From Bacillus niameyensis (lineage in GTDB: Bacteria > Bacillota > Bacilli > Bacillales > Bacillaceae_C): a stretch of 64,000 bases of DNA. The notes below the pieces were generated by a model, which had not been told where the DNA came from, searched no databases, and worked only from the letters and a program-made list of their open reading frames with translations. Both the position numbers and the translations under genes were made by a program. Every line of letters begins with the position of its first letter. The first letter of the stretch is position 1. Positions 1-64,000 of the stretch are shown here, in pieces. The DNA is taken from assembly GCF_001375535.1 (NCBI RefSeq), contig NZ_LN831197.1, forward strand, positions 1,721,824-1,785,823. The letters run 5' to 3'.

Positions 1-94
1 TATTAAGTAACATAATAGTCACAATACTTTTTAGCAAAAAAAGTCGGCTTACAAGACTTCTGAATTTGCCTCATTTACATAAGTTTTCTTAGCA

Positions 95-165
95 CGTTCT
101 TGAACTTTTCACGACTAAAGTCGCGAGATTCCTAAGGACGGAAGCCTATCAACTTCTAATGAATT
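95..165 (-). mobile_element. Possible IS200/IS605-type end remnant
   Basis: A short near-palindrome at 109-126 (TCACGACTAAAGTCGCGA), followed on the plus strand by a purine-rich stretch, resembles the terminal hairpin and guide-RNA region found beside TnpB genes of Bacillus IS200/IS605-type elements. No transposase or TnpB reading frame is visible in the 294 bases left of the first gene, so at most this is a remnant or an end of an element lying outside the window. Family assignment rests on memory of such ends and is weak. Confidence 0.25.
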
Positions 166-245
166 AAACTAAGTTATTTTAAAAGTTCTTTCCCCTTAAA
201 TAGATTCCGCGATTTGTAAAGTGGCATTATCTGCTATGATTCATA

Positions 246-290
246 ATTGGAAAAGGAGAAGCATCTTATTTAGCTTCTCACCTCTCCAAT
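246..290 (-). terminator. Hairpin terminator after the first transporter operon
   Basis: Inverted repeat GGAGAAGC/GCTTCTC with flanking ATTGGA/TCCAAT lies just downstream of the stop codon of the binding protein gene. It lacks a clean U-tract on the minus strand, so its strength is uncertain. Confidence 0.5.
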
Positions 291-294
291 TTAA

Positions 295-1938
295 TCATTT
301 ATATTTTTCATCATATGACCTTTGATGTATAGCCACATATTCTTCAATACCAATTTCTTGCAAAGTAGAAATATATTTATCCCATGAACTATCGATATCA
401 GATTGTCCTGTAATAAAAGCAGATGCCATTTCATCAACATAATCTGTTAACGACTGTTCAATTTTAGCCATTTTATTTGAATCCTCTTCACTAAAGAATA
501 ACGGTGGCAGCGGCTCAATTGTATCTGAAATATAAGGGGCATATTGTTCAGTAGCTGCCCATAAGAGTTGTTCTTGATGTCCTTCAGGAACTGCTTGACC
601 AGCCCTAAATTCTTTTGTTCTTAATGAAGGGCCTGTTTGATCCCAATAATCATTGTGAACAGGTTCTTCTTTTTCTATAGTTTCATATTTTGCTTGATTA
701 CCATCTAATCCAAGTACACCTTCTTCAGGTATTTTCCACTCTTCTCCTTCCCTGCCAATTACTGAGCGCATAGTTATTTCCTCTTGATACATTGCATCAG
801 CCCAGCGGAAAGCAACTTCCGGATTTTTCGCTTTATTCGTAATAATAAATTCCGCTGGACGAGTAACTGGGTTTGGAAGATAGAACGTTATACGTTGACC
901 ATCAGGTCCTTCAAGTGGAGGAATAGCAACGTAATCCTTCATACGACTGTCACCTTCGGTAAATGAACTTAGAGTTGCAGATAAAGCTGTTCCTAAAATA
1001 GGTATTTCTGGATTCTCTCCCAATTGCTTAAACTGCTCCCCATTTTGAGTAAATGTACCAGAATAAATCAACCCATCTTTATATAAACTATTTAAATATT
1101 TGAGCCCTTCTTTATATTCTTCTTTATCCCAAGGAGCAATAATCTTTCCATCTACTACATGGACATCACTATAAATAAAAGGATCCATTAAAAACCCTGT
1201 TAATGAAGTATGCCATCCATTGTACTGTCCAGATAACGGAATTTCATCAGCTTTGCCATTTCCATTAGGATCGCCATTTTTAATTGCAAGCAATAGTTCT
1301 CTAAATTCCTCAGTGGTTTGCGGTATGTCCATGTCTAGTTTATCTAACCAAGGTTTATAAACCCACATCTTTTGTGGCATTGTACAGTGAAAACACTCAT
1401 TTACTTGAGGTAAAGCATAAATTTTTCCATCTGGTGAAGTAATCGCATCCTTAACCACCGGTATTTCCTGAAACATTTTTTTAGTTTCGATCCCGTACTT
1501 TTCAATTAGATCGTTTAACGCTAAAAACGTACCATTATCACCATACAACCTTAATTGAGCAGGCTGTAGCCCCATATCCATAATTACATCTGGATACTCG
1601 CCACTTGTAAGAATTAGATTAAGCTGTTCTTGTGCTCCTTCACTTGGAAGAACTTCCCAATTAATATGAACACCAGTCTTTTCTTCATACCATTTAGTAA
1701 ATTCATTAGTATTAAAATCTTTAACTAGTGAATTAGCTGGGATCAAAACATTTAACTCAACTTTTTCTTTCACAATTGGGAATTCTCCTGCATCTGTAAC
1801 AATGGAATCAGATCCTTGTTGGGCTGCATCACCGCCACCTTTATTACCTTCAGTTGTCACATCTTTATCCTTAGAACATGCTGCGATTAATAACGTTAAG
1901 AGCAAAAGTAATACGAGAACAATTTTCTTTCTGGACAT
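295..1938 (-). CDS. LplA-type oligosaccharide-binding lipoprotein
   Basis: Extracellular solute-binding protein of an ABC importer, 547 residues. A lipoprotein signal peptide ends in lipobox LIAAC with the lipidated Cys at residue 21, followed by a polar linker. Near residue 222 there is an EF-hand-like loop DPNGNGKADE, the kind of calcium site known in AlgQ-type alginate-binding proteins and shared by the other three large binding proteins here. It is the last gene of a three-gene operon, 108 bases after the second permease. Length and the downstream ExPLPP region fit the LplA/YtcQ family. The ligand is unknown; context suggests an oligosaccharide imported for fucosidase and sulfatase action. 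Confidence 0.9.
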   Translation of the reverse strand: MSRKKIVLVLLLLLTLLIAACSKDKDVTTEGNKGGGDAAQQGSDSIVTDAGEFPIVKEKVELNVLIPANSLVKDFNTNEFTKWYEEKTGVHINWEVLPSEGAQEQLNLILTSGEYPDVIMDMGLQPAQLRLYGDNGTFLALNDLIEKYGIETKKMFQEIPVVKDAITSPDGKIYALPQVNECFHCTMPQKMWVYKPWLDKLDMDIPQTTEEFRELLLAIKNGDPNGNGKADEIPLSGQYNGWHTSLTGFLMDPFIYSDVHVVDGKIIAPWDKEEYKEGLKYLNSLYKDGLIYSGTFTQNGEQFKQLGENPEIPILGTALSATLSSFTEGDSRMKDYVAIPPLEGPDGQRITFYLPNPVTRPAEFIITNKAKNPEVAFRWADAMYQEEITMRSVIGREGEEWKIPEEGVLGLDGNQAKYETIEKEEPVHNDYWDQTGPSLRTKEFRAGQAVPEGHQEQLLWAATEQYAPYISDTIEPLPPLFFSEEDSNKMAKIEQSLTDYVDEMASAFITGQSDIDSSWDKYISTLQEIGIEEYVAIHQRSYDEKYK

Positions 1939-2046
1939 AAAAGACCCTCCTTAAAATTTTTCAAAAGCACAATACACAATATTTCATATGCCAACAGGTT
2001 GAAGCTCATCCCCCCTTTCAAGCAAGGATTTTATAATGCCATTCTA

Positions 2047-2940
2047 TTAACCTTTTAAAGAGCCTATCATTACTCCTTTAACAAAATGTTTTTGTACAAA
2101 CGGATAAATAATTAATACTGGTAAAGATGCAACAACAATTGTCGAGTACTTTAATAATTGTTGTAACCCAATTCTCTCTTCAAGGTTTGTTACATCACTC
2201 ATCATCGAAGGGTCAACCTCGTTTTGAACCAAAATATCTCGCAGTACGAGTTGTAGTGGAAACAAACTAGTATCTCTTAAATAAATTAGCGCACTAAAAT
2301 ATTGGTTCCAATGCCCTACTGCATAGAACAAGGACATAACTGCAATGATAGGAGCCGATAATGGCAACACGATCTTCCATAAAAACTTAAAATCATTACA
2401 ACCATCCATTTTTGCAGATTCTAAAAGTTCGTCTGGAATTGTTGATTTAAAAAATGTCATTGTAACGATTACATTGAACGTTGCCATCGCATTCGGAACA
2501 ATTAATGCCCATCTTGTATTTAGCATTCCTAAATCCCTAACTAGCAAATACATAGGTATTAATCCACCGTTGAACATCATAGTGAACACAAACATAAACA
2601 GAAATATATTTCTTCCTCGAAAATCTTTCCTAGTTAAGGGATAGGCTGCCAGTACAGTAAGGAAAACGTTAATTAACGTCCCGACGACCATATAAAATAA
2701 TGAGTTAGCATAACCTGTCCAAATTGCCTCATGTTTAAATACTTCTTGATAACTTTTTATACTTATGTCAACCGGCCATAACCATACTTTTCCACTCGAA
2801 ATTGCCTCAGCCGAGCTAAAAGACGCACTTACAACAAAAATAAGCGGATAGAGAACGGATGCTACAAAGAGTGATAATAAAATGTAATTACAAATAGTAA
2901 ATATCCTATCACCCTTTGATTCTCGGATGGATGTGTTCAT
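2047..2940 (-). CDS. ABC sugar permease, LplC/YtcP type
   Basis: Inner-membrane permease of 297 residues with about six hydrophobic segments. The cytoplasmic EAA loop ELLESAKMDGCNDF lies near residue 175, and the conserved C-terminus KHFVKGVMIGSLKG is typical of LplC/YtcP. A good ribosome binding site (GGGAGGAA) precedes the ATG. It is transcribed after the LplB-type permease with a 26-base gap and before the binding protein. No ATPase gene is nearby, so the system probably borrows a shared MsmX-like ATPase; that is inference from the family. Confidence 0.9.
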   Translation of the reverse strand: MNTSIRESKGDRIFTICNYILLSLFVASVLYPLIFVVSASFSSAEAISSGKVWLWPVDISIKSYQEVFKHEAIWTGYANSLFYMVVGTLINVFLTVLAAYPLTRKDFRGRNIFLFMFVFTMMFNGGLIPMYLLVRDLGMLNTRWALIVPNAMATFNVIVTMTFFKSTIPDELLESAKMDGCNDFKFLWKIVLPLSAPIIAVMSLFYAVGHWNQYFSALIYLRDTSLFPLQLVLRDILVQNEVDPSMMSDVTNLEERIGLQQLLKYSTIVVASLPVLIIYPFVQKHFVKGVMIGSLKG

Positions 2941-2966
2941 GTAACAATTCCTCCCTTTCTAATTAA

Positions 2967-3938
2967 TTACCATAGTCCCTGTTTTGTAACTACCTTTGCT
3001 AGTTTATTAGCACCTACAATAAGAATTAGGCCTACAATTGCTTTAAATAATCCTATTGCAGCTGAATACGAGTATTGTGGAATCATTGATGTTAAACCGA
3101 TTTTATAAACATATGTATCAATTACTTCCGAAGATGATATATTGAGTGAATTTTGCATTAACAACACTTTTTCAAATCCAGTATCTAGAAATCCGCCCAT
3201 ATTTAAAATTAAAATAATGACGGCTGTAGGTAAAATCCCCGGGATATCAATATGCCAAATTCTTCTTAACTTCGAGGCTCCATCAATGATTGCTGCTTCA
3301 TGGAGTTCTGGGCTGATACCTGCTAATGCTGCCAAATAAATAATGCAACCGAAACCAACATTTTGCCACACGTCCGTCCAAACAAAAATTGATTTAAAAT
3401 AACTTGCTTTTGCCATAAAGTTAATTTCTTCGATACCGAAGTTAGCTAGGAATTGATTTAGTACTCCTCTGGGATCTAATATGACAAAAATGATTCCTAC
3501 CATAACAACAACTGAAATAAAATGCGGGGCATAAGTAATCATTTGTGCAGCTCTTTTAAACCTTTTGTTATAGATGTAATTTAAACTTAGAGCCAACACA
3601 ATAGGAAGCGGGAAAGTAGCAATTACTTGATAAATGCCTAAAACTATTGTGTTTTTCATAATTCTCCAAAACTCGTAAGAATCGAAAAACTCAATGACAT
3701 GTTCAAATCCTACCCATGGACTTCCTAGGATTCCCTGAACAGGATTATAATTCTTAAATGCAATTATGGCCCCATACATCGGATAATATTTAAATAATAA
3801 AAGATATAATAATGGTAAAGAAAAAATAATGTATAACTGCCAACCATTTTTAACATCTTTCCAAAAAGCAACTTTTCGGCTAGTTTTTAATTGCCTATTA
3901 ATTTCCGAGTCTGATATTGATGTTTTCGAAAACCCCAT
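2967..3938 (-). CDS. ABC sugar permease, LplB type
   Basis: First gene of the importer operon. The ATG at 3938 is preferred over an in-frame GTG at 3944 because GGAGGG lies nine bases upstream of the ATG and too close to the GTG. The protein has the LplB pattern: KYYPMYGAIIAFKNYNP near residue 50, GSPWVGFEH, and the EAA motif ELHEAAIIDGASKL for ATPase contact. The gene is preceded by a cre-like site and a LacI-type operator (3961-3990), so both catabolite repression and local control are likely. It pairs with the downstream LplC-type permease to form the membrane channel. Confidence 0.9.
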   Translation of the reverse strand: MGFSKTSISDSEINRQLKTSRKVAFWKDVKNGWQLYIIFSLPLLYLLLFKYYPMYGAIIAFKNYNPVQGILGSPWVGFEHVIEFFDSYEFWRIMKNTIVLGIYQVIATFPLPIVLALSLNYIYNKRFKRAAQMITYAPHFISVVVMVGIIFVILDPRGVLNQFLANFGIEEINFMAKASYFKSIFVWTDVWQNVGFGCIIYLAALAGISPELHEAAIIDGASKLRRIWHIDIPGILPTAVIILILNMGGFLDTGFEKVLLMQNSLNISSSEVIDTYVYKIGLTSMIPQYSYSAAIGLFKAIVGLILIVGANKLAKVVTKQGLW

Positions 3939-3960
3939 TTTCACTCACCCTCCGTTTAAT

Positions 3961-3974
3961 AGTAACCGCTTTCA
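3961..3974 (-). promoter_or_regulatory. cre-like site (CcpA)
   Basis: On the minus strand TGAAAGCGGTTACT matches the cre consensus TGWAANCGNTNWCA at all but the last position. It lies 23 bases upstream of the LplB-type start, consistent with roadblock or promoter repression by CcpA. Confidence 0.55.
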
Positions 3975-3976
3975 TA

Positions 3977-3990
3977 TGTTACCAATAACA
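3977..3990. promoter_or_regulatory. LacI-family operator, site 1
   Basis: TGTTACCAATAACA is one of four matches in the window to the palindrome TGTTAYCGRTAACA. It lies directly upstream of the cre-like site, ahead of the transporter operon 3938-295. The LacI-type regulator encoded at 12169 is the natural candidate to bind it. Confidence 0.55.
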
Positions 3991-4130
3991 ATAACATAAC
4001 ATATGTCAGAATATTGGTCAATATAAGTAATTGAGATTTCTAAAATTACTTACTCTTCCGTATTACCTTCGATCTTAATTCATTATTTATCTTGTGCACA
4101 AATATTAGGTAATGGTTAACTTTCCATAAA

Positions 4131-4180
4131 AAAAGGATAGAACGTGATGAAAAAATTATTCTCATCATGTTCTATCCTTT
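4131..4180. terminator. Rho-independent terminator
   Basis: A long inverted repeat AAAGGATAGAAC ... GTTCTATCCTTT with A- and T-rich flanks lies just after the isomerase-like gene. It separates that gene from the transporter operon and could work in both directions. Confidence 0.85.
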
Positions 4181-4205
4181 ACTGTATAAGGGTTTTCATT
4201 ACTAT

Positions 4206-5078
4206 TTAAGCCTCATCCCAAAAGCGTCTTAAATTTTCCAAGCCAATTTTTGAGGCTTCTTTACACTCTTCCATTCCTTCAAATTCAAGTGAAACGTAGC
4301 CATCGTAACCAGAGTCTTTGATTAGTTTTACAATTTGTGGAATGTTGACATCCCCTTGTCCAACGATTGAGCCTCTTAAATAGTTACCGTTAGCAGATGT
4401 AAACCAATCCCCGCCGCCTGGATTTGCGTAATATGGACGGATGTAGAAATCTTTAAAATGAACAAGCGATGCAAACGGTAGATTCTTTTTTACTCCTACA
4501 ACTGGATCTTCATCCACACATAGGAAGTTACCAACATCTAATGTTGTCTTAAAGTTAGGTCGGTCTACTTCCAAAACGACACGTTGGACTCTATCACTGT
4601 GTTGTACACATTGTCCGTGGTTTTCAATTGTTGTTGTAATCCCAAATTGCGCTGCATAATCAGCAATTTGACGGCTTCCTTCTACCATCAAATGTAGATT
4701 CTTTTCGAACCATTCAATTGTGATTTTTTCAGGAGGAAGTGTAAAAGCAGTTACGTCATGGCGCATATGTTTAATACCCATTCGATGACATACATCAACG
4801 TGTTCTTTAATACGTGCTACTTCCTTGTTAAATTCTTCTTCCGTTTCTTGGACAAAGTTGGCTGGCATCGAGTAGTTGGATAGTTCAATGCCAACTTCCT
4901 TAGCTTTTTCACGAACAGCATCTGCAAGTTCGAGATTGTCCACAAGTGTAAAACCATAAGGTACGATTTCCATATGTTCCCCACCGTTGTCGGCAATCCA
5001 TTGAACAACGTCTAATACAGTCATTTCGCCTTTATTAATGGCACCTAGTAAACTATAAGTACTTAAACCAAGTTTCAT
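4206..5078 (-). CDS. Sugar phosphate isomerase/epimerase-like TIM-barrel protein
   Basis: A 290-residue protein of the xylose-isomerase-like TIM-barrel (AP-endonuclease 2) superfamily. Metal-ligand motifs are visible in order: TIENHGQ, TLDVGNF, VHFKDF and SLEFEG, giving the Glu, Asp, His and Glu expected for a divalent-metal isomerase or epimerase. No signal peptide, so cytoplasmic. It has its own upstream region with a large operator palindrome (5206-5239) and is flanked by terminators, so it is probably transcribed alone. The substrate cannot be named; ketose or sugar-acid epimerisation is plausible in this island. Confidence 0.85.
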   Translation of the reverse strand: MKLGLSTYSLLGAINKGEMTVLDVVQWIADNGGEHMEIVPYGFTLVDNLELADAVREKAKEVGIELSNYSMPANFVQETEEEFNKEVARIKEHVDVCHRMGIKHMRHDVTAFTLPPEKITIEWFEKNLHLMVEGSRQIADYAAQFGITTTIENHGQCVQHSDRVQRVVLEVDRPNFKTTLDVGNFLCVDEDPVVGVKKNLPFASLVHFKDFYIRPYYANPGGGDWFTSANGNYLRGSIVGQGDVNIPQIVKLIKDSGYDGYVSLEFEGMEECKEASKIGLENLRRFWDEA

Positions 5079-5205
5079 AAGTCTTCAACCCTCTTTATTA
5101 GAAATTTCTTATTCTCTTTTTATCTTGGTAGTTTTGCAACCGATATTGTATTGAATCATCCTCACCTTAGATCTTTTAAAAAAGGAAAGGGATTTCATTA
5201 TTTCC

Positions 5206-5239
5206 GTTATTTTTGTGTTATCGGTAATACAAAAATAAC
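5206..5239. promoter_or_regulatory. Large operator palindrome, site 2
   Basis: A 34-base palindrome centred at 5222/5223 matches in 15 of 17 base pairs. Its core TGTTATCGGTAATA (5216-5229) belongs to the family TGTTAYCGRTAACA seen upstream of three other transcription units. It lies about 130 bases before the isomerase-like gene. Confidence 0.6.
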
Positions 5240-5290
5240 ACCATTGTCGAATCCTGTCAATTGATTCGTTATAATATTTTAAATTAAACA

Positions 5291-5332
5291 AAGGAATCGG
5301 AGTGTTCACTAAAAAGCGACATCCGATTCCTT
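5291..5332 (-). terminator. Terminator of the GH29 gene
   Basis: Inverted repeat AAGGAATCGGA/TCCGATTCCTT lies 35 bases after the fucosidase stop codon. Confidence 0.8.
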
Positions 5333-5366
5333 CTTTAATATATTTTTAACTTTAGCAATTAATTTA

Positions 5367-6677
5367 TTAGTTCTTTAGGAATATCTCGACAACTGGAACG
5401 ACCACATTAGGTTTTTGGACAGGTAGTTCCAAGGTGACTGAACCAGGCTTCACATTCGCTACCATATGGGAAAGCTCGAGATTAGGGTCATGTTCCTTAT
5501 AAAACACCTCTGAAGCATCATGCAGAAGTTGTGCATATTCAATTTTTCCCGCAAGGCCCTCCAAATGAATATGTCTAAAAGGCCAAGAATAAATGTGCAA
5601 ATATAAGCGGTTTCCTTTTTGTGTATAGCGGCAATCGATTGGTGCGGTAAAGTCACTATTTGTGGCACCATATATGGAACGTGAATGAAGTCTCATCCAT
5701 GCCCCGATTTCACGTAATCGATCAAGGGATCTTTGATCAAATTCCCCACGAGCGTTGGGTCCTACATTCATTAATAAATTCCCGCCTTTGGAGACGCTAT
5801 CAATCAGCATTTTAATAAGCATGTCTGCAGACTTCCAATCAAGGTTATCGCGGTCATACCCCCAACTGCCGTTAAGTGTTTGACAAGCTTCCCAAATGAC
5901 AGGACTGTCATCCTTTGTCATGGCTTCAAGAGGTTGGTATTGTTCAGGTGTTACAACCCCTCGTCCTAAATCAAGCCGGTCATTAAGAATAATATCAGGT
6001 TGCAATTCCAATATCATTTTTTCTAGTTTTTCTGATTGCCAATCTACAGCACCTTTTCCAGTTGCCCAACCCCAATTTGCATTAGGATAAGAAAAGTCGA
6101 ACCATAAATAATCAATCTTACCGTAATTCGTTAATAACTCCCGTACTTGGCCATGCAAATATTCTACATAGTTTTCCATTTTCCGATTGGCCGCACCTTG
6201 TTTAAATTCCTCGTCATTCCTTTGTGGATGCAACCCGTCAATTGGGAATTCAGGATGGTGCCAATCAATTAAAGAATGATAGAATCCTACTTTAAGACCT
6301 TCTTCACGAAATGCATCAACCATTTCTAATAGTAGATCACGTTTAGCAGGCGTGTTCGTCACTTTATAATCAGTATATTGGGAATCCCAAAGAGCAAACC
6401 CTTCATGGTGTTTTGTTGTAATGACGAAGTACTTCATCCCGGCTCCTTTAGCAACACGTGCCCACTCTTTTGGATTATACAAATCAGGTTCAAAAAATTT
6501 AAAATATTTGGAGTATGTATCTGGATGAATTTTCTCTCGGTTCATTACCCACTCGTGACGTGCTGCACTCGAATACAGCCCCCAATGAATAAATAGTCCA
6601 AATCTGTCATGAATTAACCATTCTGGATTACCATAGTGGGATGGCCAATTATTATAATTTTCGCTATTAACTTTCAT
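5367..6677 (-). CDS. Alpha-L-fucosidase, GH29
   Basis: Retaining exo-alpha-L-fucosidase, 436 residues, without a signal peptide and so probably cytoplasmic. The N-terminal catalytic barrel begins with WLIHDRFGLFIHWGLYS, followed by YFVITTKHHEGFALWDS. The nucleophile Asp is expected in YLWFDFSYP near residue 195. A short C-terminal beta domain follows. The ATG is preceded by AGGGAGATG. A near-perfect 13-base palindrome TTCTAGTCTAGAA (6711-6723) lies in the promoter region. The gene is flanked by terminators, suggesting a monocistron. A second, different GH29 gene lies at 23684-25069. Confidence 0.93.
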   Translation of the reverse strand: MKVNSENYNNWPSHYGNPEWLIHDRFGLFIHWGLYSSAARHEWVMNREKIHPDTYSKYFKFFEPDLYNPKEWARVAKGAGMKYFVITTKHHEGFALWDSQYTDYKVTNTPAKRDLLLEMVDAFREEGLKVGFYHSLIDWHHPEFPIDGLHPQRNDEEFKQGAANRKMENYVEYLHGQVRELLTNYGKIDYLWFDFSYPNANWGWATGKGAVDWQSEKLEKMILELQPDIILNDRLDLGRGVVTPEQYQPLEAMTKDDSPVIWEACQTLNGSWGYDRDNLDWKSADMLIKMLIDSVSKGGNLLMNVGPNARGEFDQRSLDRLREIGAWMRLHSRSIYGATNSDFTAPIDCRYTQKGNRLYLHIYSWPFRHIHLEGLAGKIEYAQLLHDASEVFYKEHDPNLELSHMVANVKPGSVTLELPVQKPNVVVPVVEIFLKN

Positions 6678-6710
6678 GAATTTTCATCTCCCTTTTTTCC
6701 AAAGTTATAG

Positions 6711-6723
6711 TTCTAGTCTAGAA
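6711..6723. promoter_or_regulatory. Palindrome upstream of GH29 gene
   Basis: TTCTAGTCTAGAA is palindromic except for its central base and lies 33 bases before the fucosidase start, where a repressor site would be expected. No regulator is assigned. Confidence 0.3.
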
Positions 6724-6763
6724 TATCATAGTTCATTTCATAGTCCACTATAATGATAGAATA

Positions 6764-6808
6764 AGGAGTGTAAAATCATCACTATAAAAGTTGTGACTTT
6801 ACACTCTT
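6764..6808 (-). terminator. Orphan terminator-like hairpin
   Basis: Inverted repeat GAGTGTAAA/TTTACACTC lies directly downstream of the permease fossil and may have been its terminator. Confidence 0.4.
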
Positions 6809-6821
6809 AGTTGTTTAATGA

Positions 6822-6990
6822 TTATTAAGCGCTAAGAAGATCGGAAACGGATAACCAGCTGATAATTGGTTAAAACTTAGTATTATCGTATTTTTCATAA
6901 CACGCCAAAATACATGTGATTTTAAAAAAGCTCAAAGTGATCAAAACCGATCCAAGGACTTTTTTAATCCCATCTGAGCGTTACCATTTG
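6822..6990 (-). pseudogene. Fossil of an LplB-type permease
   Basis: Conceptual minus-strand translation gives SPWIGFDHFELF, then after a frameshift FWRVMKNTIILSFNQL and a segment reading AGYPFPIFLALN. These align in order with GSPWVGFEH ... FWRIMKNTIVLGIYQV ... FPLPIVLAL of the intact LplB-type permease at 2967-3938. Frameshifts and loss of both ends show a decayed gene. The remaining parts of the 6678-7357 gap hold only the two hairpins noted; nothing else is recognisable. Confidence 0.75.
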
Positions 6991-7275
6991 CAAGTAGATT
7001 TCTCTTAGACTTGCGCTATTAAAATAGTTCAAAAAAAAAGAAACCTCTCTTTTACATTCTACCTAATCTCAATGTTTCCTATTCTAAGATTTTCTGTACT
7101 AATGAAGGCGCTCCTGGCAAGCTCAACTGGGATTACCTTATTTCATAGGATTTATATATTTTCAAAGGATTGGTGGTTGTGCAGGTTGATCCTTTTGATA
7201 GCAAGATCCAGAGTGCTTTTCAATTTATTTAAAAATCATTTTAGTATTTTAAATAAAGGACTAAGATTTGTTAAT

Positions 7276-7317
7276 GAAAAAAGTGGTAACTATCAAATGA
7301 TTGAGACCACTTTTTTC
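7276..7317 (-). terminator. Terminator of orphan binding protein gene
   Basis: Inverted repeat GAAAAAAGTGGT/ACCACTTTTTTC lies about 40 bases downstream of the stop codon of the gene at 7358-8713. Confidence 0.8.
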
Positions 7318-7357
7318 ACTGATTATTCACATTTTTGAACACTACTCACGTCTAGCT

Positions 7358-8713
7358 TTATTGAGATGCCATTGCCTCTTTTATTTTGATTTCTGATTCT
7401 TCTTGGGTGATCCTTAAGAATTCTTGAATGTCTACACCAGACTCGACGAATTTTTCAAAATCAAACCCAACATATTGATCCCAATCGCTTTGTACCGCAA
7501 GTGGTTCCGCTGGTTTAAGAGCAAAAAGCGCTGCGACATTTTTACCTTCCAATTTTGGATTGTCCGCACCAAATTGTTCATTAGGTTCTCCCGTGCTTGA
7601 TGCAGCTGGTGTCCCTATGCGGGCAAGAATAGTTTGATATTCCACAGATGTCCCAGCCAAAATAAATTGCAATGCCGCATCTTTTTGTTCACTATAGCTG
7701 TTAATTGCCCATGGATGTCCACCCATCCCAATACCAACCCCAGGTAGATCTGGCCAAGTTGGAAGAGGAGCAATATCCGTGTTTGCCATATATTCAATAG
7801 TTTCTTCAAGAGTATCACCGTAATTCCACTGCGCAAGTACCCCCTGCCAACCAATTTTCATTGCTGTTGTTTTGGCAGTAAAGCTACATCCCTCTTCAAA
7901 ATTTCCAGGTATATGATAGAACCTGTCCATTAATTCCATATACTTTGTAAACTTTGGATCCTTCGTAAGCAGAACTTCACCCGTTTCAGCATCTGTTTTA
8001 GCTGCGGATAGTTGGCTTAATGGTATAGTTTCCAGACTTTCCATTTCCAATCCGCAATAGTTCGTTCCATTACGTATACCCGTTAATTTAGCAGCCAACC
8101 CCATTACTTCATCCCATGTCATACTTTCGTCCGGATTTGGATATTCTTCTCCAAACAAGTCAAAAACTTCTTTATTATAATATAAACCTACTACACTCGT
8201 TTCCTGAGGAATTCCAATAAGTCTCCTCTCTTTATCTCTAGAACGCATTACTTGTAATGCTTCACTTGAAATATGGCTTAAATCAACACTGTATGATTCA
8301 ATCATTTCATCTAGTGGAAAGACGGAATCCATTTCCTCCAAGGGCTTTTGACCGGAAAAGGCCAAAAAGACATCAGGGACAACTTCATTGGCATAAAGTT
8401 CTTCTAAACTTTCCTTTGATCCATCCCAATCAATATGCTCCAATGTCATAAACGGGAGCTTTTCTTCCACATAATTGCCAACACGCTCCATAAAATAATC
8501 TACCCCCCAAGGAGTAGCGACTTTTAACGTTACCTCCTCATCGGAAAATTGTTGCAAAACTATATCATCTTTCCCTTCAGTTTCTTCTGTTTTAGGTGTT
8601 CCTTCTTTTTCCTTTTCCGTAGGACCATCAGATGTTTCACTAGAACATGCTACCAATAACGATAAAATCAAAGCAAATAATGCAATCAATAAGGTATTAC
8701 GTTTTATTTTCAT
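7358..8713 (-). CDS. Orphan family-1 sugar-binding lipoprotein
   Basis: Extracellular solute-binding protein family 1, 451 residues from the ATG at 8713. That start is chosen because AAGGGTG lies eight bases upstream, while the in-frame GTG at 8722 sits inside that ribosome binding site. Lipobox LLVAC puts the lipid Cys at residue 23. MTWDEVMGLAAKLTG and GIGMGGHPWAINSYS are typical of this family. There is no adjacent intact permease; the only permease trace is the fossil at 6822-6990. A perfect cre site and a LacI-type operator lie upstream. It is similar in layout to the protein at 10442-11782. Confidence 0.88.
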   Translation of the reverse strand: MKIKRNTLLIALFALILSLLVACSSETSDGPTEKEKEGTPKTEETEGKDDIVLQQFSDEEVTLKVATPWGVDYFMERVGNYVEEKLPFMTLEHIDWDGSKESLEELYANEVVPDVFLAFSGQKPLEEMDSVFPLDEMIESYSVDLSHISSEALQVMRSRDKERRLIGIPQETSVVGLYYNKEVFDLFGEEYPNPDESMTWDEVMGLAAKLTGIRNGTNYCGLEMESLETIPLSQLSAAKTDAETGEVLLTKDPKFTKYMELMDRFYHIPGNFEEGCSFTAKTTAMKIGWQGVLAQWNYGDTLEETIEYMANTDIAPLPTWPDLPGVGIGMGGHPWAINSYSEQKDAALQFILAGTSVEYQTILARIGTPAASSTGEPNEQFGADNPKLEGKNVAALFALKPAEPLAVQSDWDQYVGFDFEKFVESGVDIQEFLRITQEESEIKIKEAMASQ

Positions 8714-8761
8714 CTTTTTCACCCTTTTTTGCTTTTACTGTTTTTATATAAAGAGCATAGG

Positions 8762-8775
8762 TGTTTGCGCTTACA
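8762..8775 (-). promoter_or_regulatory. cre site (CcpA)
   Basis: Minus strand TGTAAGCGCAAACA matches the cre consensus TGWAANCGNTNWCA except at position 10. It lies 49 bases upstream of the binding-protein start. Confidence 0.65.
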
Positions 8776-8954
8776 AACTATTCGAAAAAAATGGCTGAAT
8801 CTGCCATCTATAACCTTGAATTCAGTACATTCTAATTCTAGAGCTAAGACTACATAGAATAATAATATGTAAACGATAACAAAAAATCTAAATAATCCCC
8901 CCTAAATATTGCCCCTCCTTTGGTAAGTATTTACATTGTATCGAATAGTTTGCA

Positions 8955-8968
8955 TGTTGCCGATAACA
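8955..8968. promoter_or_regulatory. LacI-family operator, site 3
   Basis: TGTTGCCGATAACA fits TGTTAYCGRTAACA with one mismatch. It lies in the 570-base gap upstream of the orphan binding protein gene, about 240 bases before its start. Confidence 0.5.
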
Positions 8969-9065
8969 ATAAAGTAACCTTAATAAACATATTTGTCAAC
9001 ACTATTTAGAAAATTAACATTAAATTATATTCTCAAATTTAACCCACTATTTTGATTGAATAAAA

Positions 9066-9100
9066 AGATAATCATAAGGCTATTTTCCTCATGGTTATCT
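9066..9100. terminator. Terminator-like hairpin
   Basis: AGATAATCATAAGG pairs imperfectly with CCTCATGGTTATCT. It lies downstream of the sialidase-like gene and of the fossil fragment, and may end their transcription. Confidence 0.5.
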
Positions 9101-9113
9101 ATTATTCTTATTC

Positions 9114-9177
9114 TATATATTGAATTCTATTTACTTCTCGAGTTAAAACCTTAGCAATTTCCACAGCTTCTTCCCTA
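9114..9177 (-). pseudogene. Fossil fragment of a family-1 binding protein
   Basis: Minus-strand translation reads EEAVEIAKVLTREVNRIQY, which aligns with EEVVELAKDLTREVNGVQY in the intact binding protein at 10442-11782. Only about 20 codons are recognisable and no frame extends on either side. It shows a third copy of this protein family once stood between the two orphan genes. Confidence 0.65.
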
Positions 9178-9285
9178 GCAAGAACGACTAATAACAATAG
9201 TATTAGAAAAATAAATAATTTTTTAACTTTTTTTAGAATTTCCCTTATTATTTATTGATTATTTTCTATTTAACGCTTCGTCAAC

Positions 9286-10260
9286 TTATATTTTTTCTTC
9301 CCATTCAATCTCCCAAAAAACAATCCTTTCCCTATTCCAAGTATACGTTATGTAAGTCTTTCTTCCCTCCGATACAATAGCAGGGTACGAGTACTCACCA
9401 TCATTCATCTCTAAAGAAATTTTCCCTTTCCAATTGTCACCATTATCCGCTGAATAACTTAAAATTAATGGTGTTCTCGGTCCCCAATTTATTGGGACTG
9501 GATTGTAGACCAAAACTAGAGAAGAATTATCCATCTGAGTTAAATCAATGCCACTGTTATTGTTTGGTAATGCGGTTCGATACGCTATATTCCAAGTCTC
9601 TCCTCCGTCTTCCGAATCACTTCTAAAAATGGCTCCCTCACTACTACGTATAAGCATATGAACTTTATTTGGGTCTGATTCCCATAGGCTAGGTTGAATG
9701 AAACCTTCTCCTTTTATTTCGGAAAGATCAACATCAATTAATTTAGACCTTTCCCAAGTTTTTCCTTGGTCCCTAGAAATATCAACAAATACCGCCCATT
9801 GATCTTTTTCAAGTGACGCTGGTGCCAACCAATTTCCATTTTGCAGGATAATGGGTTTATTTCTAACTGGTCCTCTTCCTCCAATATCGCCGATTACTAA
9901 TTCTTTTGGTTTTGACCATGTCACTCCATTATCCTCTGATTCTATTACCCGAGTATACCAATTGGGGATTGTATGACCTACCTTATAGTAGAGATACAAA
10001 ATGTTATTATTCCCTTTAAATAAAACTGGATTCCAGTGTGGAAGTCCTTTTTCTCCACAAATTCGATATGGAGTTGACCACTTTCCATCGCTTTTTCGTG
10101 CACACCATATATCAACATCTGGTGCACCTTCTTCAGTTCCAGCAAACCATGCTGCCAAGAATTCATCATTTAGTAGATTTATAATTGTAGAAGCGTGACA
10201 GCTCTTAAAAGGCCGATCATCCCCAAAAATATATTCTTTTTGCATTTTGATAATATCCAA
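9286..10260 (-). CDS. BNR-repeat sialidase-like glycosidase
   Basis: A 324-residue six-bladed propeller candidate of the exo-alpha-sialidase/BNR superfamily. Four Asp-box motifs are visible: SEDNGVTW, SRDQGKTW, SEDGGETW and SADNGDNW. An N-terminal HASTIINL segment and ARKSDGKWSTPYRI are typical of sialidase-like proteins of polysaccharide loci. No signal peptide is seen. The TTG at 10260 is taken as start because GGGGGTGG lies just upstream; an ATG five codons later is an alternative. True sialic acid specificity is not shown, and many such proteins act on other acidic or methylated sugars. Confidence 0.75.
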   Translation of the reverse strand: MDIIKMQKEYIFGDDRPFKSCHASTIINLLNDEFLAAWFAGTEEGAPDVDIWCARKSDGKWSTPYRICGEKGLPHWNPVLFKGNNNILYLYYKVGHTIPNWYTRVIESEDNGVTWSKPKELVIGDIGGRGPVRNKPIILQNGNWLAPASLEKDQWAVFVDISRDQGKTWERSKLIDVDLSEIKGEGFIQPSLWESDPNKVHMLIRSSEGAIFRSDSEDGGETWNIAYRTALPNNNSGIDLTQMDNSSLVLVYNPVPINWGPRTPLILSYSADNGDNWKGKISLEMNDGEYSYPAIVSEGRKTYITYTWNRERIVFWEIEWEEKI

Positions 10261-10280
10261 ATTTCCACCCCCAATAGTAG

Positions 10281-10314
10281 AAAGCCCATACAGTGGGGGC
10301 TTTTATCCCCCACT
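10281..10314 (-). terminator. GC-rich hairpin between binding protein and sialidase-like gene
   Basis: GTGGGGG/CCCCCAC forms a strong stem, and AAAGCCC can alternatively pair with GGGCTTT. The two stems overlap and are mutually exclusive. It is probably the terminator of the binding protein gene 10442-11782 and would limit read-through into the sialidase-like gene. Confidence 0.6.
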
Positions 10315-10441
10315 AGTTTGTTTAGGAACAAAGGGCTAATTAACTACAGCTTGTTGCACTGCCTTTGCATCCTGTTTCGTACAGGATTGAACCGCTCGGA
10401 CATTTGACTTTCAGTTCTCCCACTCAAATTCTCGTTTTCCC

Positions 10442-11782
10442 TTACTCACTTTCCATTTGAGAACGTACATTTTCTTCTGCTTCTTCTTGAAGAATACGTA
10501 AATATTCATTTAACTCTTTCCCTGAGTTAACATAGTTGATACCAGCCATCGTTATGACTCCGTCACCATATTTTGAACGCTTAGGTGCTCCAGTTGCATA
10601 TCCATGTATAAAAAGAGATGCTAGATTCTTATCATTGAATTGGGGGTTATCCGCATTATACACATCATTGATTTCCTGACTTTTTAATGGTGAAGCTACC
10701 CCTTCCTTCGATTTGATGATTTGCACTTCATCAGATAGTAAATAATCGATAATTTCTAAAGCGATTTCTTTATTTTCACTTGGTGCTGTGATGGCATGAC
10801 CTCTTCCACGAGGTTGTGGACCGATACCTTCATATCCTTCCCAAACAGGGTATGTCACAATATCAATATTATCTTTTTCTAACCATCCAAAGTTTGTACC
10901 AATAGCGGTCATAGCAACATTTTCTTTGTCAAATTCTGCGCCCCAATTGTGAAGAAGGTCCCCTGGGTTTTCTTCAGGATAATTTCCTGGGATAGATGTT
11001 ACTTCTCCGATTAGACCTAAATATCTTCTATAGGCCTCGGATTGAGTAATCAAAACGTCATTTGTTTCTGGATCTATTGAATTCTGACTAAATTGAGTGT
11101 AAGCATCATATGGTGTATCAAGGTCTAATCCTCGATATTGAACCCCATTCACTTCACGAGTTAAATCTTTAGCAAGTTCGACAACTTCCTCCCAAGTCAT
11201 CCCATCTGTTGGATACTCAGCGCCTAGAATATCAAAGACATCTTTATTGTAATGCAAAGAATAAGTTGGGCGAGTCATTGGGAATACAACAAGGCGACCT
11301 TCTTGATCTGGATCTTGATTCCTTGCAAATTCAATAAAAGAAGGTTCGAAACGCTCTAGATCAAAGCTAGTTTGTTCAATAAGATTACTAATATCATAAT
11401 CTAATTCGTATGTAGCTAAATGGCTTGTATGAGTAATAGCACCCATTGTAACAATATCAGGCGTTTTTCCTTTTGCAATTAACTCTTCCAATGTTTCTGG
11501 ATGATCCGTTCCAGCATCATATACTTCCACTTTCACATACGGAAATTTTTCTTCAATAAATCGACCAACATCCGCTTGATATTGCTCCTCATTACCCTGA
11601 TAAGCCCATATTAGATTAACTTCTTCCGGCTCTTTTTTTTGTTCCTGTTCTTCTTTCCCATTATTATTTTCCTCTTTTTCAGGAGTGTCAGATGGTTCAG
11701 ACGAACTACTACAAGCCGCAATGATAGATAAAGTGAACACAGCTATTATCAATAACATCAACAACTTAATATTCTTTTTCAT
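10442..11782 (-). CDS. Orphan family-1 sugar-binding lipoprotein
   Basis: Family-1 extracellular solute-binding protein of 446 residues with lipobox IIAAC (Cys at 24), then an acidic, Lys-rich linker typical of Bacillus lipoproteins. MTWEEVVELAKDLTREV and GRGHAITAPSENKEIALE are conserved family segments. GGAGGA precedes the ATG. No permease or ATPase is adjacent. A cre site (11840-11853) and a LacI-type operator (11919-11932) lie between it and the divergent lacI-like gene, so both could control it. The ligand is unknown; the sialidase-like gene follows downstream. Confidence 0.88.
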   Translation of the reverse strand: MKKNIKLLMLLIIAVFTLSIIAACSSSSEPSDTPEKEENNNGKEEQEQKKEPEEVNLIWAYQGNEEQYQADVGRFIEEKFPYVKVEVYDAGTDHPETLEELIAKGKTPDIVTMGAITHTSHLATYELDYDISNLIEQTSFDLERFEPSFIEFARNQDPDQEGRLVVFPMTRPTYSLHYNKDVFDILGAEYPTDGMTWEEVVELAKDLTREVNGVQYRGLDLDTPYDAYTQFSQNSIDPETNDVLITQSEAYRRYLGLIGEVTSIPGNYPEENPGDLLHNWGAEFDKENVAMTAIGTNFGWLEKDNIDIVTYPVWEGYEGIGPQPRGRGHAITAPSENKEIALEIIDYLLSDEVQIIKSKEGVASPLKSQEINDVYNADNPQFNDKNLASLFIHGYATGAPKRSKYGDGVITMAGINYVNSGKELNEYLRILQEEAEENVRSQMESE

Positions 11783-11839
11783 TCTAAAAATCCTCCTAAC
11801 AACTTAAGATATATTTTCCAAATTATGTTCGTGAATAAT

Positions 11840-11853
11840 TGAAAGCGATAACA
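11840..11853 (+). promoter_or_regulatory. cre site (CcpA)
   Basis: TGAAAGCGATAACA matches the cre consensus TGWAANCGNTNWCA at every defined position. It lies 58 bases upstream of the orphan binding protein start. Confidence 0.65.
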
Positions 11854-11918
11854 TTAATAAGTTTAATAGTTTGAGAAACAATCAATCATAACACGGGTAT
11901 CGTAATTAGGAATTTTTA

Positions 11919-11932
11919 TGTTACCGATAATA
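11919..11932. promoter_or_regulatory. LacI-family operator, site 4
   Basis: TGTTACCGATAATA fits TGTTAYCGRTAACA with one mismatch. It sits in the divergent region between the binding protein gene and the LacI-type gene, a common place for autoregulation. Confidence 0.6.
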
Positions 11933-12168
11933 TGAATTTAACAAATTTAACCAATTGTGTCAATGCACACTTTTTCGAATAGTATTTCTAGTTTGTTTTC
12001 TACCGAGTATTCCATTTTAATAATTAGAAATTTTCTTTATTACTAAGTATAATAATGAAATACTCCATACTTTCTCGTATAATAGAAAAATACAGTTTCA
12101 TTCTGAACGTAACAGTTAATGTTTTAATGATATTGTTGTTTGCAACAGTTAAGAGGAGGTTAGAAAAA

Positions 12169-13191
12169 ATGGTTACAATTTACGATATCGCCAAGAAGGC
12201 TAATGTCTCCGCCATGACTGTATCACGAGTCATTAATAATGCGGGGAACATCAGTCCGAAAACTCGAAAAAAAGTTGAGGCTATCATTGAAGAGCTCGGG
12301 TATATTCCCAATAGCTCTGCAAGAAGCTTAACTTCTAAAAAAACAAATATATTATCTTTAATGGTTACAGATATCGCCAATCCCTTTTTTACGAATATTG
12401 CTAGGGGAGCAGAAGATAAGGCTATGCAGATGGGTTATCAATTAATGCTCTGTAATAGTGATGAGAATGTTGAAAAGGAATCGAAATATATAGATATGTT
12501 AATATCGGCGGGAACAGATGGTGTGCTTGTTGCCCCTGCCAATGACTTATCTAAGAAAAATTTGCAAAAACTAACAAAGTATCGAATTCCCTATGTATTA
12601 GTCGATCGATATATAAAAGAACTTGAATGTGATCAAGTGTTAAGTGACAACGAAACAACGACCCGAAAATTATTAGAACATTTAATTCGACAGGGACATG
12701 AAAGAATCGCGATCATTAACGGACCGTTAGATATTGCTACTGCCAAGGAACGCCATCAAGCATACTACGATACACTGACTTTGCATGAACTGCCCGTTAA
12801 TGAGAATTGGATTCACCAAAGTCACTTTTTTCGGGACAGTGATGTGACAAATACAATCAAAAAGATGCTTGAATTACCTAAAGAGGAACAACCTACAGCC
12901 ATCTTTGCTACTAGTAATTTTATCGGTATTAATACTGTTAAAGCACTAAAAGCAAATAATGTAAAAGTTCCAGAGGATATTGCTGTTGTATGTTACGACG
13001 AAGTACCGAATTATTCAGAAACGGAACCTTTTTTAACTACTGCTGAACAGCCATCTTATAATTTTGGCTATTTAGGAGCACAATTATTGATTGAGCGAAT
13101 TGAAAAGACCGCGCCTGAGACACCAAGAAAAATTGTACTTCCATCCGAAATTCATATTAGGAAATCCTCTACTTTTAACAGAAAAAAATAG
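12169..13191 (+). CDS. LacI-family transcriptional regulator
   Basis: DNA-binding repressor of 340 residues from the ATG at 12169, chosen because AGAGGAGG lies upstream and the protein then starts with the canonical MVTIYDIAKKANVSAMTVS helix-turn-helix. A longer in-frame start at 12055 would fall right beside a TATAAT-like -10 and adds a hydrophobic, non-LacI extension. The C-terminal part is a periplasmic-binding-like sugar sensor (IANPFFTNIARGAED ... VCYDEVPNYSETEPFLTT). It stands alone, divergent from the binding protein gene and convergent with the amidohydrolase. Four palindromes TGTTAYCGRTAACA at other promoters are its likely operators; the pattern resembles operators of E. coli GntR. 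Confidence 0.92.
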   Translation: MVTIYDIAKKANVSAMTVSRVINNAGNISPKTRKKVEAIIEELGYIPNSSARSLTSKKTNILSLMVTDIANPFFTNIARGAEDKAMQMGYQLMLCNSDENVEKESKYIDMLISAGTDGVLVAPANDLSKKNLQKLTKYRIPYVLVDRYIKELECDQVLSDNETTTRKLLEHLIRQGHERIAIINGPLDIATAKERHQAYYDTLTLHELPVNENWIHQSHFFRDSDVTNTIKKMLELPKEEQPTAIFATSNFIGINTVKALKANNVKVPEDIAVVCYDEVPNYSETEPFLTTAEQPSYNFGYLGAQLLIERIEKTAPETPRKIVLPSEIHIRKSSTFNRKK

Positions 13192-13204
13192 GATATACGT
13201 AAAA

Positions 13205-13246
13205 AGGAATCAAAAAGTCATGTACTTGATGACGTTTTTGATTCCT
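13205..13246. terminator. Bidirectional terminator
   Basis: AGGAATCAAAAA and TTTTTGATTCCT form a stem between the convergent lacI-type and amidohydrolase genes. Confidence 0.85.
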
Positions 13247-13252
13247 CTCTTT

Positions 13253-14083
13253 TTATAGTTTATAAAACTTTTTAGCATTTCCTCCAAAAAGGAGTTCTTT
13301 CTCTTGATCTGTAATATTAGCAGGTATGTTTTTTTGCAGAATTTCCATTACCTCATCATACGAAGCTGCTAGTAGGCATACTGGCCAATCACTACCGAAC
13401 ATTACACGTTTAGGCCCAAAGCAATTGAATATATTTTCAATATAAGGCCTAAAATCTTCCAAATTCCACGTTTGATGATCAGCCTCGGTTACTAATCCCG
13501 AAAGCTTACACATAACCGAATCGAATTGAGATATTTTCTCCATTCCTTTAGCCCATTCATCCCATTGGCGGTCTTTAATATTTGGTTTCGCACAATGGTC
13601 GATAACCGCTCGTAAAGTTGGAAATTCTTCTAGTAATTCCACAATATGGGGTAAGTGTTTTGGATATATTAATATATCAATAGGAAAATCGTGATCAATT
13701 AAAATTTGAATACTTCTTTTTACTTCTGGTCGCAATATCCAGCGGTCATCAGCTAATCCTTGTAGCATTGGCCGAATCCCAACGAGTTTAGGATGTTTGC
13801 TATAGTTAGCAAATTCCTCTAAAAAACGCTCATTATCCATGTCAAACCAACCAACTACCCCACCAATAAAATCATTTTTTTCAGTTAGTTCAAGTAAAAA
13901 ATCAGTTTCTTCTATATTTGGTGCAGCCTGAACTAAAACAGTTTTATCAATTTTATGCTCTTTTAAATGGTTTCTTAAATTTTCAGGAAGAAAATTACGA
14001 TAAATCGCTTTCAAATCAGATGTTGGCCAATGTGTAAATTCATTCCCTAAATCCCAAAAGTGCTGATGTGCATCAATTCTCAT
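13253..14083 (-). CDS. L-fuconolactonase-like amidohydrolase
   Basis: Metal-dependent hydrolase of the amidohydrolase 2 / COG3618 family, whose known members open L-fucono-1,5-lactone and related sugar lactones. From the ATG at 14083 (GGAGTG six bases upstream) the protein has 276 residues and begins MRIDAHQHFWDLG with the HxH metal motif. A later His lies in AVIDHCAKP and the catalytic Asp in MFGSDWPVC. Cytoplasmic. It stands downstream of an LplABC operon terminator and convergent with the lacI-type gene. Next to two fucosidases, L-fucono- or L-galactono-lactone is the likely substrate, though rhamnonolactone cannot be excluded. Confidence 0.85.
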   Translation of the reverse strand: MRIDAHQHFWDLGNEFTHWPTSDLKAIYRNFLPENLRNHLKEHKIDKTVLVQAAPNIEETDFLLELTEKNDFIGGVVGWFDMDNERFLEEFANYSKHPKLVGIRPMLQGLADDRWILRPEVKRSIQILIDHDFPIDILIYPKHLPHIVELLEEFPTLRAVIDHCAKPNIKDRQWDEWAKGMEKISQFDSVMCKLSGLVTEADHQTWNLEDFRPYIENIFNCFGPKRVMFGSDWPVCLLAASYDEVMEILQKNIPANITDQEKELLFGGNAKKFYKL

Positions 14084-14177
14084 ACTATCACTCCATTTAA
14101 TTAGAATTCTATTTTGAATTATATCCATCTTTCCAAGATTAGGTAAGTGTGAAGTCTTGACAGCCCTTTTTCAAATA

Positions 14178-14220
14178 AAAATACAACCACCGTTGACCCT
14201 TTCTCGGTGGTTGTATTTTT
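14178..14220 (-). terminator. Terminator of second LplABC operon
   Basis: ATACAACCACCG/CGGTGGTTGTAT with a U-tract on the minus strand, directly after the stop codon of the binding protein gene. Confidence 0.9.
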
Positions 14221-14230
14221 TATTTATTCG

Positions 14231-15808
14231 TTATTCTTTTTCTGCGAAGCGATCGTAAGCTGTTTGGTATACTTCAACGATTTTTTCAATACCAATATCT
14301 TCTGCCGTTTTCACGTATTTATCCCAGTTGTCAAATGATTCTGCGCCTGTGATAAATTTAGCTTCCATTTGTTCCGCATATGCAACAATATCAGCGTTGA
14401 TACCAGCAATTTGATCAAGTTCTTCAGGAGTCAAGAACAATTGTGGCAATGCAACTTCACCATTTGCAACGATTTTTTCTTGAGTTTCTGTATCTCTGAA
14501 GTTTTCATAATCGCTGTAGAAGCTCTTAGCATATTCTTCGTGAGACCAAGTCGGAACTGGAATTCCGTATGCTGGAGTCATCGTACCACGTTTATCTTCT
14601 CCACCTTCGTTCATCTTTCTCTTTGTTTTAGAATCATCGGTGAAATTCCATACATCACCTTCATCTAAACCGTGTAAGAATGCATTTCCTTCTTCAGAGT
14701 AAGAATAATCGATCCAACGCATTGTTGCTTCAGGATATTTATTCGTATTCGAGATAGCAAATTGGTTAATACTTTGGCCAGGGCTAATTGGAATAACTGG
14801 CTTGTCTACATTTGGTCCTGTAACAGGTTGCATCATAGGATGTTTAGTGCTTTCTTCTTCACCTAAGAACATTCCAGGTCCCCAGTTTGCAAATACCCCT
14901 ACTTTATTCGCTTTACCTTTAGCACCTTTTTGCTCACCAGTTTGAGAGAATGCTTCATGATCGAATAGATCTTCTTCCCAAAGTTTATTCATAAATTGAA
15001 GGTATTCTTTAAATTCTGGTTGAATAGCACCATATTTAATTGTTCCATCATATTCTGCTTGTGCAATCGATTTAAGACCGAAGAAGCCCATAAACCATTG
15101 ATTAATATCCCACATCTCTGTCGCAGTTAATGGAATTTCATCTGCTTCTCCATTGCCATTTGGATCTTCTGTTTTAATTCTTTTCAACAAATCGTATAGT
15201 TCATCTGTCGTTTTTGGTAATTCAGTTACACCTAAAGCTTCTAGGAAATGACCATTGTACCATACCGGATGAATATTCCAAGGCAGGTTACGATCTAGAG
15301 AAGGCAAAGTATAGATATGCCCATCAAGTGCCGTGATAGTTTTCTTAACATCTGGATATTCTTCAAACATTTTTTGGATATTTGGAGCATATTGCTCAAT
15401 CAAATCATCTAAAGGTATGATTTGGCCTGATTGACTATATTTTGTTACATCACTGTTTGTTAATGCAGCGCCATAGAAAACATCAGGAAGTTCATTACTT
15501 GCAAACAATAAGTTCTTTTGAGTTTCTAAACTATCGTTTGGAGGAGTATTAAACTTAAACTTAACGTTAGTTTTTTCCTCCATTACTTGGAAGAATTTCA
15601 TTTCTTCCCATTTAGCTACACCTACGTTCGGCCCAAACATTTCAAGTTCAATTTTTTCATCTACAATCGGAAATCCCTCTTTGTTTACTTTAGCTGCGGA
15701 TTCTCCATCTTTACCAGCTGATTCATTGCTTTTATCTTTTGATCCACATGCTGCTAAAAAGCCGACTAGCAACAAGATAATCGCAAAGATTGATAAACCT
15801 TTCTTCAT
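14231..15808 (-). CDS. LplA-type oligosaccharide-binding lipoprotein
   Basis: Binding protein of 525 residues with lipobox FLAAC (Cys at 21). An EF-hand-like loop DPNGNGEADEIPL lies near residue 214 and ITALDGHIYTLPS near residue 165, as in the family. It is the last gene of the operon and is followed by a strong terminator. A clear ribosome binding site (AAGGGGGAT) precedes the ATG. The C-terminal part contains QLFLTPEELDQIAGINADI, matching the conserved helix of LplA-like proteins. The ligand is unknown, but the neighbouring amidohydrolase and upstream GH3, GH38 and GH29 genes suggest an oligosaccharide. Confidence 0.9.
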   Translation of the reverse strand: MKKGLSIFAIILLLVGFLAACGSKDKSNESAGKDGESAAKVNKEGFPIVDEKIELEMFGPNVGVAKWEEMKFFQVMEEKTNVKFKFNTPPNDSLETQKNLLFASNELPDVFYGAALTNSDVTKYSQSGQIIPLDDLIEQYAPNIQKMFEEYPDVKKTITALDGHIYTLPSLDRNLPWNIHPVWYNGHFLEALGVTELPKTTDELYDLLKRIKTEDPNGNGEADEIPLTATEMWDINQWFMGFFGLKSIAQAEYDGTIKYGAIQPEFKEYLQFMNKLWEEDLFDHEAFSQTGEQKGAKGKANKVGVFANWGPGMFLGEEESTKHPMMQPVTGPNVDKPVIPISPGQSINQFAISNTNKYPEATMRWIDYSYSEEGNAFLHGLDEGDVWNFTDDSKTKRKMNEGGEDKRGTMTPAYGIPVPTWSHEEYAKSFYSDYENFRDTETQEKIVANGEVALPQLFLTPEELDQIAGINADIVAYAEQMEAKFITGAESFDNWDKYVKTAEDIGIEKIVEVYQTAYDRFAEKE

Positions 15809-15910
15809 TGTGATCCCCCTTAATCTTTTATTAGTGTGAATAGCATTTAATTTCCTTATAAATCCAATAATCTACTAGTGTATCACCTCCTTTAAGTAGC
15901 AAATCCTAAA

Positions 15911-16804
15911 TTACCCTTTTACAGATCCAATCATGACACCTTTAACAAAGAAGCGTTGCATGAATGGATAAATCACAACAAGTGGTAATGTGGCAATGAT
16001 AATGACGGCATATTTGACCGTATCGGCAACAGTCGCCTGATGTTCCATTAATTCTGCTGTAGCAGAATTCATGGTCATCTCACCACTCATTTCTTGCAAA
16101 ACAAGGATTTGTCTAAGAACTAGTTGTAATGGATATAAATCTTGATCCTTCAAATAAATCATTGCCCCAAAATAACTATTCCAATGTCCAACCCCGTAAA
16201 ATAAACCCATTACCGCAATGATCGGAGCTGATAGTGGAACAACAATTTTAGTAAATAATGTAAAGTTACTTGCCCCATCTATTTTAGCTGATTCAGCTAA
16301 CTCTCCTGGAATAGATGTTTGGAAGAAAGTCCGACAAACAATAACGTTATAAACTGAAGCAGCGCCTGGAATAACTAAAGCCCAAATCGTGTTAATCATT
16401 CCTAAATTCTTAATCAATAAATAACTCGGAATTAATCCACCACTTATAAACATAGTGATAACCAAAATGGCCATCATAAATCCCCGACCAACTAAGTCTT
16501 TCCTCGATAATGCATAAGCTCCTGGAATAGTAACAAATAAGTTAATCGCTGTTCCTACTAAAGTATAAATAATCGTATTTTTATAGCCATTCCAGATGGA
16601 CTTATTCTCAAATACCATTTTATAACCTTCAATATTAAAACCTTTCGGCCATAACCACATTTCGCCGCTGTTCACAAATCTTGGATTACTGATGGATGCA
16701 CTTACAATAAAGATAATTGGGTATAAAACGATCAGTAATGCAATTGTTAGAAATATATAGTTGCAAACTTTAAAAATTTTATCTGAAAAAGTATCCTTAA
16801 TCAT
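15911..16804 (-). CDS. ABC sugar permease, LplC/YtcP type
   Basis: A 297-residue membrane protein with about six transmembrane segments. The EAA loop ELAESAKIDGASNF and the family C-terminus RFFVKGVMIGSVKG are present. AAAGGAGTG precedes the ATG. It is the second gene of the operon, 20 bases after the LplB-type permease. Confidence 0.9.
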   Translation of the reverse strand: MIKDTFSDKIFKVCNYIFLTIALLIVLYPIIFIVSASISNPRFVNSGEMWLWPKGFNIEGYKMVFENKSIWNGYKNTIIYTLVGTAINLFVTIPGAYALSRKDLVGRGFMMAILVITMFISGGLIPSYLLIKNLGMINTIWALVIPGAASVYNVIVCRTFFQTSIPGELAESAKIDGASNFTLFTKIVVPLSAPIIAVMGLFYGVGHWNSYFGAMIYLKDQDLYPLQLVLRQILVLQEMSGEMTMNSATAELMEHQATVADTVKYAVIIIATLPLVVIYPFMQRFFVKGVMIGSVKG

Positions 16805-16824
16805 TTAGAATCTACACTCCTTTC

Positions 16825-17826
16825 TTACCATAAGCTGGCTTCTGATTTCTTCCTTGCAATATAGTTGACTGTGATAAGCAAGACTGCATTGATTACTGCG
16901 TTAAATATATCGACCGCGGTACCAAAACTATATTGACCTTCTACAAGTCCGACCCTATACACAAAGGTAGAAATAACATCTGATGATTCCATATTCAAGG
17001 CGTTTTGTAACAATAAGATTTTTTCAAATCCTACTGATAAAAAGCTTCCCATATTTAAAATCAACAAGATTACGATTGTTGGTGTAATAGCTGGAATATT
17101 GATGTGCCAAATTCTTTGCCATCTTGAAGCACCATCCATGATAGCAGCTTCATGCAATTGAGGATCAACTCCGGCTAACGCAGCTAAATATATAATCGTA
17201 CCCCATCCTGCACTTTGCCAAATTCCAGACCAAACGTATACGCTTTTAAACCAGCCCGGTTCAGTCATAAAGGAGATTGGTTCAAATCCTAATGCTTGAA
17301 TAAAATAGTTAATAATCCCTGTCGAAGGTGTTAAGAATGTAATAATGATACCAGCCATAACAACGACTGAAATAAAATGAGGTGCATATGTTACAGTTTG
17401 TACTACTCTTTTAAAAATCCCGTCCTTTGCTTCATTAAGCGATAGAGCCAAAATGATTGGTATTGGGAATCCAGCTAAAAGGCTATATAAACTGATACCT
17501 ATCGTATTTTTAATCAAATCCCAAAAATAATAAGACTCAAAGAACCTGAGAAAATGTTTAAAGCCTACCCAATCGCTCCCTAGGATTCCATCTACTGGAT
17601 TAAAATCTTTAAAGGCAATTTGAATTCCATACATTGGAAAGTAAGCGAAAACAATAATGTACAGCATTAAAGGAAGTACTAAGAGATAAAGCTCCCAGTT
17701 TTGAACAATCATCTTTCTTCTAAGTTGTTTGCGTTTTCTTTTTATTTCTCGATCATCTAAGCGAAAGTCTGATTTGTAATCTTTCATTATAACTTGATTA
17801 TTCATCTCGTCTTTTACAGCGCTCAA
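16825..17826 (-). CDS. ABC sugar permease, LplB type
   Basis: First gene of the second importer operon. The TTG at 17826 is the likely start: AAGGAGG lies six bases upstream, giving 333 residues. A longer frame reaching 17961 would run across the promoter described at 17873-17910. Family motifs are AYFPMYGIQIAFKDFNP, GSDWVGFKH and the EAA loop QLHEAAIMDGASRW. A long Lys/Arg-rich N-terminal segment precedes the first membrane span. It forms a channel with the LplC-type partner, with the ATPase supplied in trans. Confidence 0.88.
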   Translation of the reverse strand: MSAVKDEMNNQVIMKDYKSDFRLDDREIKRKRKQLRRKMIVQNWELYLLVLPLMLYIIVFAYFPMYGIQIAFKDFNPVDGILGSDWVGFKHFLRFFESYYFWDLIKNTIGISLYSLLAGFPIPIILALSLNEAKDGIFKRVVQTVTYAPHFISVVVMAGIIITFLTPSTGIINYFIQALGFEPISFMTEPGWFKSVYVWSGIWQSAGWGTIIYLAALAGVDPQLHEAAIMDGASRWQRIWHINIPAITPTIVILLILNMGSFLSVGFEKILLLQNALNMESSDVISTFVYRVGLVEGQYSFGTAVDIFNAVINAVLLITVNYIARKKSEASLW

Positions 17827-17872
17827 TGATGCCCCCTCCTTCAGTTGTTTTTGTTTGTTTGTCCGTAAACAC

Positions 17873-17910
17873 ATCATAGTATTTTTTGTCGAATAGTGTA
17901 AATGTGTAAA
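17873..17910 (-). promoter_or_regulatory. Promoter with TTTACACATTTACA element
   Basis: On the minus strand TTTACACATTTACA is followed after 18 bases by the -10 hexamer TATGAT; the second TTTACA serves as -35. The same 14-base element with a 17-base spacer and identical -10 occurs upstream of the GH29/GH38 operon (25105-25141). Confidence 0.6.
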
Positions 17911-18042
17911 TTTTTCTAATAAGTAACCACTTACAAGCACTGTGTTTTCAATGAAAATCATATTTTACACATGTTTATCAAATACAACATATCCGTAAAG
18001 CCTTAAATTAAGGGGTTTCATAGAAAAATATATTTTGGAAAT

Positions 18043-18096
18043 AAAAAACTCTTCTTTCAGATAGCGCATATTTACCCTACCTAAAAGAAGAATTTA
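18043..18096 (-). terminator. Terminator of GH3 gene
   Basis: TTCTTCTTTTAGGTAG pairs with CTATCTGAAAGAAGA on the minus strand and is followed by a T-run, just after the GH3 stop codon. Confidence 0.8.
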
Positions 18097-18098
18097 TT

Positions 18099-20387
18099 TT
18101 ACTTAATTATAGTAAATTGAGTGTCTATACTATTTTCTGATCCAATAATTACCTTCATTGTTCCAGGTTCTACAACCCATTCCATGGTCGAATTCCATAA
18201 GGCCAGCTCCTCTTTCCCCAAATAAAGCTGAACTTTTTTCTCCTCGCCTGGCTCTAGCCAAACTTTCTTAAAAGCCTTTAATTCCTTCACTCTTCTTGTA
18301 ACACTTGCTTGTATGTCTTTTAAATAGAGTTGAACAACTTCCGCACCAGCAACATCACCTGTGTTTCTGATGTCAACTTGTACTTCTACCTTATGGCCAT
18401 TATCGAGTTGATTTAGTGAAATTTCTGGTTGTACAAGTTGAAGATTACTATATTCAAACTGTGTATAACTTAATCCATATCCAAATGGGAACAAAGGTGA
18501 TGCACTTTCATCACTATAATCTAATTGTCTGCCTTGATCTTTCTGATTGTAATAGACAGGCAATTGGGCAGATGACCTTGGTAGTGAAACTGCAAGCTTG
18601 CCGCTAGGATTGACTTCTCCAAAGATAATTTCTGCAAGTGCTTGTCCACCTTCCTCACCAGGATACCATCCACAGAGTATAGCTTCACACTGATCAACGA
18701 TATTACTGATTGCATGTGGACGACCTTGAATTAAGATTGTAACTATCGGTTTTCCAGTAGCAGCTATTTCATTGACAAGCTCCTCCTGTACTCCACCTAA
18801 CTGCAAATTCGCTAAATCCACACCTTCTCCGCAATCCATATCCGTTGGATTACCAGATACAATTGCAGCTCCATTAGAATCAAATTCAATATCAAAATTG
18901 CGCATACTGCTTCCTCCGAGTACCATTACGACAACATCAGAAGCTTCTGCAGCGGCGACTGCCTCTTTAAATTCCGCTTTCGAATTTCCACGAACTGAAC
19001 AGCCTTTCACATGAACAACTTCTCCTTCGGAAAGCCCTCTTATTCCCTCAAGAACGGTAACGCCCTTCCCTTCTCGTTGAATCGCTGTATAATCGCCTAA
19101 TTGATTATAAATTTGATCAGCGTTAGGGCCAATCACAGCAATCTTCCTTGTGCTTTTACTTAATGGGAGAATGTTTGCATCATTTTTTAATAAAACAGCA
19201 GATTCTCTCGCAACTTGCAAGTTAACCCTTCGGAATGTTACATTTCCTACAACATGAGTTGAAAGAGATTCATCTGTATAAGGTTGATCGAATAAACCTA
19301 GTGAAAACTTAATTCGTAAAACTCTTCGCACTGCTCGATCGACAAGGTCTTCGGTCACCTTTCCTTGTTCGACCGCATTTTCTAATGTTGTAAAAGATGT
19401 ATCCCATAAACTTAAATCGACTCCTGCAGAAAGCGCCATCGCTGCAGCTGCTTCATAATCTCCGACAAGCATTCTTAGCCGGTCAATGGCAACACCATCC
19501 GCCATAACAATTCCTTCATACCCCCATTCATTACGGAGAATATCTGTTAATAACTTAGAGTTAGCGTGACAAGGTATGCCATCAATTTCATTGTAAGCAG
19601 CCATGCAACCTAAAGCTCCTGCCTTTACACCTGCCTTCATACCAGGTAAATGAATCTCACGCAGTTCTCTTTCTCCGATATTTACAGGACCAGCATTGTG
19701 ACCACCTTCTCCGTCACCCTGTGCTGCGAAATGTTTAAGAACGGCAATAATTTTATTTTGTTTATCTAGATTAGTTCCATCCCCTTGTAATCCCTTAACT
19801 GCTGCTTCTGTGAATTTTGCAGCAAGAAATGGATCTTCGCTATAGCATTCTTCTGATCGGCCCCATCTAGGTTCACGTAAAAGATCTAAAGTAGAGATTA
19901 ACCCTAAATGAGCACCTCTAGAGCGGACTTCCGCTGCAACGTGTGAATAAGCTTCTTCCATTAACTTTGGATTCCAAGTACTGCCAGCTCCAATGTTGGT
20001 AGGGATCATCGTACCATCCAACGCTTGATGGCCGTGTGGGCATTCCTCCGATAAAAGCACCGGGATTCCTAGTCTCGTATTTTCAATTACATATCGTTGA
20101 ATCTCGTTAGCAATTTTTGCATTTTCATGAGTTGGAATACCATTTTCATAAGTAACAGCAGACCAAGGGTCAGAACGAAATAGACCATATAACGCTCCCA
20201 TTCCATCACCAAATGCGATCTGCTCTTTAAAAGCATCGGTTAATTCTATTGTCTTTTCCGTCTTTTTATAGGCATCCCATCCGTACATCTTTTGATTTAA
20301 CTGCCCCACTTTTTCCTTTAAAGTCATTCGCGATAATAAATCTTCTATTCGTTCATCAATAGATAATGAGCTATCTTTATATTTCAT
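18099..20387 (-). CDS. GH3 beta-glycosidase (beta-glucosidase/xylosidase type)
   Basis: Retaining exo-beta-glycosidase of 762 residues without a signal peptide. The N-terminal TIM barrel includes KHFAAQGDGEGGHNAGP and the nucleophile Asp in GIVMADGVAID near residue 290. The alpha/beta sandwich domain follows (VAVIGPNADQ-like segment KIAVIGPNADQIYNQLGDY), then the C-terminal fibronectin-type III domain with GAEVVQLYLKD. Substrate (glucose, xylose or other beta-linked sugar) cannot be fixed. It lies downstream of GH38 across a terminator, so partial read-through or its own promoter must drive it. Confidence 0.92.
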   Translation of the reverse strand: MKYKDSSLSIDERIEDLLSRMTLKEKVGQLNQKMYGWDAYKKTEKTIELTDAFKEQIAFGDGMGALYGLFRSDPWSAVTYENGIPTHENAKIANEIQRYVIENTRLGIPVLLSEECPHGHQALDGTMIPTNIGAGSTWNPKLMEEAYSHVAAEVRSRGAHLGLISTLDLLREPRWGRSEECYSEDPFLAAKFTEAAVKGLQGDGTNLDKQNKIIAVLKHFAAQGDGEGGHNAGPVNIGERELREIHLPGMKAGVKAGALGCMAAYNEIDGIPCHANSKLLTDILRNEWGYEGIVMADGVAIDRLRMLVGDYEAAAAMALSAGVDLSLWDTSFTTLENAVEQGKVTEDLVDRAVRRVLRIKFSLGLFDQPYTDESLSTHVVGNVTFRRVNLQVARESAVLLKNDANILPLSKSTRKIAVIGPNADQIYNQLGDYTAIQREGKGVTVLEGIRGLSEGEVVHVKGCSVRGNSKAEFKEAVAAAEASDVVVMVLGGSSMRNFDIEFDSNGAAIVSGNPTDMDCGEGVDLANLQLGGVQEELVNEIAATGKPIVTILIQGRPHAISNIVDQCEAILCGWYPGEEGGQALAEIIFGEVNPSGKLAVSLPRSSAQLPVYYNQKDQGRQLDYSDESASPLFPFGYGLSYTQFEYSNLQLVQPEISLNQLDNGHKVEVQVDIRNTGDVAGAEVVQLYLKDIQASVTRRVKELKAFKKVWLEPGEEKKVQLYLGKEELALWNSTMEWVVEPGTMKVIIGSENSIDTQFTIIK

Positions 20388-20413
20388 CGAATATCACGTC
20401 CATTCTACATAGT

Positions 20414-20453
20414 AAAAATACCAATTCAACATTCTTGATGAATTGGTATTTTT
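20414..20453 (-). terminator. Terminator between GH38 and GH3
   Basis: AAAAATACCAATTC/GAATTGGTATTTTT is a perfect stem with T-rich flank in both directions. Confidence 0.85.
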
Positions 20454-20539
20454 GTTTTTTAGTTCCATGAAAACTGAATTCTAATTGATTAATTTTCTTT
20501 GTCTTCATTGGCACTATTTGAGTCAAAGCTTTTTGTCAT

Positions 20540-23500
20540 CTACAAGTTCACACGGATTGTTTTAACTTCAAAAGGTTTATAATCAGCCTCTACTTGATCA
20601 TTCTCAACTACTAGAGCTGCAACAGGCTCTTCCAACAAATTGGTTTCCTCTGCTGAACTTAAGGTTGTCCGCAACTGCATTTTGACTTGCTCTCTTCCTC
20701 CAGCAGGTTCGTACAATCTGAAAATTAGCCCATTCTTGTCTTCTGCAGGTTTGATTGTATCTAAAATAACAGATTGGGCCTCTGTTTCAACAAAACTGTA
20801 ATTACTTGGTAAACTACCTTCATGTCCAGTAGACAATAAAATACTAACTGGATGGTTTAGTTCATACCCTTTTCTTGTTACATTAGCCTCTTGCCAATTA
20901 CCACTATGAGGATATAAAGAATATGTGAACTGGTGCGATCCTTGGTCCGCACCTGGATCAGGCCATTTAGGTGCACGTAAAAGCGATAATCTTATTACAT
21001 TGCCTTTCACATCATAACCATATTTACAATCATTCAATAAGCTTACCCCATAATTGCTTTCTGATAAGTCTGCAAAGCGATGGCCACATACCTCAAATTG
21101 GGCAGTTTCCCAGCTTGTATTATTATGTGTAGCTCTTTCCACTGCACCAAAAGGTATTTCAAAAGTAGCTGTGTTTGCCAAAATATCAACAGGGAATGCC
21201 ACTTTCAATAGTTTATGATCTTCTTTCCATTCTACCTTCGTCTCAAAATCAATTCGATGCGAATGATGATAAAAGACTATATCCTGTTCGATGACAGATT
21301 GAGAAATTGACCATTTAAAGCGGAGAACATCTTTTGTTTTACCTCTTTGAACGACCTCAACTGATTGAAGTTCCGCTTGACCAGCTAGTTGGTCTTCAAA
21401 TCGCGGATCTACATCCCAAGCATCCCAATAAGTTGGTCGGTCATGGAAAAATTGCAATTGATTCGCTGTTTCTCCTGCCTTTAATACTTCACGGTTTCTC
21501 TTTTTATCAAATAAACGTGAGATTTCACCCTTTGCATTCCATTCTACTTGATAAAATTCTGTTTCCCATTTCCCAGTATACTCTATATTTTCGTTTTCAC
21601 TGTTTTGCTTATCTTCTCGCAACCAAATCGTACAATAACCCATTTCTGGAATAGATGGAACGAATATGGACATTTCTACGTTTTGATCACCCGTTAATAT
21701 AATGTCACTTTCTAGCTCGTTTCCTTGATCATCAAACGCCCTTTTTCCAACAAGTTCTGAACCACCTTGAACTTTAATAGTTTCGGTTCTCGACCAAGAT
21801 AAACTGTTAAATAATATAATTGGTGTTCCTTCACCAATCGTGTTAATTTGCTTTTCTAAAGTATGAAGAGCTTGATTCTTTGCATGATTTCCAACTTCAA
21901 AGATTTCTTTATAATCGGACTCAGATTTTACATAAACCTCTGGAATCGAAGTACCTGGAATAATGTCATGGAACTGGTTAAAGAGTAATAATTTCCAGCC
22001 ATCTTCTAGAGACTCCAATTTTTGACCAAACATAGAGGCAAAGCTTCCCCAAACTTCAGCATCCCTATATAAAACTTCAGCTTTCCGGTTCCATAGTTTA
22101 TTCTTTGCATGTGTTGTATAAGTACCGCGATGCAGTTCCAAATACATATCACCATGCCAAGTAGGTAAATTTGGATTAGCTGTTTTAATCCCGTCAAAGA
22201 ATTTATGGGCTGTACTAAATTCAGTACTTGGAAGACCTGGCAGATGTTGAGAGCGCTCCACATACTTAATCATCTCTCTTGTAACTCCACCTCCGCCATC
22301 ACCATGCCCGTATAAAAGCATTTGTTCAGGGTGTTCGGACTTTTCTCGATAACTATCCCAATGGTCCTTTATTTCTTTCGGGTGTGTATACTCATTCACG
22401 CCGTGATTTAAATATGAAATGATACTAGTTCCATCGATTCCAACCCAATTAAATAAGTCATATGGGAATTTATTCGTATCGTTCCAATTCATTTTCGTTG
22501 TCATGAAATACTCAAGACCTGCTTTTTTAAGTAACTGCGGTAAGGACGCACAATAACCGAAAGTATCTGGCAGCCATTCAATTCGGGGCTGTACTCCAAA
22601 TTCTTCTTGATAAAAATTCATTCCATAAAGCAATTGTCTTACAAGTGATTCACCAGATGGAATGTTTAAATCTGGCTCTACCCACATGCCGCCAACGATT
22701 TCCCATTTACCTGCAGCAATATGTTTTTTCACTCTTTCATAAAGTTCAGGATAATGAGTCTTAATATATTCAAAACTTTGCGGTTGACTTTGCGCATAGC
22801 CAAAATCAGGAAATTGATCTAGCAATGTGCTCATCGTTGAAAAAGTCCGACTGCATTTACGAACAGCTTCCTTTGCCGGCCATAACCACGCTAAATCGAT
22901 ATGCGACTGACCGACCATATGAATTTTTCCATTCGAATGTTCTTCTAGATCTTTCATGGAATGAAGAAGCTCTGCTTCTACCTGCGACACCCATTCTTGA
23001 TCTTCTAACTGTTTCGGATCCTTGTTCAAAAACATATCAGCAAGTTCAGATAAAGTTTTATAAATACGGGACCTTCTTAAGTCACCTTCTGGTAAAAGTC
23101 TTGCTGTTTCAAAGTATACTTTAACTGTAAAAAGTAAATCTTCTACAGCTTTATTCATCCGTATTAGCTCGCTTTGTAAAAGGGACAATGGAGCTGGGCT
23201 ATGTTCAGCAGGCTCATTTTGAAAGTTCAAGCGATCGACAACTTGAGCAACAGGGTTAAATAACTCAATCTTTATATCATAAGATAGCTTATCTCCTGAA
23301 ATTTCAGGAAGTGGAACTAAACTTCTGTTTCGATCAACACCATGATAAGGAACGCCATCTAATGAAACGAGAGCTTCGTGATTGGTTTTAATCCCATGTT
23401 GTCCAACCCCAAATACTAACCCTACCGCATCTCTCTTCCATTCAGCTGGAATTGTAATAGTATTTTTTAGAAACATCGTTTCACCAGAAACTATTAAATG

Positions 23501-23656
23501 ATCACCAACATTGATGATCTCTGTCTCTGAACTTTTATCAACATACTTTACAGGTTCTGTGTATATTGCCCGCTTAACTTGCCAGTCGTGAATCGTAATC
23601 GTTTCCATTGCTAGGTGTCCATTTAGAAAGTTTATGAAGCGATAAATTCTATTCAC
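20540..23656 (-). CDS. Alpha-mannosidase, GH38
   Basis: Large cytoplasmic alpha-mannosidase, 1038 residues, the usual size for bacterial GH38. The zinc motif MVGQSHIDLAWLWPAKE lies near residue 250; the nucleophile Asp in EWLPDTFGYCASLPQ near residue 360; and YGHGDGGGGVTREM follows. C-terminal all-beta domains carry the family's AHNNTSWE-like segment (ATHNNTSWETAQFEV). The GTG at 23656 is selected because AAAGGAG lies nine bases upstream. Removes alpha-linked mannose from oligosaccharides, possibly N-glycan-like. It is 27 bases downstream of the GH29 gene and cotranscribed with it. Confidence 0.92.
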   Translation of the reverse strand: MNRIYRFINFLNGHLAMETITIHDWQVKRAIYTEPVKYVDKSSETEIINVGDHLIVSGETMFLKNTITIPAEWKRDAVGLVFGVGQHGIKTNHEALVSLDGVPYHGVDRNRSLVPLPEISGDKLSYDIKIELFNPVAQVVDRLNFQNEPAEHSPAPLSLLQSELIRMNKAVEDLLFTVKVYFETARLLPEGDLRRSRIYKTLSELADMFLNKDPKQLEDQEWVSQVEAELLHSMKDLEEHSNGKIHMVGQSHIDLAWLWPAKEAVRKCSRTFSTMSTLLDQFPDFGYAQSQPQSFEYIKTHYPELYERVKKHIAAGKWEIVGGMWVEPDLNIPSGESLVRQLLYGMNFYQEEFGVQPRIEWLPDTFGYCASLPQLLKKAGLEYFMTTKMNWNDTNKFPYDLFNWVGIDGTSIISYLNHGVNEYTHPKEIKDHWDSYREKSEHPEQMLLYGHGDGGGGVTREMIKYVERSQHLPGLPSTEFSTAHKFFDGIKTANPNLPTWHGDMYLELHRGTYTTHAKNKLWNRKAEVLYRDAEVWGSFASMFGQKLESLEDGWKLLLFNQFHDIIPGTSIPEVYVKSESDYKEIFEVGNHAKNQALHTLEKQINTIGEGTPIILFNSLSWSRTETIKVQGGSELVGKRAFDDQGNELESDIILTGDQNVEMSIFVPSIPEMGYCTIWLREDKQNSENENIEYTGKWETEFYQVEWNAKGEISRLFDKKRNREVLKAGETANQLQFFHDRPTYWDAWDVDPRFEDQLAGQAELQSVEVVQRGKTKDVLRFKWSISQSVIEQDIVFYHHSHRIDFETKVEWKEDHKLLKVAFPVDILANTATFEIPFGAVERATHNNTSWETAQFEVCGHRFADLSESNYGVSLLNDCKYGYDVKGNVIRLSLLRAPKWPDPGADQGSHQFTYSLYPHSGNWQEANVTRKGYELNHPVSILLSTGHEGSLPSNYSFVETEAQSVILDTIKPAEDKNGLIFRLYEPAGGREQVKMQLRTTLSSAEETNLLEEPVAALVVENDQVEADYKPFEVKTIRVNL

Positions 23657-23683
23657 CTGTACTAACTCCTTTTATTATAATAA

Positions 23684-25069
23684 TTATTTGATTCTAAATA
23701 CATGTGCAATCGGGGATTTGTCCTTAATTTCGGATTCCGGAAGTGTAATCGTCAAGCCCATTTCATTCTGAGTAAAGCTTAAATTTTCTGCTCCTCCAAC
23801 AAGGTCAACACTGTTAACCTTTTCTGTATAAGGAATATAAACTTCTGCTTTTACCGGAATTTCTTCGTTTTCATACATGTAAAAGGTAAACACTGTATTC
23901 TCTTTTTTAGTAAATCCAATATTCCCAGTATAATAAGGAGCACACATTCTAGTACCATATACTGCTTCTCCATGTACCTTCAACCATGCACCCATTTCCT
24001 TCATTCTCTTAATTGCACCGCGTGGAAGTCTTCCATCTGGTTGAGCCGCAACATTCAAAGCAAGGTTTCCACCTTTTGAAATGACTTCAATTAATAAATG
24101 AATGAGTTCCCTTGTTGGCTTATAATCATCCTCATACCGGAAAGAAAAGGCTGATCCCATTGTAATGCAACTTTCCCAAGGTACGTCCATTGGTTTAGCC
24201 GGAACAGCTTGCTCAGGAGTGATGATATTTTCATATGGTCCACCAATAAGTCGATCAGCTGAAAGTAACCATGGTTGTTTCTCTCGTGCCTTATCAACCA
24301 ATTCGCCAAGCCTAATATCTTGTTTACTCCGAGGTGATACCCAACCTGCATCTAGCCAAAGCACTTCAATTCTACCGTAATCCGTTAATAATTCTAACAT
24401 TTGTTCGTGTGTAAAGTGAACAAATTGCTCCCATAATTCAGGATTTTTTTCTGGATCATAGGAAGGACCTCTCCACATATGATTTCCCCGTTCCATTCCT
24501 GGTGCCCAATACGTCGGTGTATGCCAGTCCGCTTTCGAGAAATAAGCAGCAATTGGCAGACCTTTTGCACGGAATGCATCAAAAGCATGTTTAACAATGT
24601 CAGCATTTTTATGGGTATGGAAAGGACAACTTGGATCAGTTACTTTATAATCAGTCGTCTTCGTATCCCACATGCAAAAGCCATCATGGTGTTTCGTTGT
24701 GAACAAAAAGTATTTAAAACCGCCTTCATAAGCAAGTTCTGCCCACTCTTCAGGTTGAAAGCGAATCGGATTAAAGCTTTTATTTAAATCGAAGTATTGA
24801 CGTTTGAAGACCTCTGGATCTGTTTCCCAGTCAACATCTTCACGTGACCAGTCAGCATCATGATCACTAAGTGCCCAAGATTCAACTAATCCTAATTGGG
24901 AATAAGGTCCCCAGTGCATCATAAATCCTAGTTTTTGATCTTTAAACCATTCAATTTGCTCTAGTAGCGCTGGATCTTCTGGTTTCACCCATTTTTTCTC
25001 GTTACTAAAACTATGAACGCCGTTCTCGACTTCTTTTTCTTCTACCTGTTCATTAACAGTCTCTGACAT
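23684..25069 (-). CDS. Alpha-L-fucosidase, GH29
   Basis: Second GH29 enzyme of the window, 461 residues, no signal peptide. WFKDQKLGFMMHWGPYS and YFLFTTKHHDGFCMWDT mark the catalytic barrel, and VLWLDAGWVSPRSKQD carries the expected nucleophile Asp near residue 230. It differs clearly from the enzyme at 5367-6677 and probably has another linkage preference. It is the first gene of the GH29-GH38 operon, driven by the TTTACACATTTACA promoter at 25105-25141. GGAGGGAAGGG precedes the ATG. Confidence 0.92.
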   Translation of the reverse strand: MSETVNEQVEEKEVENGVHSFSNEKKWVKPEDPALLEQIEWFKDQKLGFMMHWGPYSQLGLVESWALSDHDADWSREDVDWETDPEVFKRQYFDLNKSFNPIRFQPEEWAELAYEGGFKYFLFTTKHHDGFCMWDTKTTDYKVTDPSCPFHTHKNADIVKHAFDAFRAKGLPIAAYFSKADWHTPTYWAPGMERGNHMWRGPSYDPEKNPELWEQFVHFTHEQMLELLTDYGRIEVLWLDAGWVSPRSKQDIRLGELVDKAREKQPWLLSADRLIGGPYENIITPEQAVPAKPMDVPWESCITMGSAFSFRYEDDYKPTRELIHLLIEVISKGGNLALNVAAQPDGRLPRGAIKRMKEMGAWLKVHGEAVYGTRMCAPYYTGNIGFTKKENTVFTFYMYENEEIPVKAEVYIPYTEKVNSVDLVGGAENLSFTQNEMGLTITLPESEIKDKSPIAHVFRIK

Positions 25070-25104
25070 ACCCTTCCCTCCAATAAATAGTCTTCTACAG
25101 TTTC

Positions 25105-25141
25105 ATCATAAGTACATACGCTTACATTGTAAATGTGTAAA
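25105..25141 (-). promoter_or_regulatory. Promoter with TTTACACATTTACA element
   Basis: Minus-strand TTTACACATTTACA, 17-base spacer, -10 TATGAT, 35 bases before the GH29 start. The spacer contains a partial cre-like TGTAAGCG. The same element precedes the LplABC operon at 17826. The divergent AraC-type regulator at 25996 is a candidate to bind it. Confidence 0.6.
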
Positions 25142-25262
25142 ATACTTACATACTTAAAAAATATTATTGCAACCTAGTAAACTAAAAACATATAATACAT
25201 AGTAAAGACATATATTACACATTCGAAAGTCGTTGTTTTGACCTATTGGAAGAATTGTTAAC

Positions 25263-25291
25263 TTGACAATTTTTTTTTTATTTTCTACCAT
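25263..25291 (+). promoter_or_regulatory. Promoter of yesL-like operon
   Basis: TTGACA, then 17 bases, then TACCAT, about 50 bases upstream of the YesL-like start. The spacer contains a ten-base T tract. Confidence 0.45.
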
Positions 25292-25338
25292 TAAAATTAC
25301 ATAGTTTAATAATCTTCTGAGAGATATGGTGATGATAA

Positions 25339-25956
25339 ATGCTTGATAGAAGGGGCTTTATAGGGGTCTTTTACACAGTAGCAGAATGGATTTTTCGGTT
25401 CATGCTACTTCAAATACTTTGGGTAGTTTTTACCGTCTTAGGACTGGGTATATTGGGATTCATGCCGGCTACTGTAGCGGTTTTTTCAATTGTAAGAAGA
25501 TGGCTAAAGAAAGAAACGGATCTCTCCATCATCCCCAATTTCTTTCACTTCTTTAAAAATTCATGGAAGAGTGCTAATATCGTTGGGCTTGTTATGGCTT
25601 TAGTGGGTGGCTTCCTTTATATTGATCTCAAAATTTCACAAGAGTTTTTGAAATTTGCTCCCCTTCATGTTTTATTATTGATTTTATGTTTCGTTTTTTT
25701 CGTCGTATGTTTGTACCTATTTCCAGTCATGTCTCACTATGCTCTAAAACCATTGCAATATATTAAACAATCATTCTTACTTGCTTTAGCTCAACCGATC
25801 AATACACTTGCACTTTTACTTTGGAGTTTTTGTGCTTATATTTTACTAATTAAAATACCTGTTATTTACTTTTTTATGGGAGTACCGATTGTATCGCTTC
25901 CCATTATGTGGTTTTGTTTTATGGCCTTTACAAAGTTAGAACAAAAGAACAAATAA
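25339..25956 (+). CDS. YesL-like DUF624 membrane protein
   Basis: A 205-residue membrane protein of the YesL/DUF624 family, found across Bacillus and Paenibacillus next to LplABC transporters and YesS-type regulators. About five hydrophobic segments are visible; the N-terminal RGFIGVFYTVAEWIFRFM and GLGILGFMPATVAVFSIVRRW are characteristic. Its exact role is unknown; a part in transporter function or sensing is presumed from gene neighbourhoods. It is followed 39 bases later by the AraC-type regulator and transcribed with it, divergently from the GH29-GH38 operon. Confidence 0.85.
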   Translation: MLDRRGFIGVFYTVAEWIFRFMLLQILWVVFTVLGLGILGFMPATVAVFSIVRRWLKKETDLSIIPNFFHFFKNSWKSANIVGLVMALVGGFLYIDLKISQEFLKFAPLHVLLLILCFVFFVVCLYLFPVMSHYALKPLQYIKQSFLLALAQPINTLALLLWSFCAYILLIKIPVIYFFMGVPIVSLPIMWFCFMAFTKLEQKNK

Positions 25957-25995
25957 GAGACATCTTAGGAAATATGGTTAAAGGAGCACCATTCT

Positions 25996-28212
25996 ATGAA
26001 ATATAAATCTACTTACAGATTACTTTTATCTTATATTTTTTCATATTTATTAATTTTCATAGTTCCGTTCTCCATGATTTCCATGATTTTCTACTTTAAT
26101 TCTGTAAAAAGTTTACGAGCAGAAACGGAATTAGCCAATATTAATAACCTAAACAATATAAAAAGTATGATTGATGGCAGGATCAATGAGTTGAATAATA
26201 TCGGTGCACTTATCTCAATTGACCCAAAATTATCTTCCTATCGGGTTAGTAAACACGAGTTTCGCCCCGAGGCAATAGATGAAATAGAGAAATACAAAAA
26301 TAATAGTTCTATTATCGATGATTTATATCTATATTATTTTAATCAGGATAATCTATTCTCTGCAGATGGTCATATGAGTATTGATACTTTTTTGGAATAT
26401 CGATCAAGTTTAGGCGAATCTTCATGGAACTCATTTACGAAGACTCTCCATAGTATTGAATACCCAAGCATTTCAACTGACATTAAACCATTTGGCTCTA
26501 GTCCAACTTTTTTGTATCCGTTGCCACCTGGATCCGTTAGTTCTCACGGAATTGTTATTATGAAATTAGAAAACACATTTTTTCATAATATGATCAATAA
26601 TATTTTGGGTAGTTATGACGGTAACGTATTTATTTTTGATCAAAACGATCAGCCTATTTCAACTTATTCTAACAATAATTCTGAATTAACTTCGACACAA
26701 ATCCAAGATATTCTTAATGATGAAACCGCTATTCAAGAATTGAAAATAGATAAGGTCAATTATTCAATCGTAAAAGTAAAATCGGAAATGAGTAACTGGT
26801 CATACGTTATGGCTTTACCAACTAAACAGTTTTTCAGTAAAGTATCTGAATTTAAAACCTTAATGTTACTAATATTATTATGTATTGCCGTTGCAGCTTC
26901 CATTTTCACGATATATGTTGCATTAAAAAATTTCCATCCTATCCAGAAAATGGTCGATACAATCAATCGTACGGACAAAAACTACCAATTTAATAATAAA
27001 AATGATTTATTGAATTTAAGTACTGCCATTGAAAACTTATATTCGGAGCATGACGACTTAAATAACAAATATAGTAAACAGGAACCTCTAATTCGTGATC
27101 AATGTTTAACTACTTTATTAAAGGGCCAAACGAAAACAGTCAATCAATCAAAAGAATTATTCGATTCTCTTCAATTAGATTTCAGCGGACCACAATCCTT
27201 TGTAGTAGTGACTGCTCTTTCTAATGAACAATTAAGGGATATGGATATGAAAGGCTTGGAATTAGCGGCAAGCCAATTATTAAAATCAGCTAAAATTTAC
27301 GGTGTCGAATTAATCAATGATAAAGTCATGACTTTTATTATTAATGGTAAGATTAAAACGAATGCGGAAAAAAATAAGTTTTTATCTCATTTTAAAGAGC
27401 TGTTAACAACCGAGACATTCTCTTGCATCGGGATTGGGAAAACTTACCAAGGTAAGAATTTCATCAATCGTTCTTTTATAGAAGCATCTGCCGCTTTTGA
27501 ATATGGAACAGCCAACCAAAAAGGTGATCTAGTCTACTTTGAAGAAATTAAAGAGCAACAAGAAACTATTTGGCTGCCAAAAACAGATTTACTAAAGTTA
27601 ACCCAGAGCTGTAAACAGGGAAATACTGAAGTAGCTGACGAAGCGATCAACTCACTTATAACTTGGTTACAAACGAATAAAGCCCCTATTCATCTGGTGA
27701 AACATATGAAATATGACATCATGAATACAATTATAAAAATCGCTAGTGAAACAGGAATTTCTTTAAATCTAAAAAACGTTTATTATCAAATGGATGAAAC
27801 AAACTTACAACATTTCAAGAAAACATTATCTGATTTAACTAATGAAATCTGCGCGAAAATTTCTGAAAAGAAAGAAGATCAAAAGAATCAGTTACAGCTA
27901 GATATACTAGAATATATTAACAACCGTTATCGCGATTACGATCTAAGTTTAGAAAATATCGCTAAAGATTTTAATTTGTCCGCTTCCTATTTAAGTCGAT
28001 TCATTAAGGAAGAAACAACGCAAACATTTTCCCAGTATGTTTGGGAATTACGTTTAAACGAAGTAAAGAAACAGCTAATTGAAACTGCCCTTCCTATTAA
28101 GGATATTATTTCAAATGTCGGCTATATTGATGCTCCGAATTTTACAAGGAAGTTTAAAAAGTCTGTTGGTTTAACGCCTAGTGAGTATCGGAATATTCAT
28201 TCGAAGACATGA
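25996..28212 (+). CDS. YesS-like membrane-anchored AraC regulator
   Basis: A 738-residue one-component sensor-regulator. A transmembrane segment near residues 8-33 and another near 288-310 enclose a Cache-like extracellular domain; a cytoplasmic linker leads to a C-terminal AraC double helix-turn-helix (SLENIAKDFNLSASYLSRF ... NVGYIDAPNFTRKFKKSVG, residues about 640-735). It would sense an extracellular sugar or a loaded transporter and activate transcription. Gene order with the YesL-like gene, and divergence from the GH29-GH38 operon, points to that operon and the LplABC operon 17826-14231 as targets. AAAGGAG precedes the ATG. Confidence 0.9.
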   Translation: MKYKSTYRLLLSYIFSYLLIFIVPFSMISMIFYFNSVKSLRAETELANINNLNNIKSMIDGRINELNNIGALISIDPKLSSYRVSKHEFRPEAIDEIEKYKNNSSIIDDLYLYYFNQDNLFSADGHMSIDTFLEYRSSLGESSWNSFTKTLHSIEYPSISTDIKPFGSSPTFLYPLPPGSVSSHGIVIMKLENTFFHNMINNILGSYDGNVFIFDQNDQPISTYSNNNSELTSTQIQDILNDETAIQELKIDKVNYSIVKVKSEMSNWSYVMALPTKQFFSKVSEFKTLMLLILLCIAVAASIFTIYVALKNFHPIQKMVDTINRTDKNYQFNNKNDLLNLSTAIENLYSEHDDLNNKYSKQEPLIRDQCLTTLLKGQTKTVNQSKELFDSLQLDFSGPQSFVVVTALSNEQLRDMDMKGLELAASQLLKSAKIYGVELINDKVMTFIINGKIKTNAEKNKFLSHFKELLTTETFSCIGIGKTYQGKNFINRSFIEASAAFEYGTANQKGDLVYFEEIKEQQETIWLPKTDLLKLTQSCKQGNTEVADEAINSLITWLQTNKAPIHLVKHMKYDIMNTIIKIASETGISLNLKNVYYQMDETNLQHFKKTLSDLTNEICAKISEKKEDQKNQLQLDILEYINNRYRDYDLSLENIAKDFNLSASYLSRFIKEETTQTFSQYVWELRLNEVKKQLIETALPIKDIISNVGYIDAPNFTRKFKKSVGLTPSEYRNIHSKT

Positions 28213-28264
28213 AAAAGAGCAAGTAAGACTGAAGTAATTTAGAGTAAACATTAGCTTTATTATA

Positions 28265-28312
28265 AAAAATTGAGCTTCAAGTTTATGACTGTAGGTTTGA
28301 GGCTCAATTTTT
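28265..28312 (+). terminator. Terminator of yesL-yesS operon
   Basis: AAAAATTGAGC/GCTCAATTTTT with a U-tract, 53 bases after the regulator stop codon. Confidence 0.8.
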
Positions 28313-28356
28313 ATCATAAAATAATAAAATTGAGTTACTTTTTTAGGCGGAGAACG

Positions 28357-29232
28357 ATGAAAGACTCACAGCCGAATATACTTTTTATTCTCACCGATCA
28401 ACAGCGTATTGATACTTTAAAAGCTTATGGCGGAAAAGTATGTCAAACTCCAAATATTAACGAGTTAGCGAAAGAAAGTGTAATTTTTAACAATACATAT
28501 GCAAGCTGTCCTGTTTGTACACCTGCTCGCGCCTCCTTACAAACAGGGCTATACCCTCACAATCATGAAATGAGAAACAATACGTCAGAGCCTGGTTGCC
28601 GTTATGATGAATTACCGAATACCCCTGAGTTACTTAGCAATCAATTGAAAAAGCAAAATTACAAGATTGGCTATACAGGCAAGTGGCATCTTGGTTCCGG
28701 TCCAACTTCTGTCGGTTATGAAGGCGATGATTTTCCAGGACATGGTGCTGGCGGACATAGTTATTCTCAATACCATGACTATCTGCAGGAAAAAGGGCTT
28801 AATGTTCAACTCAAAAATATAATATCTGGCCATTATCAAGGTCATTCTGCTGCAGAGGTTGTTTCTCCAATCGAAACGACCGTTGAATATTTTTTAGTTG
28901 ATCAAGCTATTCATTACATTGACCAATTTCGACACGAGGAGAATCCCTTTTATTTTCAATTAAACTTTTGGGGGCCGCACGAACCCTATATAGCACCTAC
29001 TAAACATTTAGATTTATACCGCGATTTGGACCTGGAACCGTGGCCAAACTTTTATGATGATTCTACTAATAAACCATCTATTCATAATGTTAAAAGAGCT
29101 CGCTCATCCGAATGGAATACGTTCGAGCCTTATGTGAAACATTATTTTGCAAGCGTTAGCTTAATTGATGAACAGATTGGTAGATTACTTGATTACTTAA
29201 AGGCACATGATCTCTATGACAATACGATTAGA
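28357..29232 (+). pseudogene. Sulfatase gene, 5' part, truncated
   Basis: Starts at ATG 28357 (GGCGGAG upstream) with MKDSQPNILFILTDQQRIDT. The formylglycine site CTPAR lies in CPVCTPARASLQTGLYPH and a second conserved element in GYTGKWHLGSG. Sulfatase homology is continuous to SLIDEQIGRLLDYLKAHDLYDNTI near 29232 and then stops abruptly. The continuation FSADHGES is found inverted in the next segment. The open frame runs on to 29394 but that tail is antisense of the inverted piece. The last catalytic-domain part and the C-terminal domain are missing, so it is probably inactive. Confidence 0.85.
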
Positions 29233-29438
29233 TTCGTCCTCTGGCACACCTGCCCAATCAAGAATACTCGAATAAATGTCGCAAGTTCCTACGAAACGAT
29301 CTTCGTATTTAGCTTCATTAAATTTCTCAGCAGGTTTCACGATCAGTGGAATATGACAAGTTTCCTCATACATAAAGAAAATTTTATCACATAAACCTCC
29401 ATGAATCCCTAACGATTCACCATGGTCGGCCGAAAAAA
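29233..29438 (-). pseudogene. Inverted middle segment of the same sulfatase
   Basis: Read on the minus strand this piece encodes IIFSADHGESLGIHGG, then YEETCHIPLIVKPAEK and SILDWAGVPEDESN, exactly the stretch expected after LYDNTI in the plus-strand fragment. Flipping about 206 bases restores a continuous sulfatase frame (DNT-IIFSADHG). So the piece has been inverted in place. It has no start or stop of its own family type. Confidence 0.8.
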
Positions 29439-29440
29439 TG

Positions 29441-29931
29441 ATTGGTTCAGAGCATGTGAAGACACCGAATATTGATAAATTAGCATGCGAAGGTATTCGC
29501 TTTACGAATTGGTACTCCAATTCTCCTGTGTGCTCACCATCGAGAGCTTCATTGCTAACCGGGAAATATCCAATACGGACTGGAGTAGACCATATTCTAA
29601 CTGGAAAAAGGGGTCACGCTGGATTATCGAATCAACATGAAACTTTGCCATCGAAACTTAAAGAAAATGGTTATAAGACAGCAATGTTCGGTAAATGGCA
29701 CTTAGGGACAACACCTGAAACCCGACCAAATGCACATGGTTTTGATGAGTTTTTCGGTTTTCATGCGGGCTGTGTTGATTATTATTCACACATTTTTTAT
29801 TGGGAATCCCCTCCTGTCCATGACCTTTGGGAAAATGAAGAGGAAGTTTGGGAGAACGGGGAATATTTGACTGAATCGATTACGGAAAGAGCTGTCAACT
29901 TTATTCAAGATCAAAATATGGATCAACCATC
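29441..29931 (+). pseudogene. Second sulfatase gene, internal fragment
   Basis: Begins in mid-gene at GSEHVKTPNIDKLACEGIRF, lacking the usual first 20-25 residues, and carries the formylglycine site CSPSR in SPVCSPSRASLLTGKYP and GKWHLGTTPETRP. Homology continues to ITERAVNFIQDQNMDQP and ends at 29931, where the 52-bp repeat array begins. Both ends are lost, so this is a different sulfatase from the preceding one, joined to it by a deletion. A weak in-frame ATG at 29438 is fortuitous. Confidence 0.8.
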
Positions 29932-30957
29932 GATTTTTCAATTCTTTTGGGCGAATAGACCCCCTCTATTCGACCGTTCAATCGACTTTTCAATTCTTTC
30001 GGGCGAATTGAACGCTCCTATTCGACCGTTCAATCGATTTTTCAATTCTTTCGGGCGAATTGAACGCTCCTATTCGACCGTTCAATCGACTTTTCAATTC
30101 TTTCGGGCGAATTGAACGCCTCTATTCGACCGTTCACTCAATTTTTCAATTCTTTCGGGCGAATTGAACGCCTCTATTCGACCGTTCAATCGATTTTTCA
30201 ATTCTTTCGGGCGAATAGACCCCCTCTATTCGACCGTTCAATCGATTTTTCAATTCTTTCGGGCGAATTGAACGCTCCTATTCGACCGTTCAATCGATTT
30301 TTCAATTCTTTCGGGCGAATTGAACGCCTCTATTCGACCGTTCAATCGACTTTTCAATTCTTTCGGGCGAATAGACCCCCTCTATTCGACCGTTCAATCG
30401 ACTTTTCAATTCTTTCGGGCGAATTGAACGCCTCTATTCGACCGTTCAATCGATTTTTCACTTCTTTCGGGCGAATAGCCCCCCTCTATTCGACCGTTCA
30501 ATCGACTTTTCAATTCTTTCGGGCGAATAGACCCCCTCTATTCGACCGTTCAATCGACTTTTCAATTCTTTCGGGCGAATTGAACGCTCCTATTCGACCG
30601 TTCAATCGATTTTTCACTTCTTTCGGGCGAATAGACCCCCTCTATTCGACCGTTCAATCGATTTTTCAATTCTTTCGGGCGAATAGACCCCCTCTATTCG
30701 ACCGTTCAATCGACTTTTCAATTCTTTCGGTCGAATAGACCCCCTCTATTCGACCGTTCAATCGATTTTTCACTTCTTTCGGGCGAATAGACCCCCTCTA
30801 TTCGACCGTTCAATCGACTTTTCAATTCTTTCGGGCGAATTGAACGCTCCTATTCGACCGTTCAATCGATTTTTCACTTCTTTCGGTCGAATAGCCCCCC
30901 TCTATTCGACCGTTCACCTACCCTTTCACTTCATTCGGACAAATAGAGCACTTTCTC
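29932..30957. repeat. 52-bp tandem array, about 20 hairpin units
   Basis: The core TTCGACCGTTCA recurs exactly every 52 bases from 29969 to 30905, giving 19 copies plus a partial unit at the left, with no indels. Units fall into two types differing in about ten bases: type A contains GAATAGACCCCCTCTA (about 10 copies) and type B GAATTGAACG (9 copies). In A, CGGGCGAATAG pairs with CTATTCGACCG over a 7-base loop; in B, ATTGAACG pairs with CGTTCAAT. The last unit is degenerate. Reading frames through the array are by-products of a period not divisible by three. Confidence 0.9.
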
Positions 30958-30984
30958 GGCCCGTTGCCTTAACTAAAAATATAT

Positions 30985-32082
30985 TTATCCTATTCTACAA
31001 TCCTTCAATACTTTATCGTTTAATTTACAACCTAGTCCAGGTTCTTCCGGCAATGTATAATAGCCATTTACAACTTTGATTGGATCTTCCCAAATGTCCG
31101 CAATCGATTCATAGCAATGTTCTACCATAGGCACATTTGAGGAAGCTGCAGCAAGCTGTACATGTAACTTTTGTTGTACATTTGTATGAGGGATAACTTC
31201 CAAATTATAACAACGAGCGAGTGCTGCCACATCTAACCATTCATCAATTCCTGATAGTTTCGTAGCATCAGCTTGAACGATATCGACTGCGCCCATTTCA
31301 ATATAATCGCGGAAATCATATTTCGTATAAATCGTTTCCCCAACAGCAATCGGCAAATCTAGTGAGTGTGCTAATTCAGCATGGGCCCTTTTATCAAATG
31401 GATTCATCGGCTCTTCTAACCAATACACATCCAATTCTTCCAATTTTCTTCCCCACACCATGGAAGTTTTCAAGTCCCAAACTGTGTTTACATCAACCAT
31501 TAACTTAATATTATCGCCAATCGCTTTTCGAACAGCTTTTACTCTCTCATAATCTTCTCTTGGGTCAGGTAGACCAACCTTCATTTTCACGGCATCATAG
31601 CCACGTTCAATTAAGGTCATCATGTCTTTCAACAACTCATCTGTTGTGACATGTAGCCATCCCCCGTCAGTATTATAGGCCTTCACTTTATCTTTTACAG
31701 GACCAAGATATTTCCATAAAGGCATATTCGCTACTTTCAATTTAATATCCCATAAAGCTAACTCTACAGCGCAAAGACCGACACGAGTCACTCCTACTTG
31801 ACCAATAAAATGATTCGTATAATGTAACTCTCGTAAAATATTTTTATGCATAAGCGGGTCTTTACCAATTAGCTTAGGTGTGTACGTATCATCAATAATC
31901 GCTTGAACCGCTCTAGTTCCTTTTGTATAGTTCCAGTTAAAGCCCCAGCCACTAATACCTTCATCCGTATCCAAGCGAACCACAATAAATTCAACAGATT
32001 CCAATCGAGTTTGTGAATCAGTAATAGCACGTTGTTTTAAAGGGACATCCAATAAATAGGTTTCTACTTTCGTAATCTTCAT
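30985..32082 (-). CDS. Enolase-superfamily sugar-acid dehydratase (mandelate racemase subgroup)
   Basis: A 365-residue member of the mandelate racemase/enolase superfamily. The acid-base KxK is in AVKMKVGLP near residue 162; metal ligands are in MVDVNTVW, WLEEPM and VGETIYTK; and the subgroup His lies in PHTNVQQ near residue 293. Sugar-acid dehydratases (L-fuconate, rhamnonate, galactonate) share this arrangement. The ATG at 32082 is favoured (MKITKVETYLLDV start), an ATG five codons earlier being the alternative. Cotranscribed after the sulfatase at 32113-33513. Given the fucosidases, L-fuconate is the leading substrate guess. Confidence 0.87.
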   Translation of the reverse strand: MKITKVETYLLDVPLKQRAITDSQTRLESVEFIVVRLDTDEGISGWGFNWNYTKGTRAVQAIIDDTYTPKLIGKDPLMHKNILRELHYTNHFIGQVGVTRVGLCAVELALWDIKLKVANMPLWKYLGPVKDKVKAYNTDGGWLHVTTDELLKDMMTLIERGYDAVKMKVGLPDPREDYERVKAVRKAIGDNIKLMVDVNTVWDLKTSMVWGRKLEELDVYWLEEPMNPFDKRAHAELAHSLDLPIAVGETIYTKYDFRDYIEMGAVDIVQADATKLSGIDEWLDVAALARCYNLEVIPHTNVQQKLHVQLAAASSNVPMVEHCYESIADIWEDPIKVVNGYYTLPEEPGLGCKLNDKVLKDCRIG

Positions 32083-32112
32083 ATTTATTCCCACCATTTC
32101 TATATAGTGATG

Positions 32113-33513
32113 TTACTCTTCTATACAAAAAGCTTGTTTCCCTTTACCGGCAGGACCAGCGAGACCCAATTGCCCGTAACCTTTTACTGCTTCGTGTGTT
32201 CCATCCTTTGCAGGGTCAACATAGCGCCAAAACCATTCTTCCAGTTGTGCTTTCATATTCGCAAGACTTTCACTGTAGGCAGGATCTTTCACAAGGTTAT
32301 ATCTTTCATCTGGATCTTCTGCCAAATGATACAGTTCATGAGGGCCATATGGATAACGATGAACATATTTCCATTCCTTTGAACGAATCATCCGTACAGG
32401 TCCATATTCATCATAGATTACTACATTTTTATGGTACTCTTTCTGTTTTCCTAGCAATGACGATAAAAAGCTTTTTCCTGGTAAGTGATCCGCTTTAGGA
32501 TTCGATAAGCCTACATAATCTAATAGTGTTGGCATGATGTCATAGCCACTTGCAAGCTCCTCACTCACAACACCTTCAGGAATTCGGCCAGGTTGTGAAA
32601 AAATGGCTGGTACTTTTACTGATGTATCGTACATATTTTGTGGGAAGGTTCCATTCCCTTTTCCCCATATCCCGTGATGGCCACAATTAAATCCATTATC
32701 ACCTAAGAAGCAAATCAACGTGTTTTCTCGAATTCCTATTTTTTCTAATTTATCTATTAATCTTCCAATGTTTTGATCCATAGCTGTAACGGCAGCAAAA
32801 TATCCTTTTAGATTTTCCTTGCGGTTCTCTCCCCATGGTGCCGTGTTAATTTGCCAAGGATGCTTCGGCTCATTAGGTATTGTTTCAAATGGACAATCAT
32901 CATAGGAATCAACAATTTCCTGCGGGTGACTATTAATCCAAGGATCATGAGGAGCGGTATAATGTACGCTTAAATAAAAAGGCTGCTCACCATTTTGTTT
33001 TTCTAAAAATTGTAGCGCATCATCTGTAATAGCATCGGTCAAATAGCCTGGTTCATTGATTAATTCCCCATTCCTGATCATCGGAGCATTGTAATAAGGG
33101 CCACCTCCCCGTTGATGTACATACCAATGACTGAATCCCTTTTGCGGTGATAGACTGTTACCTAGATGCCACTTTCCGCTTAAGCCACAAACATAATCAT
33201 TCTCTGCCAAAATTTCTGTATAAGCAGTCTGTCCTTGTAAATACTCAACGGCATTTTCACCAATATTTCCATCTCGAATCCAATCATGGACACCATGTTG
33301 AGACGGAATCCTCCCAGTTAATATCGACGCTCTTGCTGGCGAGCAAACTGGCGATGTACAGAAAAAATTAGAAAATCTCATTCCTTCCGCTGCTAATCGA
33401 TCTAAATTAGGTGTGCGAATTTCATGGTTGCCTGCACATCCTAAAGCCCAAGCTCCTTGGTCATCACTAAGGATGAAGACGATATTAGTTTTTTTAGAAG
33501 CATTTTTTTGCAT
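32113..33513 (-). CDS. Sulfatase, formylglycine-dependent (S1 type)
   Basis: Complete 466-residue arylsulfatase-family enzyme without a signal peptide. NIVFILSDDQGAWALGC supplies metal-binding Asp residues; the Cys to be converted to formylglycine is in SPVCSPARASILTGR near residue 57; LSGKWHLGNS and CFLGDNGFNCGHHG give further active-site residues. It would remove sulfate esters from imported sugars. A maturation enzyme (FGE or anaerobic maturase) is not encoded in the window. First gene of a pair with the enolase-family gene 30 bases downstream. GAGGTGAAG precedes the ATG. Confidence 0.92.
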   Translation of the reverse strand: MQKNASKKTNIVFILSDDQGAWALGCAGNHEIRTPNLDRLAAEGMRFSNFFCTSPVCSPARASILTGRIPSQHGVHDWIRDGNIGENAVEYLQGQTAYTEILAENDYVCGLSGKWHLGNSLSPQKGFSHWYVHQRGGGPYYNAPMIRNGELINEPGYLTDAITDDALQFLEKQNGEQPFYLSVHYTAPHDPWINSHPQEIVDSYDDCPFETIPNEPKHPWQINTAPWGENRKENLKGYFAAVTAMDQNIGRLIDKLEKIGIRENTLICFLGDNGFNCGHHGIWGKGNGTFPQNMYDTSVKVPAIFSQPGRIPEGVVSEELASGYDIMPTLLDYVGLSNPKADHLPGKSFLSSLLGKQKEYHKNVVIYDEYGPVRMIRSKEWKYVHRYPYGPHELYHLAEDPDERYNLVKDPAYSESLANMKAQLEEWFWRYVDPAKDGTHEAVKGYGQLGLAGPAGKGKQAFCIEE

Positions 33514-33639
33514 TTGACTTCACCTCATGTTTTAGAAAAAATAATTATTTAGGATCATTTCTTAACCCAGTTATAAGATAATTTCTCTTGCCTTTCTTGA
33601 TATTTAGGCGAATAAAAGAAAGAGGCAGGTATTAAAATA

Positions 33640-33826
33640 TTCTAGAACGTCAGTATAAAATCCTGCAACTTTAGCTGATCCTTCGTAAAGGTAAGCTGTT
33701 TAATGATCACCAGACATATTCCTATAATCAAATGTAAAGATAATAGCAGTGTTTTTATTTACTCTGATTTACACAGGTAGAACAACAATCTGCCAATTTG
33801 ATGGTCAATATAAGTGATGGAGCCCC
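33640..33826 (-). pseudogene. Fossil of another sulfatase
   Basis: In the 587-base gap 33514-34100, minus-strand translation gives GGSITYIDHQIGRLLFYL, then NTAIIFTFDYRNMSGDH and YLYEGSAKV, separated by stops and frameshifts. These align in order with YIDEQIGRLLDYL, NTVIVFTSDHGEMNGDY and the following LY-K segment of intact sulfatases here. Only about 60 codons survive. The rest of the gap shows no other gene. Confidence 0.75.
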
Positions 33827-34060
33827 CCACATTCCGCGCACGACCCTGTAGCAATATAGTATCGAGCGCTCTTGACATGTTAGCTTGACTAGGCAATCAT
33901 TTTGGGTTCTAATCATTAGCACGATCAGTAGCTTTCTGCTCTTTTACCTGGAAATCCAAATTAAATATAGAGATTTTGTTATTCAAAAACATCTTTAATA
34001 TCCATACTGCTTCCTACATGTTTTCTGAACCTCCCTTCTTTTTCATAAAAAATGATCAAA

Positions 34061-34094
34061 TTAAACAGGATACGGAATTCCGCACCCTGTTTAA
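34061..34094 (-). terminator. Terminator of third LplABC operon
   Basis: TTAAACAGG ... CGGAATTCCG ... CCTGTTTAA forms a near-complete stem six bases after the binding protein stop codon, with T-rich sequence following on the minus strand. Confidence 0.65.
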
Positions 34095-34100
34095 CTTATA

Positions 34101-35657
34101 TCAATTACTTTTAAAATTATCATAATACTTTTGGTAGATTTCTATTAATTCATTAATGCCCATTTTCTCCAATTGCCCAATGTAGGTATCCCAGCCAGCA
34201 TCCACATTACCTTCGATCATGAATTTTGGAATCATTTCGCTAATGTAACCATCTATATCAGTTTGTAATATTGAAAGACGTTCAGCATCTTCAACACTAT
34301 ACATGACATTGGGATAAATTTCCTCAGGCTGGTACGGAGCATACATCTCAGCATATTCTAACTTTTCCTGTTGCCCAGGACTTAATTCCATCTTTTCAAA
34401 CTGTTCTGCCAAAGTTATAAATACACCATATGATCCTGGTGTTTCCTTATGTCGGAATTCTTCATAGCTAGTCCCAGCAGGGGCATCTTTAATAACATAC
34501 TTGTCTCCTTCTTTTTCCAGATTGATCCCAATAGGTCCAAGACTCATCTGCATTCCAATATCAGGATCAAACATTTGATCTACCCATTTTATTGTACGGA
34601 CTGGGTTTTTGTTCACATTGGTGATCGAAAACCCAGAAATACTAAACGTTCCAAGATTGCGGTTCCACATTTGATCTCCGTTTGGTCCCTTTAATGGTGG
34701 GATTGCTACATATTCGCTATCTAACGTTCCAAAATTTGACCAGTTGGACCAGCTGAAATAGGCTCCCAGAATTGGATTAGATGATTTAATTTTAGAATCA
34801 AATACTTGTGTATCATGTGTAAACGCCTCTGGATCAATTAGTCCTTCTACATATAATTCATTCATCCATTTTACATATTCTTTATAATTAGGTTCTGCAG
34901 GTGCATAATAAACCTTTCCATTTTCAACTCCCACATTACGACCAACTATACCGAACGAACCACTTAAGGAATGGGGCCCTCGAATATGATTGTTATACAT
35001 GAAACTAAAAGGAATTTCATCTATCTTACCATCGCCATTCAGATCTTTACTTTTAAAAGCCTTTAAAGTTTCTTTAAATTCATCAGTTGTTGTGGGGATT
35101 GGTAAACCTAAGTCATCCAACCATTTCTTATTGATGAAAAAGGCGTCGTTTGATGTACTCCATAATGATTCTTCAAATTGTGGGATCGAATATATATGTC
35201 CATCAGGAGCAGTTATCATAGATTTAATGTCAGGCCTTTCTTCCAATAAAGCTTTAAGATTTGGTGCATGTTCTTCAATTAATTCTTCCAATGCAATTAA
35301 CTGGCCATTTGCACCGTATTTTACAATATCATTTCCTCCTAGGCTCCAAGCAGAATAAAAAAGGTCTGGTAGATCATCACTGGCAAACATTAAGTTTATT
35401 TGTTCCTGCTGAGTTTGTGGCGTAGCATTCGTCCACTTAATATCAATGTTAACGTTATCTTCTAGCTCCTGTAGGAATGACATATCATCCCAATCTGTAG
35501 TAGCTGCTGGTGCCTTGACACCAAACCCATTTAGGGTCACTTTTTTTTCTACGCTATCCTCTGGATATTCATCTGATCCGGTTTTGGAGTCTTTATTGCT
35601 ACAAGCCCCCAGAACAAGCAACAGAACCGCTAACAATACAACCATATGTTTCTTCAT
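34101..35657 (-). CDS. LplA-type oligosaccharide-binding lipoprotein
   Basis: Binding protein of 518 residues with lipobox VLGAC (Cys at 19). The EF-hand-like loop is DLNGDGKIDEIPF near residue 206, and MITAPDGHIYSIPQ lies near residue 145. Homology to the other large binding proteins of the window extends over the whole length, including the C-terminal helix region EDAERLSILQTDIDGYI. Third gene of the operon, 44 bases after the LplC-type permease. The ligand is unknown; two sulfatase genes flank the operon, so a sulfated oligosaccharide is a reasonable guess. Confidence 0.9.
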   Translation of the reverse strand: MKKHMVVLLAVLLLVLGACSNKDSKTGSDEYPEDSVEKKVTLNGFGVKAPAATTDWDDMSFLQELEDNVNIDIKWTNATPQTQQEQINLMFASDDLPDLFYSAWSLGGNDIVKYGANGQLIALEELIEEHAPNLKALLEERPDIKSMITAPDGHIYSIPQFEESLWSTSNDAFFINKKWLDDLGLPIPTTTDEFKETLKAFKSKDLNGDGKIDEIPFSFMYNNHIRGPHSLSGSFGIVGRNVGVENGKVYYAPAEPNYKEYVKWMNELYVEGLIDPEAFTHDTQVFDSKIKSSNPILGAYFSWSNWSNFGTLDSEYVAIPPLKGPNGDQMWNRNLGTFSISGFSITNVNKNPVRTIKWVDQMFDPDIGMQMSLGPIGINLEKEGDKYVIKDAPAGTSYEEFRHKETPGSYGVFITLAEQFEKMELSPGQQEKLEYAEMYAPYQPEEIYPNVMYSVEDAERLSILQTDIDGYISEMIPKFMIEGNVDAGWDTYIGQLEKMGINELIEIYQKYYDNFKSN

Positions 35658-35701
35658 CTTTGAATCCCCCTAATTATTATTAAATCTCTATGACAGATCC
35701 A

Positions 35702-36598
35702 TCAACCTTTAATAGATCCAATCATTACACCTTTAACAAAATGTCTTTGCACAAACGGATATAAAACTAACATTGGTAAACTAGCAATGATGACCACACC
35801 ATACTTAATCAGTTGAGATATACTTTGCATTTCAGCTTCCATTTCTGCTAATGCCCCAGAATCTGTTACCTCATTGGCTTGTGATAATACTAAAACTTCA
35901 CGAAGTACCAATTGTAATGGATGAAGAGCAGAATCTCGCAAATAAATTAATGCATTGAAATAGGTATTCCAATGGCCTACAGCATGAAATAAAACCATAA
36001 CAGCAATGATGGGTATCGAGAGTGGCACAACAATTTTCATAAAGAACTTCCAATTCGTACAGCCATCTATTTTGCCAGCTTCCAATAATTCATCAGGTAT
36101 TGTTCCTTGGAAAAATGTTCGGACAATAATTAGGTTATAAGCGGAGATTGCATTGGGAATCACCATAGCCCAAATTGTATTTACCATTCCAAGGTCTTTT
36201 ACTAATAGATAGGTTGGAATCATTCCACCACTAAAAAACATCGTAAATACAATGAAAAACATGAATATATTTCTGCCTGCAAGGTCCTTTCTTGATAGTG
36301 CATAACCACCAGTAATCGTTAGAATCACATTTATCGTTGTCCCGACAAGGGTATATATAATGGAATTTTTATAACCAATCCAAATTTTGTCATGATTGAA
36401 AATCATCTCATAGCCTTTGAATGTAATATCCTTTGGCCAAAACCAAATTTCACCATTATTAACTGCATCAGGGCTACTAAAAGAAGCAATGACCATGAAA
36501 TATAACGGATAGATTGTGATAAATAAAACGATTGTGAAAAAGGCCGTGTTGAAAAAATCAAATATTTTATCACCTTTTGTTCTCATTGTGTTGTACAT
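35702..36598 (-). CDS. ABC sugar permease, LplC/YtcP type
   Basis: A 298-residue permease with the EAA loop ELLEAGKIDGCTNW and C-terminus RHFVKGVMIGSIKG. GAGGGGG precedes the ATG. Middle gene of the third importer operon, 15 bases after the LplB-type gene. Confidence 0.9.
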   Translation of the reverse strand: MYNTMRTKGDKIFDFFNTAFFTIVLFITIYPLYFMVIASFSSPDAVNNGEIWFWPKDITFKGYEMIFNHDKIWIGYKNSIIYTLVGTTINVILTITGGYALSRKDLAGRNIFMFFIVFTMFFSGGMIPTYLLVKDLGMVNTIWAMVIPNAISAYNLIIVRTFFQGTIPDELLEAGKIDGCTNWKFFMKIVVPLSIPIIAVMVLFHAVGHWNTYFNALIYLRDSALHPLQLVLREVLVLSQANEVTDSGALAEMEAEMQSISQLIKYGVVIIASLPMLVLYPFVQRHFVKGVMIGSIKG

Positions 36599-36613
36599 AG
36601 GTTTGCCCCCTCT

Positions 36614-37579
36614 CTACCAAAGACTTGATTGTCCAGCTTTTTTCGCCGTTTGGTTGACGATAATTAGCAAGATGAAATTAATAAGTGAATTAAATAATCC
36701 TACGGCAGTCGCATAACTAAATTGGGCACCTAATAATCCAGCCTTATAAACATGGGTTTGAATAATTTCCGAAGAAGAAATATTCACTGAGTTCTGCATT
36801 AAGTAAACCTTTTCAAATCCAACATTTAATAAATTTCCCATATTAAGAATCAATAATATGATAACGGTTGGTAATATTCCTGGTATGTCAATATGCCAAA
36901 TTCTTCTCAACTTACTTGCACCATCCATGATTGCAGCTTCATGTAGGTCGGGACTTACGGATGTGAGGGCAGCCAAATAGATAATCATCCCCCACCCAAG
37001 ATTTTGCCACACACCAGAGAAAACGAATAATGGCTTAAACCATTCTGGAATTCCAAAAAAGAAAATGGGTTCGCCACCTAACAACACGATAAGTTGATTA
37101 ATTAGGCCATTTCTTGGAGATAGAAATAGATATAACATCCCAACCAAGACAACAACAGAAATAAAATGTGGAGCATATGTCACTGTTTGTACAATCCGTT
37201 TAAATCGTCTATGCACTAACTGATTTAATAGAAGTGCCATAATAACCGGTATCGGGAACATCGCCAGTTCAAATAGTGCCAAACCCATCGTGTTTTTCAA
37301 AACTGACCAGAACTGATAAGAATTGAAAAATCGTACAAATTGTTCAAATCCGACCCAAGGGCTTCCATTAATTCCTAAAGCTGCGTTAAAATTTTTAAAT
37401 GCAATTTGCACCCCGTACATAGGGAAATAATGAAATAACACGAAATACAATAATGTAGGTAGTAATAATAGATATAAATCGTAATTTTGAAGGAGCTTTT
37501 TCATCTTTTGCTTCATGGTTTTTCTCTGAGTTACTATAGTTTGATTTTTTTGAAGCACTGTACTACCATTTCCTTCCAC
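36614..37579 (-). CDS. ABC sugar permease, LplB type
   Basis: A 321-residue permease from the GTG at 37579, favoured because GGAGG lies eight bases upstream; the in-frame ATG at 37594 overlaps that site. HYFPMYGVQIAFKNFN, GSPWVGFEQ and the EAA loop DLHEAAIMDGASKL are present. First gene of the importer operon and downstream of the sulfatase-AraC pair. A cre-like site lies at 37625-37638. Confidence 0.9.
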   Translation of the reverse strand: MEGNGSTVLQKNQTIVTQRKTMKQKMKKLLQNYDLYLLLLPTLLYFVLFHYFPMYGVQIAFKNFNAALGINGSPWVGFEQFVRFFNSYQFWSVLKNTMGLALFELAMFPIPVIMALLLNQLVHRRFKRIVQTVTYAPHFISVVVLVGMLYLFLSPRNGLINQLIVLLGGEPIFFFGIPEWFKPLFVFSGVWQNLGWGMIIYLAALTSVSPDLHEAAIMDGASKLRRIWHIDIPGILPTVIILLILNMGNLLNVGFEKVYLMQNSVNISSSEIIQTHVYKAGLLGAQFSYATAVGLFNSLINFILLIIVNQTAKKAGQSSLW

Positions 37580-37624
37580 TCTCTTAACCTCCATTTCTAT
37601 TTAGTATCTTTTTTTCACAGACTT

Positions 37625-37638
37625 TGTAAACGGATTCA
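37625..37638 (+). promoter_or_regulatory. cre-like site (CcpA)
   Basis: TGTAAACGGATTCA fits the cre consensus with one mismatch, 46 bases upstream of the LplB-type start. The rest of the 355-base gap to 37935 holds only a terminator and no convincing gene. Confidence 0.5.
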
Positions 37639-37910
37639 TTCGATGATCAAAACCCTCCGTAATCTGGAATCATCATAAAACAAGTATCTATGTTTGATCA
37701 ATCAGTTATTTCCCACCTTATATGCAAAAACAAAAATCATATGTATCGTTGGTGTATTAGACAAGTAAGCTAAAACAAAACCGATATGCAATAAATACAT
37801 TTCCATAAATCCAATCGTTTCAAGCTTAATAGGATAAGTTTCATGATTCTTCGATTTGTTTTTATGTGATTGCAATACTTTTGGAACAAAATAGAACACT
37901 CAGAAAAGAT

Positions 37911-37935
37911 AAAAAACCCAGCATTTAGCTAGGTT
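37911..37935 (-). terminator. Terminator of AraC-type regulator gene
   Basis: AACCTAGC/GCTGGGTT followed by six T on the minus strand, touching the stop codon. Confidence 0.65.
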
Positions 37936-40175
37936 TAGATAGCATTTTTATTTGTATACTTTTTTCGATACTCACCAGGTGTAAGCTTTTCCTGTTGCTT
38001 AAATTTCCTAATAAAACTAGATACATCGCTGTAACCTACCTGAAGGGCAATTTCCTTTATCTGCAGATCACTTGTTTTCAATAAATGTTTTGTGTGTTCC
38101 ATTCGTAACCGATTTAAATGCTGAAGAATCGTTTCACCAGTTTGCTTCTTAAAATACCGCATAATGTAGGCTTCAGATAAGGAAAAATGTTCAGCAAGTA
38201 CTTGTATTGAGATTTGATAATCATGATAATTTTCTCGCAGATAAGACAATAGATCATCTAGCAATTGGTGCTCAGTATCTGATTGATCATAAAATTTGAA
38301 TACCGTTTGTATCATCTGTGTAACAGTCTCTTCCATTTCCTCAATGGAATGAAAATCATTTATTTGCAAGACATCTGGCATTATTTCCTCAAGCTCTTGA
38401 TGGACTTGCTCTAAATCATGAACAATCCTCATCACAGTACTAGAAACATCAAACATAAGGCACTTTGCAAAAAATAAATTGGCGCTAGGTGATTTAATAA
38501 TTTCAATAACTTGCCCCATAATTTTGGTCACCTGTTCTTTATCTCGTTGTCGTAAATATAGTTCAAGGCGATCGACAATTTCTTTATCATACCACTGATT
38601 ATTAGAGTTGTCGGCAGATGTTTCCTCGAAAAATATAATCTGATTGGTACCTTTAATTAATTTATAATTAAGGGCTGTAGAGGCTTCCAAATGTGACTTT
38701 CCAATTTGGGTGGCATCATAATAGCTATTTCCAATTCCAAGTGTCACTGAGTAGGATCTAGACTTAATAAACGTTTGGTACCATTCATGTAAAAGCAGCC
38801 TATCAGCATCACCTGAAACAATAAAAACAATTTTTGATGTTTCAAAAAGTTCAATTTGGTATTTTTCTAAACTTTCGAGTTTAGATAACCAATCATTTAC
38901 CAATTTACTCATTTTACGATTCACAAAATCTTTGTCATAAAATTCTATTAACATAACGTAATAAGAAGATTGATTTAATTGAATATCAATATCTTTTCCA
39001 AGAATATTAAATTCCTCGTAACTTGCTATCTCTCCCCGTAATAGCCGAATGAGCAGATGTTGTTGAAGAACTGGCCTATTATGCTCTACACGTTTACTCA
39101 AGAGTTGATTCGTTTGCTCAGAATAATCGATTGCTCCCCATATTTTATCTAAACCATGATGATTCCCTACCACTCGAGCCCATTTTTCTTCTGTTCGTCT
39201 AATTAGTTTTTGTAAAGGTTGATAGTTAATTCGCATACCAAAATAAATAATTAATATACCTGCAAGCAAAATAGCTACATAGGATAATAACACTTTATCC
39301 CTAATACTATTAACATCTTTCATCAATTCCGTTTCTGGAGTTAGTGTAAAGTAGCTCCAGTCCAAAAAATTCGATTCTACATGTGAAATATAATAGGTCT
39401 GTTTTTCGATTTTCAAACTTTGAACACCAATTGATTGACTCTCTTTAATCTTTCCAGTAACTTCTTTTATTTTTGATTTATCATGCAAAGCTGCCACAAT
39501 CTGATTATTTTCATCTATAATAAAAGCATTGCCCTCATCCGAATTGACGACATTTTTAAGCATATCTTGAATCATTTGTTCTTTAATTAAAAAAATTATT
39601 GTTCCGTAAGGATTTTTACTATTAAATGGTACTGGTACCCCGTAAGTAATAATACCCGCTGGTTCTCCATTAAATATTTTTACTTCTTCCGAATTCCTCA
39701 AAAAAGGTTGAGCGCTTTCATTAATATCTTGATAAAACTGTTCTGGTGTCCAATTTTGAAACTGATAGTAACTTCGAATGAAAGAATCTATCGAATAGCT
39801 GGAATCTCCTGAAAATAGGTAATCATTGCCTCTTATATGGTAAAAAAGTTCATAAATAAATTCATTTCCAACCTTATAGTTTAGTATTCTTTTCGCTTTA
39901 AATACGTCAAAGAAATTATCTACATAATATGGTGTTAATTCATGCTGTGTAGAGACCTGCATCGAAATTTTATGAAATTCCGAAAGCTTCGTATCCACCA
40001 TTTCTTTCATCTGCACTAATTTTTGTTCATTTGATGCCATGACTTGTCCTTTTAAATTAGCAAGTAAATAGAAATGTATTATATATCCTAAGAAAAAAAC
40101 AGGGATAATTAAAATAATAATATAAAATGATAAATATTGAAGGCTCAGTGGAATCCTCATCCGTTTTCTATCCAA
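37935..40175 (-). CDS. YesS-like membrane-anchored AraC regulator
   Basis: A 746-residue homologue in layout of the regulator at 25996. Transmembrane segments lie near residues 11-33 and about 295-313, around an extracellular Cache-like domain; the C-terminal AraC domain contains ISIQVLAEHFSLSEAYIMRYF and VGYSDVSSFIRKFKQQEKL. The TTG at 40175 is supported by AAGGAGG seven bases upstream. It is cotranscribed after the sulfatase at 40221-41618 and lies upstream of the LplABC operon 37579-34101, its likely target. Confidence 0.9.
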   Translation of the reverse strand: MDRKRMRIPLSLQYLSFYIIILIIPVFFLGYIIHFYLLANLKGQVMASNEQKLVQMKEMVDTKLSEFHKISMQVSTQHELTPYYVDNFFDVFKAKRILNYKVGNEFIYELFYHIRGNDYLFSGDSSYSIDSFIRSYYQFQNWTPEQFYQDINESAQPFLRNSEEVKIFNGEPAGIITYGVPVPFNSKNPYGTIIFLIKEQMIQDMLKNVVNSDEGNAFIIDENNQIVAALHDKSKIKEVTGKIKESQSIGVQSLKIEKQTYYISHVESNFLDWSYFTLTPETELMKDVNSIRDKVLLSYVAILLAGILIIYFGMRINYQPLQKLIRRTEEKWARVVGNHHGLDKIWGAIDYSEQTNQLLSKRVEHNRPVLQQHLLIRLLRGEIASYEEFNILGKDIDIQLNQSSYYVMLIEFYDKDFVNRKMSKLVNDWLSKLESLEKYQIELFETSKIVFIVSGDADRLLLHEWYQTFIKSRSYSVTLGIGNSYYDATQIGKSHLEASTALNYKLIKGTNQIIFFEETSADNSNNQWYDKEIVDRLELYLRQRDKEQVTKIMGQVIEIIKSPSANLFFAKCLMFDVSSTVMRIVHDLEQVHQELEEIMPDVLQINDFHSIEEMEETVTQMIQTVFKFYDQSDTEHQLLDDLLSYLRENYHDYQISIQVLAEHFSLSEAYIMRYFKKQTGETILQHLNRLRMEHTKHLLKTSDLQIKEIALQVGYSDVSSFIRKFKQQEKLTPGEYRKKYTNKNAI

Positions 40176-40220
40176 TGATCTCCCTCCTTTCCGCTTGTTA
40201 ATAGATTAGATTTATTTTCC

Positions 40221-41618
40221 CTATTCCTTCTGCATTAATTGGCTTGTTAATATCCTCTGTAAAATTGTTTCTTTTAATCCTGCAATTACTACTTTCATTG
40301 AGTCATATGAAGCTAAATTTCTTTGCTCATGAGGATCGTTTTTTATGTCAAAGAGTAAGTAACATTCTCCATCTTTATTAAGTGCAATCTTCCATTCGTC
40401 CGTCAGCAACATTACTTCCCCATTAATTTCAGCTAATGCGGAGTTACGATGATTATGTTCTATATTTCGAAAAACTGGGAGTAAGGATTGTCCAAATTGA
40501 TGATGCTTAAGCTTTCCTTTCGCCACCTCAACAAGTGTTGGACCAATATCGTTTAGTTCAACCACACCTCTATAAACAGCACCGGCGCGAGTTTGTTTCA
40601 TCGTCTCAGGTGTCCGAATAATACAAGGTATTTGTACTGAGCTTTTTAAGAAATTTGATTTATAAAGTAGGCCATAATCTCCATTCATCTCCCCATGATC
40701 AGATGTAAAAACGATCACTGTATGATCCAGCTGGTGTTTTTTCTCGAGCAACTCAATTATTTCCCCGATTTGATCATCAATTAATGTAATATTCCCAGCG
40801 TAATCCGCTCTAAGTTCAGCAATTTCCCCTTCTGTTAGTGGAGGCGCGGTACGTTTTTCTGCCATTAATTGATCCAAATATCCTTCAGGTCGCCCCCCTT
40901 TTTCCTCACTTGGCCTTGGTATCGCCGTTGGCATGGAATTGGGATCATACATACTGGCATATGGTTCAGGAGTGTCCCAAGGTTCATGTGGTCCTCCAAA
41001 ACTTAACATGCAAAACCAAGGACGATCATCATCATAGTTTTCTAGATAAGCTTTTGCCTTTTGAGCAACATGGACATCTGCATATTCTTCCAAAGGAAGT
41101 GGAGATGGCCGCACCATATATTCCTTGGTCGAGAATCTCTCTTCATAATCAGCAATATATTGTTTTAATAGACCTTTTTCCTCCCATTCGTCTGTCATAT
41201 AGCTCTTTACCAACATATTCGCCCTCGGCCCACCAATCTCGTAAATATCATCAAAACCGTAGGACTTCATTAAATACTCCCTATCCCTAAGATCACCTCT
41301 GTGACGGTGAAGATGGGTCTTTCCAAATATACTGGTTCGATAGCCAACTTCCTGAATCGCTTTCATCCAAGTTGGTGTCCCTTCCTCCATATCACAATTG
41401 ATATAAGACCAAATACCTGTGTTATGTGGATACAAACCAGTTGCAAGTGAAATCCTAGCCGGTACACAAACTGGAGAGTTAGTAATACAGTTTGTGAAAT
41501 TAATCCCCTCTTCGGCAACTCTATCCAAATTGGGAGTCTTAACCCAGTTCCCATCCTCTCCTATTGCATCCCATCTAAATTGATCAGCCATTATAAATAA
41601 AATATTGGGTTTGTTCAT
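40221..41618 (-). CDS. Sulfatase, formylglycine-dependent (S1 type)
   Basis: Complete 465-residue sulfatase with no signal peptide. KPNILFIMADQFRWDA gives the metal site; the formylglycine Cys is in SPVCVPARISLATGLYPHN near residue 53; IFGKTHLHRHRGDLRDREY and FTSDHGEMNGDYGLLYK supply further active-site residues. The C-terminal ends in a short sub-domain. It differs substantially from the sulfatase at 32113-33513, so a different sulfate position or sugar is likely. Cotranscribed with the downstream AraC-type regulator, an unusual enzyme-then-regulator order. Confidence 0.92.
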   Translation of the reverse strand: MNKPNILFIMADQFRWDAIGEDGNWVKTPNLDRVAEEGINFTNCITNSPVCVPARISLATGLYPHNTGIWSYINCDMEEGTPTWMKAIQEVGYRTSIFGKTHLHRHRGDLRDREYLMKSYGFDDIYEIGGPRANMLVKSYMTDEWEEKGLLKQYIADYEERFSTKEYMVRPSPLPLEEYADVHVAQKAKAYLENYDDDRPWFCMLSFGGPHEPWDTPEPYASMYDPNSMPTAIPRPSEEKGGRPEGYLDQLMAEKRTAPPLTEGEIAELRADYAGNITLIDDQIGEIIELLEKKHQLDHTVIVFTSDHGEMNGDYGLLYKSNFLKSSVQIPCIIRTPETMKQTRAGAVYRGVVELNDIGPTLVEVAKGKLKHHQFGQSLLPVFRNIEHNHRNSALAEINGEVMLLTDEWKIALNKDGECYLLFDIKNDPHEQRNLASYDSMKVVIAGLKETILQRILTSQLMQKE

Positions 41619-41802
41619 AATAAAATCTCCTTACCCGATAATAAATTTCAACAAAATGTAATCTTCCTTCAAATAAATGAATTCCCTTCCATTTATAACA
41701 AATTTAATCTTGAAATAAGGTACCAACCCTTATTTTTTGAAAGATGCTACTACTTTCAATATCTATTAAGTCTGTAATGCACTATTAAAACGGCAACCAA
41801 AG

Positions 41803-42789
41803 TCACTGTTTTTTGTATAAATTAACATTATAAACCGGATCAATCGCACCTTTTCCAGTTAAAACAGAGACAATATTTTTTGCCGCCCTCATTGCCATGG
41901 CGTTACGCGTTTGTGCTGTAGCCGATCCAATATGGGGGAGTGTCACTACATTTGGCATAAGGAGTAGTGGATTATCTTTTTCTACTGGTTCTTGTTGGTA
42001 GACGTCGAGACCTGCTCCATATATTTGGCCATTTTGGAGGGCGTGAATCATCGCTTTTTCATCTACAGTATGTCCTCTAGATACATTGATAAAAATGGCT
42101 GTTTCTTTCATCCATTTGAATTCTTGTTCACCTATCAAATGATGCGTTTCTGCAGTTAGCGGTGTCAATAGAACAACAAAATCTGATCGTTTTAGTAATG
42201 ATTCAAGATCACAATATTCCGCATTATATTTTTCCTCAGCTGTCGCGTTACGATTACGATTATGGTAAAGCACATCCATGTCGAAACCAAACTTCGCCCT
42301 TTTGGCAACAGCCTCTCCAATCCGCCCCATCCCAATAATTCCAATCGTGGAATGGTGAACATCTCTGCCAAAAAACTCAGCTTCATCTTTAATGGGCTTC
42401 CAATTTCCTGTTTTGACTAGTTGATCCAACTCTGTCACTCTTCTAGCTGTGGCAAGCATTAGAGCAAAAGTTAGATCAGCCACCGTGTCATCTAATACAT
42501 ATGGTGTGTTCGTCCCGATTACGTTATATTTTTTCATTGCCTCTACATCAAAGTTGTTATAGCCAACAGAAACATTACTAACAACTTTCAAATGTGGAGC
42601 AGCAGCTAGTAATTCTTCATCTATTTTATTCCATGTTGTGTAAAGCCCTTCTACATCCGCCACTTCCTCTAACAAATTTTCCCGAGGAATGGGATCTGAT
42701 CCTCTCCATTGTTTAATATCACAATATTGGTCCATGAATTCCTTTACGTTTTCAGGAATTGGTAAAGTTATGTATACTCTCGGTTTCAA
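41803..42789 (-). CDS. D-isomer-specific 2-hydroxyacid dehydrogenase
   Basis: A 328-residue NAD(P)-dependent dehydrogenase of the glyoxylate/hydroxypyruvate/2-ketogluconate reductase group. The Rossmann motif GIIGMGRIGEAVAKRA lies near residue 150; the catalytic Arg in INVSRGHT, Glu in GLDVYQQEP and His in LPHIGSAT are all present. The TTG at 42789 has GGGAGG seven bases upstream. It stands alone, divergent from the YktB-like gene. It may reduce a 2-keto sugar acid or aldehyde from the sugar-acid branch; the substrate is not evident. Confidence 0.9.
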   Translation of the reverse strand: MKPRVYITLPIPENVKEFMDQYCDIKQWRGSDPIPRENLLEEVADVEGLYTTWNKIDEELLAAAPHLKVVSNVSVGYNNFDVEAMKKYNVIGTNTPYVLDDTVADLTFALMLATARRVTELDQLVKTGNWKPIKDEAEFFGRDVHHSTIGIIGMGRIGEAVAKRAKFGFDMDVLYHNRNRNATAEEKYNAEYCDLESLLKRSDFVVLLTPLTAETHHLIGEQEFKWMKETAIFINVSRGHTVDEKAMIHALQNGQIYGAGLDVYQQEPVEKDNPLLLMPNVVTLPHIGSATAQTRNAMAMRAAKNIVSVLTGKGAIDPVYNVNLYKKQ

Positions 42790-42933
42790 TTTCAGACCTC
42801 CCTGAATGTTTTATATAATTCTGATAATCCTATTTTACTCTTCTTCCATACTCCTTACAACAAACAGTCCTAATTGATTTCACTAAAATGAAAATTTAGG
42901 TATACTTAAAGTAATTTGAAAGGAGTTTTTATT

Positions 42934-43551
42934 ATGCCATTCAATGGATTTGAACAAACTGATTTTGATACTTTTAAAATAGCAGGTCTTGATGAAAGAA
43001 TGGCTGCCATCCAAACTAGAATCCAGCCTAAGTTTAATATGATTGGTGAGATTTTAACGGATGATTTATCGGCTATGATTGGCTCTGAAATGCATTTACA
43101 TATCGCCAAGCATGCAAGAAGAACCGTTAATCCTCCTAAAGATACTTGGCTCGCCATTGCTGGTAATAAACGTGGTTACAAGAAGCATCCTCATTTTCAA
43201 GTTGGGCTTTTCGATGATCATCTTTTTGTTTGGCTCGCTTTCATATATGAATTGCCAAATAAAGAAAATATTGCTCAAAACTTCTTAACAGAGATAAAAG
43301 CTATTCAAAATATCATTCCAAAGGACTTTGTTATTTCACAAGACCATATGAAAAAAGATGCGTCACCTGTTGTAGACATCGACCTTGAAAAAGTATTAGT
43401 ACGCTTTCGTGATGTTAAAAAAGCTGAATTTTTAATTGGAAAACATATCGATGCTCACGATCAAATTTTAAAAGATGGTGACCGCTTAATCGAATTGATC
43501 AAAACAACATTTGAACCTCTCATCCCGATTTATCGGTTAGCCTATAAATAA
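42934..43551 (+). CDS. yktB: DUF1054 protein, YktB-like
   Basis: A 205-residue protein matching B. subtilis YktB (DUF1054) along its length: FNGFEQTDFDTFKIAGL at the start, HIAKHARRTVNPPKDTW and RGYKKHPHFQVGLFDDH in the middle. The ATG at 42934 has AAAGGAG eight bases upstream; an in-frame TTG at 42916 overlaps it. Function unknown. Its placement among sugar genes, directly before a GH5 gene (17 bases), suggests shared transcription but probably not shared function. Confidence 0.88.
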   Translation: MPFNGFEQTDFDTFKIAGLDERMAAIQTRIQPKFNMIGEILTDDLSAMIGSEMHLHIAKHARRTVNPPKDTWLAIAGNKRGYKKHPHFQVGLFDDHLFVWLAFIYELPNKENIAQNFLTEIKAIQNIIPKDFVISQDHMKKDASPVVDIDLEKVLVRFRDVKKAEFLIGKHIDAHDQILKDGDRLIELIKTTFEPLIPIYRLAYK

Positions 43552-43568
43552 TAAAGGAGTTGGCTAAT

Positions 43569-45065
43569 TTGGATGGAAATTCTGTAAGAGTTCAAGGTAA
43601 TCGCTTTGTTGATAAACTTGGCCGGCATGTTCTGCTTCATGGTGTCAATATGGTGTGCAAGGATAAAAGTGTCCATTATGTAGGCGATTGGGGAGAAAAG
43701 GATTTTTATAACCTCAAGAAATGGGGCATGAATGTTATCCGCTTTGGAGTGATTTGGGACGGCATTGAGCCAGAAGCTGGGGCCTATAACGACCTATACA
43801 TTGAAGAACTTCGCCGTTTGATTCAATTAGCTAATAAGTTTGGTTTGTTCGTCTTTCTCGACATGCATCAGGATTTATTTAGTGCTGATTTTGGTGATGG
43901 TGCCCCTGTTTGGGCAACGATTACAGATGGAGAGGAATACGAGCCGGGAGAGACATGGAGTGATGCCTACCTATTTAACGGTGCAGTCCAAAAGTCATTC
44001 GACCATTTCTGGAATAATACTCCGGGTCCCGATGGCGTAGGGATTCAAGATCATTTTATCCAAGCATGGGCGTACCTTGTTGAAAAACTCCATATGGAAC
44101 CTAATATAATCGGTTACGATTTATTCAACGAACCTTTTATAGGAAGTCCTGTTCAACAGGTAAATGAGCAAATATTTACTGCTTTTGCGGAATGTTATCA
44201 AAGAAAATATGGTGAAATTGATCTAAACCAATTATATAGTGCCTTTAGTGATCCAAAAGAAAAACAGACATACTTTAGCCTATTGGATGATCCTGAAACA
44301 TATAAAGAAGTGGTAGATGCACCTAGCACAGTTTTGCAATCCTTTGAAAAAAAGATACTATCGGAATTTTACCGAAAAGCGGCTTATGCTATTCGTTCAA
44401 TCGATGCTGAAAGAATCCTATTTCTTGAGACAAATTACTTTTCTAATTTAGGGACAAGCAGTATGATCCAACCCGTACTCGATAACAATGGAAATAAAGA
44501 CCCCCAGCAAGCTTATTCACCGCACTCTTATGATGTGGTAGTCGACTCAGACCTGGCACACACAGCAAACGATCGCAGATTAGAATTTATTTTTGAGCGA
44601 CATGAGGAAACGCGACAAAGACTTGATATGCCTATGCTCATCGGTGAATGGGGCGCTTTCTATAATTCTCACAAAACCGGACATGTTGCACTCCATATAA
44701 AACGATTAATGGAACGGCTTTTATGCAGTGATACGTATTGGAGCTATACGGATGATATGGATCAATCCTCTTCCTTCCTTGGGATTCAGCGTGCATACCC
44801 AATCGCAGTAGCAGGAACGTTGCTTCAATATCGCCATGAAGATGCTATTGGAACTTACCAAATGAAATGGGAGGAAACTAGTGTCATAGGGGCTCCAACT
44901 TTGATCTATCTTCCAGATATTCGTAATTTCAAAGAAAAAGATATTTCACTGTCACCAGAAGGTAGTTCATATGTACTTAGGAAGATGGACGATTCTGATG
45001 GAGGCTATTTAGAAATTCCCCCTATAACAGATAGCATTCGTAGTTTGGTCATTGTTGGAAGATAA
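43569..45065 (+). CDS. GH5 endoglycoceramidase-like glycoside hydrolase
   Basis: A TIM-barrel hydrolase of 498 residues from the TTG at 43569; AAAGGAG lies nine bases upstream, while the in-frame TTG at 43560 abuts it. RFVDKLGRHVLLHGVNMV, FVFLDMHQDLFS, the acid/base Glu in YDLFNEPFIG (near residue 195) and the nucleophile Glu in MLIGEWGAFYN (near residue 360) fit clan GH-A, family GH5, endoglycoceramidase-like. A C-terminal beta sandwich follows. No signal peptide, so it acts in the cytoplasm on glycolipids, steryl glucosides or imported glycosides; which cannot be told. A terminator follows. Confidence 0.85.
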   Translation: MDGNSVRVQGNRFVDKLGRHVLLHGVNMVCKDKSVHYVGDWGEKDFYNLKKWGMNVIRFGVIWDGIEPEAGAYNDLYIEELRRLIQLANKFGLFVFLDMHQDLFSADFGDGAPVWATITDGEEYEPGETWSDAYLFNGAVQKSFDHFWNNTPGPDGVGIQDHFIQAWAYLVEKLHMEPNIIGYDLFNEPFIGSPVQQVNEQIFTAFAECYQRKYGEIDLNQLYSAFSDPKEKQTYFSLLDDPETYKEVVDAPSTVLQSFEKKILSEFYRKAAYAIRSIDAERILFLETNYFSNLGTSSMIQPVLDNNGNKDPQQAYSPHSYDVVVDSDLAHTANDRRLEFIFERHEETRQRLDMPMLIGEWGAFYNSHKTGHVALHIKRLMERLLCSDTYWSYTDDMDQSSSFLGIQRAYPIAVAGTLLQYRHEDAIGTYQMKWEETSVIGAPTLIYLPDIRNFKEKDISLSPEGSSYVLRKMDDSDGGYLEIPPITDSIRSLVIVGR

Positions 45066-45092
45066 TATTTTATTAATTACTATGCATTCAAA

Positions 45093-45133
45093 AAAGCTGT
45101 ACTAAGTCTCTAATGGGAGATTAGTACAGCTTT
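45093..45133. terminator. Bidirectional terminator
   Basis: AAAGCTGTACTAA ... TTAGTACAGCTTT lies between the convergent GH5 and MFS genes. Confidence 0.88.
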
Positions 45134-45141
45134 ACTATTTT

Positions 45142-46329
45142 TTATAAAGATGGAGCAATATTTTTCTGAGAACGCTTAAAAATCATATAACTCACCATTA
45201 GTACAACACCTGAACCTACTAATAGTGAAGGGATAACAAATATTTTCGGACTATACCCTTCGACTATAAACGGTAATACATAACCGACCAAAGAGGCCAT
45301 CTGGAATAAGAAAACATATATGCTAGATCCGAAGCCAATTTTTGTGTGAAACATTCTTTGCACGAAGCCCATCGCCACTCCGTATAAAACAGAAACAAAA
45401 AAGGAGTATAACGGCTGAACAAGAAAGAATACGAATAACGGAGGACTAGAGCTATAAGTTATATAAGTTATTAAGGCGCATAAACTGCCAATAACGAAAA
45501 TTCGTTTACTCCCAAATTTCATCGCCCAATAACCGGCAAACGTCATAAACAGCAATTCAAATACAGCTTGCACACTCCATAAATAGGACATTAAGTAAGG
45601 CTTTTCAAATAAATCTACTACTACAAGCGGCAAATAAAGTCCTCGTAATGAGTCGGCACAACCAAGTAAAAGAAGCGCAAAAAGCATAATAAGGGAAAAT
45701 TGCTCCCCTTTTGTTTCCACAGATCCTTCTCCCTCATTTTTATATTCCTTATAGAAGAATAGTAGAATGAATAAAAAAAGATAACCGGATAAATTCCCAA
45801 TCAAGACACCTTTAAAACTCGCTAACACATATAAGTTCGCACCGAGAAGCAAACCTGTAAAAAAACCGACACTCATCATCGCACGAAGCCAAATTTGAGC
45901 CATTTCATATATTTTTGGTGCTTCCTTCATAAAGTGATTACGTGCCATCGCATAAATCTGTCCCATGATCAAACCAGAAGGCGCAACTGTAATGATCATT
46001 CCAATCATTGCTTGAATAAAAGTATCCGCTCCCATATAAATGAAAAGTCCAGTTACACATAGAACTAAGGCAAATAATGGCAGGGGCTTTTTCTGTTTCA
46101 TTTTATCACTGAAAAATCCGACCATAATCGTAATGATCATATTTAGAATGACAGATACGGAAAAAATAGTGGCGATTTGCCCTTTTGATAACCCGATCCC
46201 TTCACTCATATAAATGGCATTCATCGGAGACAAAATTCCAGTACCGATTCCATATAAAAAGATTCCGAGTATGAGAAACCATGCCCCTTTTATTCTAAAA
46301 AACTGTTTAAAGTCGCCTATTATATTCAA
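45142..46329 (-). CDS. MFS transporter, sugar-efflux-like
   Basis: A 395-residue major facilitator with about 12 hydrophobic segments. FLYGIGTGILSPMNAIY and the loop GFFSDKMKQKK correspond to the family's motif A region. The TTG at 46329 is favoured because AAAGG lies eight bases upstream; a GTG three codons earlier overlaps it. It is the last gene of a three-gene run with a HemY-like oxidase and an ABC ATPase, with about 30 bases between genes, so cotranscription is likely. Its substrate is unknown; sugar or tetrapyrrole efflux are only possibilities. Confidence 0.8.
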   Translation of the reverse strand: MNIIGDFKQFFRIKGAWFLILGIFLYGIGTGILSPMNAIYMSEGIGLSKGQIATIFSVSVILNMIITIMVGFFSDKMKQKKPLPLFALVLCVTGLFIYMGADTFIQAMIGMIITVAPSGLIMGQIYAMARNHFMKEAPKIYEMAQIWLRAMMSVGFFTGLLLGANLYVLASFKGVLIGNLSGYLFLFILLFFYKEYKNEGEGSVETKGEQFSLIMLFALLLLGCADSLRGLYLPLVVVDLFEKPYLMSYLWSVQAVFELLFMTFAGYWAMKFGSKRIFVIGSLCALITYITYSSSPPLFVFFLVQPLYSFFVSVLYGVAMGFVQRMFHTKIGFGSSIYVFLFQMASLVGYVLPFIVEGYSPKIFVIPSLLVGSGVVLMVSYMIFKRSQKNIAPSL

Positions 46330-46359
46330 TGGATTCACCTTTTCAGAGGGAGCCTTTTA

Positions 46360-47757
46360 TTAAGCACCCTCGTTTAATAATTGAATCATTTTTTCAGCTA
46401 TTTCCATTCCATTCTGAATGCAATCTGGAATTCCCACACCATAATACGAGCAACCAGCCAACAATAATTGTGGATATAAAGAAGCAAGATTTTGTTCAAG
46501 ATGTCCCACAATTTGACGATGGTTAATCTGGTAGTTCGGCATATTATCTGTCCAATTGGTAACAAGTGTTGTAACAGGTTCGGCTTTAATATCCAAACTC
46601 TTTTCAATATCTTGTAGGGCCGCTTGCAGAAGTTCTTCTTCACTCATGCCTTTTAATGCAGCAAATAATGGGTGACTTGATTTATAAAACAATCTAACAA
46701 GTAAATTTCCTTTTTTAGAAGTATGCTTCCATTTACGACTTGTCCAAGTACAAGCATTGCATGCTAATTCATCAGTATTCTCAGTAATAAATCCAGTCCC
46801 TTCCTCTGGAAGTAAATGGTCTGGTAAATCAAATCCTATGTAAACACTGATGAGAGAACTAGTTTTCAACTGCGAGAACTGCTCGTCCAATGACTTTTCA
46901 TTCAACAACTTCTGTGTTACAGAATGAGGCAAAGCAAGTACGATATAATCGGCTTCCATTTTTTCTTTATTTGAAAACAAAACTTGATATCGATTATTTA
47001 TCTTTCCGATTTTTTCAGCTTCATAATTAGTATAAATATCAACATTCTCAAGCTGTTCTTCATAAGAACTGATGATACTGCCGAGACCATTCTGAAATGA
47101 AATAAATTTCTTCTCACTGGTGCCTTGAAATTTTTCTTTATTTGCCTCTAGCCCTTTGATGATACTTCCATATTCCTCTTTATAATCGAGCAAATATGGA
47201 AGAGTAGAAGCAATCGACAAATGGCTAAGTTTTCCAGAATAAACACCAGATAATACAGGAGCTATTTGTTTTTCAACGAGCTCCTTCCCAAGAAAGTATT
47301 CTAGAAAGTCACCGATGGAATCATCTTTCTTGAACGAATCATTTTTTAAATAAAAGTCTTTTAATGCCTCTACCTTTCCTTGCGGTGAAACTAATGTACT
47401 TTTTGCCAAAGATTCTATACTTGCCGGGATACCAAACACGGCATCGGCAGGGATGGCTTTTAATTTACCCTCTGTATAGATGAAGGATCTGCCAGTTGAG
47501 TTGTAGACAACCTCACTTTCAATCCCTAACTCTTCCATAATATTTAATTCGTTGGCCTTTCTCGTTACAATGGAGTCCGCTCCTGCCTCCATTATAAAGT
47601 TTTCATCTTTTACTGTTTTTATTTTCCCGCCAAGTTGGGTGGATCCTTCGACCAAAATCAGTTTGATATCAGACTTTGATTTTTTCTTCCATTTATGTAA
47701 TTCATACATAGCAGATAAACCAGTAATCCCACCACCAAGAACCATGACTGTTTTCAC
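46360..47757 (-). CDS. HemY-type porphyrinogen III oxidase
   Basis: FAD-dependent oxidase of 465 residues matching Bacillus HemY/CgoX, which oxidises coproporphyrinogen III to coproporphyrin III in Gram-positive heme synthesis. The FAD dinucleotide site VMVLGGGITGLSAMYELHK begins at residue 4; LGGKIKTVKDENFIMEAGAD, VLSGVYSGKLSHLSI and the C-terminal LLAGCSYYGVGIPDC are family marks. The GTG at 47757 has GAGGTG eight bases upstream. It is not next to hemE or hemH as in most Bacillus, but between an MFS and an ABC ATPase gene, so it may be a second copy. Confidence 0.85.
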   Translation of the reverse strand: MKTVMVLGGGITGLSAMYELHKWKKKSKSDIKLILVEGSTQLGGKIKTVKDENFIMEAGADSIVTRKANELNIMEELGIESEVVYNSTGRSFIYTEGKLKAIPADAVFGIPASIESLAKSTLVSPQGKVEALKDFYLKNDSFKKDDSIGDFLEYFLGKELVEKQIAPVLSGVYSGKLSHLSIASTLPYLLDYKEEYGSIIKGLEANKEKFQGTSEKKFISFQNGLGSIISSYEEQLENVDIYTNYEAEKIGKINNRYQVLFSNKEKMEADYIVLALPHSVTQKLLNEKSLDEQFSQLKTSSLISVYIGFDLPDHLLPEEGTGFITENTDELACNACTWTSRKWKHTSKKGNLLVRLFYKSSHPLFAALKGMSEEELLQAALQDIEKSLDIKAEPVTTLVTNWTDNMPNYQINHRQIVGHLEQNLASLYPQLLLAGCSYYGVGIPDCIQNGMEIAEKMIQLLNEGA

Positions 47758-47773
47758 TTTTTGCACACCTCAA

Positions 47774-48571
47774 TTAATTTAAAGCTTCATGTTTTTGTAC
47801 GGATAACCAAGGACGACCTTCTTCCCAATGAATACGGACAGGAAGCTCAAATGTTTTTGTTAGTAATTCATCCTTTAATATATCACGTTTTGGACCAGCT
47901 CCGACAATTTTCCCTTTATGAAGCAGCATAACATGAGTGATATCTTCCGTCAGTTCTTCTATATGATGAGTTACATAAATTAGGTGGCATTGATTCTGGG
48001 TAATATCTTTCATAAGCATTAAGATTTCTTCTCTTGATAAAATGTCCAATCCTGAACATGGCTCATCTAATATTAAAAGTTTTGGATTATTCATAAGAGC
48101 TCGCGCTATTAAGACTCTTCTTTTTTCCCCATGAGAAAAAAAACGATATTCCTTCCCTTTTAAATAGTCCAATCGAAACTTTGCAATCAATTCATCAGCT
48201 TTTTCCCAAGCAGATTCTGGAACTTCTTGGTATAAGCCGAACGAAGCAAATTTACCGCTTACTACAATTTCCTCGATCGTTTCAAAATCAAGAGTTTCAG
48301 AGAACTTCTCAAGTGAACTACTAAAAATTCCAAGTTCATTTCGGAGATCTGGAATATAAGAATTACCGAACTCATATCCTAAAACCGAAACTTCCCCTCT
48401 AGTTGGAAATTGATAGCCCGATATAGTATTTAAGAGTGATGTTTTTCCGGAACCATTTAAGCCTAAAATGGCCCACTGTTCCCCTTCCTTCATTTCCCAA
48501 TTAATTTCACTTAAAATAGGTCTTCCTTCCCTTAGCCATTTAACATCTTTTAAAGAAATTAGTTTGTTCAT
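47774..48571 (-). CDS. Stand-alone ABC ATPase
   Basis: ATP-binding protein of 265 residues, ModF/YlmA-like. Walker A LGLNGSGKTSL near residue 39; a degenerate signature FSHGEKRRVLIARAL; Walker B LLILDEPCSGLD; and a switch His in YVTHHIEEL. The ATG at 48571 has GGAGG ten bases upstream; the in-frame GTG at 48580 is too close. No membrane partner is adjacent. First gene of the ATPase-HemY-MFS run. Regulatory rather than transport function is possible, as for ModF. Confidence 0.88.
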   Translation of the reverse strand: MNKLISLKDVKWLREGRPILSEINWEMKEGEQWAILGLNGSGKTSLLNTISGYQFPTRGEVSVLGYEFGNSYIPDLRNELGIFSSSLEKFSETLDFETIEEIVVSGKFASFGLYQEVPESAWEKADELIAKFRLDYLKGKEYRFFSHGEKRRVLIARALMNNPKLLILDEPCSGLDILSREEILMLMKDITQNQCHLIYVTHHIEELTEDITHVMLLHKGKIVGAGPKRDILKDELLTKTFELPVRIHWEEGRPWLSVQKHEALN

Positions 48572-48733
48572 TAGATGCACTACCTCCAGTTAAATGAAAA
48601 GCACTAGCACTTCCTCCCTTTCGAAGGTAGACCAGCACTATCCAAAATTTAAACGCTCCTATCTTTAAATAAACACGTCTTTACGTCATCTTTTATATTA
48701 TAGCTAATCTGCTAATTGAATTGAATAAAAAAG

Positions 48734-48766
48734 AAGACTATTCCAAAATTAGTGTTGATTAGTCTT
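48734..48766 (-). terminator. Terminator of M55 peptidase gene
   Basis: AAGACTA/TAGTCTT followed by six T on the minus strand, ten bases after the stop codon. Confidence 0.75.
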
Positions 48767-48775
48767 AGGTGTTTC

Positions 48776-49570
48776 TTATAGAGCTCTAGATAATAGATCA
48801 ATTAAATTATCACCATAATAGACAGCTGTTAGTCCATTGATTCTTTTGGCTTGAATACCATCATAATAACGACTATCTGCCTGATCAGTACTAACAAATC
48901 TAATAGCTAGATTATAAGGCCCCTGAATTTGCTTAGGGAGAACATTTACCTTATTATCCAGAGATTTTTTTATAACTTCCTTAAGCTCTTTATGAACTAA
49001 TTGCGGTGATTTAATTAGTCCTGCATGTCTGCCATACGACTGCTTAGTTTCATAAACGGTAACATTAGAAATTTCTTTCTGTGCTTCGACGCATGTTTGA
49101 TCATCTCCTGTTACAAGAAGAACAGGGACGTTATACAAGCCAAATAGTAAACTGTCTAAGGCGATTTCTCCAACAGGACTCCCGTTCAAATGGATCGTTT
49201 GCCAACCAACTGATGTCATAGTATGATCTCGAATCGCCTTTTCAATTCCTCCCATAGCATGATAACCTATTAGCATAGCTCCATCGAAACTTGTGTCAAG
49301 ACCTGGAAAGCGCTCAGGTATTTTGGTAGCCCCTACACAATATTTGGCACCAGGATGTAGTTTATGCACTAAGAAGTTAAATCCTGAACTATGGGCATCT
49401 TTAACGTAAATTTCATCAACTCCAGCAGCTATTAAACTTTCAACTATAACATTAACTTCATCCGTTAAAAAATGCCTCGCTTCCTCGTAAAGTAATTCTC
49501 CTCTAGTTAATTGTTGCTTTAAAACAATACCTGAAATTCCTTCCATATCAACGCTAACGTAAATTTTCAA
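48776..49570 (-). CDS. M55 family D-aminopeptidase, DppA-like
   Basis: Zinc peptidase of 264 residues similar to B. subtilis DppA, which releases D-amino acids from short peptides. The N-terminus KIYVSVDMEGISGIV holds the DxE zinc pair; HAMGGIEKAIRDHTM gives the His ligands; and KDAHSSGFNFLV is conserved. The TTG at 49570 is assumed (GGGGAG upstream at loose spacing). It follows the fourth importer's permeases beyond a large terminator hairpin. Many M55 genes lie near peptide or sugar transporters; a link with this importer is unproven. Confidence 0.87.
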   Translation of the reverse strand: MKIYVSVDMEGISGIVLKQQLTRGELLYEEARHFLTDEVNVIVESLIAAGVDEIYVKDAHSSGFNFLVHKLHPGAKYCVGATKIPERFPGLDTSFDGAMLIGYHAMGGIEKAIRDHTMTSVGWQTIHLNGSPVGEIALDSLLFGLYNVPVLLVTGDDQTCVEAQKEISNVTVYETKQSYGRHAGLIKSPQLVHKELKEVIKKSLDNKVNVLPKQIQGPYNLAIRFVSTDQADSRYYDGIQAKRINGLTAVYYGDNLIDLLSRAL

Positions 49571-49660
49571 CCTGTATACACGCTCCCCTTCAATTTACAT
49601 TTTTTATAAGCAGATTATTCCTAATCATTCGACGCCCAGACAGAAGTTCCTTTTATTATA

Positions 49661-49762
49661 AAAAAAGATTGCTAAACTATTAAGCTTCTTCCCAGTTTCC
49701 TGCCTCCCGATTAAAACGAAAGGGCAAGACTCTGCATAGTCTGCTTAGCTGTTTAGCAATCT
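49661..49762 (-). terminator. Large terminator hairpin after fourth permease pair
   Basis: AGATTGCTAAAC and GTTTAGCAATCT form a 12-bp perfect stem closing a 72-base loop, followed by seven T on the minus strand. The enclosed sequence itself is partly G/C rich. Confidence 0.75.
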
Positions 49763-49785
49763 ACTTAAATATTTAACGGTTGATA

Positions 49786-50679
49786 TTACTCCTTAACCGA
49801 TCCAATCAACACACCCTTAACAAAGAATCGTTGTAAGAATGGATAAACGATTAAAAGCGGTAATGAGGAAACTATAATTACAGCATATTTTAACAAACTC
49901 GCTGTTTTAACTTGTTCAACTAGTGATTCTACCTCACCAGGTCCGCCCCCACCATCAGGACTAATTTCACTGACAATTAAGAGTTGCCTTAAAAACAATT
50001 GAAGCGGAAATAACTTTTCATTTGATAAATAAATTAAAGCTGAAAAATACTGATTCCAAAGACTTACTCCATGAAAAAGTGCCATTACCGCAATAATTGG
50101 AGCCGAGAGTGGTAGAACGACTTTTCCAAAGATATAAAAATCAGAGGCACCATCGATTTTAGCTGCTTCCACTAACTGATCCGGTATCGTTTGTTGGAAG
50201 AATGTACGAGCAACTAAAAGTGACCAAGCACCAACCACACCTGGAATGACGATAGCCCAAATCGTATCAACCATTCCTAATGTTTTGATTACTAAGAATG
50301 TCGGAATTAATCCACCATTAAACATCATAGTAAAAAGAATGATCCACAATATGATTTTCTTCCCCATAACTTCTTTTCTAGACAATGCGTATGCACATGG
50401 TAACAATACGCATAGATGGAGAATTGTTCCTAAAAGAGTGTAAAATATTGTATTTCGATATCCTAACCATATATGACTATTTTCGAAGACGCGTTTATAA
50501 CCCGCAAATGTAATATCTACCGGCCATAGCCACATTCTCCCTGCACTTACTGCTGTAGGATCACTAATCGAAGCGCTTAAAACGAAAATTAACGGATATA
50601 CAATAATCACAACAATCAATAAAACCAATAATTTATTTACGATGTCAAATGTTTTATCTGATAAACTAATGTTTTTCAT
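49786..50679 (-). CDS. ABC sugar permease, LplC/YtcP type
   Basis: A 297-residue permease with the EAA loop QLVEAAKIDGASDF and C-terminus RFFVKGVLIGSVKE. Second gene of the fourth importer's permease pair, 12 bases after the LplB-type gene; AAGGGGCG precedes the ATG. A Gly-rich loop PDGGGGPGEVESLVEQ replaces the usual segment near residue 240. Confidence 0.9.
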   Translation of the reverse strand: MKNISLSDKTFDIVNKLLVLLIVVIIVYPLIFVLSASISDPTAVSAGRMWLWPVDITFAGYKRVFENSHIWLGYRNTIFYTLLGTILHLCVLLPCAYALSRKEVMGKKIILWIILFTMMFNGGLIPTFLVIKTLGMVDTIWAIVIPGVVGAWSLLVARTFFQQTIPDQLVEAAKIDGASDFYIFGKVVLPLSAPIIAVMALFHGVSLWNQYFSALIYLSNEKLFPLQLFLRQLLIVSEISPDGGGGPGEVESLVEQVKTASLLKYAVIIVSSLPLLIVYPFLQRFFVKGVLIGSVKE

Positions 50680-50691
50680 AATCGACGCCCC

Positions 50692-51648
50692 TTACCATAA
50701 GCTGTTTTCGCTAACTTTTCTGGCAATTTGGTTGACCGTTACTAGCAGGATGATATTGATGACTGAATCAAATAGACCAACCGCAGCAGCGAAACTGTAT
50801 TGACCATTCAATAAACCGGTTTCATATACGAATGTTTGAATGATATCCGATGTTTCTGAGTTCAAAGAGTTCTGTAATAGTAAGACTTTCTCAAATCCAA
50901 CTGACATGAAACTTCCGATGTTGAGGATAAACAATACCACAACTGTTGGTAATATAGTAGGTATATTTATGTGGATAATCCTTTGGAATCTTGTTGCTCC
51001 ATCCACTTTAGCCGCCTCTAACAGTTCTGGATTAACTCCCGCTAATGCGGCGAGATAAATAATCGTTCCCCATCCTAAACCTTGCCACTGACCAGACCAG
51101 ACATAAATATGTCGGAACCAACCCGGACTTGTCAAAAATTGAATAGGGTCGCCACCAAACAATTGAACAATATGGTTGATAATACCAGTAGTCGGATCTA
51201 AAAAGGCAATGATCATTCCGACAACAACAACGACTGAAATGAAGTGAGGAGCGTATGTAAGTGTTTGTGACCACTTTTTAAACGCACCATTTCTTAGTTC
51301 GTTTAACATTAAGGCAAAGATAATTGGCAATGGAAACAATGCTAATTGATAAACACTAATGATTAATGTGTTCTTTAACAATCTCCAGAAATAATATGAA
51401 TTAAAGAAACGTTCAAAGTGCTCAAATCCTGCCCATGGACTTCCCATAATACCCATCGTGGCATAAAAGTCCTTAAAGGCAATTTGTACACCGTACATTG
51501 GAATATAGTGAAATATAATAAAGTAAGATAAGGCTGGTAATAGAAATATATATAGTTGCCAGCTTTTGAGAAAGTTTTTCCAACCCCGTGATAGACGACT
51601 GCCGGGCATAACTACAGTTTGTTGAACCTCAGCATTCTTTAATTGCAT
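50692..51648 (-). CDS. ABC sugar permease, LplB type
   Basis: A 318-residue permease: HYIPMYGVQIAFKDF, GSPWAGFEH and the EAA loop ELLEAAKVDGATRF. GAAGGGGG precedes the ATG. Unlike the other three systems, its binding protein gene lies upstream (52287-53909) and is separated by a terminator and a 638-base gap, so permeases and binding protein can be expressed differently. A cre-like site lies at 51933-51946. Confidence 0.9.
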   Translation of the reverse strand: MQLKNAEVQQTVVMPGSRLSRGWKNFLKSWQLYIFLLPALSYFIIFHYIPMYGVQIAFKDFYATMGIMGSPWAGFEHFERFFNSYYFWRLLKNTLIISVYQLALFPLPIIFALMLNELRNGAFKKWSQTLTYAPHFISVVVVVGMIIAFLDPTTGIINHIVQLFGGDPIQFLTSPGWFRHIYVWSGQWQGLGWGTIIYLAALAGVNPELLEAAKVDGATRFQRIIHINIPTILPTVVVLFILNIGSFMSVGFEKVLLLQNSLNSETSDIIQTFVYETGLLNGQYSFAAAVGLFDSVINIILLVTVNQIARKVSENSLW

Positions 51649-51932
51649 GCGAGAACCCCCTTCTAATTTATCTTGGTGACTTTACTTTTTTAATTCTAAT
51701 GAGCTTTTTTCATTATTTTACATATATTACTTGTTTACGAGATTCAACAATTTTTGCGCCAGCTCCCCCCTTATCGTTTATAAGTCTTTTAAAATGGAAT
51801 TTACCCTCTTTTTGTTTTTTCTTAATGCAGAATCTAGAATTCAATTTAGAACCGCTTTCAAAACATTTACTCCCTTATAATCCCATTGTACAGATTGAAG
51901 ACTGCAAGACTTTGCAACCCCTTACAAAATCC

Positions 51933-51946
51933 ATAAAACGCTTTCA
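51933..51946 (-). promoter_or_regulatory. cre-like site (CcpA)
   Basis: Minus strand TGAAAGCGTTTTAT fits cre with two mismatches near its end. It lies in the 51649-52286 gap upstream of the permease pair, which otherwise shows no gene apart from a terminator at 52208. Confidence 0.4.
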
Positions 51947-52207
51947 ACAATTACAGAATGTGTTTTGATTAAAAAGGGTAACGATACTACTTTGTTTTGG
52001 ATTATAGAATTTGGGAGTATTATACTTTTATAATATTTGAATTCTCCTTTCAAATCAATAGGAAATAATGTGAAATATTATTTCTTCACATAAATAAACG
52101 TTATTTTTCGCCTTACTCACTTATGCCTGCTAGTATGATCCCTTAAATCCAATAGATCCCATTGAAAACTTCATTAGATAGGATCAACATATGTATTGCC
52201 TTGAAAT

Positions 52208-52249
52208 AAAAATGAGGCTGTTTATTATATCTTTCTAACAACCTCATTC
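52208..52249 (-). terminator. Terminator of fourth binding protein gene
   Basis: AATGAGGTTGTT pairs with AACAGCCTCATT on the minus strand, followed by T-rich sequence, about 40 bases after the stop codon. Confidence 0.8.
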
Positions 52250-52286
52250 ATTTTCAAATTATCAATTCCATGTAAACTTAGCTATA

Positions 52287-53909
52287 TTAGTTATTTTTAT
52301 ATCTCTTTAAAGCTTCATTTTGGATTTCCATATATTTATCAAGCCCCATCGTTTTTACTTGATCAACATATGCATCCCACTTAGACATCGGCTCTGTTCC
52401 AGTAATAAACTTATCTTGCATTTCATCTACATATTTGTGGATATCGGCTTGTAATCCAGATAGTTGCTTACTTTCTTCATCCGTGTAAGTGAAACTCGGC
52501 CATACTTCATCAAGAAGATTTGGTTGGAGCTTTTCTGCAGCTTCAATGGATGAAGGCAAACTTTCAGCTCCTTTAAATGTTGCTTCTCGAACAATACCAG
52601 GGTATCCTCCACCAAGCCAAGTAATATACTTTGATAATTCTTGTTCCATTGTCAACCCTTCAGCACTATTCGTAATTTTATCCAAATATTGAAGATCCCC
52701 TTTTTCATCTACTTCAAAGGTTTCTCCTTCAACTCCCATGAAAAATAACTTGGCTCCCTCTTCACTGTAAAAATAGTCTAACCATCTCAAAGTAGCCGGT
52801 ATATTTTCATTGACATTTGTAACAACAAATCCGCCCATATGAGCAAGCGAAGATGTCATTGAGTTATATTTTTTTCCAGCAGGTCCTTCTAACGCCGGTA
52901 AACCTACAAAATCTTTTCCTGCTTCCCCATAAATCGTTTCAGCACTAGTGATTACTGTGCTTCCATAGAGACCATCAGAACCCATTCCATAGCTTTGGTT
53001 TGCATCAATAGTGTAAATATTTTCTTGGATCAACCCTTCGGAATAGAGCTTATTCAGATATCCAATTAATTCTTTGTATCCATCAGAGGTTGGGAAGAAG
53101 CGTAGTTCCTTTGTTTCAGGATCTTCATCAAGGTAGGATTGCTTATTTCCTTTATTTCCGACACCGAAAGCTCCTTTTAAAATATTCCTCAAACCAGAGA
53201 TACTAGTTGCTCCATATGGAACTTCATCATGTTTTCCGTTTCCATTCAAATCTGTTTCTTTAACCGCTTTCAAGTAATTATAAAACTCGTCAGTTGTCTC
53301 TGGCATATCCATATTCAACTGCTCAAGCCAGTCTTTTCTGATCCATGCTTTTGCTCCAATTAGAACGGAAGTAAACTCAGGATCATAAATTGTTGGAATG
53401 GAATACATATTCCCATCCGGAAACGTTGCTCCCTTACGGATTTCAGGGTACTGTTCCATTAGTGCTGTCAAATTAGGCATATATTCCTCAATTAAGTCAT
53501 TCATTTTAACAAATACGCCTTGCTGTCCATACTTTAGTAAATCCTCATTTGGCATTGCCATTGTATAAAATACATCTGGCAGACTTGAACCAGCAAGCGT
53601 TAGATTTCTCTTTTCCTCGCGTCCATCGACAGGTACTAATTCCCAATCTATATGAATGTTAGACTTTTCTTCATAAGTTTTCCATAATAAAGTTTCATTA
53701 TAATTGTTCGAAGATAATGCAGATTGTCCTGCCATAAACTTAAGCGTAATCTTGTCATTTACAATCGGCATTCCAGTAGGATTTACATTTTCCTTTTGTT
53801 TATCATCAATTTCAGGTTCTTTCGGTCCTGATGTTTTCCCTGAACATGCCGTTAATACTAACATAAAGGCCATCATAATTAAAAATAGCGAACTTTTAAA
53901 AGGCTTCAA
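52287..53909 (-). CDS. LplA-type oligosaccharide-binding lipoprotein
   Basis: Binding protein of 540 residues with lipobox VLTAC (Cys at 22). The EF-hand-like loop DLNGNGKHDEVPY lies near residue 220 and the conserved GATFPDGNMYSIPT near residue 160. The TTG at 53909 has GGAGGGG upstream. It precedes the permease pair in transcription but has its own terminator. A cre site lies 88 bases upstream, and two Gfo/Idh oxidoreductase genes come before it. Confidence 0.9.
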   Translation of the reverse strand: MKPFKSSLFLIMMAFMLVLTACSGKTSGPKEPEIDDKQKENVNPTGMPIVNDKITLKFMAGQSALSSNNYNETLLWKTYEEKSNIHIDWELVPVDGREEKRNLTLAGSSLPDVFYTMAMPNEDLLKYGQQGVFVKMNDLIEEYMPNLTALMEQYPEIRKGATFPDGNMYSIPTIYDPEFTSVLIGAKAWIRKDWLEQLNMDMPETTDEFYNYLKAVKETDLNGNGKHDEVPYGATSISGLRNILKGAFGVGNKGNKQSYLDEDPETKELRFFPTSDGYKELIGYLNKLYSEGLIQENIYTIDANQSYGMGSDGLYGSTVITSAETIYGEAGKDFVGLPALEGPAGKKYNSMTSSLAHMGGFVVTNVNENIPATLRWLDYFYSEEGAKLFFMGVEGETFEVDEKGDLQYLDKITNSAEGLTMEQELSKYITWLGGGYPGIVREATFKGAESLPSSIEAAEKLQPNLLDEVWPSFTYTDEESKQLSGLQADIHKYVDEMQDKFITGTEPMSKWDAYVDQVKTMGLDKYMEIQNEALKRYKNN

Positions 53910-53997
53910 TATTACCCCTCCAATTTTTATACAATATTCCTTAGTACCGTCTCCATCGTTAACCTTGGGAAATGAGGTGGCGCGTCGAGGACTACCA

Positions 53998-54011
53998 AGA
54001 TAGCGTTTTCA
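53998..54011 (-). promoter_or_regulatory. cre site (CcpA)
   Basis: Minus strand TGAAAACGCTATCT matches the cre consensus at all but the last position, upstream of the fourth binding protein gene. Confidence 0.55.
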
Positions 54012-54115
54012 GCTAGTTTCAAAGATAGATGTATGGCCTTATCTCCATACTTTCTTTAACATAGCTCTACGCTTCTCCTTCAATCGAAATTCTTGACTTT
54101 AAACACTATGCTTTT

Positions 54116-55102
54116 TTATAGTTGTACCAGTTTATGTGTTTCAGATGATCGATATGCGGCTAGAGCTACTTCGACTGCTTTAAGACCATCATAACCTGAG
54201 ATTGATGGTTCCTTATTTCCCCTAATATTTTCAATAAAATCTTGAACTAAACCTAGATTCATATTATCGCCCCAAAAACTTTCGACAACCCCGATTTCAT
54301 CTGAATACACATGAATGCTTTGCTTATTTGTAATGATATTTAAAACACCATCTGTTCCTACAATTTCTAGTGTTACATCACCCCCTTTAGGATAGCTTTT
54401 ACTTCTTGACCAACTACAATCAATCGTCGCAAACACTCCATTTGTAAACTCCAATGTCACAATTCCTGCATCATCAATTGGGTGAACTTGATCTGAAAAT
54501 AATTGACCTGATTCTGCATACACCTCTTTGACTTCTGCTCCCAAATACCACCGCATAATATCTAATAGGTGGACAGTATGGTCAATAACAGCTCCACCTC
54601 CAGATAATTTCTTATCGATCAACCAACCACCTGGATTCCACCCGCGATTTGTTCCTTTGATAGATAAGACTCTGCCAATCTTCCCGGAATCTATAGCATT
54701 CTTGGCATTTGCAATCGAAGTATTAAAGCGAACTGGAAAAGCAGTTTGAAGTATCACTTTATTTTTTTGACATACATCTATCATTTTCCAAGCATCTTCT
54801 ACTGTAGTAGATAATGGTTTTTCGCATAGTATATGTTTTTTTGCTTTCGCTGCCGCAACGACATGTTCACAGTGTTTGGCATTTTCTGAAGTAATAATAA
54901 CCGCATCTATATCTTGTTGAAGCAGTTTTTCGTATGTATCGTAATAGCTTGCTTGATATTTATCTGCAGCCTTTTGCCCACGTTCCATATTATCATCTGC
55001 AATGCCTACTAACTTCACATTCTCTATTTCCCTTAAAGCATTTGCATAACTATGTCCGTGACCATGTGCAAAGCTAATAATTCCAACCTTGATTTTCTTC
55101 AC
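54116..55102 (-). CDS. Gfo/Idh/MocA-family oxidoreductase
   Basis: NAD(P)-dependent sugar or inositol dehydrogenase-like protein, 328 residues. The N-terminal Rossmann domain begins VGIISFAHGHGHSYANAL, and the family EKP motif is in HILCEKPLSTTVEDAW near residue 95 with the catalytic Lys. The GxxxxHxxxLD segment GGAVIDHTVHLLDIMRW near residue 175 holds the conserved Asp/His. The first glycine motif is altered (FAHGHGHS), a known variant. GTG start with GGGAGGGG upstream. Substrate unknown; likely acts on sugars imported by the neighbouring system. Confidence 0.88.
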   Translation of the reverse strand: MKKIKVGIISFAHGHGHSYANALREIENVKLVGIADDNMERGQKAADKYQASYYDTYEKLLQQDIDAVIITSENAKHCEHVVAAAKAKKHILCEKPLSTTVEDAWKMIDVCQKNKVILQTAFPVRFNTSIANAKNAIDSGKIGRVLSIKGTNRGWNPGGWLIDKKLSGGGAVIDHTVHLLDIMRWYLGAEVKEVYAESGQLFSDQVHPIDDAGIVTLEFTNGVFATIDCSWSRSKSYPKGGDVTLEIVGTDGVLNIITNKQSIHVYSDEIGVVESFWGDNMNLGLVQDFIENIRGNKEPSISGYDGLKAVEVALAAYRSSETHKLVQL

Positions 55103-55268
55103 TCTGTCCCCTCCCGAACTGAGTATTCCATCCTTTATAAATTTATCTTATCTATCATTTATCAATTTTAAGTGAATGCAATATTAAGATTTTGTAATTT
55201 TAAATGTAGTTAAATTCAATTGATTACAATGGCAATACGGAATACTCAATCTTTTCTTGACACTTGTA

Positions 55269-56258
55269 TTAATTGTTTAAATGTACCGGTTCGTTGATTT
55301 GGATAGACTTATTCGCAGCTAAGGCTATTTCAACTGCTTTATAGGCATCCTCTGGAGATATTATCGATCGCTTTCCAGTCTCAATACAGTCGATAAAGTG
55401 TACTAATTCTCGATAGTAAGGGGATTCATTTAATGGGCTTTGGTTTATAGTCTTATAGCCTTCTCCGACAACCTGATTTTCGATGACTGTTTTGATTGAA
55501 CAACTCCTGCTATCATATTCGAAATTCCCCTTATCTCCGGCAAATTCGAAAGTTTTATAGAAGCCATCATGAGCCCAACTGCCTTCAACATGTGCAATTA
55601 CACCGCTTTCAAAGCGTAGTGTCACAAGTGCATAATCTTTTTTCCTGTATTCTCGTCCTGTAAGACTTTTCGCGTATACTCTCTTAACTTCTCCGAAGCA
55701 CCATCTTAAAAAATCAAAGTCATGGATCAGTAAGTCTAAAATAACACCACCACTACTTTGAAAATTGGCGAACCAGTCATTCCAAGCATTTTTAGGGAAG
55801 TTCCCATTGCGAGTAGTTCGAATCATTCCTGGTTTTCCAATCGCACCTGCCTCAACCAGTTCCTTTGCTCTCACGTACTCAGGAAAGAATCTAGTAACTT
55901 GACCGATATATAATTGCACTCCATTAGCTTTGCATGTTTCGATCATGCTTGTAGCATCTTCCAAAGATCCAGCAATCGGTTTCTCACATATGATATGTTT
56001 CCCAAGTTTTGCGGCCTTTTCTACAAACTCTTTATGCAAAAATGTTGGCAGACAAATATCAATGACATCTACCCTATCTAAAGTTTCTATTGCCTCTTCA
56101 AGGGTTCGAAAAAATGAATATTCCGTTTCTTTTAAACGTAAAAGAGAGGGGTTACGGATGTCTACAATCCCCGTAACCTTTACATTCTCCATTTTTTGAT
56201 AAGCTCTTAGATGTGTTTTTCCCATAGACCCTGCACCAACTAATAAAACAAATTGCAT
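55269..56258 (-). CDS. Gfo/Idh/MocA-family oxidoreductase
   Basis: Second member, 329 residues from the ATG at 56258 (TAGGAGTG upstream). QFVLLVGAGSMGKTHLRAY is the nucleotide-binding site; HIICEKPIAGSLEDA the EKP motif; SSGGVILDLLIHDFDFLRW the catalytic region. A longer frame to 56330 lacks a ribosome binding site and family similarity. It lies after the endonuclease/phosphatase-family gene and before the other oxidoreductase (166-base gap); all three and the ROK regulator point the same way. Confidence 0.88.
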   Translation of the reverse strand: MQFVLLVGAGSMGKTHLRAYQKMENVKVTGIVDIRNPSLLRLKETEYSFFRTLEEAIETLDRVDVIDICLPTFLHKEFVEKAAKLGKHIICEKPIAGSLEDATSMIETCKANGVQLYIGQVTRFFPEYVRAKELVEAGAIGKPGMIRTTRNGNFPKNAWNDWFANFQSSGGVILDLLIHDFDFLRWCFGEVKRVYAKSLTGREYRKKDYALVTLRFESGVIAHVEGSWAHDGFYKTFEFAGDKGNFEYDSRSCSIKTVIENQVVGEGYKTINQSPLNESPYYRELVHFIDCIETGKRSIISPEDAYKAVEIALAANKSIQINEPVHLNN

Positions 56259-56347
56259 TTTTTCACTCCTACTTCGCTTCAAGTGTATTTGGCCTTCTTC
56301 TGAAAAACATTTTATTAAAACTTTTTGCAAACCAGGTAAGTGCTACC

Positions 56348-57064
56348 CTACCTTCTAAACTTCATTTCTGCAATAATTGGCAGATGATCAGAACCTTCTC
56401 TCATAAGGGCACTTTGGTTAAGTATCTCTAATTGCCTAGATGCAAAGATATAATCAATTCTTATTTCTGGGTTATCAGAAGGATAGGATGCATTGTCTGC
56501 TATATCCTCAAAACAATCTATTAAGTCTGATTTACCCAGTAGTGCTTGAATCTCTTCACTATCAGGTTCTGAATTAAAGTCTCCAATCAATACTTTAGAG
56601 CCTTCAAAATTTTTGGTCCATTCGACTATTTCTTTTACTTGTTCACGTTTACTTCTAGATTCTAAGGAAAGGTGAGTATTAAAAACGTGAAGTTGCGTTC
56701 CACATACATCAATCAATGCCCGCAATAATCCTCTAGGTTCATCTTCATAACTTGTCAGTGGAATATTTTCGGAATCCTTAATAGGATACATACTTAGAAT
56801 AGCGTTGCCATATTGTTGATTTTCTGCTTGTCCATCAGTATGAGCAATGTCAATGTTTGCAGCGTAGACATAATGATAATCCAGTAACTTTGCTAATTCT
56901 TTTGCTTGATCTTGAAAATCACTTCTCTCCCCAAAGTTTCGGTCAACCTCTTGTAACCCTACAATTGTAGCCTTTTCATCCCGAATGATCTTTGCGATTC
57001 TTTCAAGTGATAATACTTCATCAAGTCCTTCTCCATGGTGAATATTATAGGACATTATTTTCAT
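56348..57064 (-). CDS. Endonuclease/exonuclease/phosphatase-family protein
   Basis: A 238-residue EEP-superfamily phosphoesterase: MSYNIHHGEG, VGLQEVDRNFGER with the metal Glu, FNTHLSLESR, IGDFNSEPDS, RIDYIFAS and GSDHLPI. These give the complete active site of a metal-dependent phosphodiesterase. No signal peptide. Such genes recur in sugar-catabolism loci and may act on a phosphorylated sugar or lipid rather than DNA. GGGAGTGA precedes the ATG; the ROK gene ends 35 bases upstream. Confidence 0.88.
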   Translation of the reverse strand: MKIMSYNIHHGEGLDEVLSLERIAKIIRDEKATIVGLQEVDRNFGERSDFQDQAKELAKLLDYHYVYAANIDIAHTDGQAENQQYGNAILSMYPIKDSENIPLTSYEDEPRGLLRALIDVCGTQLHVFNTHLSLESRSKREQVKEIVEWTKNFEGSKVLIGDFNSEPDSEEIQALLGKSDLIDCFEDIADNASYPSDNPEIRIDYIFASRQLEILNQSALMREGSDHLPIIAEMKFRR

Positions 57065-57099
57065 CTATGGTCACTCCCAACTTTATGTATATGGATGCT

Positions 57100-58260
57100 T
57101 TAATAAAACTTATCAAATGGAACATCAAAAAAATGATTCATGACAAGACCTGCTGCGGATCCAGATTCATCTGGAGTTTGACTTAATTTAAGAATTTTTA
57201 CATCTGCACATGATTCTGGTACAAGTTTTTTAATTTCTCTTTCTAAAATCGGCATAAGAATATCCTCCATCCGATCTATAACTTTTCCCGTGAACATTAT
57301 GTGTTCAGGGTTTAATAATGTAATAGAATTAGCAACTGCAAGTCCCATTGCGGAACAAATCGTTTGAAATAGCTTCAGAGCTTCTGAATCATTTTGACGA
57401 ACTTTAGATTCAAATTCATCAAAATCTACCCCATATCGTCTTAATCCACTTATAGAAGCTAGTGTTGTCAAACAACCTTCAGCGCCACAATGACATTTTA
57501 TGGCATACTCCCCTGAAAAAGCCTTATAATGTCCAAATTCGCCGGCAACAAAATTAGCACCATGTAGTAATTGACGTTGCAAAACCATTGCACTTCCAAT
57601 GCCATAATCAAATTTATAGGTGATGCTTTGTTTTGAATCGGCTAGTTGGCCATTCAAACTTTCTACTAGTGCCAATAAATTAGCATCATTTTCTAGAAAA
57701 ATAGGAAAACCATATTCCCCCTGAAGTATATCCCTAAGGTGGAAATTTTTCCAGCGTAATCCTGGAGAATAGATCACAACACCATTCTCGGAATCTACTA
57801 ATCCCTGTATACTGAATCCGATCCCTTTTAATCCATTTAAATCAGGAACATATTGAAGCAAATGATCTATTACTTTATAAATGAACTGCATTGGATGCTG
57901 CTCATGCTCATATCGTGGAACAACCTCGGTTACTTCTTTTAAAATGTTATTCTGAAAATCCATTAAAGTACCCCGAACATATGTAACAGCTAATTCTATC
58001 CCTATACAATACAAATTTGAACTATTAATTTCAAGCGGAATCGGCCTCCGTTTAGTACCGCTTAAAATAGCGTTCGACTCAAAAATGATATTTTTCTTCA
58101 GCAAACGATTAACAATATTTGTGATTGTTTGTTGAGTCAAACCTGTTTTTCTAGCTATTTCTACACGTGCAATTGGTCCCTCTGTAAAAATAAGACGCAA
58201 CACTTTTTGCTGATTAATTTCTTTAATCATTTGACTATTTGATACATTTTCTAATTTCAT
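57100..58260 (-). CDS. ROK-family transcriptional repressor (XylR/NagC type)
   Basis: A 386-residue regulator from the ATG at 58260 with AAAGGA upstream. An N-terminal winged helix (VEIARKTGLTQQTITNIVNRL) is followed by the ROK sugar-binding fold: GYSIQG-like GIGFSIQGLVDSENG, FLENDANLLALVES and the zinc motif CHCGAEGC near residue 260. Being the first gene of the run, it probably controls the endonuclease-family gene, the two oxidoreductases and the fourth importer. The effector sugar is unknown. Confidence 0.9.
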   Translation of the reverse strand: MKLENVSNSQMIKEINQQKVLRLIFTEGPIARVEIARKTGLTQQTITNIVNRLLKKNIIFESNAILSGTKRRPIPLEINSSNLYCIGIELAVTYVRGTLMDFQNNILKEVTEVVPRYEHEQHPMQFIYKVIDHLLQYVPDLNGLKGIGFSIQGLVDSENGVVIYSPGLRWKNFHLRDILQGEYGFPIFLENDANLLALVESLNGQLADSKQSITYKFDYGIGSAMVLQRQLLHGANFVAGEFGHYKAFSGEYAIKCHCGAEGCLTTLASISGLRRYGVDFDEFESKVRQNDSEALKLFQTICSAMGLAVANSITLLNPEHIMFTGKVIDRMEDILMPILEREIKKLVPESCADVKILKLSQTPDESGSAAGLVMNHFFDVPFDKFY

Positions 58261-58627
58261 CCCACTAATGATTCCTTTCTCCCTATAGAAAACGGTTACA
58301 TAAATAATGATAGTGCTCACATTAACATCCATTAATCGCAGTTTGAAATATTTATCGATTAATCAAGTTGATTTATCTCATAATAATTCAGATTAGATTC
58401 AAATGCAAGACTTTTTCGACATATGATTATGAACATATTCAACAATATATGAGTTCCTTCGCTAAAAAATAGATCCCACTAGCATTTGTGCTGGTTAAGT
58501 ATCCTAAAGTTCATATAGTTTTCCGTGTCTCCCACAGTTTTATTTATGGAGATTCAGGAATATAATTTTAATGTAAAATCATCTTTTTATAACCAATAAT
58601 TCCGATGAAAATTGTTATATTTAACTA

Positions 58628-58656
58628 TTGACAAATTCATCTACTTCCTATACCAT
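58628..58656 (+). promoter_or_regulatory. Promoter of S-box operon
   Basis: TTGACA, 17-base spacer, TACCAT, ending 29 bases before the riboswitch. The 58261-58627 stretch before it shows no gene. Confidence 0.65.
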
Positions 58657-58685
58657 AATTTTCAGACAAGTGAAAATAAAAATGT

Positions 58686-58790
58686 TCTTATCACGAGAAG
58701 CCTAGGGTCTGGCCCGTTGAAGCTTCAGCAACCTTTCTGAAAACAGAAAAGGTGCTAAATCCAGCAAGATTGAATCTTGAGAGATAAGAG
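58686..58790 (+). promoter_or_regulatory. SAM-I (S-box) riboswitch
   Basis: All conserved S-box blocks are present in order: CTTATCACGAGAAG (P1 and K-turn start), GGGTCTGGCCC, GAAGCTTCAGCAACC, the P3 hairpin around CTGAAAACAG, GGTGCTAAATCCAGCA and the closing GAGAGATAAG that pairs with CTTATC. In this class SAM binding favours the downstream terminator, so the operon is on when SAM (methionine) is low. It precedes the flavoprotein and ABC importer genes. Confidence 0.93.
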
Positions 58791-58808
58791 TAAGAGTATT
58801 CATCCACC

Positions 58809-58841
58809 ACTTCCTCTTACTCCGGGAAGTATTTTTTTTTA
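58809..58841 (+). terminator. Riboswitch expression-platform terminator
   Basis: ACTTCC/GGAAGT stem followed by nine T. The alternative pairing GAGTAAGAG (58788-58796) with CTCTTACTC (58814-58822) overlaps both P1 and the terminator loop and would act as antiterminator. Confidence 0.8.
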
Positions 58842-59010
58842 CGCTGGAAAAGGTTATGGACTCCTATAAATTTATTACTCTTTTTAGGAACTTAGCCCAT
58901 AACTATTATTTTCACTAACATATAGTAAAACCATACTTATTAGGTTTTTTTGTAATTAAAACCAACTAAACTTATATGTTTTATCAAAATCTACAATAGG
59001 AGGAATTTAC

Positions 59011-60177
59011 GTGCTGAACTTATTTGTAAAAACTGAATTACAACGACAATGGGTAGAGAAACTGAGGGAAGAGGGAGATAAGTTTAAGAATAACTCCGCA
59101 AAAATTGATCAAGAAAGTATCTTTCCTATCGAAAACATTCAAGATCTTGTTGATCTTGGCTATTTAAGTATTACACTCCCTCAAAAATATGGCGGTGCAG
59201 GTTTAAAAACCTACGATATGGTTCTTGTTCAAGAAATATTGGCAAGTTATGACGCAAACACCGCTCTTTCCATCGGATGGCACCTTGGCACGATTGGAGA
59301 GATCTTTGAGAAAAAGCAATGGAACGATACTGATCTTGATTTTTTAGCAAAAGAAATTAGAAACGGAGCAATTGTAAATCGTTCTGTTAGTGAAGCACAA
59401 ACAGGTAGTCCAACTAGAGGTGGGCGTCCTGGTACAAAAGCTGTCAAGCAAGATGGAAAATGGGTAATCAATGGACGAAAGACTTTTACCACAGCATCGC
59501 CCGTTTTAACGTACTTTCTAACTTCAGCTTGGATTGAGGAAAAGCAAGGGATTGGCTTTTTCCTTCTTCATAAGGACTTAGATGGTCTAAGTATAGATGA
59601 AACATGGAATGTTATTTCGATGAGAGGAACTGGAAGCCATGATCTAGTCCTAGAAAATGTTACAGTTGACGAATCTAAACTTGTTGAACTACCTACCCAA
59701 AAAGGAGGAGGAAACTTTAGTGGTTGGCTCCTTCATATCCCTTCTACTTATCTAGGTATTGCACAAGCAGCCCGTGATTATGCTGTTCATTTTGCTAACG
59801 TACATTCACCTAATAGTTTGAGCGGTCCCATTAGCGAACTCCCTAATGTCCAGCAACATTTAGGAGAAATTGAGTTAGAGTTAATAAAGGCTAGACATTT
59901 ATTATATAGCGTAGCAGAAGCCTATGACGATGAGGAGCGCAGACCTTATCTTACTAATGAAATTGCTGCAGCTAAACATACTGTTACAAACACAAGCTTG
60001 GCAATTGTCGATAAAGCTATGCGAGTAGTTGGGGCAAAAAGTTTGCAACTATCAAACCCTTTACAACGATATTATCGTGATGTTAGGGCTGGCTTACACA
60101 ATCCTCCAATGGATGATATGACGATCAAAAAATTGGCAGTTACTGCTATTGAAGATGATAAAAGAAACGGGAGATGA
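59011..60177 (+). CDS. Acyl-CoA-dehydrogenase-fold flavoprotein, SfnB/DszC-like
   Basis: A 388-residue protein with the acyl-CoA dehydrogenase fold: an N-terminal helical domain, YGGAGLKTYDMVLVQEIL, SEAQTGSPTRGG, DGKWVINGRKTFTTASP in the beta domain, then the C-terminal four-helix bundle. The region where true dehydrogenases carry the catalytic Glu reads YRDVRAGLHNPPMDD, without it, as in flavin monooxygenase-like members such as DszC and SfnB. The S-box upstream suggests a role in freeing sulfur from an organosulfur compound. GTG start with TAGGAGG. First gene of a five-gene operon. Confidence 0.8.
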   Translation: MLNLFVKTELQRQWVEKLREEGDKFKNNSAKIDQESIFPIENIQDLVDLGYLSITLPQKYGGAGLKTYDMVLVQEILASYDANTALSIGWHLGTIGEIFEKKQWNDTDLDFLAKEIRNGAIVNRSVSEAQTGSPTRGGRPGTKAVKQDGKWVINGRKTFTTASPVLTYFLTSAWIEEKQGIGFFLLHKDLDGLSIDETWNVISMRGTGSHDLVLENVTVDESKLVELPTQKGGGNFSGWLLHIPSTYLGIAQAARDYAVHFANVHSPNSLSGPISELPNVQQHLGEIELELIKARHLLYSVAEAYDDEERRPYLTNEIAAAKHTVTNTSLAIVDKAMRVVGAKSLQLSNPLQRYYRDVRAGLHNPPMDDMTIKKLAVTAIEDDKRNGR

Positions 60178-60182
60178 TTAAT

Positions 60183-61028
60183 ATGAAAAGAAAATATTTA
60201 ATCCACATGTTGCTAGGCTTTGCTTTCTTCCTTTTATTGACTGGATGCGGAAGTAAGTCCACGACTGGAGATTCAGGAATTACTAAAGTTAAAGTTGCCT
60301 ATGATCAAGCCTCTAAGCCTATTTCATGGTTGGATGAAAAAGGAAACCCCACAGGCTATGATGTCGAAGTAATGAAATTAGTTGATGAACTATTACCCGA
60401 ATATGAATTTGAGTTCGTAGGAACATCAAGTGATGATCTATTAGTAGGAGTGACGCAAGGAAAATATCAAGTTGGGGTAAAAAATGCTTTCTGGACAGAA
60501 GAAAGAACGGAAAAATTTATCTTCCCTAAGGAATTTCTTGGCTTAAGCAGCATTGGTCTAGTGCTAAAAAAGGAAAACGCACATATTAAATCTCTTGAAG
60601 ATTTTGCTTCAGCTGGTATGTCATTAGCACCTATTGCAGCTAATAATGCACAATATACAGTTATTGATGAGTATAACGAAAAATACCCTGACAACCCTGT
60701 TAAACTTCAAGCTGGTGACAGTTTTTCAGTTGATGTTATCCAATGGGTCAACGAAGGACGTGTTGATGGAGGAGTATCCATTGAAGGACCATTTGAAAAG
60801 CAGGTCCTTGCCGAAGATGGGCCATATCATAATTTAGTAAATGACGTTGTCTACAATGAATTTGATGTGATCAAAACGTGGCCATTATTCAATAAAAAGG
60901 AACAAAAATTTGCAGATGCTTATGATAAAGCGATTAAACAATTAAAAGAGGAAAAGAAACTAAACGAACTAATGGTGCAATTTTACAATCGAGACCTTTT
61001 TGAAGTGTTAGATACAGTAGAGAGATAA
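60183..61028 (+). CDS. Amino-acid-type ABC substrate-binding lipoprotein
   Basis: Family-3 solute-binding protein, 281 residues from the ATG at 60183 (GGGAG nine bases upstream; the overlapping ATG at 60174 abuts it). Lipobox LLTGC, Cys near residue 22. YDQASKPISWLDEKGNPTGYDVEV and FVGTSSDDLLVGVTQGKYQVG are typical of cystine/polar amino acid binders. It overlaps translationally with the flavoprotein gene, so coupling is likely. With S-box control, a sulfur-containing substrate such as cystine, methionine derivative or an S-organic acid is inferred. Confidence 0.87.
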   Translation: MKRKYLIHMLLGFAFFLLLTGCGSKSTTGDSGITKVKVAYDQASKPISWLDEKGNPTGYDVEVMKLVDELLPEYEFEFVGTSSDDLLVGVTQGKYQVGVKNAFWTEERTEKFIFPKEFLGLSSIGLVLKKENAHIKSLEDFASAGMSLAPIAANNAQYTVIDEYNEKYPDNPVKLQAGDSFSVDVIQWVNEGRVDGGVSIEGPFEKQVLAEDGPYHNLVNDVVYNEFDVIKTWPLFNKKEQKFADAYDKAIKQLKEEKKLNELMVQFYNRDLFEVLDTVER

Positions 61029-61094
61029 GTATAAAAAAACAAAACGATACATTTTTTAGCTATCTAATAACGTGAATAAAGATGGTGAAAATTG

Positions 61095-61802
61095 ATGCAA
61101 AAATACTTTGATGCATCCTATATTTGGGGGGCTTTCCCCGCACTAATTCCATTTTTAAAAATGACTTTTTTGGTCGTTAGTTTATCCGTGCTATTCGGTA
61201 CATTGCTAGGTCTTGTTTTAGCCGCGATGAAAGTCGGAAATAATAAGATTGCACAAAAACTAGCAAATGGATATACAACAATTTTGCGTTGCACTCCGTC
61301 GATTGTACTATTGTTTCTTGTCTATTACGGAGTGCCAGCGATATTTATTAATTTTGGAATTGATCTTAATGACATTGATAAAGCGTTTTTCGTCGTGCTA
61401 ACTTTTACGTTACAATTTGCTGCGATTATGTCTGAGGTGATTCGGTCTTCCTATGAATCTATTGACAAAGGTCAGTTTGAAGCTGCGGTAAGTGTTGGTC
61501 TCAGCCCTTTCCAAGCATATAGGCGGATCATTTTCCCCCAAGCATTTGTTGTCGCTTTACCAAACTTTGGGAATGGGTTACTAGAATTGCTAAAGGAAGG
61601 TTCTCTTGCCTATACAATCGGGTTAATTGATGTAATGGGAAAGGCGAATATGATTATTGCTAGTAACTATAATTCTCATGCATTAGAAATCTATATTGCG
61701 TTGTCCATTATTTACTGGGTACTTTCCATTGCCATCGAACAATTTTTCCTGAAACTGGAGAAATTGTTTAGTAAAGGAAAGCAGGTAATCAAAAGTGTGT
61801 AA
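61095..61802 (+). CDS. Amino-acid ABC permease (His/Glu/Gln type)
   Basis: A 235-residue permease with about five membrane spans; TILRCTPSIVLLFLVYYGVP and the EAA loop GQFEAAVSVGLSPFQAYRRI are the marks of the HEQRo permease family. ATG 61095 is supported by GATGGTG seven bases upstream. First of two permeases forming a heterodimer. Confidence 0.9.
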   Translation: MQKYFDASYIWGAFPALIPFLKMTFLVVSLSVLFGTLLGLVLAAMKVGNNKIAQKLANGYTTILRCTPSIVLLFLVYYGVPAIFINFGIDLNDIDKAFFVVLTFTLQFAAIMSEVIRSSYESIDKGQFEAAVSVGLSPFQAYRRIIFPQAFVVALPNFGNGLLELLKEGSLAYTIGLIDVMGKANMIIASNYNSHALEIYIALSIIYWVLSIAIEQFFLKLEKLFSKGKQVIKSV

Positions 61803-61814
61803 GAGGGTGACAGA

Positions 61815-62522
61815 GTGACTCTAGATTTTAATTTCCTAATAGATACATTTTTTGTTGCTTTATCGGGGGTGCCTGTTGCATTACTTATTACTGTCGTAGC
61901 ACTCTTAATTGCTTCACCAATAGGGTTTTTACTAGCATTAACAAGAATCAATCGCATTCCGATTTTAAATCAGTTTTCGCGCGTATATGTTTCTTTTATA
62001 CGCGGAACACCTGTAATCGTTCAAATCTTCATCATCTACAATAGTTTACCCTTAATACTCTCTGCCCTATTTGAGAAATTTAGTATTCAAATGAGTGTAT
62101 ATGATATTAATCCTATTTGGTACGCATTTATCGTCTTTTCACTAAACACGGTTGCTGTTCTAATTGAAGTGTTTCGTTCAGCTATTAGCACCGTAAATAA
62201 AGGACAATTGGAAGCAGCCTTATCTATTGGATTGACGAACTTACAGGCATTTCGCCGAATTATTATCCCCCAAACTTTAGTTGTAGCGTTACCAAATATT
62301 TGCACAACAACTGTTAATCTCATTAAAGCTACCTCCTTAGGGTACGCTATGTCCTTGCATGAAATAACGTTGAAAGCCCAAGTAGCAGCAAACGTTGGCT
62401 ACAACTATGTCGAAGCCTATATCGATATCTTTCTTGTATACCTAATTATTTGTAGTGCAGTTGAACATTTATTTAAGTGGTACGAGAAACGATTAACTAA
62501 ATATAAAATTGCTAGTGCATGA
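61815..62522 (+). CDS. Amino-acid ABC permease (His/Glu/Gln type)
   Basis: A 235-residue partner permease: [17 protein letters not shown] and the EAA loop [23 protein letters not shown] start at 61815, 12 bases after the first permease, with AGAGGGTGA upstream. Its end is ten bases before the ATPase start. Confidence 0.9.
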
Positions 62523-62532
62523 GGTGAGGCGC

Positions 62533-63288
62533 ATGTTAGAAATTAGAAATGTTCATAAATCCTTTGGCAAAAATGAAATTTTGAAAGGTGTTGATCTGAC
62601 TATTGATAAGGGGGATGTTGTTGTTATTATCGGTCCAAGTGGCTCGGGGAAAACAACATTCCTCAGATGTATCAATTTTTTGGAAAAGGCGGATCAAGGT
62701 GAGGCCTCTTTTGGAGATATTCAGGTTGATTTACATTCAGCTACCAAGAAACAAATCCATCAAATAAGACAAAAAGTGGCTTTCGTTTTTCAAAATTATA
62801 ATTTGTTTCATAATAAAACTGCTCTGGAAAATGTTACAGAGGGATTGATCATTGGACGAAAAGTCTCAAAAACCAAAGCTGAAGATATTGGAAAAAAGGC
62901 ATTAAATAAAGTAGGACTATCAGAAAAATACAACTCCTATCCAAGCGAACTGTCTGGGGGACAGCAACAGAGAGTTGGCATTGCAAGAGCTGTAGCTTTA
63001 AATCCCGATATAATTTTATTTGATGAACCTACTTCCGCCTTAGATCCCGAATTGGTCGGAGAGGTATTAAATGTCATGAAAGATATCGCAAATGAAGGAA
63101 CTACCATGCTTGTTGTTACACATGAAATGTCGTTTGCACAAAATGTAGCAAATCGAGTTCTTTTTATGGACGGCGGAGTCGTTGTTGAGGAAGGAACACC
63201 AAAGGATATATTTAGCAAACCAAAAAAGGAACGAACAAAACAGTTCTTAAAGAGAATTTTAGCGGAAGATTATACGTATTATATTTAG
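62533..63288 (+). CDS. Amino-acid ABC transporter ATPase
   Basis: A 251-residue ATPase from ATG 62533 (GAGGTGAGG upstream). Walker [21 protein letters not shown]-loop FVFQNYNLF, signature [14 protein letters not shown], Walker [15 protein letters not shown] and switch VVTHEMSFA are all intact, typical of GlnQ/TcyN-like ATPases. Last gene of the S-box operon; energises the preceding permeases. Confidence 0.94.
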
Positions 63289-63348
63289 ATAATTAGCAGA
63301 AAATTGTAACTTATAACGTTTCGTGGCACTTTGGGTGACTTTTATGAG

Positions 63349-63417
63349 GGATGGGACATGAGAGGTGTTCTCATGACCCTTTCGCGCAGCTTTTTCATGC
63401 GGATGGGACATGAGAGG
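63349..63417 (+). repeat. Two 17-bp direct repeats with terminator-like hairpin
   Basis: GGATGGGACATGAGAGG occurs at 63349-63365 and 63401-63417, 52 bases apart. The first copy forms GGGACATGAGA/TCTCATGACCC (63353-63379), a possible terminator of the S-box operon though without a T-run. The rest of 63289-63742 holds no convincing gene; a minus-strand frame with WKYRLKAIDDTVSPRLKDF is unassigned. Confidence 0.5.
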
Positions 63418-63554
63418 CTGACTGTTGGCATTCTTTGACCTTTATGTGATAATTTTCCCTCACTATTTTCGATAAAATCTTTCAATCTAGGTGAGACCGT
63501 GTCATCAATGGCTTTTAAACGATATTTCCACCCATGTTAAGAAGGGAGTTGAGT

Positions 63555-63650
63555 TTGAATGTTGTGGTAATTGTCTTTATTTTAACTGTTTTTGATTTCC
63601 AATACATTTTACGACTGAACAGTGAACAAGACAATCAAATGTTTGGTTAG
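63555..63650 (+). CDS. Possible 31-residue membrane peptide
   Basis: TTG start with AAGGGAG upstream, encoding a hydrophobic segment VVVIVFILTVFDFQYILRLN then a polar end. It could be a small single-span membrane protein, but there is no family recognition and chance occurrence is quite possible. Confidence 0.2.
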   Translation: MNVVVIVFILTVFDFQYILRLNSEQDNQMFG

Positions 63651-63742
63651 TGCCAACCGAATTTCATCCCGTTCCTGCCCTTCACAGGCTTGACTTGAGG
63701 AAGGGGAATTTCTTCAGAAAGCTGTTAATGTTAAACAAATAA

Positions 63743-63806
63743 AATCTCCTTTATAATAGGCAGATTCTCGTAACTTTCCTGTCCATTATAAAGGAGATTA
63801 ATTTTT
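63743..63806. terminator. Terminator downstream of tRNA
   Basis: AATCTCCTTTATAAT and ATTATAAAGGAGATT form a 15-bp perfect stem. It lies 20 bases beyond the tRNA 3' end on the minus strand and has T-rich sequence on both sides. Confidence 0.8.
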
Positions 63807-63825
63807 ATATAAGTAGTAAACCTAT

Positions 63826-63898
<73 letters not shown>

Positions 63899-63899
63899 A

Positions 63900-64000
63900 T
63901 AATAGTAATAATCCCTTACATACACTATTCTTAACAAAACTTAAGTTATTTATTCATTCAAAACTAGATAACATAAAAATTTCATTATAATTAATCGTCG
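63900..64000 (-). other. Spacer resembling the region after an rRNA operon
   Basis: Minus-strand TTATCTAGTTTTGAATGAA (63951-63969) resembles spacer sequence that in Bacillus commonly flanks 16S, 23S or 5S genes. With the initiator tRNA next to it, an rRNA operon probably ends just beyond the window. This is inference from remembered spacer motifs. Confidence 0.35.

Follow-up and report, generated by a model that had tools for sequence, protein, structure and literature searches.

A Bacillales family of polar palindrome arrays with a fixed 51–52-bp period and a NERD-domain protein as candidate partner

Plasmid iterons and partition sites are helically phased rows of repeated sites for a sequence-specific protein. 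Among dispersed chromosomal repeats, REP/BIME sequences are extragenic intergenic palindromes with a species-specific core that occur in clusters, going by the REP features given in PMC3733652. The pneumococcal BOX, RUP and SPRITE repeats are described in PMC3049150 as short, intergenic and enriched between convergent genes, with 60.8–63.3% on the leading strand, a figure said there to mirror coding bias, and the BOX element (boxA-boxB(n)-boxC) has a tandem middle module. PMC2267715 also names stem-loop families of B. halodurans and B. anthracis.

The arrays that we describe share with REP/BIME the extragenic placement, species-specific core and clustering, but they carry no GTAG or CGTC tag, the feet of the unit on the purine-rich (R) strand being AA(A/C)GGTC ... 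GCCCGAA, and they are strictly head-to-tail at 51–52 bp. Like BOX they have a tandem module, although we saw no boxA or boxC caps and the linker differs at each locus. A semi-palindromic repeat of ~29 bp, common to dispersed loci, with a ~23-bp spacer also recalls CRISPR; however, the spacers repeat within an array and the linkers have AA ends and a purine-rich half in common. Pfam scans of 20 proteins, mostly neighbours of Bacillus niameyensis arrays, found no cas genes. There is a parallel in geometry with iterons and partition sites, since spacing is fixed near whole helical turns, from which we infer the phase itself, but the present arrays are chromosomal and numerous in each genome, lack a plasmid context and have only a candidate for the ligand. 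In the literature searched, mainly outside subscription journals, we found no description of the family, and sequence-word matches look unrelated.

The window analysed is a 64,000-nucleotide stretch of the B. niameyensis genome, for which a preliminary description had reported a core repeated 19 times every 52 bases in two unit types. This was borne out, with TTCGACCGTTCA occurring 19 times from 29969 to 30905 at exactly that interval, while TRF gave a period of 52, 19.0 copies, 91% matches and 0% indels over 29929–30916. There are ten units of type A and nine of type B; as had been noted, two of the type-A units carry a repaired stem mismatch, and these lie at 30728 and 30884. Open frames within the array are readings of the repeat, and a coding repeat was rejected, as the 52-bp period is not divisible by three. 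A sulfatase gene fragment passes directly into the array, whose + strand begins within the truncated gene, and the rest of the fragment was not seen right past the array.

Features of the window array and its flanks (positions in the window).
Feature	Position	Strand	Remarks
Window array	29929..30957	- (R strand)	19 junction palindromes, period 52, last unit degenerate
First of 19 palindromic cores	29948..29976	.	11-bp arm + 7-bp centre + 11-bp arm
Remaining palindromic cores	every 52 bp up to 30884-30912		
Degenerate outermost element	30913..30957	-	R-strand 5' end of the array
Sulfatase gene fragment	29438..29941	+	PF00884 profile positions 22-168 of 301
Mandelate racemase/enolase-like gene	30985..32097	-	convergent neighbour of the array

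Within 28270–29520 the sulfatase gene carries PF00884 positions 235–301 on the opposite strand, at ~29247–29442, and this reversed end is a small inversion adjoining the second sulfatase piece that is truncated at the array; a weak 22-nt inverted repeat (73%) flanks it. A SAM riboswitch lies at 58685–58790 of the window.

A genome-wide search for the unit, which the preliminary description had proposed, found eight further arrays. A 104-base probe matched seven other sites, and a palindrome pattern (≤2 mismatches), which had 181 matches per strand compared with 9 for its reversed control, indicated the eighth at 4.007 Mb. All have a period of 51 or 52, a linker specific to each and a similar core, CGG(T/G)CGAATAG-N7-CTATTCG(A/C)CCG, and they include a small array of 2–3 units (L026) and one beside rho (L023) whose roughly 75 units include 66 identical ones. 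Clustering near the origin was hinted at by these arrays but found no confirmation in two other genomes, G201 and G352.

The preliminary description had further claimed that the two unit types switch hairpin partners. In the window array this holds: folded as RNA, type B favours the alternative helix ATTGAACG/CGTTCAAT, with pair probabilities of 0.95–1.0 apart from the outermost pair (0.49 on one strand, 0.67 on the other), while with DNA parameters it forms the conserved hairpin on the + strand and the alternative hairpin on the - strand. As a general property the switch failed, being absent from the eight sister arrays, none of which has TTGAACG and CGTTCAA on one strand; GAATTG is present in L025 (14) and L027 (9). 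The switch is a variant private to the window array, and perhaps a template-switch product.

Searching related genomes, also proposed beforehand, placed the array family in many Bacillales. The exact core was not found in 33 relatives of the family, and a covariance model gave weak matches in two congeners, G018 and G009, whose DNA holds 52-bp arrays, the core being altered on both arms in the former (CGGTCGCATAG/CTATGCGACC) and having arms that pair less well in the latter. Scanning named genomes with a pattern likewise brought up Allobacillus salarius and A. saliphilus, both of which have 52-bp arrays carrying the core. Of the order's 397 genomes, a broader model matched at least 34, in 17 of 135 genera, and at least 24 of these genomes, in 8 genera, had two or more matches, with ten genomes that had a single weak match left out; these counts are lower bounds, because the broader model missed G018, whose array the covariance model had found. 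Across the class 8 of 398 genomes matched, four of them outside the order with one or two matches each. For array reading we retrieved 60 stretches around matches and later 25 more, and arrays were read directly in 21 genomes of 6 families, with at least 27 places carrying one or more elements in G201. Neither the window array nor two other arrays nor two element patterns had a counterpart in plasmids, phages or viral contigs, and a viral, phage or plasmid origin was rejected. Pattern matches from other phyla, among them a Solirubrobacterales MAG, had different flanks and no 52-bp arrays by TRF, and were discarded. Seven loci of this one MAG (L034, L035, L039, L043, L045, L050 and L052) carry a dispersed GCCGAATAG-N7-CTATTCGGCC hairpin with similar flanks, which looks like an unrelated repeat family.

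On the R strand the dyad-symmetric core is GGTC-NN-ATAG-N7-CTAT-NN-GCCC, every 51 or 52 bp, and the unit consensus is AA(A/C)GGTC-NN-ATAGAA-NNN-TTCTAT-NN-GCCCGAA, followed by a purine-rich half linker. Spacing was 51 or 52 bp in 423 of 428 cases, taken from 62 arrays with at least two chained units (six TRF rows that had just one chained unit are not among them). Among the matches listed, arrays mostly open with the right half of the palindrome and close with the left half. Since both array ends thus fall within the palindrome centre, the element has inverted ends and measures 44 or 45 bp. It is bounded by the inverted half-sites CTATNNGCCC ... GGTCNNATAG and stands 7 bp before the next element, so that half-sites face head to head every 51–52 bp. 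Standard lengths were found in 454/470 elements and 419/436 centres. An element pattern (≤2 mismatches) had 119 matches in G201 and 141 in G352, some places being counted on both strands, and its reversed control had none in either. Linkers remain 22 or 23 nt long despite divergence to background identity: the median identity between linkers of different arrays was 0.29, compared with 0.27 predicted from base composition, and between neighbours we counted 903 substitutions against 20 length changes. A second hairpin inside the linker is weak. The fixed spacing is a better fit to protein-DNA geometry than to a free hairpin.

Four loci of genus g17 (L163, L165, L176 and L177) are two-block arrays whose junction has a similar longer centre, ~AAGGAAATAAAAGGAAT, of 17 nt, ten above the usual length. 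By eye, the R-strand flanks of L163, L166 and L098 are G/T-rich before the array and C/A-rich after it.

We examined arm symmetry in 23 units hand-picked for diversity from many arrays. Both partners vary in 8 of 13 arm pairs, and the covariation score was reached by 0/500 shuffles; contrary signs are that pair 4-26 is mostly T versus C and that the NN positions are unpaired in g17. The earlier suggestion that symmetry is maintained and is not random drift is upheld by this result. The core is also partly shared within genomes, identity at its four variable positions being 0.66 within genomes (362 array pairs) compared with 0.44 between them (2155), while linker identity was 0.34 and 0.33, respectively, so that copies within a genome, unlike BOX/MITE, have no common element body. 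The variable bases are GATC in all nine B. niameyensis arrays, CTAA in 6/7 arrays of G116 and most often AAAC in G201, but are mixed in G145, G151 and G404. Orthologous arrays were counted separately in these identities, as in the consensus, gene context, orientation and terminator statistics. Recent whole-array copying explains the shared core poorly, because orthologous arrays in different g17 species can have linkers that are still up to 0.89 identical, and a core common to unlinked arrays in several genomes hints at a trans-acting partner.

Our tentative preference, somewhat short of an even chance, is that the arrays are phased rows of sites for a sequence-specific dimeric protein on duplex DNA, with a NERD protein as the candidate ligand. 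It is favoured because element and centre lengths are fixed while linkers are saturated, the site has dyad symmetry, and unlinked arrays have a core in common. Dimeric DNA-binding proteins would be held in a row along a single side of the duplex, the 52-bp period corresponding to about five helical turns; array polarity would mostly follow replication, and copy number would shift through ordinary recombination or slippage between repeats. The existence of the family, its spacing and symmetry, the partly shared core, the bias in orientation and the gene linkage in five genomes come from the sequences themselves, whereas binding, the identity of the ligand, helical phasing and the role of a bound array are inferred. 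The mixed cores of G145, G151 and G404 led us to rate this reading, and the more specific one with a NERD protein given below, lower, and two of the rival readings slightly higher.

Using a simple ORF rule, 60 arrays were placed in 19 convergent, 39 tandem and only 2 divergent spacers, and the R strand was the gene strand in 33 of the 39 tandem cases. Once dnaA had been located, the R strand proved to be leading in 50 of 58 rows (L117, L135 and L161 contribute two rows each), in 46/50 rows with clear polarity and in 20/24 between convergent genes, although this exceeds the gene bias only modestly, flanking ORFs being already 74% leading (219/297). This orientation, together with a period that is constant across families, differs from BOX/RUP/SPRITE. 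The eight non-leading rows comprise two B. niameyensis arrays, one array of G145, the two of G103 and, in G201 and G352, three near-symmetric rows that lie far from the origin. Near the terminus of these two genomes, L160 and L173 have nearly equal strand scores, unlike most arrays. Polarity and intergenic placement point to a chromosome-level role rather than control of neighbouring genes, and our guess is that a bound array may serve chromosome organisation or recombination control.

The gene-strand bias and the dyad covariation would also be expected of an RNA-level element, whose transcribed hairpins bind a protein or yield ~52-nt RNAs, acting as a sponge or 3'-UTR element. We regard this as improbable, since 23/98 arrays, compared with 0/490 shuffled controls, have a terminator-like site in the 200 nt upstream of them, making read-through from the preceding gene unlikely in a quarter of arrays, and free hairpins do not need rigid 7-bp and 45-bp lengths. 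Furthermore, the window array had no Rfam match above the gathering score, and where both flanking genes oppose replication the cases split, the R strand following replication in L134 and the genes in L148. Inside the arrays, a GC stem with a T run, as in an intrinsic terminator, was found in 0/101 on the R strand and 2/101 on the Y strand, which gives no support to the transcription barrier proposed in the preliminary description, at least one of the terminator kind.

Arrays are also retained in place, as 39 pairs of arrays from different genomes lie between homologous genes on both sides, often with a different copy number (for example 4 compared with 14 elements), indicating that arrays remain at their sites for the age of a genus. 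Such variation, and the identical units in L023, could also reflect a selfish or neutral minisatellite whose palindromes form hairpins in the nascent lagging strand, so that slippage lengthens the array by 52 nt at a time, with the orientation bias arising from orientation-dependent stability and the symmetry from template switching between arms. The Y-strand hairpin was indeed the more stable in 44/62 arrays, compared with 16 for the R strand, using RNA parameters, and in 35 compared with 22 using DNA parameters, and divergent spacers are avoided. However, a common period across genera is unexpected for independent minisatellites with substitution-saturated linkers, and unlinked loci of one genome tend to have the core, not the linker, in common; we consider this explanation rather unlikely.

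Inverted element ends, seen where arrays stop inside the palindrome centre, suggest instead a short mobile element with terminal inverted repeats, as in BOX/MITE, moved in trans and tandemly self-inserted, in a REP/RAYT-like or BOX/MITE-like manner or through homing by a NERD nuclease. At murA-spoIID, the B. niameyensis array is flanked by the murA terminator on one side and, towards spoIID, by a conserved stretch, and no array unit occurs in the corresponding 4 kb of any of 15 other genomes of the genus, in 13 of which murA was recognised next to spoIID. Context and leading-strand bias are also akin in kind to those described for pneumococcal BOX, RUP and SPRITE (PMC3049150). Nevertheless, linkers are unrelated among loci of one genome, the replicon searches above gave no phage, plasmid or viral match, and RAYT-like genes do not track the arrays: over 29 genomes, PF01797 (Y1_Tnp) had no match in array-bearing G116 and three IS200-like matches in G000, while 10/12 congeners without detected arrays have RAYT-like genes, judged from frame lengths, and no array units surround eight such genes. 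A mobile origin is thus distinctly improbable in our estimation, and membership of REP/RAYT was rejected on the missing tag and the lack of co-occurrence with RAYT-like genes. Each of the RNA, minisatellite and mobile-element readings covers some of the facts, but not the rigid spacing and the shared core together. Most g17 genomes searched have single Y1_Tnp (RAYT-like) genes (L210, L211, L215 and others) with no array units nearby.

For the preferred protein-bound array, gene linkage offers a possible ligand. A NERD-domain gene (product ~311 aa) lies beside arrays in five genomes of three families (G000, G201, G352, G145 and G268). When the R strand is read, it follows the array on the 3' side and points back into it. 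It is the sole neighbour found common to array loci of the three families, the other ORFs of these loci having no match between families, and was not found at the remaining array loci read; having been recognised post hoc, this linkage is suggestive only. By the account of PMC9040797, NERD function in bacteria was unstudied before that paper. The B. niameyensis copy is split into two frames, whether by mutation or by assembly error, and four intact copies have D85, E98-V-K100 and two CxxC pairs in common. An AlphaFold2 model, weak overall but better at 221–312 (block means 70–88), matches winged helices at 250–312 and the nuclease domains of Cas4, AddAB and RecB at 67–165, both with middling Z, while Foldseek returned no match at E 0.001 and PADLOC and NCBIfam gave weak matches only. 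Relatives were absent from viral contigs, and one, distant and archaeal, occurs in plasmids.

On this sequence evidence, the NERD-zinc ribbon-winged helix protein is the best candidate for a ligand that would bind the arrays and may also nick or cut there. A two-part Bacillales system, in which this nuclease-like winged-helix protein recognises dozens of polar, phased palindrome arrays, is doubtful at present, though if true it would not have been described before: protein and array cores would change together in each lineage, and leading-strand intergenic sites would be marked or cut, organising or recombining the chromosome. The arrays suggest a possible role for the NERD protein and would provide a polar chromosomal landmark in Bacillus relatives, with a geometry that is constant across bacterial families while the sequence turns over. 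We also observed that the same alpha/beta hydrolase gene, at 65–66% identity, stands beside the small B. niameyensis array L026 and the g17 arrays L168/L178.
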